A stretch of DNA of 64,000 nt from Daucus carota subsp. sativus. Lineage: Eukaryota; Streptophyta; Magnoliopsida; Apiales; Apiaceae. The stretch lies in contig NC_030383.2 of assembly GCF_001625215.2 (NCBI RefSeq), forward strand, positions 942,779 through 1,006,778, given 5' to 3'. Of this stretch, positions 1 to 64,000 are shown in pieces (the first letter of the stretch is position 1; every line of letters starts with the position of its first letter). The position numbers and the translations under genes are program-made. The notes under the pieces were generated by a model that did not search any database, was not told the origin of the DNA, and was given only the letters and a program-made list of their open reading frames with translations.

Positions 1-275
1 GCGACTACCCATCACAGCGTAGTGGGGCAATAATCACTTCAAGAACAGTCTAGTCTTCATCGAAGGGCTAGGCGACTCAGCTGTTCTGTATACTAATTCT
101 AGCGACGGTGTAAGGTGCGCCTTTCTCTTCTTTTCTCGTAATTTATCAGTCACTGATTATTGTGTATACGATCTTCGTGCATGCTATATTGTTGTGGTTT
201 CGTTGGCCTACTCTTGTTTATATAATATAACTGCTCTATACATTGTTGCTGTGATTTTCACTGTGACTCCCATCA
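1..275 (+). repeat. 5' LTR, 3'-terminal part
   Basis: Identical to 5611-5885 except for one base (T at 228 versus G at 5838). It ends in the canonical CA at 274-275. It corresponds to the R/U5 side of the LTR; the U3 promoter part lies upstream of the window. Position 30-44 contains the segment complementary to the leader at 277-291. Confidence 0.95.
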
Positions 276-276
276 A

Positions 277-291
277 TCTTGAAGTGATTAT
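277..291 (+). promoter_or_regulatory. Candidate primer-binding site, self-complementary to the LTR
   Basis: Starting one base after the LTR's terminal CA, these 15 bases (TCTTGAAGTGATTAT) are the exact reverse complement of 30-44 in the LTR (ATAATCACTTCAAGA). The usual plant copia primer site complementary to initiator tRNA-Met (TGGTATCAGAGC) is absent from the 40-base leader between the LTR and the ATG at 316, and no TGG-initiated tRNA complement is apparent. Location and perfect pairing suggest a self-primer like that of fission-yeast Tf1, or a structural RNA pairing. The complementarity is seen directly; the function is inferred. Confidence 0.5.
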
Positions 292-315
292 CTGTTATAT
301 TGTGTAGTAAGCAAG

Positions 316-3300
316 ATGGTTAATGAGATTGCGGATTCTGTTGTTGGTGGTGGTGCTGGTTCTGGGTCTGGTGTTACTAGTAACATCGATTGGACTACGT
401 ATCGTTTTCCACAGCCCATCGATTTATCAGGTATTCCTGATAAATTCGGTGGGGGAGTTTCTTTTTCTCGCTGGCAGAAAAAGATGAAACTGTGGCTTAC
501 GGTTAAGGGTCTGTGGCCGGTGTTACAGTACGAGAAACCAGTTGTGGTACAGGAAAAGGCTGAAACCCTTAAGGCCTATGCTATGTGGGAGGAAAAGGAT
601 GGGGTGGCTAGGGCTGCTATACTAACAACCTTAACGAACACTCTGTTCGATGTTTATTCATCTGACTCCTACACTGCTAAGACCTTGTGGGAGAAACTTG
701 ATCAGACACACAATACTGACTCGCAAGGGTTGGAAAAGTATTCTGTGGCTAAGTTCCTGGACTTCAAACTGGTGGATACAAAATCCATGACTGAGCAGGT
801 GCATGAGTTTGAGACGTTGGTGCATGCTTTGAAGGAGTCCGGAATGGACCTTCCTGAAAAGTTTTTGGTTATGTCTGTGATTGAAAAACTCCCTAAGTCT
901 TGGGAAGAGTTTGCACTCTCCCTGAAAAGACAGAAGGGAGAGATCACTTGGACTAACCTGATGCTGGACATCTCTGTGCAAGAGCAGCACAAGTCCAAAC
1001 AGGGACATGTGATGCCAACTGAATCTGGTAGCTCGAAGGTCAATGTAGTGACTGTGGGACAGAAAAGAAAGTCTGTCGCTAAGAAGGTGAACACTAAGCC
1101 CAAAACTGACAAGGGCAAGGCTAAGAAATCAAAGGCCAACAAACCATGTTGGTCTTGTGGACAGGTTGGTCATTGGAGTAAGGACTGTCCTGTAAAGAAA
1201 GCAAAGAAAGTAGAGGTGGTAGCACAAGCAAATACTGTGCTTGGAACCACTGATGGGCCTGTGCTTAACATGGTTGTTGGTGAGGCTGTTGCTTCTGAAA
1301 CCAATGACGGGAATGTTAAGTACAACCCTGAACTATTTTCCACTTATCTGTCTAATGAGTGGTTGATTGATACGGGAGCTAATGTGCACATTTGTGCTGA
1401 TATTACTCTGTTTGTATCTTATCAACAGGCTCATGGGATGACAGTGACGATGGGGAATGCTAGTGCGGCTCAAGTTCGTGGAATAGGAAACGTGGACCTG
1501 AAGTTTGCTTCAGGGTGTGTTCTATCCCTTACTAGAGTGCATCATGTTCCCGAGATTCGTAGAAATATTATTAGTGGAAGTTGTTTAGTTAAAAATGGCT
1601 TTGAACTTTCTTTAAAGTGTAATAAAGTAGTTATTACTCAGACTGGTGTGTTTTTTGGCAAGGGCTACTTGTCAGACGGCTTGTTTTTAATAAATGTGGA
1701 GCCTTTTTTAGGCGGTTTTATTAATGATATTGCTTCTCCTTCTGTTAATAATATTGAATCATCCGATTTGTGGCACTCTAGGCTTGGTCATTTAAATTTT
1801 GGTGCTCTAAAGAATATGATGAACTTAGAGTTGATTCCAAAGCATGCCATTGATAAGAAAACTAAATGTCAAGTATGTGTGACAGCTAAACTAACAAGGA
1901 AACCTTTTCATAGTGTGGTTAGGGATTCTGACTTGTTAGATTTAGTGCACTCGGACATATGTGAATTTGGTGGTGTGTTGACTAAGGAACACTGTAGATA
2001 TTTCATTACCTTTATAGATGATTGTAGTAGATATTGTTATGTTTATTTGCTTAAACATAAAGATGAAGCACTTGAAAAATTCATTAGATTTAAAACCGAA
2101 GTTGAAACACAAACTGGTAAAGTACTTAAACGTTTGAGATCTGATAGAGGTGGTGAATATACGGGAAACACCTTTAATGAATTTTGCAAGAGCAATGGTA
2201 TAATTCATGAGGTGACTCCACCATATACACCTGAGTCTAATGGGGTGGCAGAACGAAAGAACAGAACTTTTAAAGATATGATTAACAGTATGTTGATTAA
2301 TTCGGGGTTGCCTAAGTACATGTGGGGGGAGGCTCTGAATACGGCTTGCCATATTCTGAATAGAGTCCCTCTGAAACATATGGACAAGACACCTTACGAA
2401 TTATGGAAAGGCAGGAAAACTAGTCTAAAGTATCTTCGTGTGTGGGGGTGCCTTGCTAAGGTACTTGTCCCTGAACAGAAGAGAAAGAAACTAGGGCCGA
2501 AAACTGTTGATTGTATCTTTCTGGGCTATCTCGAAACCACTACAGCTATGAGATTTTTAGTATTAAAATCTGACATAGATGGTATAGTGGCAAACACGAT
2601 AGTTGAGTTTCGTGATGCTACATTCTTTGAGGATGTGTTCCCTATGAAGACTGGTATACCTCAAAGTTCTTCTAGTGATGATCCTACTCACACATCTAGT
2701 TCTATTCCCGATTATGTGGAAAAGATGACAAATGTGGGGGCAAATCCTGCTAGTAGCTCTACTCCTAATGAAGTTGAGGAACCTAGAAGGAGCAAGCGTG
2801 CAAAGGTAGTTAAGGACTTTGGAAGTGATTTTATCACTTACAATGTCGAAGACGAACCTTTGACTTTCCGACAAGCCATGGATTCTTCGGAATCTAGGCA
2901 CTGGAAAGGCGCTGTGAAGAGTGAGATTGACTCTATTGTTTCTAACGGAACATGGGAGTTGGTTGACCTCCCTCCTGGGTGTTCTACTATAGGATGTAAG
3001 TGGATCTTCAAAAGGAAGATGAAACCAGATGGCTCAATAGATAAGTATAAAGCCAGATTGGTTGCTAAGGGTTTTAGGCAAAGAGAAGGCATTGACTACT
3101 TTGATACATACTCTCCTGTTGCAAGATTGACAACGATCCGAATGCTTGTAGCATTGGCTTCCGTACATGGTCTTATCATCCATCAAATGGATGTAAAGAC
3201 AGCTTTTCTTCATGGTGATCTTGAAGAAGAGATTTATATGGATCAGCCTGAGGGATTTGTTGCATCTGGCAATGAGAGGAAAGTATGTAAGTTAGTCAAA

Positions 3301-4434
3301 TCCATCTACGGCTTGAAACAAGCTCCTAGAGACTGGCACAAAAAGTTTGATGACACTGTTTTGACTTTTGATTTTATAGTTAATGATAATGACAAGTGTG
3401 TCTACTATAAGGTTAAAGGAAATGAACATATTGTGTTGTGCTTGTATGTGGATGATATACTACTGTTTGGAACCAATATTGAGATTATTAACGAGACAAA
3501 GAATTTCTTGAAAAGACACTTTGAAATGAAGGACATGGGTGAGGCGAATGTGATTCTTGGACTCAAGTTGACTCAGTCAACTGAGGGAATAACCTTGTCA
3601 CAATCTCATTATATAGAGAAATCTATACTTGAGAAGTATGGTTATTCAAATTGTAGAATTGCTAGTACACCATATGATCCTAAAGTTGCTATTATCAAGA
3701 ATGCTTCAGGTGTACCTGTGTCTCAGTTAAGATATTCTCAGATTATTGGTAGTTTACAATATCTTGCTAATGGTACTAGACCAGATATATCATATTCTGT
3801 GTCTAAGTTAGCAAGATATACAAGCTGTCCAAACAGAACTCATTGGGATGCTCTAGATAGAGTACTTAGATATCTGAAAGGCACCATATATCTTGGGTTG
3901 CACTACAGGAGATATCCTAGTGTGCTTGAGGGATATAGTGATGCGAGTTGGATAGCTAAGAAGTCTGGTTCCAATGGAGTGACTGGATATCTGTTTACCC
4001 TTGCGGGTGGAGCAGTATCCTGGAAGTCGACTAGACAGACTATAGTAACTCGGTCTACATTTGAGGCCGAGTTGTGTGCATTGGATGCCACGGGTACGGA
4101 GGCTGAATGGTTACATGGACTCATGTCTATGTTACCTGTAGTAAGTCGTCCGCTACCGGCAATTTCTGTTCATTGTGATAGCCGTACAACTATCGACAAG
4201 ATCAGAAGTGTCAAGTATAATGCTAAAACAAAGAGACACATCCAAGTTAGACTTAAGTCTATAAGGGGTTTGGTGTCTGATCGGACTATTGCTATTGAGT
4301 TCATTGGAACTCAAGATAACATAGCTGATCCACTGACTAAAGGGCTTGAGCATGCTGTTGTCCTTAAGTCAAGGTTGGGGATGGGACTGATAACCCATCA
4401 TGATTCATCTACAGCGGGAACCCAATACATCTGA
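316..4434 (+). CDS. Ty1/copia Gag-Pol polyprotein, intact
   Basis: This 1372-residue polyprotein is the complete machinery of the retrotransposon: nucleocapsid, protease, integrase, reverse transcriptase and RNase H, made as one chain and cut by its own protease. The Gag part has a copia-type N-terminal domain (roughly residues 45-250) and a CCHC zinc knuckle with C278, C281, H286 and C291. The protease active site DTG is at 352-354. The pre-integrase motif begins at W486 (WHSRLGHLN). The integrase catalytic triad is likely D547, D610 and E646. The reverse transcriptase YVDD box is at 1044-1047. RNase H begins near D1209 (SDASW), and the frame runs on to a typical TKGL tail. No frameshift or stop interrupts it. 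The ATG lies 40 bases after the LTR. I did not assign a lineage. Confidence 0.97.
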   Translation: MVNEIADSVVGGGAGSGSGVTSNIDWTTYRFPQPIDLSGIPDKFGGGVSFSRWQKKMKLWLTVKGLWPVLQYEKPVVVQEKAETLKAYAMWEEKDGVARAAILTTLTNTLFDVYSSDSYTAKTLWEKLDQTHNTDSQGLEKYSVAKFLDFKLVDTKSMTEQVHEFETLVHALKESGMDLPEKFLVMSVIEKLPKSWEEFALSLKRQKGEITWTNLMLDISVQEQHKSKQGHVMPTESGSSKVNVVTVGQKRKSVAKKVNTKPKTDKGKAKKSKANKPCWSCGQVGHWSKDCPVKKAKKVEVVAQANTVLGTTDGPVLNMVVGEAVASETNDGNVKYNPELFSTYLSNEWLIDTGANVHICADITLFVSYQQAHGMTVTMGNASAAQVRGIGNVDLKFASGCVLSLTRVHHVPEIRRNIISGSCLVKNGFELSLKCNKVVITQTGVFFGKGYLSDGLFLINVEPFLGGFINDIASPSVNNIESSDLWHSRLGHLNFGALKNMMNLELIPKHAIDKKTKCQVCVTAKLTRKPFHSVVRDSDLLDLVHSDICEFGGVLTKEHCRYFITFIDDCSRYCYVYLLKHKDEALEKFIRFKTEVETQTGKVLKRLRSDRGGEYTGNTFNEFCKSNGIIHEVTPPYTPESNGVAERKNRTFKDMINSMLINSGLPKYMWGEALNTACHILNRVPLKHMDKTPYELWKGRKTSLKYLRVWGCLAKVLVPEQKRKKLGPKTVDCIFLGYLETTTAMRFLVLKSDIDGIVANTIVEFRDATFFEDVFPMKTGIPQSSSSDDPTHTSSSIPDYVEKMTNVGANPASSSTPNEVEEPRRSKRAKVVKDFGSDFITYNVEDEPLTFRQAMDSSESRHWKGAVKSEIDSIVSNGTWELVDLPPGCSTIGCKWIFKRKMKPDGSIDKYKARLVAKGFRQREGIDYFDTYSPVARLTTIRMLVALASVHGLIIHQMDVKTAFLHGDLEEEIYMDQPEGFVASGNERKVCKLVKSIYGLKQAPRDWHKKFDDTVLTFDFIVNDNDKCVYYKVKGNEHIVLCLYVDDILLFGTNIEIINETKNFLKRHFEMKDMGEANVILGLKLTQSTEGITLSQSHYIEKSILEKYGYSNCRIASTPYDPKVAIIKNASGVPVSQLRYSQIIGSLQYLANGTRPDISYSVSKLARYTSCPNRTHWDALDRVLRYLKGTIYLGLHYRRYPSVLEGYSDASWIAKKSGSNGVTGYLFTLAGGAVSWKSTRQTIVTRSTFEAELCALDATGTEAEWLHGLMSMLPVVSRPLPAISVHCDSRTTIDKIRSVKYNAKTKRHIQVRLKSIRGLVSDRTIAIEFIGTQDNIADPLTKGLEHAVVLKSRLGMGLITHHDSSTAGTQYI

Positions 4435-4946
4435 GAGGAGATCCCTCAAAGTGTATTCAATGTGGTAAACAAGCTGTAAGGGTGGATCGGTAGTACCTTT
4501 AACTACAATGTAGATACTCATGCATCTGAGTCTATCCCCTGCAAACCTAAAAGGTACTGACACTGCAAGTATAGCAAGAGTTTTTAGAACTCTGAATGGG
4601 GTCAAGTCATTTGACGAGATGGTTGTAGTACATCTCTGGAGATGCCCAGCTAAGCGAATGTAATTGTGAGGTCGCAATTAGAGGAAAGGGTTATTCCTTG
4701 AAACATTCGACGAACAGGATCGAGACACGACCATTAATGTCTCAAAGCCGTAGATCGGCACCATAGCCTTTGACTTGTCGTCGTCTATGGAGTGTGGTTA
4801 CACCCAACGGATAGAGATTCAAGGTGAAACAATCCATCTATATCCGGTAGCCATCGAAGTAGGGGACTTAGGAGGGTTCAAACCCGGAAGGGTACCTACT
4901 CTGAAAAACAAGTCATGATGAGGACTAATAGGCATATCTATATGGA
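4435..4946 (+). other. Retrotransposon 3' untranslated internal region
   Basis: About 510 bases separate the pol stop codon from the polypurine tract. I see no coding frame of substance here; small frames on the minus strand are antisense to it. It is presumably part of the genomic RNA. Confidence 0.7.
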
Positions 4947-4958
4947 TTTGTGGGGGAT
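4947..4958 (+). promoter_or_regulatory. Polypurine tract
   Basis: The sequence TTTGTGGGGGAT directly abuts the TG that opens the 3' LTR. This is the standard position of the plus-strand primer. It is short and interrupted by T, which is common in plant copia elements. Confidence 0.75.
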
Positions 4959-5106
4959 TGTTAGAAAATGGAAAGTTTAAAGCATATTTCTTTAATATGT
5001 TCTTGATGTAATTTCCGGGACATTTTCTTAGTGAAATCCATAGAGAAATAGAGTTGAATACAGTGGCTTGAAAGAGCTTGAAATGAGAATGTGATTCATT
5101 TAATCT

Positions 5107-5375
5107 GGACAAATGAATCTGATCAGTATATCTGACAGATACAGATTCATTGAATCTGGACAAATGAATCTGGTCAGTATATCTGACAGATACAGATTCA
5201 TTGAACCTGGACAAATGAATCTGGTCAGAATGTCTGACAGATACAGATTCATTGAACCTGGACAAATGAATCTGGTCAGAATGTCTGACAGATACAGATT
5301 CATTGAACCTGGACAAATGAATCTGGTCAGAATGTCTGACAGATACAGATTCATTGAACGTGGACAGATGAATCT
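5107..5375 (+). repeat. 51-bp tandem repeats in LTR U3, five copies plus a partial
   Basis: Copies begin at 5107, 5158, 5209, 5260 and 5311, with a truncated sixth at 5362. Each contains the outer dyad ATGAATCTG...CAGATTCAT and, inside it, GTCAG...CTGAC (GTCAG becomes ATCAG or similar in the first copies). The array sits upstream of the TATA box, where plant retrotransposons carry repeated enhancer or stress-response boxes. Because 51 is a multiple of three and the unit lacks stops, it reads open on both strands as a 17-residue repeat. I regard those frames as by-products, not genes. Confidence 0.9.
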
Positions 5376-5398
5376 GGACAGTGTGTTGGTGGCTTGGC

Positions 5399-5416
5399 CT
5401 CACTATAAATAGTGAG
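5399..5416 (+). promoter_or_regulatory. LTR core promoter TATA box in a near-perfect palindrome
   Basis: CTCACTATAAATAGTGAG includes the TATA element (CTATAAATAG) and is almost self-complementary: CTCACTAT and ATAGTGAG arms flank a central AA. It lies just after the U3 repeats and about 30 bp before a pyrimidine-rich stretch likely to hold the transcription start. Confidence 0.75.
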
Positions 5417-5885
5417 CCTCGACACTTGAGTTGGAGCACGGGAAAAACACAAACACCATTCTCATTCTTCTCTATTACACTCTCACCCTCTGCTCCGATA
5501 TATACACATATACATACTGTTCTCGGGCGAACTGAGGTGTTGATCGCTGTTGATCGTACTCGTGTCTGTGAGCGGTTCGGTCTGTGCTGTTTTATCCTGG
5601 GAGCGATATTGCGACTACCCATCACAGCGTAGTGGGGCAATAATCACTTCAAGAACAGTCTAGTCTTCATCGAAGGGCTAGGCGACTCAGCTGTTCTGTA
5701 TACTAATTCTAGCGACGGTGTAAGGTGCGCCTTTCTCTTCTTTTCTCGTAATTTATCAGTCACTGATTATTGTGTATACGATCTTCGTGCATGCTATATT
5801 GTTGTGGTTTCGTTGGCCTACTCTTGTGTATATAATATAACTGCTCTATACATTGTTGCTGTGATTTTCACTGTGACTCCCATCA

Positions 5886-6100
5886 ATCTCATCCTAAAAA
5901 TATTATCATCAAGAACTTTTCCAGATATGATTGTAACATGGTGAATCTTAGACCACCTAAAATTCAAGAGATTCAAGGCGCTGGCATAATGGTCGGACTG
6001 TCCCAAACTCTGTGTCTAAGTTCTGACAATGGTGCTGTTTCTAGTGCTACATTGACGCACCAGCATTTGTGAGCAACGCACATACCCACATCTCCGTAAG
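5886..6100 (-). pseudogene. Truncated 3' copy of a defensin-like gene
   Basis: This stretch is a close copy of 9275-9490, the 3' half of the intact cysteine-rich gene at 9364-9609 and its downstream flank. On the minus strand it still encodes the C-terminal 41 or so residues in frame, including the GMC...CWC core and the MPAP end, with the stop at 5973-5975. The homology stops abruptly near 6100, so the signal peptide and first cysteines are missing and the fragment cannot make a secreted peptide alone. The retrotransposon lies immediately downstream of it in gene orientation and a Tourist-like MITE lies just beyond its broken end. It is probably a product of segmental duplication. Confidence 0.85.
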
Positions 6101-6113
6101 AGAAATGGCTTTA

Positions 6114-6574
6114 GAGGGGTGTATTGGATTGATATTTTAAAGCATTTTTTTCATTCATGAAATTCGAGGATATTCGATTGAGATTATTTGAAATCTATTA
6201 AAATTTTAAGGTATTCAATTGAGATTTTAAATTATGCTACAAAATATGATGATATTCAATTGAGATTTTAAATTATACCTTAAAATCCGTTAGTATTCAA
6301 TTGAGATTGTTTAAAATCCATTAAAATCTGATGGTATTCAAATGCTGATGGATTTTTTTGGATTTCATAAAATGATGGATTTTGTATTATTATTTGGTGT
6401 ATTTTAAGTTTTTTAAAATCCCACCAAAATCAATGGGATTTTGAAGTATTGTGATTAAATCCTACAACTCTGCAACATTTTATTAAGAAAACACATAAAA
6501 TCAAAATCACATACAATACATTAAAATTCATGGACTAAAAACAATCCATTAAATACCCGATCGAATACACCCTG
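6114..6574. mobile_element. Tourist/PIF-Harbinger-like MITE, 461 bp
   Basis: The termini GAGGGGTGTATTGGATTG and CGATCGAATACACCCTG are inverted relative to each other, and the element is flanked by TTA at 6111-6113 and 6575-6577, the 3-bp target duplication typical of PIF/Harbinger elements. The interior has sub-repeats based on TATTCAATTGAGATT spaced about every 30-60 bp. No coding capacity. Confidence 0.75.
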
Positions 6575-6870
6575 TTAATGTCACTTGTGAGTGAGATAAT
6601 CATTAACATAAACGTTCTGAGACTCATTTTCATGCGTGCACTCGGTGCTCATTACTCACACACCAAGTTAAGAAGCTCGCAAATCAAATATCTCATACCG
6701 ATTCTGTAGAAAAAAAAAAAAAAAAATCTCATACCGATGATTATACTAGCAAGTCCTTACGAAAAAATTATCTTGAATTAGCTGACCCGAATTCAAAAAT
6801 CTAGGATTTTGTTTACATAAACAGAAATATTTTTTCTAAAATCCGGTTGAATAGACACTCTTAAATCTTA

Positions 6871-7120
6871 CTCCCTCTGTTCCATTTAATTGTATACGTT
6901 TCTTTTTAACTGTTCGACACGCATTTCAATGCTCTTATAAAATATAGTTCCGTAACTTATTTTTGAGATTTTCTTTTTTTGAATAAAAATATAACATCCA
7001 AACTTTAATTCAGAAAAAGAAAATTTCAAAAATAAATTACACAACTACATTTTACAGGAGCATTAAAGTCCGTGCCGTGTCCCCGCCCCCAATGTATACA
7101 ACTCAGGGGGACGGAGGGAG
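6871..7120. mobile_element. Stowaway-like MITE, 250 bp
   Basis: Begins CTCCCTCTGTTCC and ends GGGACGGAGGGAG, flanked by TA on both sides. The internal A/T-rich arms are inverted (TGAGATTTTCTTTTTTTGAA against the AAAGAAAATTTCAAAAATAA side). A GC-rich insert (GTCCCCGCCCCC) sits near the right end. Confidence 0.8.
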
Positions 7121-7527
7121 TAACAAATAATGTGCATACAATTTTCTAATGATTCTGTTCTTCTTCTTTTTTGAGCAATAATGATTCTATTCTTATTCAT
7201 TTCGATGCATTTGATAAATAAAACCTATATAGAATTTTTCATATATTATAAATACATGGATATTCAATTTGAATATAAATTCATTAAAATAAGGTGATCT
7301 TAAATTGATATATTAAAAAATACTTTAATATATTAATTTATTCATTTAAGATTTTATACGTCGTCAATAATTCATTGCGATATTATATAATCTAGAACAC
7401 AGTTGATTTTTCAAAATCAGGCAACATATCCAAAACTCAATGGAAACACAAATGTGATTTATAAATAATCAAAATACATTTCTATAAGATACATGATGTA
7501 ACCAGAACATATGAATATCCCGCCGCA

Positions 7528-7761
7528 TTAGATTTTCTTGCCAGGGCAAGTGGGTATTGGATAATATTTCGGATGCTCATGGCATTCGCATCTATGGTGG
7601 TGACAAACTGGTATACGGTGATAACATAGAGTCTGGCAATCACAGACGTCGTAACAAAAATTTTTTGGTGGAAATGGTGGTGCTGCTACTTCTGCTTGTA
7701 CAGAAATAGTGGATATGAGAATGAGGGACAAAATTGTAAGTGTGAATGTGATCTGCTTCAT
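7528..7761 (-). CDS. Secreted cysteine-rich defensin-like peptide, His/Pro-rich
   Basis: A single-exon gene of 77 codons. The start is the ATG at 7761, because an N-terminal signal peptide begins there (MKQITFTLTILSLILISTIS, cleavage near residues 22-24); the frame continues upstream but that extension does not look like protein. The mature part has eight cysteines, with CX3C, then C-X4-C-X-C, resembling the cysteine-stabilised alpha-beta fold of plant defensin-like peptides but lacking the usual Gly before the central Cys. It is unusually rich in His, Pro and Tyr. A TATA box (GTATATATAC) lies on the minus strand about 90 bp upstream. The signal peptide is closely related to that of the gene at 9364-9609, while the mature parts are very different, as in fast-evolving antimicrobial or signalling peptide families. 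Function is inferred from family type only. Confidence 0.75.
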   Translation of the reverse strand: MKQITFTLTILSLILISTISVQAEVAAPPFPPKNFCYDVCDCQTLCYHRIPVCHHHRCECHEHPKYYPIPTCPGKKI

Positions 7762-7870
7762 GTTTGATCTGACTTGTATGAGTGTAAAATGATATGATTT
7801 TTTACTTGTGTTGTAGAGAATGAAATTCAACATAGCTAGTTCACCTGTATATATACACGGTATGGGGAGT

Positions 7871-8088
7871 TTGAAATCAGAAACCGATAAATAATAAATT
7901 ATATATTTTATAACGGATTCCGACTGATTTTGGTTGGCATTAAAAGACAATCATATAAAATCTGAAAGATACAGGGGGTTTGAATTCAGAAACCGATAAA
8001 TAATAAATTATAGATTTTATAACGGATTCTGAATGATTTTGGTTGGCATTAAAAGACAATCATATAAAATCTTAAAGATTGTGTAGAG
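7871..8088. repeat. 109-bp tandem duplication upstream of the cysteine-rich gene
   Basis: The segment starting TTGAAATCAGAAACCGATAA at 7871 recurs at 7980 with a few substitutions. Both copies carry ATAACGGATTC and TTGGTTGGCATTAAAAGACA. It lies just upstream of the TATA box of the 7528-7761 gene and may contain promoter elements. Confidence 0.85.
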
Positions 8089-8141
8089 ATTATTATCATG
8101 TAATCAATAGAAACTGTTTACCTATTATTCAAGCAAATTAA

Positions 8142-8572
8142 GTTGGTGTATTGAATTGAGATTTTGAAGGATTTTTGGCTATTTATGAAATCCGAGGGAT
8201 TTCAAATCGGATTTTAAAAAATATATCAGAATCTTGGGTATTGAATTGGAATTTAAATTATGCTACAAATTTTGGTGATATTTACTTAGGATTTTAAATT
8301 ATGTTTCAAAATCCGATTATATTCAACTGAGATTATTTAAAAATTCATTAAAATATGATGATAAATGCTCATGGACTTTATTGAGTTTCATAAAATAATA
8401 GATTTTATGGATTGTGTAGTGTATTTTAAAATTTTGAAATCTCCCCAAAATCCATTAGATTTTGAAGCATTTTACTTAAATCCTGAAAAATCTATATCAA
8501 CTCTGTGACATTTTATCAAAAAATCACACAAAATCAAAATTAGATATAATTTAGTGAAATCCATATATTGAC
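8142..8572. mobile_element. Second, diverged Tourist-like MITE
   Basis: Resembles 6114-6574 in its left terminus (TTGGTGTATTGAATTGAGATTTTGAA), in the repeated TATTCAA(T/C)TGAGATT motifs and in the AAAATCCATTAGATTTTGAAGCATT segment near the right end. The right terminus is degraded, so no clean target duplication can be read. Non-coding. Confidence 0.6.
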
Positions 8573-8862
8573 ATAACATTTTGTCACAATATTATCTAAA
8601 CATAAACCCACATTTCTACTACCGAGAAGTCCATTTCTCAAACAACACTTCACTTGAACGAGGTACAGGCATCACAGAGGGTTGTACTCTTGTGTTCACT
8701 CCTCCGATGGATTGGCTATAATCGTTGGCTAAAGTACTCGATCTGTAAAATATTATATAAAATCTGTTGAACCCATGAGACATTATGTGTCAATGATATT
8801 AACTATATTGGTTGGTTATAATTTAAAAATAGTATATTATTAATATGCGTATATATATAATT

Positions 8863-9138
8863 TCATATTTATATATAAAATTGATTAAAATATATCGTCA
8901 TCACAAAAATATTTTGAAGACGGATTGGTTGTTTGGGTGGTTCTTTATCATCTTTATCTCTCAAGTCTGATAATTTTTTTTTATCAGATCCACATTCTTT
9001 TCATATTTATATATAAAATTGATTAAAATATATTGTCATCACAAAAATATTTTGAAGACGGATTGGTTGTTTGGGTGGTTCTTTATCATCTTTATCTCTG
9101 AAATCTGATATTTTTCTTATCAGATCTACATTCCTTTT
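8863..9138. repeat. 138-bp tandem duplication
   Basis: The unit starting TCATATTTATATATAAAATT at 8863 recurs from 9001 with high identity, including GAAGACGGATTGGTTGTTTG and the TTATCAGATC(C/T)ACATTC end. It is non-coding and lies downstream of the 9364-9609 gene. Confidence 0.88.
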
Positions 9139-9363
9139 GTCAGATGATAGGTTTTCCGAATAAATGAAAAATATTTTCTCCAATTCGATATTATATTTCA
9201 GCACAACTCATCTAAGTAAACATAATTATAAAAAAATAAAAATAAATAAAAGACTCGGAATTAAGCTTCTCAAACAATCTCATCCTAAAAATATTATTAT
9301 CAAGAACTTTTCCAAATATAATTGTAACATAGTGAATTTCAGACCACCTAAAATTCAAGAGAT

Positions 9364-9609
9364 TCAAGGCGCTGGCATAATGTTCGGACTGTCCCAAACT
9401 CTGTGTCTAAGTTCTGACAATGGTGCTCCTTCTAGTGCTACATTGACGCACCAGCATTTGTGAGCAACGCACAAGCCATTATCTCCGTAAGTGCAACATG
9501 CGTCACACGGTTCATCAGCATAGCACGGTGGGCAGTTCGATTCTACTGATGTAGTAGTCGACATGAGAATGAGAGACAGAATTGTTATTGTGATTGTAAA
9601 CTGCTTCAT
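9364..9609 (-). CDS. Secreted defensin-like cysteine-rich peptide
   Basis: An 81-residue, single-exon protein. Residues 1 to about 24 form a signal peptide (MKQFTITITILSLILMST...), so the product is expected to be secreted. The mature peptide has eight cysteines in the order C-X2-C-X5-C-X2-CC-X7-C-X4-C-X-C. Within this the defensin signature is present: CX3C (CDACC), then GXC (GLC, a gamma-core) and CXC (CWC). A tail of about 28 residues without cysteine follows, ending in MPAP; this tail is conserved in the truncated copy at 5886-6100. A TATA box (minus strand CTATATACC, near 9703) lies about 95 bp upstream. It is a paralogue of the gene at 7528-7761 by its signal peptide. A role in defence or cell signalling is inferred from the family. 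Confidence 0.78.
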   Translation of the reverse strand: MKQFTITITILSLILMSTTTSVESNCPPCYADEPCDACCTYGDNGLCVAHKCWCVNVALEGAPLSELRHRVWDSPNIMPAP

Positions 9610-9970
9610 TGCTGCAAATCTTTTGGTTTTGATTTGTGTGTGTTGTGTTACTATGGAGTTTTGCTAGGTGCAAGATGAAACTAAAGGTTATCGGTTTTGG
9701 TATATATAGCCTTTGAGGTCTCGTGTTCGAGTTAAATTTTTTTCCCAAACAACGTGGCTATAGTTAGGTAGTTTATATATCTAAAGGAGCTCTCGTTATT
9801 ATTAGTCAATCATACGTTGTCAGCATTTTGAAAATTTGTTCTGGACTCATCCGTTACGAAATCTAAACTTACTAATATTGAAGGAAAATGACAAATGTGG
9901 TTTGTTACGAATCTGGTTGTATTAAATGACACTATCTGGATTGAACTGAATAGCATGTACCTAGACTACA

Positions 9971-10152
9971 TCATTTCGGTTGCAAATTTGTGTATGGTGT
10001 TTTTATACGTTTTCATGGGTTTCTTTTTGAAACCTCCGATACTGGGCCGTTTGGGTTAACTTCATTTCGGTTGCAAATTTGTGTATGGTGTTTTTATACG
10101 TTTTCATGGGTTTCTTTTTGAAACCTCTGATACTGGGGCTGTTTGGGTTAAC
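9971..10152. repeat. 91-bp tandem duplication
   Basis: TCATTTCGGTTGCAAATTTG at 9971 recurs at 10062, and each copy runs through the string GGTTTCTTTTTGAAACCTC to TTTGGGTTAACTT. The second copy runs into the left end of the TIR element at 10135, so the duplication includes about 20 bp of that end. Confidence 0.9.
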
Positions 10153-10329
10153 TTAAAAAAAGTGATTTCTTAAGTAAATATATTAATAAAGTGTTTTGAA
10201 AATAAGTAAAAGCTGTGAGAGAACATTCTCAGCTTCTTAAAAGTGCTTCTACTTATTTATACAAACGGGTTAAGAGAAGCAGAAGCCGGAAGCAGCTTCT
10301 GCTTCTGCTTCTGTAAAACAAACAGCACC
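10135..10329. mobile_element. Short MITE with GGGGCTGTTTG termini
   Basis: GGGGCTGTTTG at the left and CAAACAGCACC at the right form an 11-bp imperfect terminal inverted repeat. The interior is stem-like (GAGAACATTCTC; AGAAGCAGAAGC against GCTTCTGCTTCT). No clear target duplication; superfamily not assigned. Confidence 0.6.
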
Positions 10330-10356
10330 GTTAACTCAAAATCTTGTTATTTACTA

Positions 10357-10591
10357 CCTCCGTTTCAAAATATAGGTCGCTTGACTTTTTGGCACACATT
10401 TCTAAGTTCTTTGACCGCATAGCTACAATCATTATTTTTCAAAATTTTCTTTTTTTTTGAATTATAATATTTATCATATATTTTTATACAAAAAAAGAAA
10501 ATTTCAAAAAGAATAATTCTAATTATGCGGTCAAAAGACTTAAAAGTGCGTGTCAAAAAGGCAAACGACTTATATTTCAAAACAGAGAGAG
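10357..10591. mobile_element. Stowaway-like MITE, 235 bp
   Basis: TA-flanked element beginning CCTCCGTTTCAAAATATAGG and ending in the inverted CTTATATTTCAAAACAGAGAGAG. Inner arms around GACCGCAT and ATGCGGTC pair with each other. Confidence 0.75.
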
Positions 10592-11871
10592 TACTATTTA
10601 TTTAAACGGTCTGATCCCTCACTCTAAACTATTGAAAAATGTAATTTGATCTAATTATAATTTTTCCGACTATTAAAAGGATATAAGAACTTATGTTATG
10701 AATGGTGTCGATTTCAAGTTCAAGGATAAAAATACTTCTAATAGTCGAAATTATATATTATTGTGGTCCAAAATTAGGATGAGATTTTCACATAATAATT
10801 AAAAATCCAATAAAAATGATGATCCAATTTTTGACACAAATAATAAGTTTTCAAGTAATTAAATATCTGAATAAGAACAAATCATTTCGTGATGAAATAT
10901 TTGACTCGAGCATGCTTGCAGATAGAATCAAAACAAATCGATTGACGTACCGATTTAGAATTTATCATGAATTTGTAGCCAAATGAAAGAATAATCGATA
11001 ATCAATGAATTTTTTTTTAAAAAAAAATCAATGAGGAATTGTTTTTAATAAATCAGAGATTGAATGTTAAGAATCCATACCCATCTTCATAAATTGAAAT
11101 AGCATATCACAATAAGACCACAAATAAGAGGTAATTTTTGCACAATAAATAAAAATTGGACAAAATACTAAGCCTAACAATAATAATCCACCTAAAATCT
11201 AATATTTGATTCAAAAATAATAAATTTTCGAGCGAGAAAATGTTAAAAAATATGTATAATCCTATTACCTAACCTCTCTTATAAACTTACGGGAAGGTAC
11301 CTTGTTAGAGATAGGTTTGCTCAAGAAAAGGTTGTAAGTTATCATACCATATAAACTCTAATAGAATGTTTGCTCAAGAAAAGGTTGTAAGTTATCATAC
11401 CATATAAACTCTAATAGAATGTTTGTTTAGACTTCAATTTTAAGCTGAAAATGTCTATTTGTATGTCATATTTAGAGTTAAAAAAAAGTCTGCCTTAAAT
11501 CCGGGAGCTCAAGCTTATTATACATGCAATGTATGCAGTGGTCCCTTTGTTCTCAAATCTTCAATTGGTATGCCATGAAAAGAGCATGCGAGTGCTGCTA
11601 TTGCCCATAAAAACATTTAAAAGCAAAATGAAAAACTCTTTAAATTTCTAGATAGAAGCCATGATTAGATCTCAAACACACATAACATTCTTCTCAAAGC
11701 CGTAGAAACGAATCACACAAACCTACAACTCCTCTAACAATAAAGCTTAGGAAAATTTGTTCCAGTCTGAGAATCAATGTGATCCTAACTCAATTGCTAG
11801 AAAGTCACAAGTATTTCCCATGAAAAGATAATAAATGTATCGAATCAGTCACTTTAATCAAGGGAGCAGTT

Positions 11872-16374
<4,503 letters not shown>

Positions 16375-16858
16375 TTCCAATTCCTATATGTTAACAAAAA
16401 ACATTATTTATTCCTCACTCAACAAAACCAAACTTCTGCACTAAAGAATGATTCAAGATCCAGAACATAACAAACTCTATACAAATCACCAATCACTAAC
16501 AGTACAAATCACCCATTTGCATTTTGTAAACAAAGAATCAATCATAATATTACGGAGGAATAAAGATCACTTAAAAAAAATAAACACATCATGTAAAGAT
16601 TATAGATCAAGAAAAGGTGACAGAATTTGGGATACGTAAAATTAATCGAGAACGGAGACATGCAATGCATGCAGAACCTTAAACATAAGAGGAAGAAATG
16701 CAAATGTGGAAAGCATACTCATCGTACCTGGTAAAAGTAGATCAGCTGTTGTTTGTGTTCGCGTTCGTCTTGCTTTATTTTCGGTGTTATTAGTTACTCC
16801 TGCTTGTGCAAACACATGTACACAATACACTTCTGTGATGTGGCTAGTGCAAAGTAAG

Positions 16859-16868
16859 CTTTATATAG
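16859..16868 (-). promoter_or_regulatory. Probable TATA box of the LACS gene
   Basis: Minus-strand GCTATATAAAGC lies upstream of the proposed 5' UTR exon, whose donor CCAG|GTACGA is near 16727. Transcription would then start at about 16830. Confidence 0.55.
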
Positions 16869-16869
16869 C

Positions 16870-17631
16870 AAGCTAGGGCAGCTAGCCCGTTCGGACCCTT
16901 AGGAAATCTAAAAATTATATCATTAATTGTTATTTTAAATTTTATTTTTAAAATAAGGATAAACTATCAGAACATATTATAAACAACATACTATATAGTC
17001 CAGAATTTCACTTAAAAATAATGTTCTTTTTGCTTATAAAGTTACTAACTCGTGTGGTTTTGTTTTTTTGCAATGTATACAACAATTTAAAATTTAGTTT
17101 ATTAACTTATAATTTAAAAATCATACTTTATTATAATTATTTTATATTATATTATAATTATTTTAAATATTTCCTTTTGTTTTTTTCTTAAATTTCGTGT
17201 ATAACAATAATGTCACGATAAATTAAATACTTGACCTATAAATCTTCCAGAGCACGTGAATATGTCTTTTTAACGCATTCGTATCGCAGTGTGGTCACTA
17301 TTTATTGTCACTTGTATCATAATTTGTGCCATTCGATTACTCTACTGATTATTGAACAAAATGATTTCCAAAGAAGCGATAATATTTAAAATTAACGGGT
17401 CGAGTATTTCTCGGAATATATCATTAATGTTTTCTCTGCGTATGACTTGCAATAACTACCTGAGAAAAGCTCTCGGGAGACATATTCACTTATTCAGTGA
17501 CCCGGGATATTGTTTAATTGTTATTTTGTTTGCCTTTCTAGAAGCTACAAATCCGTGTGAGAGAGGGGGGAGGGAGAGAAGTAAAGATTTCGGTCGGGGG
17601 GAGAGAGAGAGAGTTTAGACGGTTGAGAGAG

Positions 17632-17662
<31 letters not shown>

Positions 17663-18600
17663 AGAGAGAGAGAGAGAGAGAGTTAGAGAGTTTAGACATA
17701 TAAGTAAAGGCAGTCTAATTGCCTTCAATTTGAGCAACAATTAGACAAGCACAAGTCTGGGACCATACTACACACGAGACCGTGAATTAAACATTTGCAC
17801 TTTAATAACCTAAAGATTTGTTTTGGCAAACCGCATAGTATAACCTTTTCCAAATTTTGAACTTCTATACTAATGATCAAGCGTTTTGAATTGTGATATC
17901 TCATAGGCCATAGCGCAATGTCATATATCTCCTCTTTTTCTCCTAAAATCATCTAGAAAGCTGAAGTGTGCAAAACAATATGAAAATTGTATTATTGATC
18001 CACATAGTAGGTCCTTGTGCTAATCAAAAGGAATAATTCAAGAATAGCACATCATATCATTTACTCACTAGTCTAGAAGACAGCAGCAGCACAGGAGTAA
18101 AGATTTCTATTTCGATACAAGTAACAGATTACTGCAAAATGTATTTATAGCAGCCACAACAATAATTGATGTCAAGCAAGCAATTCCTTTATCATTTAAT
18201 GAGCACCAGAAGAAAACATGATCATCTGTAAAACATAGATGTCTCAGAAGGCAGCAGAAATTTTGCGTTTCTCAAGATCAGTAAAGAATACTAGTAGTGT
18301 GTCTGATGCTAACGTTAGAATTGGTAGAAGTTTCCAAACATCAAGGCCATTTTTCGAGCCCGGGAATACAATCATCCATGAATATTATAAGAAAAAAAAT
18401 ATTTTGAGACTGATATGTTCAGTTTGTTGAATTGTAAACTAAAATTCGGTAGAAATATATTCCCGATTTATGCAGTTTTTATACATATATTGTATAAAAG
18501 GGTACAACAAATACGTAATTTGTTATTTAATAAATTACTATATGCAAATTTAGGTTAATTTCAAGATATTATCAAAGATAGAACTCTTTTTTCTGGAACA
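16870..18600. other. Intergenic region, no convincing gene
   Basis: Contains the LACS upstream region, very A/T-rich DNA (16900-17220), a purine-rich block with a long poly(G) tract (17560-17700), and about 900 bp of unremarkable sequence before the stop codon of the next gene. An open frame of 75 residues at 17725-17952 on the minus strand resembles nothing I can recognise. Confidence 0.6.
17560..17700 (+). repeat. Poly(G)28 tract within (GA)n low-complexity DNA
   Basis: G-rich repeats lead into an uninterrupted run of 28 G (17635-17662), followed by (GA)n. The strand can form G-quadruplexes, and run length here is prone to sequencing error. Confidence 0.9.
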
Positions 18601-18614
18601 AGGGGAATAATTGT

Positions 18615-20745
18615 TTATTTTGACCTGTATCTAACATTTTCTTCAACACGAGTGAATGCATCTGTGAGCACATCAATGGTCCAGTCCTTAAAGTCATCCT
18701 GCATACAGCAAGTAAGGAATCATCACATAAGTGTCATCTGGAAAGATTATGAATACACAGATACTAGCTAAATGATCAATTCTAATTTTTTGATATTGTG
18801 TTGCAGTACTTGTATTTGACCATCTTTGTAAGAGGAAGGGAGTATCGCGATTCGCGACAAAGTCAATATAACTGATGTACAAAACAAATTTCATAAATAT
18901 TTCCAAACACTTTTTGTTATTTATGCAGCACCAACATTCACTATGTATAATTGTTTCAGATGCATTAGATAATTTTAACACAGAGAGCCATCTAGCAAAT
19001 ACAAAATCCAGGAGTCATTAACTTCAATCACAGTGATGTTAGCCCAATAGAGATATCAACATTCTACGGAAAGAAAAATAATATACAGCAGCACTTATTA
19101 AATATTCAGATCAATACACCACATGGACTTATTCCTGTTACAACGAACTTGACAAGGTTCACACATTAAAGAAAACTTTGCAAGGTGATCTGCATGCTTC
19201 AAAGTATTAAAAAGAAGCCATAGCCATTGTGATATATCTGTAAATGTTCGGTGCAATAACCAAATTGGTGCATACAGATACAGAACAACTTAAAACCAGA
19301 TTTTTATTAAGTATAAAATTTGCAACATCAAGCTTTTGCTTTCCATATGTAGCTTTCTGTCTTAGTTTTATTATTGTTTTTAATTAAAAAATAAAGTCTA
19401 ACTATAATTTATATTGCGTCTCACCAAATATCACTCATTCCGCCACTGTGTAGTGCTTACAAGTCATATCGTACACAGTGGTAGAATTAGGACCAAAATT
19501 GTCAGTCAATAGCAAAATTTATAGTAGGACATACAATATAACCAGAACATATTTATTTTGTGTAATCATTTTAAGTGCTCTTTTCTTCCTCTTAACTACT
19601 AAAATGTCACAACACAAGCAGAACTTCAACAACTTTTAGGAGATGGATCTTAAATTAACTGAAGTACAAACTGAAGCCTGAAGGTGATACAAAAAATCCA
19701 ACACTATTCCTTTAGGGTGTTCAGAGAAAACCATATGCATACACAAGCAAAGTTTTTAAGGACAAGTCAAATTCAGCGGATTCAAATTAGCCCATAAAGC
19801 ATCTCAGTGTGCCCAAATATGATATAACTTTGGACAGGTATATGGCTTATCACACATCCATAGAAAAACAAGGAGAAATTAAATCGAATAATCAAGATGG
19901 TAGTTACACATACATGCAAAGCAATTGCCTAGTATTTCATGACAGCCGTGTGCAAAGCAAGCGACAAATATAGAGTCTAATAACCAGCACATTACACAGA
20001 CTTGTGAATCATCACAGTTTCAATTACAAAATGCTGAACTCTCTGCATAATGATCCTTTAAGACTTGTTAAAAACTATCATCTCACTTAAAAGCATCAAA
20101 ATTTTAAATTGTCAAACAAGCAGTCTAGGACTATAACTAGCAAATATATGACTGTCAAATAGATGTGAATAGAATTAAAAAAATATATGCAATGATAGAA
20201 AGAAAATGACCATGCGTATAGGTTCTCCTGTTCGAAGCCTTGCTTTAGGACGAGCAAGCTTAGACTCGAAGGGGGTTCTAGGTCGCACATCTTTAATATC
20301 TTCCCATTCCTCACGACTAAGCATCCTAACAGTACCTTGACCAGCAGGTGCATTCTTTATTTTTCTCTCAATCATCTCTTGCGATTTCGAATCATCATGC
20401 TGCACAAAAATAAAAAAAATGATAAACCGCACGGAGAAGTTTATCAAACAAGGGACGACCAATTTAAAAAATTAGCATTTTTTTATCATATACACATACC
20501 ATCATCAAAAGCTTGGCAAAAAGTGCACCACCAACTGCAGTGAGAATCATAGGCAGAGTCGCAGTGTCAAGATACGATTTGGATTCTGGAACTTCCACAA
20601 ACAACTGATTCTTTTTTGGATTCTTCTTTTTCCTTTGTTTCTCAATAAGTGAAATCTTTTTCTTCAAGATGTTACTCGGTCCATCAACAGATCGGGTATG
20701 TAAATGTCTAGAGAATAACTGGAATACTTTACCGCGAGTGTCCAT
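18615..20745 (-). CDS. Conserved plant single-pass membrane protein, unknown function
   Basis: Three coding exons: 20745-20500, 20399-20211 and 18698-18615, giving 172 residues with frame kept at both junctions. The start MDTRGKVFQLFSRHLHTRSV is basic and could be an organellar targeting sequence. A Lys-rich stretch follows, then one hydrophobic segment (about residues 64-82, LPMILTAVGGALFAKLLMM). The C-terminal half is hydrophilic and carries the string RTGEPIRM across to the last exon's DDFKDWTIDVLTDAFTRVEE. I recall this GEP-I...DWTIDVLTDA ending from plant proteins annotated only as hypothetical or transmembrane. A 1.5-kb intron separates exons 2 and 3. A 5' UTR intron, from a donor near 21810 to an acceptor near 20757, is likely. 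Confidence 0.78.
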
Positions 20746-21829
20746 GGCAAAGCTTTGCAGTCAAGAAAACCGAGATTTATAATGAAATGGCAGTGCAAAT
20801 ACTACATTTGATGTTGAGTGTAACGCAAAAGCTTCAGACTAGAATGTCTCTCCTAACTGAAGTTCAAAAACTGATTTTAGTTATTTCTTGTTCTGATAAA
20901 AGGATATATGGAGCTCCTAGGTAAGTAACACAAACTAGATATTAAATACAAAAAATTATAACAAAGCTGATAGTGGAAAAGGAAGTTTCTTATAATGCTC
21001 ATCCTTGTCGGTGGCAGAAACAAAACTACATCTTCATTAATCAATTTGACAACCAAAATAGACATGTCATTGTGCTGTCATGCTATGGTGCCAATGTGCA
21101 ATGGTCCTATCTTTTAAGTAAATCTCTAATTTTCTTTTTATCACATCTTGATCACTACAATTTTATTCCTCGAGTCCTGGACAACATAACACAACTTTCA
21201 CATTTAATCGTACACACCTCTAAATTAAATTAACTAAACAAGGGAATGCACAATTCTATCACAAACGTAAACTTATAAAAATGATACAACATCAACATAT
21301 ATAACTAATATACCAACAACCTTTCAAGCAACACAGAGAAACAATCCCTGATATGTCAGGGCTTTGTATTGGAATTAGCAAGTTATCAAAAAAATCAAAC
21401 GGTTCGTTCCAGGATTTCCTAAAATTCGACGAACATAAACATTCAAATTCTAGAACAAAACTTCATTAAATGGGTCATTCCAAGTCATATTCATGGTTTT
21501 GTCTCCCTAAAGATTTCACAAATCAAGTCAGGTCCAACATTGCCACCTACATAATAACTTCATAGACTACCGACACGGCAACACCTAGCTAAAACCAGAT
21601 GATATTTGATAGCACTACTTAACGTTTACCACACAACATTTCTTGAAAATTTCATTGCGGACTTTCATCAAACACATAACACGCATCCATAAAAAACCAA
21701 CTTCACAACTAAATAAACAATATGAAATTTAACCATTCATCTAAAGAATTAATAATATGCATGTAAATGATTCAGCAATATAGCATATAAGAGAAGGCTT
21801 AGATTAGTACCAGAGCTTTGAAGTGCTTT

Positions 21830-22547
21830 AAGATCCACCGAGAAAGTGTGTTAGTGGGAGAATGAAAAAGGGCCTGTAAATAAATGGGTCGAGTAGTTGG
21901 GCCGGTTGCGTTCCGTGTGGGTGGGCTCATTTGTTAACAAGTGATCATCTCAAACTGAACTGGATGTTCCATTTTATTTGTTAAGACTGTTTGTTAAAGT
22001 TTTTTACAGCTGGACCACTCGTGAAAGCAGCTGGACTGACTCGTGTCAAAAAATTTGTTGGAACCATCCAAATAGCCAAGGGCCCAAGACATGTTCTTCG
22101 GTTTAACTCACCTTCTCGTTATAAAATTTATTTAAACATTTTTTATCATTAAAAATTTTAAATGAATATTTTTTATTTTCCCATCATAATTTATATATTA
22201 ATTATTAAAATTTAATAAAACATATAATAATGGTTGATAGTCATAGATAAACTGAATTTAATGAAGTGAAACACTATAATATAAATCTCTTAAATTTTAA
22301 AAAATTGTATAAATTTGTGTTCAGAACTTTTCAAAAAAAAAAGCCAAAAATTAAAACTATAACTATCGTTCAGATTAATTATCATTTATAAATTGCGATC
22401 ATCTAGAAAATGTTCAGATTAATTAACTGAATTGCACATGATTGCATCTAGTTGTAATTTAAAAAAATAATATATTTAAAAATATTTTCAAAAAATAATA
22501 AAATCGCAAAAAACACTTTAAAAAGTGGTGTTTTTGGTAAATTCACC

Positions 22548-22592
<45 letters not shown>

Positions 22593-23230
22593 AATTTCAC
22601 AATAAAAAATAATAAAAATCATATTTATTCTCTATATTCTACTTATATTTTCTGTTTTTCTCAGATTTTTTTGTTATTGTCCTCTATAATTTTATAGAGA
22701 ACATAAACGAGCAAATTATAACACGTGAGAAGATTGAAATTTGAGAATATTTTTCGAGCCGATAACTAAAATATTACTAAATTATATATATAGAGTTAGG
22801 ACTATCGAATTCGAGAATCTTCTTGAATCAAGTAATTCATCCGAAATATTAACAAATATTCGATAATACCGTGCTCACATCATTCTCACGTGAGATGTTA
22901 ATATTTTAATTTTTATAAGACAAAATTAAACGTTTTCAAGAAAACCTTATCGAAATCATATATTCATATTTTGTTACAATATGTTTCAAAAAAATATCTC
23001 CTCACACCACTAAAAATAATAAGTCTACTTAATAACCTCTAATTTTCTAACTATTTTTGTTATTTTCATATGCAAAATGAATATTTTAATTAGCGCAAAA
23101 ATCAAATTAACAATTTCAATTCCTAGAAATTGGAAAAAAGGGGAAGAAATTTCTATAAGCTACCCTCAAAACATTTTCCCAACCCCCAACTAATAAAAAT
23201 AAATAAATACAAAGACACAAAATATACCAA
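21830..23230. other. Intergenic region between divergent genes
   Basis: Shared upstream region of the small membrane-protein gene (minus) and the GIP1-like gene (plus). It is strongly A/T-rich and includes an (AT)n microsatellite at about 22552-22588. No gene is visible. Confidence 0.7.
22552..22588. repeat. (AT)n microsatellite
   Basis: An uninterrupted run of about 18 AT units in the spacer upstream of the GIP1-like gene. Confidence 0.9.
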
Positions 23231-23422
23231 TAAACACTCCTACACATCACTCTCTCCCTCTCTCATATACAGACACACATTTCTCACAGAGAAGAAATAA
23301 TAATTAAGATTATAAAAATTCAAAAACCCTCGCCAAAGTCTCTCCTCTCTTCTCTCCCCCAATCTCTCTCTCTCTCTCTCTCTCGCACAGACAGAACAGG
23401 CACAGTAGAAACACAGGCGAAG

Positions 23423-26400
23423 ATGAGCAATGGAGGAGGCAGATTCGTGATTCCGGCCAAGGTGAAGAAAGTGATCCAGAACATAAAGGAGATCTCCGGT
23501 AATCACGACGACGAGGAGGTGTATTACATGCTTAAAGAATGCAACATGGATCCTAACGAGACTGCTCAGCAGCTGCTCTCCCAAGGTCGCCGCTTTTTCT
23601 GTTGTATCTATGTGTTTGTGTGTGTGTATATATGTTGTATCTGCGCTGATTTAATTTTTTTAGTGCTTGTTTTTGCTTCTGTGTCGATGAATTGCGTTTT
23701 TATGTGTGTATGTAAGCCTAATCTGTAAGTGATTTTTTTCCGATTTGTTGATGCGATTCTAGTTTATTTAGGGCTTTTTTCGAGTAGTGCTGAGTTGGAT
23801 TTTTGTGAATGTTGTGAGAGAGAGGGGGAGGGGTTTAAGTGTCTCGAAAAGTTAATTTTTGAAAGGGGAATATTGAATTTGTGTAGTTTCAAGATATGAA
23901 TTTGTGGTGATTGAGACTGTATGGTTGTGTTTTGTGTTTGATTTTAAGTGACAAGATCGAGGCTTGGCTTGGTAATGATGTGTGTATCTAGTCTAGATAT
24001 GGATATTTGGTGATGCTGTAATGAGGGTACTCATTGTTGATTCATGTGTTTTCAATGCTGTCATTGTTGTCGATTTTTTTGTTTTGCACGATTTAATGGT
24101 GTTGAATATATTAATTTAATGGTGCAGATTCGTTTCGTGAAGTTAGAAGGAAGCGAGACCGGCGGAAAGAGGTAATACTTTCTTGAAAAAGTTGAAATGA
24201 CTAGTTAAATACTAAAATAGCAAATCCCTTTGTAATTTGTTCATCGCCATTAACCTCTTTGTGCCTAGCTAACTGGCAGTTTATTATATGCCTATTGATA
24301 TTATGCTGGAATGACTTGTCAATTCTGTAAGTACAGTTACCAGGAATTTTATGTGTGTATATACAATATTTTGTTGTCATACATTGAGTTATATATCCAA
24401 ACATGGAACTGCGGTCATGATTTACAGGACTATACCTGAGGCTAATATAAAAGTAATTTCTTTATTGGTTTGTAAAACGCCCCAACATCTGTGATTTTTA
24501 ATTTTTATAGTCTATATTATGATCTGATATTCTGGTTCATCTGTATTGCGTAAATAATTAATGTTTCTATTATGCAGAATGTGAAGGAGTCAGCAGGATC
24601 AAGGTGGAAACCGGGAATGCAGGACCAGGGGAGTAGGGGTGAGCGAGGGAACCATTCTTCTCGTTACATAACTCACGGTAACTAGTTAGTTTGCATTTTT
24701 TGTTTCTTTTAATGCTATATATTCTGACAGCTATCCAACTTCTAGAGTTGGGGGATACTAGAATGACATGTCATGATATTTTGACATGATTTTGTATTAG
24801 GTAAATTCTTTTGAAGTGGTAGTCTTAGGACACCTAATTGTGTCTTCCAAGAGCCTTTGCTTCATGCGGTGCTCTTTTTAAGACACATTTCTAAAGGGTG
24901 CAATAATCAAAAGAAAACAGTGGTGATCTTATTGCTTACCTGAAAAGTGCCAGATCTTTCTTTTTTTAAGTAAAGTTTCTGCTCACAAACTTTCACTCAG
25001 CTAGTTCTTTTTCTTTTGGTCTTTTCAGATGTTGGGGGGGCTGGTAAGAACTTTGTCTCCATTAAGGAAAATGGAACCAGTCATGTTTCAGTGGATAAGG
25101 TTGCTATCCCAACACAGTCTAACTCCCAAGATGTTAAGAACAAGGAAGTTACTCATGCGAGGTGATTCAGTCGACACATTAATGTGTCATGAATTAATAT
25201 TTTTGAGACACTCTTGTTTTACTTGTTCATAATTTTTCTTTGTATTGTTCTACTGTAAAGTGCCTAGCGTTTTGCGTTGAACCTTCTCTTGCAAAATTTG
25301 TTTGCAGCTCAAATGTTGATGTTGATGCTTATGCTGCTGTAACATCTGAGAGTAAGAGTGTCGGACATGCTGTCCATGCTGCGAGTGGATTTACTGAACT
25401 AAACGATCCACTCCAAAGTAAATCCACAGCGGATGAAAACAATACTTACACCAAGGGTAAGAGTGTTGAACATATATCTTCAGCTGTGCAGTAAACATAG
25501 ATTTCCAAAGCTTATGACTTTTTTATTCTTGAATGCTGAGACAACAGTTTCCTCAGGTGTTGGAAGTTTATCCTTCATGCATGAAACAATCTCAAACATA
25601 TCCCCCGTGGTTCACAAGGATCAGCATTCAGAATCTTTTGAAGCTGTAGCTTCTACTCACAGCCATCCTACTGGTATTTTACCTTTGATCGAGTTTGGTG
25701 GCCAATCACCTGTAGTTATTGGGCCACAGAAAGGTAAGGAGGTTAAATAAATTTGATGTTTTAGTTCCTTTTCTATGTTCCTTAAAGTCAACAGAAGCAA
25801 TTTATGCTAAGTTGCTATTGCTTGGATGCTGTGGACCTGTGGTTTTTGCCTTTTCATATTGGTCTTAACATCTTGATTTTAACCCCACCCTGCTTATGGA
25901 TGTTGGTTCTTTTCTAGTAAGGATGATATGCAGATTATGTGTTTGCCTCCCTTTGGCAAAATTTGCCTCCCTTTTTCAAAAAAGTGATTCCAGTTTCTTC
26001 TATTTGATAAATTTGGCTGCTAAAGAATTGCTATATATGCTTGTCAGTTAAATATATCAGTACTTCATTACATTTGAATTTTGACCGATAATTAAAAATG
26101 TTATTCAGTAGTGGGGCCTAATAAGGAGTGGAAACCAAAGCCGAATCCTAGTCTTCCTGAAGGTGCTGAATCTGCTGATACAACTCTTATGTTGGAGGTT
26201 CCAGCCATTAGAACTGAATCAGAGGGCCAAGTAGCAAATCAAGCTACTTTCGGACTGGTAAAGAAGCTGGAGGAGACCTGCATTTCAGAGAGTCAACAGG
26301 TTATTATTCCAAAGCATATCCATATACCTGAGGTTGAAAAACTTGGCTTCATTTTTGGGAGTTTTGATGCTAATTTTGGGTTGAGTACAAGCAACCCTGT

Positions 26401-29400
26401 TTGTCCTGAAAATGAGAAGAGTTCACCTATCCCTGAAACACCTGAAGGGATGGAAGAAAATGTGGACCAGAAAAGGTTTGTGAAAATCTCATGTTAATCA
26501 TTTTTTTTCCCATATTATGCTATCCGCTAAATTTAAGTCATGATCTTTCTTTGTTTGCTTATAAGTATACCTTAAGTTAATATTGACACAGTGAGATAAC
26601 CTATACAAGGACTAGAACAGTTGGTGTTCTGACATTTAGTAATTTTGATTTTCATTCAAGTTGTAGATACTAACTACATTACGTCAGTGTATGTATATAT
26701 TTTTTACTGAAAACATTCTTTTTAATTAAAGAAGTAGTGCTAATTTGTGCTTCCTTTTGCTTGAGTATCCAATCTTCGCTCTATTCATATGTTGTCGCAC
26801 CTCCCCCCCTCCCTGGAAAAAGTTCTTTAGTTATAAACATGTGCAGAATTTTTTCTGCATTAAGTATATTGAATTTTAACGCACTTCTTTTTATTTTACT
26901 TTAGTAATCAGAGCTAGCCAAACAAAAACACAGATGTAAAAGAGTGAGGAACTGAAGGTCTTGTATGTGGAGAAGTGTGTGCTTTAGGTATTTGCTGTGT
27001 ATTTGAGTAAAAACAAGTGCAGAAATGGATAGATAAAGAGGGATAGCAGATATATTTAGATAGAAATGAGAGAACAGATCAGAATTTAGGCTTCTCTTTA
27101 TTGACTTCTTATCTTCTTATCTCTGCTGCTAACGCTAATAGTCTAATATGAAGAATGCTAATGCAATCCTGACAAAGAACAATTTAAACAGTCATACTTG
27201 TGTGTGTGTTGGATTGCATCTTTGTACTAATACTTCTCTGGAATTTCGAAAATTTTTGTGATGTCCTTAGCAATCACGATGAATTGACCTCTGTTGAAGA
27301 GGAAGATAATTATCCAGCACCGCCTGAAGTATCTGGAAGTCTGATATCTGACGCTCATGATGTTTCATCTAGGGTGGTCACGGAGTATAGTGAATCCAAG
27401 CAAGAAACTGACTTGCCTCCTGGTTATCAACAATACTCAACAGTACATGCTTATCCTAACTTCGGGTTTGGTATCATGCCCCCAATTTTTGGTAGCCAGG
27501 TTTTACCCACCGAGAGCAACAAGTCTCAAGCACACGATGCTCCTCGCCTTCCAGGTTTTGTTGTAAGTCCTCAATTCATAGGTCTTATCTGAATTGAGAA
27601 TAAAATAAACCAACAAATGGCTCACTCTCACACTCCCACTCCCACACTCACATACATGTTCATGATTTGATTTCTGATCATTGGCTTATAATTATCCTTC
27701 GGCTAATAATTTTTTAAATTTTAATTCAATATATATTTCTTTCCCTCTTCAGAATATCATGTGACCTTTTTGTACAGGTGCAGCAACCTTATGACCTCAA
27801 CAGCTATTATGCTCAATTCTATCGATCTGGTGTGGATAATGAGGGTCGTCTTTCATCGTTTTATGAACCTGGAGTTCCGACTAAAGTTAATGGAAATGTG
27901 ACAATGGCACCAGCAGAAACTTTTCAGTCCACTCAAGAGGTTTGTTTATATAAGAATTTTCTGTGCCCCTTGATTTTGCAGTTTGTTTCGCTATTATAAA
28001 TATGGCTTTCCCCTAATTCTTAAATAATCCTTGTGTTTTAAATTATTTTCTTGCTAGACATGTAGGCACCATGAAGTTTGAAAACGCCTAAGTTTTGATG
28101 ATTAAACTAAGATATCTTTTGTGTTTTGACATCTTATCAAGGTTCAAAATTATGTATCTTCGTTGCTTTCTATTGTTTTGAAGTCCATCTTATAATGATA
28201 AAGTTTCTTGAATATTATTTAACAACATCATGCATCAGTTATTGATTTAGTGGGGAACTGGGAATGTGTTTGATTTCTGTAATAATATGACATGTTTTGC
28301 AAGCTGAGGGGGGAAATAGGTTTAGATGCATATACACTTGGTAGAAATATTTGGAAGATGCTTATATAACATGTCAAGGAAAGTTGTTGCCAATGTTACA
28401 TCCCGTGAGGCACAATAAGCAAAGATTATAATCTTTATTGTTTGGTAATTGTCAGTTTTCAGATTAGTGTTACCCATTCCGCAAATTCCTAAATCATTCT
28501 TTCTCAGTATTTGTGTTCTTTCATATTATGTTACTATATTAGCAATTAATGTAATGCTCATCTTTTCCACAATGTTTGCAATTTATGTTTGTGTTTAAAA
28601 TTTGATATGAATATGTAGTTAGTTACTGTCCATCCAGTTGATTTGTTATTCATGCTAATGCCTGTATATGTCACTTACAGGGTGGGGACACTTCAATACA
28701 TCCTACAACAGCTTCAACTCCTCCTGTGACTCATGCTGCCGGGGCTGTTCCAAGTTCAGTAGCTGCAACACAGCAAGCAATTCCTGTTTTTGGACAGCCA
28801 GCTGGGTTGCATTTGCCCCATTATCCCAACTATATCCCATATCACTACATCCCTTTTTATGTCCCACCTCAAGCTCTCCACCATTATTTAAGTACTGGTG
28901 TTTTGCCACCTCCACAACCTCAAGCGGGCAGTGGGCATCCGGCGCCAGTTCCGGCTAATAAATTTCCCCTTCCCCAATATAAACCTGGAACAACTACTGC
29001 GAACACTAATAACGTGGCAGCACCTGGCAGTTATGGATCATATGGTTCTACCCCTGCTAGTTTTAGTGCCAGCTCAGCAACTACAACTGGACATTCAAGT
29101 TCTAGTGAGGATCTTCTAGCGCCCCAGTTAAAGGAAAATAATCTCTTCATTGCTGGGCAGCAGGTTAGTACTATTAACTCCACATCAACTGAAAATACGG
29201 AGTTATAATTGGGCTCAATTATTTAGCCGCGTGGCATGTATTTGGCAATGCCAATTGCTCGAAGATGAACTTCCCTTAAAAACTCACAGTTGTTATGATT
29301 TGAAGACATTATTTTTTTTTTTTATGATTTTGTGGTAAAAAGTCTTTTGGGAGGGATTTCTATATCTGTTTCTCAATATTCTGATTTAGGCAAAATGACA

Positions 29401-31222
29401 TTACATATATTAATTGTTTAAAAAATTGCATTTATGGTTTGCACTTTGTTGATCTGTATTGAAAGACTTTTAAAATCATGTGGAAGAGTGTTTTTCAGCT
29501 TTACCTAAATCTGCCAACATTAAATTTGAAAAAGTTAAAAAACTCTTAACATTAGTTTGCCGTGTCTGCACTGATTTCAGTATTGGTTTTACATCACAAA
29601 TATTTATGTTGATTTTAGCTCAAAGACTGAACTTTAATATCCTTTGAATGAAGTCAGAATGTGTTGATGTCGAAATGGAATCAATAGTTTATGCAAGGGT
29701 TTAATTAGTCTTTTGCGGAAAGATATTATGCCCTTTCCTTACTTGGAAATATAATCATTTTCCATCTGTCACACAAAATTCACGCAGAAAGAACCTTGCT
29801 TCTATATTTAACACTAAAAAATAGAAACAATGGCATTATTAACACAATATCAGGCTTATCAGCTGAACAGTACCAAATTAACGGCTCTCCGTTGGCCGGC
29901 CATCTATGTTACCCAGACCTGGCTAAACTGTTTACCATGGATACGTGTTTGAGTGTCAGATTCGGCAATATTTGAATATTTTACATGTTTTATGACCCAA
30001 AATAAGTGTCTGAGTGTCCATACCTATATCCGAGTATCGAGTGTTTGACATGGGTACTCGAGAGTCGAGGCAAAATGAAGAGTCCGGGCAACATAGCCGG
30101 CTATTAATAGCCACTGAGTATGCATTATCACAATGCCACCTATCTACCACACTTCTCTTCGACTTGTTGTAGCATACACACGCACAGACATATAGATTCA
30201 GGCGTACAGAAGCAGCATAACATAGATGACAGATACTGAATAAAAAGATGAGCTCCTTAAATTATAGCTGTGTAATGAGTCTCAGCTGTCAACCCATTTT
30301 CTTGAATAGCTATGAGCCCTCTGGCTAATTTCATTAGCTGGACTGAATACGCATTCAGCAGATGCGTAACATATGATCCCATTTCTAGAATGCGTATTAC
30401 AGCTTTGTAAGAAGAAAATATACTCGATACGCCTTCTCCAAATGCGTATTGCGTGATGCCCATTTCTAGAATGCGTATCGAGTTGGTATTTTGGCCCTGC
30501 TTTCCGAAACTGGTATTTCTATTGATCTATTGCGTAAGAATGGTATTTTATGACCCTCACCCTAAAATATAGCATGCTTTCTTTATTATGTCTTTTTCAC
30601 TTCATTATGGCTACCTTCTTACTCTACTGATCATCTTGTTTAAGTGTTGGCTTATTTGGCAAAGTATTTTTAAGCATAATATTCACGTTTTGATTTTGTT
30701 TCCCCTCTTGTTAGTTGCTTCGCCATAAGATTGCATTTCATTTATAATAATCTATAAGATCTTTGAAGCAGGTGCTGTAATGAGCTTTGTTTACTTTCTC
30801 TTTTAATTTCTTACCTATTCTTTTGAAACTTAAGCTTTTGATATGTGAATGAATGATGATAAAATGGTATTTAATCCAATAGCTTACAGAGATGCGTTAT
30901 AAAATTTGATTTATGCTTTTATGCTTCACAGAGTGAAGGTCCAGGCTTATGGTTTGCTGCTCCTGGTAGGGATATCTCTGGCCTGCAGGCAAATTCCTTC
31001 TACAATCTTCCTCAAGCTCAGATGGCATTCCCTGCAACTCAGGTTAGTCATGGAAACTTTGCTGGCATGTATCACCCTGCACAACCAGTAACAGGAGCTG
31101 CCGTTCACCCACTTCTGCAGCAATCCCAGGCAATGGCTGGACCTATTGACCTCAATGGACCTGCACCAAGTGTTTACCAGCCAACCCAGCCTGCACCAAT
31201 CAATTGGCCGAAAAACTATTGA
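23423..31222 (+). CDS. GBF-interacting protein 1-like protein
   Basis: Related to Arabidopsis GIP1/GIP1-like, a nuclear cofactor reported to stimulate DNA binding of G-box bZIP factors. Proposed exons: 23423-23585, 24128-24171, 24578-24677, 25029-25161, 25308-25456, 25557-25733, 26109-26475, 27271-27562, 27778-27939, 28681-29163 and 30932-31222. They sum to 786 codons with all phases consistent. The N-terminus carries the conserved GIP1 N-terminal domain (DUF1296; about residues 6-66, IPAKVKKVIQNIKEI through REVRRKR). The middle is acidic and low-complexity, with the family motif LGFIFGSFDANFGL in exon 7 and QQPYDLNSYYAQFYR in exon 9. The C-terminus is rich in Pro, Gln, Tyr and Ser and ends NWPKNY. 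The 5' UTR holds a CT-rich tract (23350-23385). Intron 10 (1.77 kb) contains repeats. Confidence 0.9.
29904..30096. mobile_element. Small TIR element in GIP1-like intron 10
   Basis: CTATGTTACCCAGACC at the left is the imperfect inverted repeat of AGTCCGGGCAACATAG at the right (3 mismatches in 16). Intervening sequence has no coding potential. A perfect 14-bp palindrome GGCTATTAATAGCC follows directly. No clear target duplication, so superfamily is uncertain. Confidence 0.55.
30330..30535. repeat. Repeat cluster with ATGCGTA/TACGCAT motifs
   Basis: GCGTA or its complement TACGC occurs repeatedly over about 200 bp, and CCCATTTCTAGAATGCGTAT occurs twice (near 30378 and 30459). It lies in GIP1-like intron 10. 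I do not recognise the element. Confidence 0.6.
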
Positions 31223-32822
31223 AATATGAGTTTTTAGTTTTGTGAAACGGCAGCAATACAAGTAAATGAAAGCCCATTCTTGGATTCAGGACGATATTTT
31301 GAGAAGTTAGTTGAAGAGAATTCAAGATAATACAACATTAGCTAAAACCTGGTGTAAATTTGTAGAGGCTGATATTGGTCAACAGTGTTTTAATGGTCCA
31401 TGGGCTTAGAATATAGAGGGTAACATCTCCTTTTTCGGTTTTTGCTGAAAGCCTTGTAGGGATTTGGGAAAATCATATAGGAGCTAGGTCTATTTTGTAC
31501 CCCCTTTGAGCATTTATCTGTAAAGTGATCTTCTGTTATTAATATATTCTAAATAGCCAGAGGAACAAGAGGGGTTGTAACGATCTTTTGTACACTGGCC
31601 ACGATGGAAGTAAAATATGCAGGGATGGTAGATTCAGGTAAACGCTTTACACGCAAACTACTCTTATCTTAGTTTTTTTTTTCTCAGGCAAATATTGTCA
31701 TTATTGCTTTGTTGTCAATAACCAATTGATGACATTCAGTTTTAAATCGTAATTTATCTCAAGAAGTATACTAAATGATCTTGAAAATCAAGAATATGTT
31801 GTAGTTTGTCCGTACAGGATTGTCTGGAATGTTCTTGCCCATCTTGTTTCACTTGCATTTACTTTATTTCTGTTTTTATGTATATAGTCCTGATACAGGC
31901 AGATTCAAGTTGTCTACTGGAAGGTATGGTCATGTAAGTATTCCATTCATTCTTCCTCTACATTTATGAAATTGGTTTCTTTGGCAATTGGATATGAAAC
32001 TTGGTTGATGGTTATAGGTTACAAGTACGTAACAGCTTGATTAACAGAGTCTTAGGCGAAAATTTAAAGTTCAAAATGCTCTAGTTTGGTCTGTGTGCAG
32101 TCTGGCAGATGTCAGTAATTTGTTTTCTCCATAATTTTGTGCATTGTGGATATTAACAATTTTGAGGATACTAGTTATAATATTGTTATAATCATAGTTG
32201 CCGTAGCTTAGTCCAAGATTACTTGTGTACTTAACCTCTTGGTATATCATGGTATATGAAGATACGTAGAGCAAAGCTAGAGATTCCTTCATCAAAACTG
32301 TGGTTATTCGCTAATTAACAGTTAAAGGATATTAAGATATTGTACAATCATACTATGATTAATAGATTATAACATTATTGGAGTTGTTGGTACTTGGAAA
32401 ATCTATGGCACTATGGTCCACGAAAGCGGACATTGACAATACACTTGATTTAGCTGTGAATTTCATTCAGTAAACAATATTCTATGGTTCAATTATAGCA
32501 AATGAATTCCAAATAAAGACAAATATCACTTATTTTAGAGAGTTTTACATTATTATTAGTAAGACAATGTTACTACAGAAATAGTGAACTAGGTTTTCAG
32601 AATTTACTGAGTTACAAAACAATTTTGAAGTACTATAGATCTTATCCGTGTCACTGCTTTCGTCTGATCTATGCGGCCTATCTAAGAACTTGAGACTTTT
32701 GCACTTATCAAATAGAAATTATTAAGGTCTTAGAAGATCTCAAATAGAAATCATGTAGTACTATATTTTAACATTTACATCCCGAGAGTTAATTACACCT
32801 CAAATTCAGTCTACATATATGA

Positions 32823-33108
32823 TACTCCCTCCATTCTATTTTAAGTGTCATTTTTTGACTTGGCACAACTATTAAGATATGCAATTATTAGGTTACACTA
32901 TCATTAATATAAGTTTTAGTTTCCAATTTTGTCCATCAAACTATCATAAATAAATTTTAATGAGTGTCAAAGTTAAGAGTATTGAGGTAAAAAGAATGTA
33001 CACTTGTATGGAGAACATAAGTTACTGTCTTGGAAAATATAAATGTGACATTTAATTTGGAATTCAAACCCGGTCAAAAAACAACACTTAAAAAAGAACG
33101 GGGGAGTA
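32823..33108. mobile_element. Stowaway-like MITE
   Basis: Begins TACTCCCTCCATTCTATTTT and ends AAGAACGGGGGAGTA. Inner arms TAAGTGTCATTTTTTGAC and GTCAAAAAACAACACTTA are inverted. Confidence 0.75.
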
Positions 33109-33720
33109 TATTATGTCTTGTAATGATAAAACTATAGGTTGTAAAAGTGTGTAATATAAAAATTATACACGTCTTGGATGCGGCAGAACCCAAGAAATTT
33201 CAACATAATTAGTTTAACATATGCAAACGTGGGTATAACTAAGGCCGGTGTCGAGCAATATTTACTGGTCAGGTAGTATAAAATGTAAATTCTCATATTA
33301 TAACAACACCTGTCCTTTCCGGTTTTCTGCTCGATTCTAGAACCCGAGATTTATTATTAAAACGAAGTCCTCCGAGAGTCTACAATAATGCTAAAAAAAA
33401 GGACATATTCGACTCTAATCACTCAAATAGAAATTTAAATGCCATTATTTGAGGTATTGACACGTGAGTCTGCATAACTTAATCCAAATTCCACTCTGAT
33501 TGAAGTGAGCAGAGTTCATGAACCATGGCATCTTGTACATCTTGTACATTGTAAATAAATATTAAGATATGCAAATTGATTTACAATAAAGTATTGTGAA
33601 TAATGTACGCGGCTTGGACGCGGGACACAACCTAAGACTTCTCCATGACCTAAGTAACCAATGAATTGGTTCCATAATACATAAAACTACTTATATTAAT
33701 CATTAAAATTATCAGAGAAA

Positions 33721-34075
33721 AGTTCTATGGAGACCACATTCTCCGAGACCACTTATATTCTGCAATTAAAACACTACCAAATTTATTGTTTTGCGAAGTA
33801 CATTCGATAAATATCATTATTTTATTGAAAATGTTTAAAATTATTTATGCTAAATAAGCGGAACATGAATGTTCTGCAAGATCAACAAATGTTCTGCACA
33901 CTAAACATGGTTTTGTAAAATAATATGTTTTTTCATGTTTTATTTGCCAAATGTATAAAATTTGCAAGATTGTCAATAAAATAATGATCTTTGTGGAACA
34001 TGATTTGAAAAATAATATGTTTTGCAATATTTTTATAAAGTATTTTATTTACAGTACATAAGTGGTCTCCAAGTC
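33721..34075. mobile_element. Possible non-autonomous TIR element
   Basis: GGAGACCAC near 33730 and GTGGTCTCC near 34065 form a perfect 9-bp inverted repeat at the edges of an A/T-rich, non-coding block that contains paired tracts (AATGTTCTGCA twice, ATAATATGTTTT twice). Boundaries and family are uncertain. Confidence 0.35.
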
Positions 34076-34674
34076 TTCAATGAAACGTAGTCTCTTATCC
34101 TTAAATTGTCATGCGATATGTTTATACCAAATAATTGATGACATTATTTGACGGAAAAATAAGTGCATAAAGAAGTATTACTGAGTCATCCACATGCAAT
34201 GCTATAATTTTGGCCCTGTGGCCATGTTATCCACTGTTCCCCCATACTTTGCTATATAGATTATACATGTACGGAGAATGATTGAGGTTCTATTGCAATT
34301 ATCACAATTATTTGGATAATTAGATAAAGTTGATTTAATATATAACTAAGATTTGTCTCTTAATCATGTTTTTTCCTGTAACGTTTACCTCCCTGATAGG
34401 AGTGAGAGAGAGATTACTCGTTAAATGATGTTCTTCGGTATATAATAATTTAAATCAGATAATCGCCCTGACAAAAAAAAAAAAATCAGATAATCGCCGG
34501 TTCTTATATTTGTAAGAATCCGAATCTAAACATCCCTGGCAATTTGCGAACTATCACAAAACCACGAATGCAGTTAAGCAACACTCAAACGATAATTTAT
34601 AAGTTATTATATACTTCTTGTTTTGCCTTGGAGTGAAATAAATTTGACGAAAATCGAACCATTAAGTTCTAACA

Positions 34675-34912
34675 TACTTCTTCCGTTCCTTTTTATTAGT
34701 CGCTTTGATTTTGTGCACGTAATTTAAGGCGTCCAAAAAATATACTTCTACACATTATTTTTCAAAATTTCTTTTTTTAATAAATGTTTAACATTTATAT
34801 TTTTATTCAAAAAAGGAAAATTTAAAAATAATATGTCGAGATATGTTTTTTTTGCACCTCAAAATACGTGCAAAAAGTCAAAACGACTAATATATAGGAA
34901 CGAAAAGAATAT
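34675..34912. mobile_element. Diverged Stowaway-like MITE
   Basis: Starts TACTTCTTCCGTTCCTTTTT and ends in the inverted TATATAGGAACGAAAAGAAT. Inner arms ATTAGTCGCTTTGA and TCAAAACGACTAAT pair. Confidence 0.65.
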
Positions 34913-35359
34913 TATATTATCATGTTAATGTTCACGGGTCAGTATATCTAAAATGGTGTCATATGAACATTCCTTTCCATTTTCCGAGTGGAAAATTGGA
35001 TGAGAAGCGGATAATATTGATGATCACAGATAATCGAATATAAGATTTCCGCCAAAACACAAATCTAATATCATATTCAGAAACAGTCTACTTAAAGTCT
35101 CAAAATATCGAATAAGATGTTCAGAATCTATCCATTTAAAATTACAAGATACTAAAAAAATATTCAAATATCTATTTAAAATCTTAAGATACTAGAAAAT
35201 ATATTCGAAAACTGTCCATTTAAAATCTGAATTGTTCCAAATAGATCACCGAACAATTTTTCAGAACTGCAACGAACGTGTGGCTCGATTATTGGCCAGC
35301 AAAGAGGGTCCCCCATCCCCTGCAGCCGACCATCTAGCTAAGGTTACTAAACTTTACTA

Positions 35360-35638
35360 CTCCCTCCGTCCCACCCATCTTTACACTTTCCTTTTTGGGG
35401 TGTCCCATCCAATTCTTTACATTTCAAAATTTACCAAAAATAGTCAATGGGTCCCACCACTTCTCCACTTTTCTTTCCTTTTCACACCACTTTTACTCTA
35501 CTATCTTCTTTTTATACATTAAAAATTAATGGATCCCACCACTTTACCCACTTTTCTTCCTCTTTTCAACTACTTTATTCATATTCCTTAACCTCCGTGC
35601 CCAACCCATTTGATAAGAAATGGGTGGGACGGAGGGAG
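35360..35638. mobile_element. Stowaway-like MITE in the HKT promoter
   Basis: CTCCCTCCGTCCCACCCAT at the left and ATGGGTGGGACGGAGGGAG at the right are near-perfect 19-bp inverted repeats, and TA flanks both ends. It ends about 68 bp before the HKT TATA box. It is clearly the same subfamily as 37998-38300. Confidence 0.9.
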
Positions 35639-35705
35639 TATCTCTTTTCTTTTGCTACTATTCTAGCTCTGTATAATCCACCTGCATTTAGTAATTCCTA
35701 TAGTG

Positions 35706-35713
35706 TATAAATA
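35706..35713 (+). promoter_or_regulatory. Probable TATA box of the HKT gene
   Basis: TATAAATA lies about 106 bp before the chosen start codon at 35812 and immediately downstream of a MITE, so the core promoter abuts the transposon. Confidence 0.6.
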
Positions 35714-35811
35714 CTGCAATCCAAACATCCCAATATTCATTGCAGTTTTGCAGACCAAGCCTTATTCATAAACACATTAACCTCTCAATGTTGCCCAGTA
35801 ATTTTTTTAAC

Positions 35812-38800
35812 ATGAACTCCTCTAAGAAATTACTGATAAATATTTGCACTTGTTCATGCATGAAACTGCATAATTTTTTCCGGTCCACGTGGCTCCTTAC
35901 CATGTATTTCTACCGCTACATCTTTCTGCAGATGAATGCATTCTGCACAGAATTAATCTACTTCGTATTTGTCTCGTGTATCGGATTCCTCGTGCTCAGA
36001 GCACTCAAGGCCAGAAGCGGCGGCCTTAGCAGCTTCGACATTTTTTTTACCTCTGTTTCGGCTACCACTGTGTCAAGTATGTCAGTGGTGGAAATGGAGG
36101 TTTTTTCGGATGCTCAATTGATTGTCTTGACAATTTTGATGTTCATCGGATCCGAAGTCTTTACCTCGATGATCGGGCTTCATTTACGATGGATACTTAA
36201 ACTCGAGGAGGACTTGTCGAATTTATCCACTTATACTCTGAAAAATATAGTTGCGGCTGCCTTTGACACGACCTCATCGGTCTCAGATTCTTCAATTAAT
36301 ATTCACCCGCTAGTTGATATCGACCTCGGTGTCATGGTCCCGGCTGAAGCTGAAGCTCACGACGAGGAGGATCAATTTTATCCGTCGAATGAGTCTGCAT
36401 CGATGCAGAGAAATGGGAATGATCACATTATTACTAATATGTTCACAAGTAGCAGTGCTCTGCCGCTGCAATCTTCGTCTTCGTCGTCTAGATATTTAAA
36501 ATACAAGTCAATTAAATTTCTTGGATTCGTGGTCCTCGGGTATTTACTAGCCCTTCACGTCCTCGGAGTGACCTTAGTGACAATATATTTCAGCGTTTAT
36601 TCGAGTGCTAAAGATGTGCTCAGAAGTAAAGGTCTCAAAGAATCAACGTTCGTGCTTTTCACCACAGTGTCCACTTTCGCTAGCTGTGGATTCGTGCCAA
36701 CGAATGAAAACATGGTTGTTTTCGCGAAGAATTCGGGCCTTCTGTGGATTCTGATCCCTCAGGCTCTGTTAGGCAACACTCTGTTTCCCTCTTTCTTGAG
36801 GTTTTCGGTATGGTTGCTTGGGAAGTACGTAAAGAAAGACGAAGCAAAGTACTTGCTTCGCAAGAACAGAGAAATTGGGTATTTGCATTTGCTCCCGGGG
36901 CTTCATTCTTGGCTTCTGGTGCTTACGGTTTTAGGGTTTGTACTAATTCAGTGGGTGCTGCTTAATGTGATGGAGTGGCACAATGATGGAGTTACAGGGC
37001 TGAGCATTTATCAGAAACTGGTGGGGTTTTTGTTTCAGGCTGTGAATGCTAGGCATACTGGGGAGACTGTGCTTGATATTGCCACAATTGCCCCGGCCAT
37101 CTTGGTTTTGTTCGTCGTCATGATGTAAGTTTTCTATGAACTCCAACAACATGCCGCTTATTTTCATTTTAGTGCATTTTATTAATCCCGGTCTCGAAAT
37201 TTTATGCATCGCGTCATATAGTTGTTGACGACCGGTCTATGAACTTGAGACCTCCGTCAAATCACTCTGATACCATATTGAGAATCAGTCAATCTAAAAC
37301 TAGCAAGTGTTAAAAAAAAACTATAAATGAATATTATACTATATTTTCAACAATTATAAAACGAGATCATCGAAAACTCAAACAATTTTTTGTGAAACTC
37401 GGATAACGGGTGATGTCCAGGTGATGGGATAGCGGAGTCGATAAAGTCCGAAATTCAATTTTTACCGAATAAGTTAACTCAGAAACATGGGATCGCATAT
37501 TTCATGGCTTATCCATACCAACAAATGAATCTGGTCGAATTGGAGATCGCTTCTTGGTATGGTCATTGACAAAGGAACTTATATACTTAACTAGTATCGG
37601 AGGATCTTTAAGCTAACTTGCTAAAAATCAGATTGAGGTAAAGTGTGATTAAGGATTCTCCAACAACGTAATTACGTAAACAAGTATATAGGTTAGAGAC
37701 TTTTTCTACTATTCTGTATACGTATCGTCGTCTTTCACAACTAAGCTAGGACGGTAGTCTATTCAAGCTGGTATTAACAAATTAGCGTATGAGTAATTAA
37801 AAATAGTTATTAACGGAACTCGATAAAAAATCGGTGTAAATTTTGGCCACAATTTTGAAATTTACTTTTATTTATTAATTTTTTTAAAATAAATGTGTCA
37901 GGATTTTCTTTTTAAATCATGTTGTGTATCAAGTACAATCTAATAAATTATTAAATCGCATGATTAGGACGTTTAGTGATGCTATTGAAAAGTGTTACTC
38001 CCTCCGTCCCAGCAGATTCTTTACAGTTTCCTCTTTGGGATGTCCCATCCAATTCTTTACATTTCAAAACTTACCAAAAATAATAAATGGGTCCCACCAC
38101 TTCTCAACTTTTCATCCCTTTTCACACTACTTTTACTTCCTTTTCACACTACTTTTACTCCACTAACTCTCTTTTATACATTAAAAATTAATGGGCCCCA
38201 CCACTTCACCCACTTTTCTTTCTCTTTCCCACTACTTTATACATATTTCTTAACCTCCGTGCCCAAACCAAACGTAAAGAATTGGCTGGGACGGAGGGAG
38301 TATATTTTAGAAAAAGTGATTATAAAGTAGATAAAGGTTAAATAATTTTTTTTGATATATGTATATTTTGAGTTATAAGATAAAAAAAGTAATGTTTTGA
38401 TGAGATTTGATAGTGAAATTTGGAAAAATTTCCGGTAAAAATTGAAAATTGTTTTTCCAAAAATATGGATACGTGTTTATTTAAAAACTATTTTTGAATT
38501 AAAAACTGCTGTTTGTGTGACAGGACCTGGACAATTTTGGGAAGGTCTTAGTCTCAAGTGAATTGTAATTATTTCATACTTGCATTGATCATGCAGTATA
38601 TCAACCTTATCTTAGAGTAATAATAGACAGATAATATAATTTTTTAAGCATGTGTCACGTTAATTAATCTACATAATCGATTATACGAGTGGGAAACAAA
38701 GTGGCAGTCCCGTCAAATAATTCACGTTTATTTATGAATGAGTGGGAAACAAAGTGGCAGTCCCGTCAAATAATTCACGTTTATTTATGAATTTAATCGT

Positions 38801-39715
38801 GATCATCTGAGTTTATGCGTGATACGACTCTTTTGCACACCATCATCCGAGGATAAATGTAGTACTCCCACTGGTCCATAATATTGGTCGTTTAATTTTT
38901 TACACGTAACTTTAGATACTTTGATCACATAACAAATATTAATATTTTTGTAATTTTCTTTATCCGAGTAAAAATATCATTTATATTTTTATTCAGAAAA
39001 AAAAATTACAAAAATATTAATATTTACTATGTGGCCAAAGCACCTAAAATTACGTGTAAAAAGGCAAACAACCTATATTATGAACCAAAGGGAGTAAGAT
39101 ATACAGCATACAGGGTTTCGATGTTTCGATATACATCATATTTATTTCTTCCTAAGAAAATGATCCTAGATCCGTTCTCGTACTGCGCAGTAATTTTACA
39201 ATTTTGTTTGAATTGTTGAGCAGGTACCTTCCTCCTTACACTTCATTCATGCCGAGAAGAGAAGGCGATGAAGAATTGAAAAAGAAGAGAGGGAAATCGA
39301 TAAAAGAGAATATAATATTCTCGCAACTTACTTATTTAGTCATTTTTATTATACTCATTTGCATATGTGAGAGGAAGAGCATGAAGGACGATCCCGTTAA
39401 TTTCAGTGTACTCAACATCGTGACGGAAGTCATAAGGTAACGATAACGTTCTCACGCGTTCTCACGTTAAAATTATATAAAATGAACATGCGTTCTTATT
39501 TGCGGAAAATTGACAGTGCATACGGGAATGTGGGATTTACGACCGGCTACAGCTGCGATCGACGGATAAAAACCGAAGATTTTTGCGAAAATAAATGGTA
39601 TGGATTCTCCGGAAGGTGGAGTACCCAGGGAAAATTACTTCTCATTTTTGTTATGATTTTTGGTAGGCTTAAGAAGTTCAATATGAATGGAGGTAAAGCT
39701 TGGAAGCTCTTGTAA
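35812..39715 (+). CDS. HKT1: Class I HKT sodium transporter
   Basis: A plasma-membrane Na+ transporter of the HKT/Trk family; class I members retrieve Na+ from xylem and matter for salt tolerance. Exons: 35812-37124, 39224-39436 and 39517-39715, 574 codons, in the family's usual three-exon layout. Phases fit (AT|G and AG|T codons). The four pore loops are visible. The first contains VSSMS, with Ser (S89 here, equivalent to S68 of Arabidopsis HKT1) at the selectivity position, the mark of class I Na+-selective members. The second is TFASCGFVPTNENM, the third NARHTGET and the fourth SAYGNVGFTTGYSC. I chose the ATG at 35812 because MNSSKK...CSCMKL aligns with other HKT N-termini; in-frame ATGs at 35740 and 35788 are alternatives. 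The first cytosolic loop is long and acidic. Intron 1 is 2.1 kb and full of repeats. Confidence 0.94.
37998..38300. mobile_element. Stowaway-like MITE in HKT intron 1
   Basis: CTCCCTCCGTCCCAGC and GCTGGGACGGAGGGAG termini, flanked by TA on both sides. The interior closely matches 35360-35638 (for example GGTGTCCCATCCAATTCTTTACATTTC-type blocks and the CATTAAAAATTAATGG segment). Confidence 0.9.
38687..38792. repeat. 53-bp tandem duplication in HKT intron 1
   Basis: GAGTGGGAAACAAAGTGGCA at 38687 recurs at 38740, and both copies run to TTATTTATGAAT without visible differences. Confidence 0.95.
38865..39094. mobile_element. Second Stowaway-like MITE in HKT intron 1
   Basis: TA-flanked, beginning CTCCCACTGGTCCATAATAT and ending ATATTATGAACCAAAGGGAG. 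The inner arms around GATCACATA and TATGTGGCC are inverted. A different subfamily from 37998-38300. It ends about 130 bp before exon 2. Confidence 0.8.
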
Positions 39716-41880
39716 ATAACAATAGAAATCTTACTTGTAGTCAGCAAATTAATCAAGCCCAGCTCTCTGCAAGACAAGGGTTATCTATCAAAATATTTAT
39801 TCCTGTCAATAATATTTGTTGATAAAAGTAAAAATACGTACAGTAACAAAGATCACATCTATGTCACCTTTTTGATCAGATATTTAATTACATCTCCATT
39901 ATTAAAACATATCCATTGTCTTGGATCTGTAAGCATCAATGGATAGTCTCCAGAGATACCAGAATATTTCTGTTTTCTGGTTTTGTCGGTTGCCCTCTAA
40001 CCTCCGCACTCAACTCTTCTCTCTGGTGAGATTAAGTGAAGTAAATAACTATTATTTGAGGCTTTGATTACATTTAACCACCGAAATTAGCTCTCGAATA
40101 TTAGCTAAAAAGCTCTCAAAATGAAACGATGTTTTTAATTGTGATTTTTAATGCAACAAGATTATCAAATTAAATTGGTAAACCTGACAATGCTACATAC
40201 CCCGAAAAAATTTCCCAGATTTTTTTACGTGGCAGACAAGTGGAAAATTGTGATTGGATGATTAATTTATATATAAGGATCTCATTATCATTGAAATGAA
40301 CGCAGTTAATCAGATTTCGACACATTTGAGAAAGATAATTTTTTGGGGTAAAAAGTATTTTTCAAAAAAGAAAGATTATCGACGGGTTTTTAACTTTTTT
40401 GTTTTAATTAAGTATATATCATATCCATTTTTTTTTTGAAATATATCATATCCATTTAATAATGTTCTCCAGAGATCTACTATCATATTTTGTTTTAGTA
40501 AAAGAAGGATTTGCAATTTTGTTTGAAAATATCAAATATCAATTGAACTTTTAATTCGACACAAATAAGTTTTATCTAAAACACAAAAATCGTTTTCATT
40601 AGATTTATTAATTAGCATATTATTCATATCATTACATTATTTACTTTTCTCAGCAATGTGTCTGTAATTTTGTTTTCCTAAGTAATAATATCTTGCATCC
40701 ATTCGAACGTTAACCATATGCAATTGCGAACATTTCTCGACCCCAATTGACCTAAGTGTCCGTTTATATCCACACATGATCCGATATACAGCGTATTTAT
40801 CTATTTACATAACAAGATTATATTATCAGATTATTATTTATATCAAATTAATTAATATTTTCATCATTATACATATTAATTGTTGTGTAAAATTTTAATT
40901 ATTGTAAAGAATAATTCTGTTACAAGCTAAGTCATATACAACAAAAGAAAGAAATTTCAATCTTAAAAAAATTATATTATTTTAAAATTTTATTTATCAA
41001 ATTAGGATGATGCTTTAAATATAAAAATTCAATTAATCAACCGATTAAAAACGAACTGTAACGAACTGGTTGGTTCATTTTATTTAAATAACGGATTATA
41101 GTTAGATTTGAAATTTTGAAATATCATCATCAAATAATTTAGGTTCGATTTAACTTTTAATCTGAATTTACTGAACTGTGATCACGATTCCACAGTTAAA
41201 TTTCATCTAAAATAGAGTTTATTTCTCGTAATCCATAAGTCTATATTAATTTAATCATCACCTTGTTCTCTATAGATTTATTAGCATATTTCATTTTAAT
41301 AAAAAAACCGATTAGCAATTTAATTTGAAATATTAAATACCGATTGAACTTTTAACTCGGCGCAAATAAATTTCAGTTAAAACATAACTACTCCCTCTCA
41401 ATTGTCGAAAGATGGGTGTTGGCCATGTATTTTAATGTTTTTATAAAACATAATTTGTTAAATATTTTTGAATATTGTCTTAACGGAAGGGAAATTAAAA
41501 AATAAATTCTAAAACATATGTTAAAAAGTTTATTCAAAAAAAAAAAAAAAACATATGTTAAAAAGTTAAATCATTCATTCATACTTTCAGCTTCAGGCAT
41601 GCTGAGAGCTAGCTCTTTTGTCATCTTCTGCATGGGCTTATTACATTCCAGAAAGATTAAATAATAATAATAAAAAAAAAAGCCTTTCCGGTCAAAACAA
41701 AACACAACTGTCCGCATCACATAAAGAACTAAAAGCCTAAAAATCTTACATCACACAAGTACACGTGTATGCTACATAATACGCCACGTAAGCACACCCC
41801 ACCCCAAAAGGATCTTTATAGTTGTAAGTTGTAACCCCCCTTCTCAGCTGATCTATCCCCTCATTACTGTAGCTCTGCAT
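39716..41880. other. Intergenic region
   Basis: HKT 3' UTR followed by A/T-rich DNA without a convincing gene. A one-ended fragment of a Stowaway-like element (CTACTCCCTCTCAATTGTCG) occurs near 41388. The end of this interval is the promoter and 5' UTR of the next gene. Confidence 0.6.
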
Positions 41881-42375
41881 TACTCTCTCAAATGCTCATT
41901 TCAGGTACCAAATTCTCTTCATTTAGCTCTTTTTTTATCGATATATGTTTGCTTATTCATTCTTTCTCGAATACAAATTAAATTAGCGTACAAACTATAA
42001 TTCCGTGATTCGTAGCGTCGTAACGATAATTTGGACTGATGTGATCGGTAATTTGTAGTAGTTTTATCGAGTCTAACAGTGAATCAAGACTCCAAGTGTA
42101 TATATAGATTTTGCCAAGTGATCCTTTTTTTTTTTAAAATTTAAAATCACTGAAAAATTGTTGCACTGATTGAATTTGTTTTTAGTTTTCTTGATTATGT
42201 AATGCATGTTAGATTATTCTAAGCCACTCTGGATTTTTTTTAATAATTAAACACGCTCACGCACCCGTTTTGTTATTAACTGTAACAGAGTATTTGTTTA
42301 CTAATTGGACTTATTTCGTTTCTCTGATTATGTTGTGACGATGAATCATAGGTTAAGGTGTGACTAAGATTGGAA

Positions 42376-44088
42376 ATGTACGGAAGATCTTCGTTATATA
42401 GGACCGGGAGTTTCCGGGTGGAAAATGTGGGGCAGAATGTTCTAGCTTTGATTGGGAACCTCTGTTTCAGTTTGTTTGTTCTTGGTGTTTTGATTTTCAC
42501 TTTACTTGCTACAACTTATGAGCCTGAAGATCCTATGTTTAATACCTCTAGGAAAATCACGAAATTTCTGACATCTGAATCGAATGCTACCTTTACGAAG
42601 GATAATACTAATGTTAGGACTGGTGAGGATTTTATGCCTTCGCATGAGACTGCGTATGGGAATTTTATTAATGTGAGTGATGTTGATTTAGGGGAGATAA
42701 GAATGGATGTGAATGGTGAGGAGGTACCTGAGTTTGATTGTAAGGCGGAGATGGGGAAGCCGATAGATTGTAGGGATCCGGAGGTTTTTCATTTGATGAT
42801 GACAGCGGCTATAGAGCGTTTTAAGGATATACATTTTTATAAGTTTGGGAAGGCGGTTCGTGGTATGAATGATAGTTCATGTCATATGGCGTGGAGATAT
42901 AGGCCTAATGAAGGGAAGGCTACTGGATTTTATAAGGATTATCGGGAATTTGTGGTTCATAGGTCGGATGATTGTAAGTTGAGTGTGGTGGGGATTGGGG
43001 GATATCATTCAGGATGGAATGCGAGGAAGAGGAAGAAGAATCAGAAAGGAGGGTTTGAAAAGAAGCGAGGAGAGGGAGATCAGCAGGGTAGTGTTGTTCC
43101 TATTTTTGGGGAAAATGTGAATGATACACTGCCGGTTGTTGAATCTGAGGAATCGTTTAGTCGTGGGAAGTACTTGTTTTACTCTGGTGGTGGAGATAGA
43201 TGCAAGAGTATGGATCACTATCTGTGGAGTTTCATGTGTGCACTAGGTGAGGCTCAATACTTGAATAGGACATTGGTGATGGATATGAGTCTGTGTTTGT
43301 CTTCGATTTACACTGCCTCGGGTCTCGATGAAGAAGGGAGAGATTTCAGATTCTACTTTGACTTTGAGCACCTCAAAGAATCAGCTTCTGTGTTAGACCA
43401 GGGTCAGTTTTGGGAGGACTGGAACAAATGGCACAAGAGAAATAGATTAGGACTCCACCTTGTAGAGGATTATAGGATCACACCGAAAAAGTTAGCTGGG
43501 GTGAAGGATAGTTTAGTCATGAGGAAGTTTGGCTCAGTGGAGCCGGATAATTACTGGTACAGGGTTTGTGAAGGGGACACAGAGTCCGTCGTCCAACGGC
43601 CTTGGCATTTGATATGGAAATCCAAACGGTTGATGGACATCGTGACAACCATAACGACAAAGTTGAATTGGGATTTTGACTCTGTTCATGTTGTTAGAGG
43701 GGAGAAAGCAAGAGACAGAGATCGTTGGCCTAATCTTGCATCAGATACTTCACCTGAAGCTCTCGTATCGACCTTGCAGGACAAAATTGATTATGGAAGG
43801 AACTTGTATATTGCAACAGATGAACCAGACACGACCTTCTTTGATCCTCTAAAAGACAGGTTCAAATCTCATTTTCTTGATGACTACAGAGATCTCTGGG
43901 ACGAGAATAGTGAGTGGTATTCAGAGACTACCAAGCTTAACCACGGTGTTCCTGTTGAATTTGATGGATATATGAAGGCCTCCGTTGATACAGAAATTTT
44001 CTTGAGAGGCAAAAGGCAGATCGAGACATTCAATGATCTTACTAAGGACTGCAAGGATGGTGTCAATACCTGCAGTTCGGCCAGCTGA
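42376..44088 (+). CDS. SUB1/O-fucosyltransferase-like type II membrane protein
   Basis: A single-exon protein of 570 residues that I match from memory to Arabidopsis At4g08810 (SUB1, described as a calcium-binding protein in light signalling) and relatives placed in the plant O-fucosyltransferase-like superfamily. A short cytosolic N-terminus (MYGRSSLYRTGSFRVENVGQ) precedes one transmembrane segment (about residues 22-46), then YEPEDP and a long lumenal domain, as in Golgi type II proteins. Visible conserved blocks include GKYLFYSGGGDRCKSMDHYL, LNRTLVMDMSLCLSS, VVRGEKARDRDRWPNL and YIATDEPD; several N-glycosylation sequons occur. A Lys/Arg-rich low-complexity stretch (about 215-235) interrupts it. 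The start is the first in-frame ATG. A 5' UTR intron is likely (41905-42351). Enzyme activity is unproven. Confidence 0.85.
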   Translation: MYGRSSLYRTGSFRVENVGQNVLALIGNLCFSLFVLGVLIFTLLATTYEPEDPMFNTSRKITKFLTSESNATFTKDNTNVRTGEDFMPSHETAYGNFINVSDVDLGEIRMDVNGEEVPEFDCKAEMGKPIDCRDPEVFHLMMTAAIERFKDIHFYKFGKAVRGMNDSSCHMAWRYRPNEGKATGFYKDYREFVVHRSDDCKLSVVGIGGYHSGWNARKRKKNQKGGFEKKRGEGDQQGSVVPIFGENVNDTLPVVESEESFSRGKYLFYSGGGDRCKSMDHYLWSFMCALGEAQYLNRTLVMDMSLCLSSIYTASGLDEEGRDFRFYFDFEHLKESASVLDQGQFWEDWNKWHKRNRLGLHLVEDYRITPKKLAGVKDSLVMRKFGSVEPDNYWYRVCEGDTESVVQRPWHLIWKSKRLMDIVTTITTKLNWDFDSVHVVRGEKARDRDRWPNLASDTSPEALVSTLQDKIDYGRNLYIATDEPDTTFFDPLKDRFKSHFLDDYRDLWDENSEWYSETTKLNHGVPVEFDGYMKASVDTEIFLRGKRQIETFNDLTKDCKDGVNTCSSAS

Positions 44089-44109
44089 TGACTATATTGA
44101 AGGTGCACT

Positions 44110-45300
44110 TATAACGGGACTCTTCTTGTACTGTTTTGCTCTTTGGAACTTTTTGATCTTAAATTGTGACTGAGAAATCTAAATAGCAGTTGCACAAGTT
44201 CTGATATAAGGCGATGTTCTCTTGCTACTTGCTAGGTGTTCTTGGTTGTCATACATCGTTTCGTGTTCTATTCAATTCTCGAGTTCCTTACAGGGGGTAT
44301 TTTGCTTAACCTTAATATAAGCTTAGTCTCAGACCAATGTTTTTAAGTGATGACAAACTTGATGATCATGAAGATGTCTCTTAAGAGTTTTCTGCGACAT
44401 TACACTATTAAAAGTACCTGGAATATCATCGAAGAAATAAAGCATTACGAGCTTTTCTTTTTATAGTTAAAAGTTTCTCTACAGATCTTACAGAGATTTA
44501 CAGATATAGTAAAAATGAAAACTGGAAAAATTCATCCTGCGTTTCATGCAAAAGCACTATAATAGTATAATCCGATGATATATTAGGCTAAAGCTACTCG
44601 AATCTCGAATAAATTCAATATCAAAAGATGCATTCGCGTTTACTCCAGCATAATATATTTGAAGGTTCGAGCATCAGTAGAAACATATGAACGCGAAAAT
44701 AGTACTAATAGAAGTTCTCTCATAAACCTTAGTTGCCACTTGAAAAAAAACCATCCTTTGCATTCTCAGTAATTTCTCTAGTTTTAAAAAAGAAAACTGT
44801 ACTTACAAATAATTACAGAAATACTTCCTCCGTCCCATTTTAGTTGCCACATTTCTATTTTTGTTGGTCAAATTGACCAAGTTTTGACCAAAAATTATAA
44901 GTCACTCTTTCATTATTTTAAAAAACTGAAAATTACATCTTAAAGTAGATTAAAAGTTTTTTCCAATGACATATATTTTCTATTTTTTAAATTGATAAAA
45001 TATTAGTAAATTTCAGTCAAACTTTGGTCAATTTGACCGCTACAAAACCAAATGTGACAACTAAAATGATATTATTTAATGAATGATTCTGTTTATAGAC
45101 TGATACAGATGTATAATCCTATAATTACTGGTCCAGGTGCAGGATTTAATAATAACCTCTAATATCTAACTGAAGAGAGTAAAAATAGGAAGTAATTGAT
45201 TTTGTCAAAAAATGAATCTGCTAAATGTGGCATATTTGTTATTTCTTTCTGTCTCCTCCCTGCCATTCATCAATTAAAAGCAAGATAAAAAAAATTAGCC
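44110..45300. other. 3' UTR and intergenic region
   Basis: Holds the 3' UTR of the SUB1-like gene, then A/T-rich DNA with one MITE (44824-45072). I see no further gene. Confidence 0.65.
44824..45072. mobile_element. Stowaway-like MITE, right terminus eroded
   Basis: Begins TACTTCCTCCGTCCCATTTT. CATTTTAGTTGCCACATTT is mirrored by AAATGTGACAACTAAAATG, and GGTCAAATTGACC by GGTCAATTTGACC, but the final GGACGGAGG part is missing. Confidence 0.7.
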
Positions 45301-45840
45301 TGACATTTGCAAAACCCTCAAATCTATCAGCCTCAGGTAATTCTCTGTTCATCTTCATTATTCAGCCTGAATTCTGATTTTTTGTCGTCGTTGATGTGTT
45401 GTATATTTTGTTAAGCCAAACGATGATTCGAACTCGTGATCTTGATCATCGTCTGTCGGGTTGAGTCTTGCTATTAGGCTATCAATAAATCTTCAGACGC
45501 CGAATTTTAGTGGTTTTTAGATTAATTTACTGAAACGATGGTTTTTGCATTTCATATAGTTCATTTTCTTGTGATGCAATTGCTTTTAGAAAATTTATGT
45601 AGATCGGTCTCATATCGTTAATTTTTTCATAAAATCCGATGTTTTATTACTGATTTTTAACTAAAAGTTAGGATTTGATAATAAAATTTCTATTGAGTTT
45701 TGAAATTTTGCGGGTGCTGTAAGCCTGTAATCTTGGTCAGTCCCGTCTTGATTCCGTCACTGATCACAAACGAAATGCATGGCATGTTTAGTTACTCTGA
45801 AATGTTAGTTTTCCTCTAAGGCTCTAACTAGGTTGCTGTA

Positions 45841-46140
45841 ATGGCTAGTGAAGCTTTCAGGAGGTTAGATATATCGAAAATGGGGGAACCAAGAGTAGAA
45901 GAAGCACGTCCTGAGATACCAAAACCAAAGATCTCATTGCAGAAACTAGATGTACCACAGAAGAACCCATCAGTGTCTTCACAACCTTCATCACCACAGT
46001 CCAAGGGTGTCAAGTACAACTGCTTGTGCTCGCCAACCACTCATGCCGGATCTTTCAGATGTCGACATCACAGGAACAGTATGTCGCGTCATAGCAAGTC
46101 CGTTGGCACCAAACTTAATGAGCTTGCTGGCAGCTCCTGA
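45841..46140 (+). CDS. Serine-rich protein-like small protein
   Basis: A 99-residue protein with the plant-specific core KYNCLCSPTTHAGSFRCRHHR (residues about 58-78, three cysteines). I know this motif from small proteins annotated as serine-rich protein-related; their biochemical role is not established. The rest is rich in Ser, Pro and Lys, has no signal peptide, and ends with a basic/Ser stretch (SMSRHSKSVGTKLNELAGSS). The N-terminal MASEAFRRLDISKMGE is charged. A 5' UTR intron (45337-45831, CAG|GTAA to CTAG) is likely, placing the ATG ten bases into the second exon. Confidence 0.8.
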   Translation: MASEAFRRLDISKMGEPRVEEARPEIPKPKISLQKLDVPQKNPSVSSQPSSPQSKGVKYNCLCSPTTHAGSFRCRHHRNSMSRHSKSVGTKLNELAGSS

Positions 46141-46758
46141 CATAGTCGCGGTATCTGTAACTCAAGAAATCATATGTATTAAGCACTCTGATTATGCGCG
46201 TATTGGGAAAGATTTGGTTTCTTTCGTTCTGGACTCGGTTCCAGAACCAGACTAATGTGTAAAGATTTCATAATGTTGGTCTTTGTGATCTTTCTGTTAT
46301 AACTGCATTTATGCTTGTTCACACATTCAACTATTCCAGTTCATTATTCTTTGTGCTCTTGGTGAAGAAAATTCAGTAGTCGAAAGCAAAACAGATGAAA
46401 CTATGCTAGTTATCTCCGCGTTCCTGCATAAACCGACAAACCATAGTAAAAGCTAAACAAATTGATGTATCCTACTTCCTACCACGTCGTTATGAGTTCA
46501 TCTGTTTAAAAGCTCTGTGTAATAGAGTGCCGGAAAATAGCAAAGTATACCTCATCATGCTTAGGCTCAAAAAGGGTTCTTAGGCTTAGGCAATTCCATA
46601 AAACCATCATTTGTACAAATATACCGTGTTCCTCACAAGCTCCGGATCTCGGTGAGAACAATAAAGATAGAAAAAACTATGTCATATCCAACATATAAGA
46701 CTGTGTACCTGATTAAACTATACAATATACCTCACTCAAGGGGCGTCTCAACGGAACT

Positions 46759-46830
46759 GCTCACAGTGGGCAAGTGTCCTCATCATCCTCTGCTGCTCAC
46801 ATTGGGCAAGTATCCTCCTCATCTTCTGCG
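46759..46830. repeat. 36-bp tandem duplication spanning the XERICO-like stop codon
   Basis: GCTCACAGTGGGCAAGTGTC at 46759 recurs as GCTCACATTGGGCAAGTATC at 46795. On the minus strand each copy reads AEDxEDTCP(M/L) followed by a stop, so the last 12 codons and the stop codon of the gene are repeated in the 3' UTR. Confidence 0.9.
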
Positions 46831-47255
46831 GGAATCATGTGCTTCCTGCAGTTCGGGCAGGTGACATTTCTATATTTCAACCACTTCTCTAGGCAACTTT
46901 TATGGAAAACATGGCCACAGGACAGGTGGTTTATCACTGCCTCTGGTTCGAATTCTGTCAAGCAAACCGAGCAGTCGTGCTCAAGCTGCTTGTCACTACA
47001 AAGTGAGTCATACTTAACAGCAGGAATTCGTTCACGGAATTCTTCAATGGAGGTTTCCAAGCAGCTCTCACAACTTCCGGACAAGTTTGTAGGACTTTCG
47101 GTAGAATACTCTTCCCATGATACGACTTGGATACCTATAGCATGAAGGATGTACCACACTATTTCCTTCACTGTAGAGATTGATTTCGCTGTGCTTACCA
47201 GGATTATGCACAACACTCCAACATCAACTGGAGACGGGTAAGGTGAAAGTCCCAT
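46797..47255 (-). CDS. XERICO-like RING-H2 E3 ubiquitin ligase
   Basis: A 152-residue protein in one coding exon. The N-terminus MGLSPYPSPVDVGVLCIILV and the following hydrophobic stretch (about residues 12-45) match the membrane-anchored start of Arabidopsis XERICO, an E3 ligase linked to abscisic acid accumulation and drought tolerance. The motif EEFRERIPAVKYDSL precedes a RING-H2 finger with the C3H2C3 pattern: CSVC, then CGHVFHKSC, then CPNC. The tail is short and acidic (AEDEEDTCPM). A 5' UTR acceptor (CTTAG|GTTTC) lies 14 bases before the ATG, implying a long leader intron; a TATA-like TTTATATAG near 48700 may mark the promoter about 1.4 kb upstream. Substrates cannot be read from the sequence. 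Confidence 0.9.
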   Translation of the reverse strand: MGLSPYPSPVDVGVLCIILVSTAKSISTVKEIVWYILHAIGIQVVSWEEYSTESPTNLSGSCESCLETSIEEFRERIPAVKYDSLCSDKQLEHDCSVCLTEFEPEAVINHLSCGHVFHKSCLEKWLKYRNVTCPNCRKHMIPAEDEEDTCPM

Positions 47256-47269
47256 ATTTAATTTGAAAC

Positions 47270-48930
47270 CTAAGTATGAGATACGTTGGCATTAGAAACC
47301 ATTTCAGATTTAATAGACAGGGCAACAGAAAGAATCACCACCAGCATATATACATTAAGTTATAGGACTAGTCTATTGTTTGTGCACAAAAATGTCAAGT
47401 TAATCATTTAAACCTGACAAATAGCTAAAAGATAGGAGTTGTAAGCGTCCACTACTAATGTGTTGATGTTCACGTGCAGCAGATACACCGAATGCCTTTG
47501 TCATAACCAAAATTATTAGTGCAAAAATGAAAGAGCTCAGATTGCACAAGAAAACCCAACCAAAATTAGTCCTAAAAAGTATTTTTGAAATTCATAAATA
47601 CTTTAAACAAAAATACCACTGGGGACCGAGTTTCTTTTGTCAATTGAAGGAAGTTATCACATTAGAGTTAATCAATTTACAGTGGTTCTGCCAGAACCAT
47701 TAGCATGACAACTAATCATCGTCTATGAAATCAACTTGTACAAACTAAATAACTGAAAATCACAATCAGATCAGAAGCTACCTTATAAACCAGAGTTCTG
47801 ACCAATACTGAGACCGCAAAATGACCACTGGTTTTCTGCAAAGAAATCATATACATCAGTCAAAAACATACATGGTATGATTACAAACTTCCCAGAAACA
47901 AATATAAATTGTAAAAGGTTCCGCAAATTCAAATAGGCATGGAACCAAATTGTCTGACAGCAATGGAATTACTAATCAGATTGGCAGAAGTACTATTTTG
48001 ATAAATTCGGAGGCCTAAGTTAGTAAAATACTAAGAGGTTGAATAAGAACATATAACAAGAACCCCTCACCAATTAGCCGAAAACATTTTACAAGATAAA
48101 AAAGCTTAAGATCTTGTTGGATTTCTAGTTCTTATTACACCCCTTATCATCTTCTGCCTCTCATATAACTTACCAACAATTTTTTTTAAAAAGAACATCT
48201 TAATGCTGAATCCAATTCAAAAAACATCCTCAAGAAACACAACCAACACAACAAATCAGATATTAAGCAATTAATTCATGTCATAATTAACATAAGAACA
48301 ACATGACAGAATCCAAAACAAATTTAAGATAACTAAATCCAAGAAACTAAACAAACAAATCAAAATTGCATTCCATAACTAAACAAAGTACAGTTTAAGT
48401 ACATACATAGCCAAAAGACAAGAACTTTCAAGAACTAACACACAATTCATTACCTAAGATTATCAAACACACAGAAACTGAAGGCAAAATTAAAAGGGTA
48501 GCCAAGATCTGTCACAAAAACAAGTCTTGACACTAAAGTACACCAAAATCAATCATATAAATCTCTCTAAAAAGAAAAAGAGATCATAATAATAATAGAT
48601 AGTTTACAATTATAGTGCAAAAGTAGCAGATAAAAAGAGGAATGGACTCACTGGGCAAGCTTCAATCAAGAATGACAGAGATTCTGTAAAATATCTATAT
48701 AAAGTTACTAAAATATTAAATAGGATATTTAAGAAGATTTAAGAAAAAGGGTAGATACATAGCATAGGATGCTAAAGTAGGAAAAGATGAGACAATGCAG
48801 ATAATGGATTAATGATGATGTTCTCAATTTATTGTCCTGTATATCCAAAGAGCAGTGAATTTCGGATTTTAAATAATCGGGATTTATAAATAAATTGATA
48901 GCTGAATTTTTAAAATTAGGCGACATCCAA
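47270..48930 (-). other. XERICO-like leader intron and promoter region
   Basis: No coding exon is visible. The interval probably contains one or more 5' UTR introns: an acceptor CTTAG lies at 47270-47274, and a TATA-like element on the minus strand lies near 48695-48707. Confidence 0.45.
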
Positions 48931-50168
48931 AATCATATTTTAATTTTTTATTTAAAATAAATAATTATAAAACAAATTTTTAATTATTATTTAAATATTA
49001 GTCAGGATTGTAGTTTAAACCGAGTCGACCCGAGCCGAAGCTTATGCTCAAGGACAAGATAGAGAGGAGGCAATTGCATGATGGAACCCACCTGCCACCC
49101 ATCACTACAAATCTACAAATCAGCTTGTTAGTTCGGTCCATGTTCTCTTTTCAATTTGTTTTGGCCTTTTTCCATGTTTTTAGTTGTTACACTTTTTCTT
49201 GTTTACATAAAGTAAGGTTGCTGGACTACTCTCCCTTCAATTTTAAGGATTGATATCTGGAACTGAATTATATGCAAAATTTCTTTTCTGGACATCTTAA
49301 AATTTTAGAAAAACGCAGACAATATAAATTCAGACACGCGGAAGACTCGAATTCGTGGAGGGACTAAATTTGTCGTAAGGAGTCTCTGAGAGAGAGAACT
49401 TATATTTCAGTCCCCTTATGAAATTAGCTACAATAAAATAAAGCAAGCTCAGACTGCAATTTAAAACAGACAATTTTGTTTTTCTCTGGTGGGGCTTCAA
49501 AATTAGTTAAACATTTGACTATTGTCCTCAGACCTCTACACTGTACAAATACTTTAGAAATCTCCAAAACAACAAAAGGAGAAACTGATATATTTTTATA
49601 TGACTAGCAAGATTAGAAGAATTGCACATGCATAAGCATGAAACAGATCAGTTGTTCTTCACATACAAGAATAACAAGAACTTACATTCAGCAGTTCAGT
49701 ACCCCTGTATAATAGGTGCAAAATTTGGTTACTTTTTGCAACAAGGAGAAGATTCTTCAAGCCTGATACTGAAATGGGTTATGCTTCGAACAAGGCCACG
49801 CGGGTTCATCCGAGCTGGGAGTTCAGGGTTCTATTGACAGGTCATTGCCCTTGGGTAAAATTATAGACTCAATAGAAATTTGCATACAATGTTTTATATT
49901 TTATGTAGTAAAGAAAAGAAACGAAGTTGTATGCCCAGTGACGTTTCAATGACTTCGCGATCCTTCTCTGTGGCAAGATCATTTTTCCTCTTGTGCGGGC
50001 TTCATGAGGCTTCCTTCTTGAATTTCAGAAGCAGAGTTTGCGTTTAAACTTTCAAGTCCACCTTTTTATGAATTTCCACATAAGCAAAGAAATTCCAAGT
50101 GATCTTCCATTTTATAACCTATCAGATATTCTTCATATGCATACATACGGTACAGTATTTTTGAAGCT
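48931..50168. other. Intergenic region and COL 3' UTR
   Basis: I see no supported gene. Short open frames near 49044 and 49622 have no recognisable features. The last 200-300 bases are likely 3' UTR of the CONSTANS-like gene. Confidence 0.5.
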
Positions 50169-53100
50169 TCAAGTTTTGGTCATAGGGTCATAATCGAAAG
50201 CATCGCCAGCCTTAATAAACCGCCCCTTCACACGCTTTCTTACATCTGCCCTTGCCTTGCGTGTTTCATACCTTACTCTCTTATCAAATCTATTTGCAAT
50301 AAAATATAAAACAGAGTTCAATAGATGATAAAGCAAAGGCAAATAATTCAGAAGTAGCTAGATACCATCAAGCAAAGGCACATAGATAATAGTTCAACTT
50401 CAGAACTAGATGCCAGTGAAGAGAACTAAACTTTATTTTACATGCGTATGCGACAGGCACAAACACAAAGAAGCAACACAGTTGTGATTGGTCCTGATTA
50501 GTATTTTAAACTACAAAGTGAGAGTAATCTTACTTGCGCGTTTTCTTCTTTTCCTTGTAACGCTGTACAGCACTATTCCTCGTATCAGAGGTTAAGGAAC
50601 TTTCAGAACCCTGGGAGCACCATGGTGGTGGCTCTCCCATGAGAAGCATTGCAGAGGCATCAGCAATTTGATCATCACTAGCATTAATGTTCTCTCCAGC
50701 GACACCAGAAAAAGAGATATTGGAGAGTTGCCTTCCAAAGCAACCACTTGGGTTGGTTTTGCAGCTCATCATGAAATCAGCACATGATGCATTGCTGCCT
50801 GTAGGCTTCATTACATTTTCCAGACCAATCAATGAGCCCTAGAAAATTCAATTGTGAGGATAGCTGGCAGAACATGTAATATGAAATAAAGAATAAATGA
50901 TATATGGAATTTCAAAATCTAAATATACTTCACCAACAAAATTGCTGTTATGCAAATAATTAGGAACAGGCTATGTAACACAGACTCTTCGGTTTCAGCC
51001 TAAGTTACGGCAGTGCCTGGGTCGAACACAACTTATTACATGTTGGATCCTCTGACAGGAGGGGACACTTTCATCAGCTAAAATTCTACATGTAAAATTA
51101 TTTTATGATGCAAAAAAGAAAAGGAGAAAGAAGAAGAAGAAACCTCACTGGATTCAGAGGTCTACACCTAACATGGAAGATGACGATAGAGATTGAGGAA
51201 CAATCTATGTTATGCACACTCCAGGTAATTATATTCACTTGATTATAAATTATTCTTTTGACTCGTAATGGCATCAAATATTTTTAAGATATGAACTGCA
51301 AGAAAATTTATATAAACGAACCTCGGCAACATAAGCGCTCGGGGAGATGGTATTGGCACCGGTCATTCCTTTCATCTCAAACAAGCCATCAATCCCGCTG
51401 TTATCAAAAAATTGCTGCGGATCATTGTTACCCACACCAAATAGTTCTTCACATCTCTCAATATTCGAATCAAGTTCATCCATATTAAAGTCCTCATGGA
51501 AGTCATCTTCATATAGTTCAAGCTCGTCCGCTCCACTCTGTATGTACATTTAGGCAATGAGTTACTGAAACCATCACGCATACATATATGAGTGACAGGT
51601 TACGATCAAATATACAGACAAAAAATTATTATAATCCAGTGACTTAAAAAATAGAAAACAAGGCTCTAATAGTGTGATGAAGCATCATCAGTCGAGCATG
51701 TCTAAACACATACCATTTGTCTTTATATTTAGTGTCACTAGATATTCAGGATCTGGCACTCTGTGAAGTCATGTAATTAGGTAACATACTAATTACTGAA
51801 TTTGGGTAGGGAAAAACATCAATCTTGGTCATTAGGAGAGATTCTGACACAATCTTATTGTCCAGAAGAACTATAGGGAAAAACTCAGATAACCACCGGA
51901 GAAAGGCTTTAAGCATATATGTTCTAATAGGTCTAGAATATGGTATGTACATTATATTTTACATCCGAGATAAGCCCATAGCTACTGCCTTCTTTCCTTG
52001 TACCTACATAGAGTTATCAGTTGTAGTGCTTCTTCAATGGGGAAATATATGATTCAACAAGTAGCAGACATCATATATGGAACCTAAAGCTTGTTTTTTA
52101 TTGTGATCTTAGGGGCCAAATAACCTGGGGCCAACTTCACCATTTCTGTTTGCAGACGGTATGACTTAAAAGATTTCGAGGCAGTATACAGTTCCGTCAG
52201 TTTCAAATCTTTACTATTGTATCGCTTTAGAGAAATTTCCACAGAATATAAAACCACACGACTTTAAAGCCCAGGCAACCTTATTCCCCTGATATAAAAA
52301 TTTTGTAATTCAAGAATATTTCACCAACTAAATCATGATTCATGAAAGAACAAATAAAGTGAAAGGCGAGGATTCTGTTCTCCTATTCTTCTACCTTCTC
52401 CTTATAAGGAACGGGCATCTTCTTTTGGGGTTTAACTCTGTTCATTTCACATTATAGAACTACAGATAGTAGGAGACATACAAATATACATTGTGAAACA
52501 AGATGGATATTTGTGCTTCATATGTGCACAAATTCTACATCCAACAGAATAGTAAGCAATCCTTATATCCAACATTCCAAATCCTTAGATATCCTATTTT
52601 CCTTGAAATATAATTATTCCAAGCTCATTTGTTTACCTTTGATGATGTCGGTTTTGTGAATACGCTCTGCTGATGTACAAATTTTTCGTCAAGTTGAGGC
52701 GTTGAGGGTGACTTCCAATCTTTTGAGCTATTTACATTCTGGAGATCAGTCACACTGATAGATAAACCTTTATCTTTATTGCTTCTTGCAGGGGCGTTAG
52801 CATTGGTGAGGCTGTCATCAGCGATGCTCATTGAACTCAATCCTTGCTCACAAGTAGATGCAAGAGCTGAAGGAAGATCCAAGAGAAATGACCAGATATT
52901 TGAAAGTTCATTAGCCGAAGGGCAGCCTGAGTAGCATTTAACTGCTTCCCTCTTATGTCCAGAAGCATTAACATGGGCAACCCAATCGCAATTTTGACAA
53001 AGCGATGAGCTTTCCTCTACACATCTAACAAATGCAGGTTGCAAGTTGCACCTTTCACATATAAGTGTCCTTGGATGTCGTCGTGAAAGCGGATTGGCTG

Positions 53101-53200
53101 AATGAACAGTACGGTCACATGATAAGCATAGGCAGGCTGCATCAGATTGACAGTACACCATTGATCTTTCTTCCCCGCAAAAATCACACATATAACCCAT
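50169..53200 (-). CDS. CONSTANS-like B-box/CCT protein, COL9/COL10 type
   Basis: A nuclear transcription regulator of the CONSTANS-like family; COL9-type members affect flowering time and the circadian output. Exons: 53200-52637, 51537-51322, 50838-50534 and 50289-50169, totalling 401 codons with correct phases (AA|A at the last junction). B-box 1 runs from C5 to H42 ([20 protein letters not shown] start) and B-box 2 from C48 to about H82 with intact zinc ligands. Next come [21 protein letters not shown], an acidic middle ([23 protein letters not shown]) and the string [10 protein letters not shown] seen in COL9. The C-terminal CCT domain (about residues 347-394; [22 protein letters not shown] through [13 protein letters not shown]) spans the last intron. 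5' UTR introns are likely, one with an acceptor near 53355 and a donor near 54140. Confidence 0.93.
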
Positions 53201-54679
53201 GTTTCACCCAACTTAACACACTTCTGGATCAAAATTGTAAATAGTAACTCAACTTGCAAAAATATTAACTTTGAAGCCAATTGACATGCATCCACCAGTA
53301 GTAATTACCGCCTAAACCCCGCAAACTGCCACGATAAATCTCAACTGAAAAATCCCTGCAACCGAAAAACACAGAGCAAAAGATATATTACTTGAAATTT
53401 CAAGAACTTTCAGCATAGACAATGAGATAACCTTTACTAACTCAGTATATATTCTACAGCACACAGAAATTAAGAAAAAGGGTTGCTCAAAATTTCAGGT
53501 CAAATGTCAGAGATCTTAAAAGAAAGATACTTCTGATCAAAATGATTGTTTAAACATTAAAGATGAAATGCTAAAAGATACTAAAGCAAAATAAAAGTGG
53601 CCCTCAAAACAAACAAAAAAACAAGCATCTACACAAATGAATTCAAAAAGTGCAAAGAATCAGAACACTGTCAACATGCTCAGTGTTCAAAATTCCTAGG
53701 AATCACAGACAAGAATAAAGAATATATTTCTGTGAAAAAACAAGAGATAAAGTAGAAGAATTTTTCCACTTTATTTCCTTATCTCTATGTATGCATAGTG
53801 ATTTCCAAGAGGTAGAAATTACAAAACTTAAACTTTTCTCACAAAATAATGACAAACAAAATAAAAATCATCCACAACACCAAAAAGAAGCATATAGCAG
53901 GCAAGTACACCAGAAACAAGAGACTTTGTATTACATAGAAAAGCTCATCTATATAAACACTTTAATTAGATATGAGCCTGTATAAACATTAAAGGTGTAA
54001 TCTTTATGCAGTTTTATAGAAAACAACTTTTGGGTCTCATAAACAGATCATCAAACACCAAGAAAACAAGAATCTCAACCCAGAAAGAAAATTCAGTAAT
54101 ATCAAAATATAAACACAAAAACAAAGAAGCCAGAGCTTACCTAATTGAACTTCACAGATTGATTTGCATCTGTTCTCTTACAAAGATCAGACCTTTTGAG
54201 AATCTTCTTTTCAGCTTAGAAGTGATTTGTTTTGTGGGTGTCCAAAATTTGTTATGACAGAACTGTAACATGAAAGGTAAGATACTAAGATGATATCTAT
54301 GACACTTATTTATAATGATTAAATATTGTAAGAGGATAAAAAGTGCAAGGGTTGAGGTGGGCTGCAGTCACTATCTTGCTACTGAAAGTTTAGGTTCGCA
54401 CTTACGCTTTTGGGCCCACTTGTACTAAGAAAGTTGCACTTTTCACATTATAAAAAGTTAAAGTAGTCGAAGTATATTTTGTACAAGTGTTTATATTAGT
54501 AGATATTATAATAGTAGTCGCGCTTTAAAATAAAATCATAAAACCAATAAAATTTTGTCGAATCTTATATTTTACGTATATTATCATAATCTAAATCTAA
54601 ATACATATTTTACATCATTATTTGTGTTCAAAAGTATTTTCAAAATAATAAACAATGCTTGTTTTTTCTTAAGATATAT

Positions 54680-54923
54680 TCCCTTGTCCCCAAGTAGTTT
54701 ACCTTGAGTACAAGAGTTTTGCATGTATTCTAGTGTTCCCGGAAAACATAGTCCTGTAACTCATTTTTTAATCATTTTTTTTTAAAAATAAAAATTTGAT
54801 GTTTGAATTTTTTTATACAAAAAGAAAATCTCAAAAATAAGTTATGGAACTATGTTTTATAAGTTTTAAAATTCATATCGAGTAATAAAAATACTGTAAA
54901 GAAATGAGAGTGACGGAGTGAGT
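54680..54923. mobile_element. Diverged Stowaway-like MITE
   Basis: Left end CCCTTGTCCCCAAGTAG and right end AGAGTGACGGAGTGAGTA. The inner arms (ACATAGTCCTGTAACTCATT against AATAAGTTATGGAACTATGTT) are inverted and resemble those of 6871-7120. Confidence 0.65.
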
Positions 54924-56061
54924 ATAACTAATAATAGACTGCCTGCCGAAGTACCTATGTCAATGTGAAATTTTCTTTTAAATATAGTAAATCTTTATTT
55001 TAGGTTTAAAAAAAACCTGAGCCAAACATGTCTAATCTGATTTTGAGTTTTTACGCATTAATCCTGAAAAAAATAAATTGAATGACTCATGCAGTTCAAC
55101 AATTTAGAGCATAACGATGACGTGCATGAAATATCAAATGATACTCTTTCTGTTTGCATTTATATAGATGGTTTAATTTTACGTATTACTGCTGTCTCCT
55201 GACTTGTTAGTTTATATTAATATTTTAAGAAAAGGTGAACAAAAATTGTTATACATATTTATTTATGAAAAAAAATAAAAAATAAGTTAAATTATCGATG
55301 CGAGACTCATGAAAATGTATAGATTAATGTATTGTACAGTTTAACTACCAAAACCAAACAGAATCACCCAACTTCTTCATCATCATGTACCTCTTGCGAT
55401 TAGGAATTGAAGTTGATAGATGGCTAATTGTTGGTACTCTAATTCATAACCAAACCAGCGGCATATTAATTTGTTAAAAATATCTAGCTACTTTGAAAGG
55501 GTAAACAAGTTTGGTGACAAAATTTAGAGTTAACATAATAAATTGATTATTATTAATTTTTATTTGTGTTTTTATCGAAAAAGGGTAGAGCAGAAGCTCC
55601 TCTTGATTTCTTATTGAACATTCACTATCATATTTTGCTGTATCTTGTGACATGAAAAAAATGAATTTTTGTTTAATCAAGTTCAAATTTCTTTTGATGA
55701 CTCAAATATTTCAAAATATAAAAATTATGGCAACCTAATCTTTTTTCCAGTTGAAAACATTTTTAATTTGGTCATTCATTTAAACTATAGGTTTAATAAA
55801 TTTCGGGATTAGCAAAAAGTGAACGGATGAATGTAAAATAAATACTTCTTGTGGTTAATTATATAAGTCGTTTATATATTGAAGAGGTTTGATCATATAT
55901 CTAAATTTGATATTTTTAATTTTTTGTGAATAAAAATATTTGTGTTATATTTTTTTCAGAAAATGATTTCTTTTAAAAAAATCAACATATGATCAAATCT
56001 ATATGTAAAAAGTCAAACTACTTGTATAGTGGATATGAGTGAGTACTCAGTTCATGTTTAT

Positions 56062-56326
56062 TACTCCCTTCCTCTGTTTCTTAATACTTTTCTCGTTTCT
56101 CTTTTCACATTTGCCGACACACACTTTTGATCATTAATATCTTTAATTTCATACTAGTATTAAATATAAAAACTTCACTGTATTAAAGTACTCACAAATA
56201 CGAATCCAACAAGATCACTCGTGACTATATTTAGTATTATAGATTAGATGTAAATTAATAATTTATCTTATGTTAGGAACGATACCGATATATCAAAGGA
56301 GAGAAGCTTTTAGAGACGGAGGGAGT
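56062..56326. mobile_element. Stowaway-like MITE
   Basis: Begins TACTCCCTTCCTCTGTTTCT and ends TTAGAGACGGAGGGAGTA, giving inverted ends with TA on each side. Interior is A/T-rich and non-coding. Confidence 0.75.
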
Positions 56327-57274
56327 ATTGATACACGCTAAAAAGTTGTCTTTTTTTCATGAACTGACAGGTGGCTGTCAGTTTTATTTCCCTTTAAAGA
56401 CGATGACATGATAACATAAAACATGCCAAAAAAGGCATTAGAACTATTGTCAGTTTTTTCAAAATAGTGAACTAGGTACAGATGAGTAAAGAAAACTGAA
56501 ACACGCTTTTTCAGCTAATTCTTGATTTCTGTCGTTATTAAGACATTAAACCAAACCGTTAACCATACGTGATCTATGTGTTTTATAATGAAGTTTCATG
56601 TACTTAATTAGAGTTGCTCCACGTCAATTCAGTCCAATAATAAACTTCCGGAATGATCACGGCATAGCTTGGCATTATATCGAACGAGTCACTCCGTCAA
56701 GTTTTCGATATTTTTTAGATCGGCAAGTTTGAATTTAAAATTTAGGATAAAGTGCCTCAACTCTCAGTTAATATTATCAAATTTTATATCAAATTATTTA
56801 TTAATGACCAAGTTGGATCACTATGAAGTTGAACAATGATAATTTTACTTTTTGAAAATTATAGACTTTTGGCTTTTGTTGGAAGATTAGAAATTTAGGT
56901 ACGATGTCTCACAGTAACAGTTTGGCTCTTCCTATATTATCTTTTGCTGGGAATTATAAGAGTTTATTTAAATTGGAATGTAATCAGTGAATTTTTTTAC
57001 AATAAATCGATGAAGCTAAAATTGGTAAGTGTGTTTTGTCAATTGTGATGTTGAGTGGCCTCAACTCTCAAGCAATCTGGTAATTCTGGTTAACTAATAG
57101 ACCATTACCAGAAACAAAGTACCAACAAATTACAGATATTTTGCCCTCTACACATTTTTGCCATGGGTTTCTATCCACCAACTTTATAGTTTTCCTAAAA
57201 CTAGCATAAAATTTTTCAGATAATTAATGTACTTGTGCACTTTCTGTTGTGGCACGGCTTAATATTGCAGACAG

Positions 57275-57416
57275 AGTCTAGTAACAGAGTTAGTTTTCTC
57301 TGATTACACTCCGAGTCCGAGCATGTGCTGAACTCGACTAAGTCTAGTAACAGAGGCAGTTTTCTCTGGTTCTAGCTGTCTTAGTCGTCGATCCGAGCAT
57401 GTGCTCAACTCGACTA
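57275..57416. repeat. 66-bp imperfect tandem duplication
   Basis: AGTCTAGTAACAGAG...AACTCGACTA occurs at 57275 and again at 57341, the second copy with a few extra bases. Both contain CCGAGCATGTGCT(G/C)AACTCG. Confidence 0.8.
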
Positions 57417-59006
57417 AAACCCAAGAGGGGTTCAAACATGTTGAAACGTAACATAGAGTAATGCAAGTGCTAATAACTCGACTCAGATTACCTCACACTG
57501 CAAACTCTTGCTACAATCATCTGAATTCTGAACTGAACTTGGTTAACTCTGCAACATGTAGATGGATGTATGAATAATACTCATGTAAAATACCAAGAAA
57601 GTGAACAATGTGACGACAAAGTAGACCTAACATCAATAACCAAAGTTAAAAGGCAAGGGCAAGGACAAATACCAAAATTCACAACCTAGAGGAGATTCAC
57701 AGATACCTGCTTACACAAGGCTAGTTGTTAGCACACAAGTTATGTTGTCAATGATGATGATGATTACGTCGACTGTGATATATCAGCAGAAACCGTGAGG
57801 TCAAGTTTGGCGACCTCAAGTTTCGTGAGGCAGTGCAATGCACATCCCAACTGAAGCGATATTTTGATCTAAAGGAATGGAAGGAAGCTAGGAAATCATC
57901 TAGCTACTAGCACAAGAAATAGAAAAAAACAATGAATATCATCCACTGCCTAATAAAAGAGTTCAACTCCCTTTGGTCAAAAGGAATGGAAAGAAACTTG
58001 AAACATCTCCCAAACTAACTTCAACTAGGGTGCCTTTATTAGGGGTGCCAATCCAAACTGAAATAATAGTTCCAACCTGTTTTAGCAATAGCAAAGTGAT
58101 GAAACTAGGAACGTCTACTCAACAAACCTCGAAACTACTATTCAACACATAAAAGACAAGTTTTGCATGTGATCTTATTGGTACTTTTTCCATTCATTTC
58201 CTCTCCATTCTACAAAACTACAAATTACATATTTGACTTCATAATTCACATACATGAAAGATATTTATCAAGTTCTTAGGCAGTAGCTACAAAAAAAGTA
58301 CATAGACGAGGTGAACGTTCCAGATTCATTTCCTCATTACAAAGAAAGACAATAGTTCGCACCACATCTTGGATCACAGAAAAAAACACACAACCTCAAA
58401 TAAATGAGAAGTAGAAAAATGAAATCTGGAAGGGTAGCATTTAAACAGCAAATACAAAAGCAACATGCCAACAACGATTCTTAGCAGCAACAACTCTACG
58501 ACGCTGCCCAAAAATTCATAATCAATGCCATAACCATACTGTATCACAAACAGATGAAGTTGCTGCCAAAATCTATAGCTACCGACAAGGCACAGCTTGA
58601 CTTGTTACTATCAGGTATGCTGCCAGAAATTTGTTCACCGTGCAGGAAAAAAGTAAAGCACCATAATAGATATAGATAATTTAAAAAAACTGTTATTATA
58701 TAATAATTTAATTAGGTATTGACTATTACTCATAATACAGAAAAGATACTCGAAATACCAATTATCTGAAGTGTTCCTACGTAGTAATACAATAATACGG
58801 CTTTTCATGTGCGAACAGCAGCACTTGCAGCAAGGCATGTTGCTTGCAGCATATGTATGAATAAGTGGAACATCATATAATACAGATAATTAACTAATGT
58901 TCTACTTTTGCCATAGTAATATATTTTTCAGTTTCCGACTATAATCACTTAATAAGTAACAAGTGCAATTCTCAAGTGCATCCCCAGCATTTCGTAGTTT
59001 CATATT

Positions 59007-62000
59007 TCATACCATCTCTGTATGATCGGTTTTGTCCTGGCTGCTAGTCTCAGCAGTGGTGCCCTTATCCTTTTTATGACCTCTTCCAAGGAAAAGTCTT
59101 ACCCTGCGCTTGGGTTTTACATTTGTTCCATCCTGATCTGCTTCCTGACCAGTTTGAATAACTTCCAAATACAGAACCTTCACTAAATTCCTGAAACGAC
59201 GCCTAAATGTTGGCATTCGTGACATGAAAGCAACAATACCCTGCAGTCTGTCGCAAAACAATTATGATTTAGATATCTCTGGGATCCGCTTGACACTTTA
59301 TTAACAATTAAGAACTATAACCACTTGCAACATAATGAATATATAGTGTAATGAAATGGTTTCATGACACCACTCTGAAATCAGCACACCGCAAATAACT
59401 CAAATAATAAATACCATACATGTAATTAGTCAAATTAAACTTGCAGGACTAGTAACACCAAAGTTCGAACAACTTTAAAGAGATATATGTTTGATGTAGT
59501 CTAAAATGTATCTAATAGTGTTCTGTACATCTTTATTTTGTTTAAGAAATTGCTGCAACATAGAAAGCAATTCAGAAATTTTCAGGATTCATATTTATTT
59601 GTATCTTAAAAAGAACCCCCCACCCCCCACCCCCCCCCAAAAAAAAAAAATAATAATAATTAACACAGAAATGGACCTAGTATTGTGCAATCACACCGAC
59701 TACCACATGAGGTTCTTATAAAATTTGATTTGTTTGGTATACTTAAAGAGCAATGAGGAAACATATATGATATAGTGAGACAAATCTTTTACTACGTTTT
59801 ACCTCCTAATTATTGATTGCAATTGTGCTCTTCTCACGGTATCAGATGATGGAAAACCAGAGTCATTCCAATCCTCAGTTTTTTCATTTTTGTAGCCCAT
59901 TACAAGCTTTCTAAGACAGATTTCTTCATTTGATTCTAACTTCATTCCCTTGATTTGCTCCTTCATGATTAATAAAGGTCCAACAAACCACTCAAACATC
60001 TTATCCCTAGGCCAATTAGTCGCTGTTAGCTGGATGTCATCAGCTGAAAAGTGAAAAGTAATATGATTATTGTAACTACAACTAAAGATTATATAAAGGA
60101 AAAATCAAAGATGAAGAGTTTAGGAAGACATACAAATCAACAAACCAGGAGATTCTGACTTTGCAGAAGCAAGCAAACACTGCAGAATGGTCCAGGTAGG
60201 TAATTTGATCCCCAACTTCTTACAATTTCCCTTCACTATGCACTCCGCAATATCTTTGACATCTAGCAAACCATCACGAAGTAGTATCCTACCATTCACT
60301 TCACAGGACTTGAACAACCAATCCCAGACCTGTTATATTCTACTGTAAATTTACTTTTTAATTTTGACAAAAATATTCAGGGGTCAACTCACCTGTACGA
60401 GTGTATACTGTTGAATACCCCACTTCATCGTTCTTGATCGCTGAGAAACAAGTTTGGTGCTTTGAAAACCTTCCCTCTCATTCTTCTCAACAGTATCATT
60501 GTCAATGGACTTCAACCTTTCAATGCTACTAGGAGGGCCTATGTTTCTACGATATTTTGGCCTAGCTGCCAGAAGACTTTATGAGTCAAATTGTTGATTA
60601 ACAACATTTCTATTATTATCTTTTGTGCAGTAATATGTAATTGTATTTTATTTTCAACTGCACAGGCTAATAAAAGATTTGCCGAATCCTGATAAGAGAG
60701 GATGGAAAAACCAAATATGTATAGTCATTTTGCAACACAATTGAAATCATGCATGCTACCTTGGAAAACAGGATCCTTCCCTGAGATAAAGCATGTCATT
60801 CGTATATTCATCAAACAATGAAACCACTGCTATTATAAATGCCAGTCCCATCTGAAGTGAATCCTCCTGAGAACGTATGAACCACATGCAAGTTAAAGCT
60901 CCATACAATAATGATGGACACAATAAAAGCTGTGTGAAAAGACAAGCTACTAAGTTTAAAATATAAAATTCATTAGACCTGCTGAACAATAACCCCACTA
61001 TAGAGCCCAAGGAAGAAGCTGGAGAAAAAAGCACCGATAAAAGCTCCCACTACAGCAAGCGGCCAGAGGATGATAGCAAGTCCTGCAAATGGAACACATA
61101 CCGTCTCTAGGAACGGCCCTTCTCTTCCTACCAAGTCTTCGAATAGTCTTTTCCATCCTCTGTACAACATATATGGGGATTTCCAGAGAGCAATAGCCGT
61201 AATCAAGGGCACATCCACTGGCACGGCAAGTACCATAACGAGCAGGGACTGTGGGAGCTTTAACAACCTGTATTAAAGATTTTGCGAATTAATCTCGCAA
61301 CTGTTAAATAGGGGTTTAAGCAAATCACCTTATACTTAAAATTTTTCTAATCGAACTTAACTTTGTTTAAGAGAATAGCTGAACATCAGATTTTTTTACA
61401 AACACAGGATATAATATCGACATGCAAGTTGAAAACAAACAACTAAATAATTGAATACAAATGGCCAATACGACTCTAGTAAAAACTGCTTGTTATTTTG
61501 ATTACGTGCACTGTTGATTTAAGTTCGTGTCAGTTATGCGGGTAACTATAACCTTAAGATGTTTTAGACTTATCTAGTATGACCAGACCAGCATGGATAG
61601 AAAGGAAACAAGTCAAAATACTATCCTGCTCTATTCCCATCAACCTTTATTATATAAAACACACACACACACACACACATATCATAATTCTTTCCAAATC
61701 CAAATCACATTTCTTTTTTGAGTCGAGGCGCAATATGCTTTGTGCACTATATGTCTTAACAAACAAATATCAGAGTAAAGTAAATGAAAATGAAAATCAC
61801 TTACTTGATGTCAATAGGATTTTCATCGGCAGGTATTTCTTCAATCAGTTCATCCATGTAAGAAAAGTAAGAGTGAAAACAAAAATCTGTGAAATCTCGT
61901 ACAACTGTGCAGCTCCCCTCAATTGTGGGAATGATACCATCCTGACAATAAGCATTAGCTAAAGGAATTAGCGCAAGACATTTAACAAACACACTTATTC

Positions 62001-63716
62001 GAGGGCTACTAAGGCTCAAGTAATCAAGTTACCATAAGTTGATGAGGATATTGACTACTTAATAACTTGAAACTTATAAACCTACCAGTATTTACAAAAC
62101 ATTATCACGACATTCAGAACTAAAAATGTAAATATTATCAAACTATGTATTGGATTCTGAAATTAGTTTTGACACTGCTTTTGCTTATCTGATGAAGACT
62201 AAGACAAGAAAGCCATATAATGATCTTCCAATAAAAAGGAAACCTTGCTGTAGATATAGGAAAGATGTAGTAAAAAAGGAAAGACTCACAATGAAACAAT
62301 GTAGCATTTTCTCTGTAGTGTTACGTCCTATGAACTCGAAAGTTGCAATTAAAGGTGCAAAGAATCCATAAGCAATTCCTCCAAGGATGCTTGCGACAAT
62401 CACAATGATCGGCCATAGGAATAAAGGCGGCGGGAGACAAAGCACTAAGATAAACTTTAGAACCCATCCAAGCCTCTTTGTTCTGAATTCAGAGAAACTG
62501 TAAGAGCTACATACGTACATATAAAGTGCTTACAGACAGCCATTCCTACTTTTTACATATATGTCGAGTGTGTGCTACAAATTTATTTGAACACATCAAA
62601 ACCATTGGAACTGAGAATTAATGGCCTACTTTATAACACAGTAGTAAGTCCATATGCAATGTGCAGGCCATAGCCCAATTACAATAGCTGAATCTCCGAT
62701 GGCAATGATTCCTGCTGCAATGGGACATACGATCGCCCCTATCAAAACAACAGATAATTTTGAATTTAGATTTATTCACATTACATTGTGTACACATGCC
62801 CATACCATGCACACAACTCCTAAAGTGAGGAAGATGAAAGCTATCCTGTGAAACTAACAGGCTGGACATTACAATAACATAATGCAACTTTTCACCATAA
62901 TAGACAAAATAGTTAAGAATAACGCATATAGTCAAAGCCTCAGTGGAGGTCTTGGACGTAAAAATTCCAGTATCAGATCGAGTCAACAGAAAGAAAAGAG
63001 ATAGAAAGAGATTGCAATCTACCATTAGAATATGCATTCGAATAAAACTGATTGTCTATGTAAGTATGTATAAACAAAAACAGAATCATGACAATATTTC
63101 TTAAATTGTTCCATAATTATCTTCTATAGTTCTAGTTTCTAGATATAACAAATGTACTATTTAAATTAAACATTCCTTAGACTAATCGGAATGAACGAAA
63201 TTAGGTAGGAATTAATTTGTACTAATTTGTGAATGGAATGGAAAATCATAATTTTACTTCGTTTCGTACATTCCCCTTGTACAAATTCAAAAAAGAACTC
63301 AACTCCTCTAGTTTTAAGATGAATTCTCATACATATATAGTTTCTACTCATAAACTTGAGCAAATCTCCGAATAAAAAAATTGAACACTCTCATTTTGTC
63401 CCTCTTGAATAATGCTAAAAACAACCCAACTAACATCAACTACATAAACCTACTTTAAATATCTGAATTAGAACTAAATATATATTGGTAACTTTATAAG
63501 AGCTGGATTTACAATTAAATCTAATTAAACAGATGCATAAATATTTATTATGAATATGCATGTCGGCATGAGAGAGGGGGAGAGAGGGAAAGAGGGAAAG
63601 AGAGAGAGAGAGAGATTAGTACCTTTGAGAAGACCAAGGAGGAAGAGAAGAAAGAAGAAAGGGAGGAAGGTGATAAATCTCCAAAGAGTATTGAAAAACC
63701 CAACAGGAACATCCAT
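59007..63716 (-). CDS. Multipass membrane protein, At3g27390-like
   Basis: Homologous to the Arabidopsis 'uncharacterized membrane protein At3g27390', a plant-wide family of unknown function. Exons: 63716-63623, 62738-62630, 62482-62290, 61941-61805, 61267-60979, 60866-60760, 60561-60393, 60329-60134, 60043-59803 and 59247-59007, totalling 591 codons. Every junction keeps frame, and the length matches the family. The start MDVPVGFFNTLW is the first in-frame ATG. Several hydrophobic segments occupy the first 300 residues (FLPFFFLLFLLGLL; VLKFILVLCLPPPLFLWPII; LLVMVLAVPVDVPLITAIAL; LAIILWPLAVVGAFIGAFF). Conserved strings include GSCTVVRDFTDFCFHSYFSY, GREGPFLETVCVPFAGLA and NDMLYLREGSCFPR. The C-terminal half is soluble and basic near the end (RRRFRNLVK; KPKRRVRLFLGRGHKKDK). 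No catalytic motif is recognisable. Confidence 0.92.
61661..61680. repeat. (CA)n microsatellite in intron
   Basis: About ten CA units within the At3g27390-like intron between exons 4 and 5. Confidence 0.9.
63571..63615. repeat. (GA)n purine tract in intron 1
   Basis: GAGA-rich run directly beside the exon 1 donor of the At3g27390-like gene; on the transcribed strand it is a pyrimidine tract. Confidence 0.85.
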
Positions 63717-63909
63717 AGCTCCCAAACCCTCTTAGCTCTTACTTCAACACCTTCAAACTAGCTAACTAAACTTGTTCTTTACTTAATGCTCTACAGAAAG
63801 CAGTAAATCTACTGTCTCTTTCCCAACTTACAGAAATCTTGAACAAGGCAGAGAGACAAGAAAACATAGGCTAATTAATCCAATATTTTCTTCCTCCTAT
63901 TTTATGTGA

Positions 63910-64000
63910 ATAATAGTCCCCGGAGTCCGTCCCAATTTATATGTCTCGATTTTTTATGGTCAAATTAATCAAATTTTGACAGATAATTAGTAATAATTCT
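63910..64000. mobile_element. Stowaway-like MITE, cut by window end
   Basis: The string GGAGTCCGTCCCAATTTATATGTC, in two parts around CCGTCCC, followed by A/T-rich DNA matches the left end of the CTCCGTCCC elements elsewhere in the window. The right end is outside. Confidence 0.45.

What the first reader, a model, noticed from the sequence alone, without database searches (positions are those of the whole stretch)
1..315. Copia element whose primer-binding site is complementary to its own LTR
Bases 277-291, starting one base after the LTR's terminal CA, are a perfect 15-nt reverse complement of 30-44 inside the LTR (also 5640-5654 in the 3' LTR). No initiator tRNA-Met site is present. A 15-nt perfect match exactly where the primer must bind is very unlikely by chance. 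Tf1 of fission yeast is known to prime reverse transcription with its own RNA, but its primer is the extreme 5' end of the transcript; here the segment lies some 230 bp after the TATA box, so it would need internal cleavage or a start site further downstream. A long-range stem closing a loop of about 230 nt, for packaging or translation control, is the alternative.
Basis: partly seen in the sequence, partly recalled or inferred. Interest (0 to 1): 0.8.

Follow-up and report, generated by a model that had tools for sequence, protein, structure and literature searches.

The report
Plant retrotransposon priming from its own RNA
A family of plant jumping genes carries, next to its start site for DNA copying, a short stretch that matches a piece of its own RNA instead of a transfer RNA, and related families keep the match while changing its letters together, which points to self-priming; that was already predicted for one plant lineage, and here it gains strong comparative support and new structural detail.

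Summary
Bases 277-291, one base after the 5' LTR end (275), are the exact reverse complement of 30-44 in the LTR. The LTR is 927 bp and starts outside the window; the 3' LTR (4959-5885) carries the same arm. Relatives in the same genome have different primer-site sequences that stay complementary to their own LTR: 93 of 103 scorable loci pair at all first 14 positions (76 without G-U), in eight sequence classes; cross-class pairs reach only 3-13 of 14. On 14 aligned loci, changed pairs are double changes in 19 cells and one-sided in 1. No TGG (tRNA 3'-end site) follows the LTR in 103 of 103, whereas 15 of 15 other copia elements sampled have a tRNA-Met site; six self-type RT sequences form one 100/100 branch. 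The primer lies about 240 nt after the TATA box. It is the 3' strand of a covarying hairpin and is followed by a second one. Self-priming was already predicted for the TAR lineage of plant copia elements (PMC6317226), so this is most likely a member. The internal, hairpin-embedded primer and the covariation were not in the papers I saw. There is no RNA evidence.

The parts
1..275 (+). 3' part of the 5' LTR; 652 bases of the 927-bp LTR lie before the window
   Evidence: LTR comparison with L001 and the 3' LTR
30..44 (+). self-primer arm in the 5' LTR (pairs with 277-291; 29-44 corresponds to the 16-nt unit of the B families)
277..291 (+). primer-binding site complementary to 30-44, one base after the LTR end
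291..291 (+). last paired base: the only column of 360 with all four bases among 36 young copies (T32 G2 C1 A1)
27..43 (+). 3' strand of local hairpin H1 (its 5' strand runs from 14 bases before the window to base 2); whole hairpin in the 3' LTR at 5597-5653
   Evidence: folds; covariation
43..78 (+). hairpin H2 directly 3' of the primer (stem 48-57 / 64-73, foot 43-44 / 77-78)
192..231 (+). U5 strand of a predicted helix H3 with 294-334, which encloses the primer site (weak evidence)
294..334 (+). leader strand of the predicted helix H3, reaching over the gag start (weak evidence)
316..4434 (+). single open frame gag-pol: gag, CCHC, protease region, integrase, RT (RVT_2)
4950..4958 (+). purine-rich tract before the 3' LTR (label by position, recalled convention)
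4959..5885 (+). 3' LTR
5403..5412 (+). TATA box CTATAAATAG, 237 nt before the arm in the same LTR
5640..5654 (+). the same primer arm in the 3' LTR
5886..5890 (+). target-site duplication ATCTC (other copy directly before the 5' LTR in L001)

Best explanation
This is a young Ty1/copia LTR retrotransposon that starts reverse transcription with a piece of its own transcript instead of a tRNA. The 15-16 nt arm in the R/U5 part of the RNA pairs with the site just after U5. The RNA is cut at the 3' end of the arm (after ...CTTCAAGA), which gives a 3'-OH that primes minus-strand DNA through U5; strand transfer to the 3' LTR then replaces the rest. The arm also sits in the transcript as the 3' strand of a hairpin (H1) whose foot lies 0-1 nt from the predicted cut, and a second hairpin (H2) follows. 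Shown: the complementarity, its place, its conservation and double changes, H1/H2 covariation in the A-C families, and the separate RT branch. Inferred: pairing in the RNA, cleavage, the enzyme (the element's own RNase H as in Tf1, or a host hairpin nuclease), priming itself, and copying of the primer back into the site.
For: Exact 15-nt match at the primer position. A family: 42 of 44 copies pair at the first 14 bases without mismatch or G-U, 1 has a G-U pair (L066), 1 is rearranged (L063). Eight sequence classes, each complementary to itself: 93 of 103 rows 14/14 with G-U allowed, 76 of 103 without; cross-class 3-13 of 14. On 14 A/B/C rows: 98.2% of cells paired against 34-49% when slid; 5 of 16 pairs with double changes (9 of 500 shuffles reach that); 19 double against 1 one-sided cell, a mix unlike H1 (10 double, 22 one-sided; Fisher p 7e-6) and H2 (15 against 12; p 0.003), as expected if the site is copied from the primer rather than drifting through G-U. 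The last paired base is four-allelic in A, and the base after the regular pairing in E, as wear at the primer's 5' end would be. H1/H2 on 13 rows: 96.0% paired against 40-51% slid, 8 of 27 pairs with double changes (5 of 500 shuffles); H1 z-scores -1.6 to -3.9 in 10 of 10. In the G loci L087 and L123 the arm-site pair is itself in the minimum-energy fold. 15 of 15 other copia elements sampled have the tRNA-Met site, and six self-type sequences form one branch, 100/100. Published prediction for TAR.
Against: No RNA, cDNA or enzyme data. 10 of 103 rows pair imperfectly, and 8 of 111 loci gave no row: 4 without a site in the piece fetched (L084, L120, L127, L140), L082 and L106 with a site but no arm, L063 rearranged, L067 missed by my script though intact. 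One control is not passed: the number of further pair types is no higher than in shuffles for arm-site (317 of 500 reach it) and only weakly so for H1/H2 (39 of 500). The fold of the whole leader is not more stable than shuffles (z -0.58), and its minimum-energy fold lacks the arm-site pair (-133.2, against -132.8 with it forced). In longer folds H1 is absent in L066 and L083 and partial in L085. In B1 no TATA box was found near the arm. The whole tRNA set of the genome could not be searched. Cells in the pair counts share ancestry, so the Fisher p-values overstate independence.
Confidence: 0.85

Rival explanations
1. The two segments form a long-range stem for packaging, dimerisation or control of translation, and the real primer is another RNA.
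For: The arm-site distance varies (54-374 nt) while the pair stays, and it lies before the gag start; covariation alone would also be produced by selection for any stem.
Against: The stem starts at LTR+2 in every class, where a primer must sit; no TGG follows the LTR, unlike 15 of 15 tRNA-Met elements sampled. Changes are nearly all full double changes, unlike the two hairpins beside it.
Confidence: 0.1
2. The primer is a host RNA (an internal tRNA fragment or another small RNA), and the LTR arm is a captured copy of it.
For: Half-tRNA primers are reported for other plant copia lineages (Osser, Bryco, Gymco-II, Bianca; PMC6317226).
Against: At least eight different primer sequences would each need a host RNA and a matching LTR copy. 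Pattern CACTTCAAGA 5-35 nt before a tRNA B box: 0 hits in the genome (no positive control could be run, and only this one order and sequence was tested). The four exact genomic 15-nt matches outside element copies lie in no ARAGORN tRNA.
Confidence: 0.03
3. Chance match of no function.
For: None found.
Against: Shuffles and independent classes.
Confidence: 0.005

Closest known systems
TAR lineage of plant Ty1/copia (Houba, Osr-1), Neumann et al. 2019, PMC6317226 (sections 13 and 20 read, other passages seen)
   Same: Copia gag-pol; no tRNA site; at least 10 bp starting 0-5 bp after the 5' LTR complementary to the 5' LTR; predicted self-priming, the only copia lineage they name for it
   Different: No TAR reference sequence was at hand, so RT placement within TAR is untested; the parts I read do not describe where in the LTR the primer lies, its hairpins or double changes (supplements not readable here)
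Tf1/sushi self-priming (Tf1 of fission yeast; passages of PMC10085805 and PMC4600332 seen)
   Same: Primer site complementary to the element's own RNA; in Tf1 further helices join site-adjacent and LTR sequence (pretzel), as H3 may do here
   Different: Ty3/gypsy chromoviruses; primer is at the 5' end of the RNA, whereas here it lies about 240 nt after the TATA box, inside a hairpin
tRNA-Met primed copia elements of the same genome
   Same: Copia RT
   Different: TGGTATCAGAGC site in 15 of 15 sampled (14 exact, 1 with one mismatch); separate RT branch

Membership tests
Ty1/copia LTR retrotransposon | gag, protease region, integrase before RT, in two LTRs with short target duplication | tested here: met
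   Pfam order Retrotran_gag_2, CCHC, Pol_BBD, gag_pre-integrs, rve, SH3_retrovirus, RVT_2; LTRs and ATCTC
TAR lineage (self-priming plant copia) | at least 10 bp from 0-5 bp after the 5' LTR complementary to the 5' LTR | tested here: met
   15 nt from 1 base after the LTR; criterion
TAR lineage (self-priming plant copia) | no tRNA 3'-end primer site | tested here: met
   for the window; no TGG in the first 8 site bases in 103 of 103 rows (the one hit, L003, came from a second arm copy that my script took for the first)
TAR lineage (self-priming plant copia) | RT/RH/INT groups with TAR references (Houba, Osr-1) | not testable with these tools
   No reference sequences held; only a separate branch from 15 tRNA-Met elements shown
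Tf1/sushi self-priming group | Ty3/gypsy chromovirus | tested here: not met
   copia RT and domain order
Tf1/sushi self-priming group | primer at the 5' end of the RNA | tested here: inconclusive
   TATA box 237 nt upstream of the arm; start site not measured
Tf1/sushi self-priming group | primer released by the RNase H of RT | not testable with these tools
   no enzyme data

The most novel reading that the evidence does not exclude
A whole plant copia clade excises its primer from inside its transcript. The primer is the 3' strand of a conserved hairpin, cut at the junction with the next hairpin (by its own RNase H or by a host hairpin or tRNA-end nuclease) and about 15-16 nt long, and each round writes the primer sequence back into the primer site, so that LTR and site change together. 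This is a route to self-priming unlike Tf1's 5'-end primer.
Probability: 0.4. Interest if true: 0.75.

Novelty: new member of a known kind. Interest (0 to 1): 0.52.

Why it matters
In the survey I read, self-priming in plants rests on a sequence match of at least 10 bp. Compensating changes over eight sequence classes make it a strong hypothesis, suggest the primer's two ends, and show that the primer is probably internal. That raises questions that can be tested directly: what cuts the RNA, and how does plus-strand copying stop at the primer's 5' edge?

Tried and rejected
Compensating changes inside the A family: none; arm and site are invariant over the first 14 bases in the 36 young copies, so other families were needed. 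Relatives in viral contigs: none. Helix H3 by alignment: MAFFT shifted the U5 motif by a few bases, so no pair count was made; in A, B1, B2 and B3 its 8 nt are reached by 4-11 of 60 simple shuffles (L066 12 nt and L096 14 nt by 0 of 60); kept as weak. Whole-leader stability: not above shuffles. A 15-nt inverted match at L168 (tRNA-Met type element) looked like an LTR copy of the tRNA end; its flanks look to me like another element in the other orientation, and it was dropped without a test. Search for a full tRNA set: not answered. Papers: in PMC2206039 and PMC4659654 'self-priming' occurs only in a reference; PMC2829016 has no primer-site statement on Osr1 in the 12 of 17 passages shown; PMC5445492 reports fungal GalEa copia without a primer site but with a hairpin (passages).

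Full report
What is there. The window begins inside the 5' LTR of a copia element. The rest of the LTR was read from the genome (L001): 927 bp, TGTTAG...CATCA, with 2 differences from the 3' LTR (4959-5885) and ATCTC duplicated on both sides. At an assumed 1.3e-8 changes per site and year (recalled rate) that is about 83,000 years. The frame 316-4434 is open throughout and has copia domains in copia order. The genome is a 441-Mb assembly in 11 contigs; its size and nine chromosome-sized contigs suggest carrot to me, which I did not test.

The match. 30-44 and 277-291 are perfectly complementary. Of 5000 shuffled LTRs the best gave 13 nt (1 of 5000), and 4432 gave no match of 8 nt or more. The LTR ends at 275, one spacer base follows, and pairing starts at 277.

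Copies of the same family. I examined 44 copies (L001-L030, L061-L074). In 42 the first 14 bases pair without a mismatch or G-U, L066 has a G-U pair, and L063 is rearranged: its apparent arm is an inverted copy of the LTR end. Eight of the 44 (L061-L068) belong to diverged types (four of them aligned to the query at 86-87%); in these the arm-site distance is up to 56 nt longer. No base pair changed on both sides inside the family.

Other families. A gag search of the genome listed matches from 100% down to 32% identity, the list being cut. I fetched 5' regions of 67 loci chosen from it (13, 54). With the 44 this makes 111 loci; 103 gave an arm and a site. Pairing of the first 14 positions is complete in 93 with G-U allowed (76 without) and imperfect in 10 (L077, L083, L086, L107, L111, L114, L121, L130, L133, L135). 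Not in the count: L063, L067 (intact, missed by my script), L082 and L106 (site without arm), and L084, L120, L127, L140 (no site in the piece fetched). The fully paired rows have eight different site sequences (A, B1, B2a, B2b, B3, E, F, G; F by one locus, L119); pairing an arm with another class's site gives 3-13 of 14. Pairing starts at LTR+2 in every class; in E and F that first pair is G-U.

Kind of change. On 14 aligned loci of the A, B and C families the 16 pairs are formed in 98.2% of cells (34-49% when slid), five pairs have double changes, and there are 19 double against 1 one-sided cells. The local hairpins show a mixture (H1 10 double and 22 one-sided, H2 15 and 12). Self-priming predicts the difference: plus-strand synthesis copies the primer into the site, so the site follows the arm in one step. 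This is an inference, and shared ancestry weakens the p-values. One of the five shuffle measures, further pair types, is not raised (317 of 500).

Edges. Over 360 columns in 36 young A copies only base 291, the last paired base, shows all four nucleotides. In 17 E copies site bases 1-12 and 14 are invariant, 13 and 15-19 vary, and the most evenly mixed of 263 columns is site position 16 (T6 G4 C4 A2, one gap), just past the regular pairing; two other columns also carry four bases. B shows little of this. I read it as wear at the primer's 5' edge, where the second strand transfer must join; other causes are possible.

Hairpins. The arm is the 3' strand of a hairpin H1 whose 5' strand follows a TTTTATCC motif in the A, B, E and G loci checked, not in the F loci (8 of 10). 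H1 folds better than the shuffle mean in 10 of 10 sequences tested (z -1.6 to -3.9), with its foot 0-1 nt from the arm's 3' end. In longer folds it is absent in L066 and L083 and partial in L085, and in L087 and L123 the arm pairs with the site instead. H2 follows directly. On 13 A/B/C rows H1 and H2 together are 96.0% paired, with 8 of 27 pairs doubly changed; for E, F and G H1 rests on folding alone. In E a strong hairpin also starts at the arm's end. Arm-site duplexes (-16.0 to -22.3 kcal/mol) exceed the arm with its H1 partner strand as a duplex (-7.6 to -18.1) in 8 of 8, but the intact H1 hairpins fold at -14.7 to -23.3, so which state wins is open. The whole-leader fold is not remarkable; forced arm-site pairing costs 0.4 kcal/mol there.

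Place in the transcript. The TATA box is 237 nt before the arm in A. TATA-like boxes lie at -239 to -247 in the four B2/B3 loci, -197 to -210 in five E loci and -138 in L087 (G), measured to the arm's 3' end; L086 (F) has several; the two B1 loci have none nearer than about 1 kb. So the primer is most likely internal.

tRNA. In 103 of 103 rows the first 8 site bases hold no TGG. Exact matches of a 15-mer of the site in the genome: 48, of which 43 are element sites, one is the inverted LTR end in L063, and four lie elsewhere with no tRNA found by ARAGORN. CACTTCAAGA before a B box: 0 hits, without a positive control. A full tRNA search never ran.

Other copia elements. Of 150 listed RVT_2 hits (7521 candidates) I took 15, all with open frames of 1339 aa or more. 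All 15 have a tRNA-Met site in the expected zone, 14 exact and 1 with one mismatch. The RT tree puts window, B1, B2, E, F and G (the last by 189 aa) on one branch, 100/100, midpoint-rooted.

Known. Neumann et al. [quoted passage not shown] By the site type this element most likely is TAR. My searches (listings with starts of abstracts, then passages of six papers besides Neumann) showed no paper describing an internal hairpin primer or such covariation in plants; subscription papers, including the review cited there for Houba and Osr-1, were not seen.

Noticed in passing
window 5093-5381 (U3 of the 3' LTR; also in the 5' LTR, L001): 51-bp tandem repeat, 5.7 copies at 96%, with imperfect inverted repeats inside; lies upstream of the TATA box and could be an enhancer-type repeat.
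   Followed up: no
L063 (G000:C8:25649800-25652000): Copy with an inverted duplicate of its LTR end and primer site 144 nt away, possibly an aberrant reverse-transcription product.
   Followed up: partly
L087 (G family; weaker in L122, L123): Most distant self-type family in the gag list has the shortest arm-site distance (54-55 nt); in L087 a further complementary pair, seen by eye (GGTGG/CCACC core), would cross the arm-site pair like a pseudoknot.
   Followed up: partly
window 7528-7950, - strand: 140-aa frame ending in a small cysteine-rich peptide with a signal-peptide-like start; may be a secreted plant peptide gene.
   Followed up: no
window 6171-6341: 41-bp tandem repeat, 4.2 copies, just downstream of the element.
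   Followed up: no
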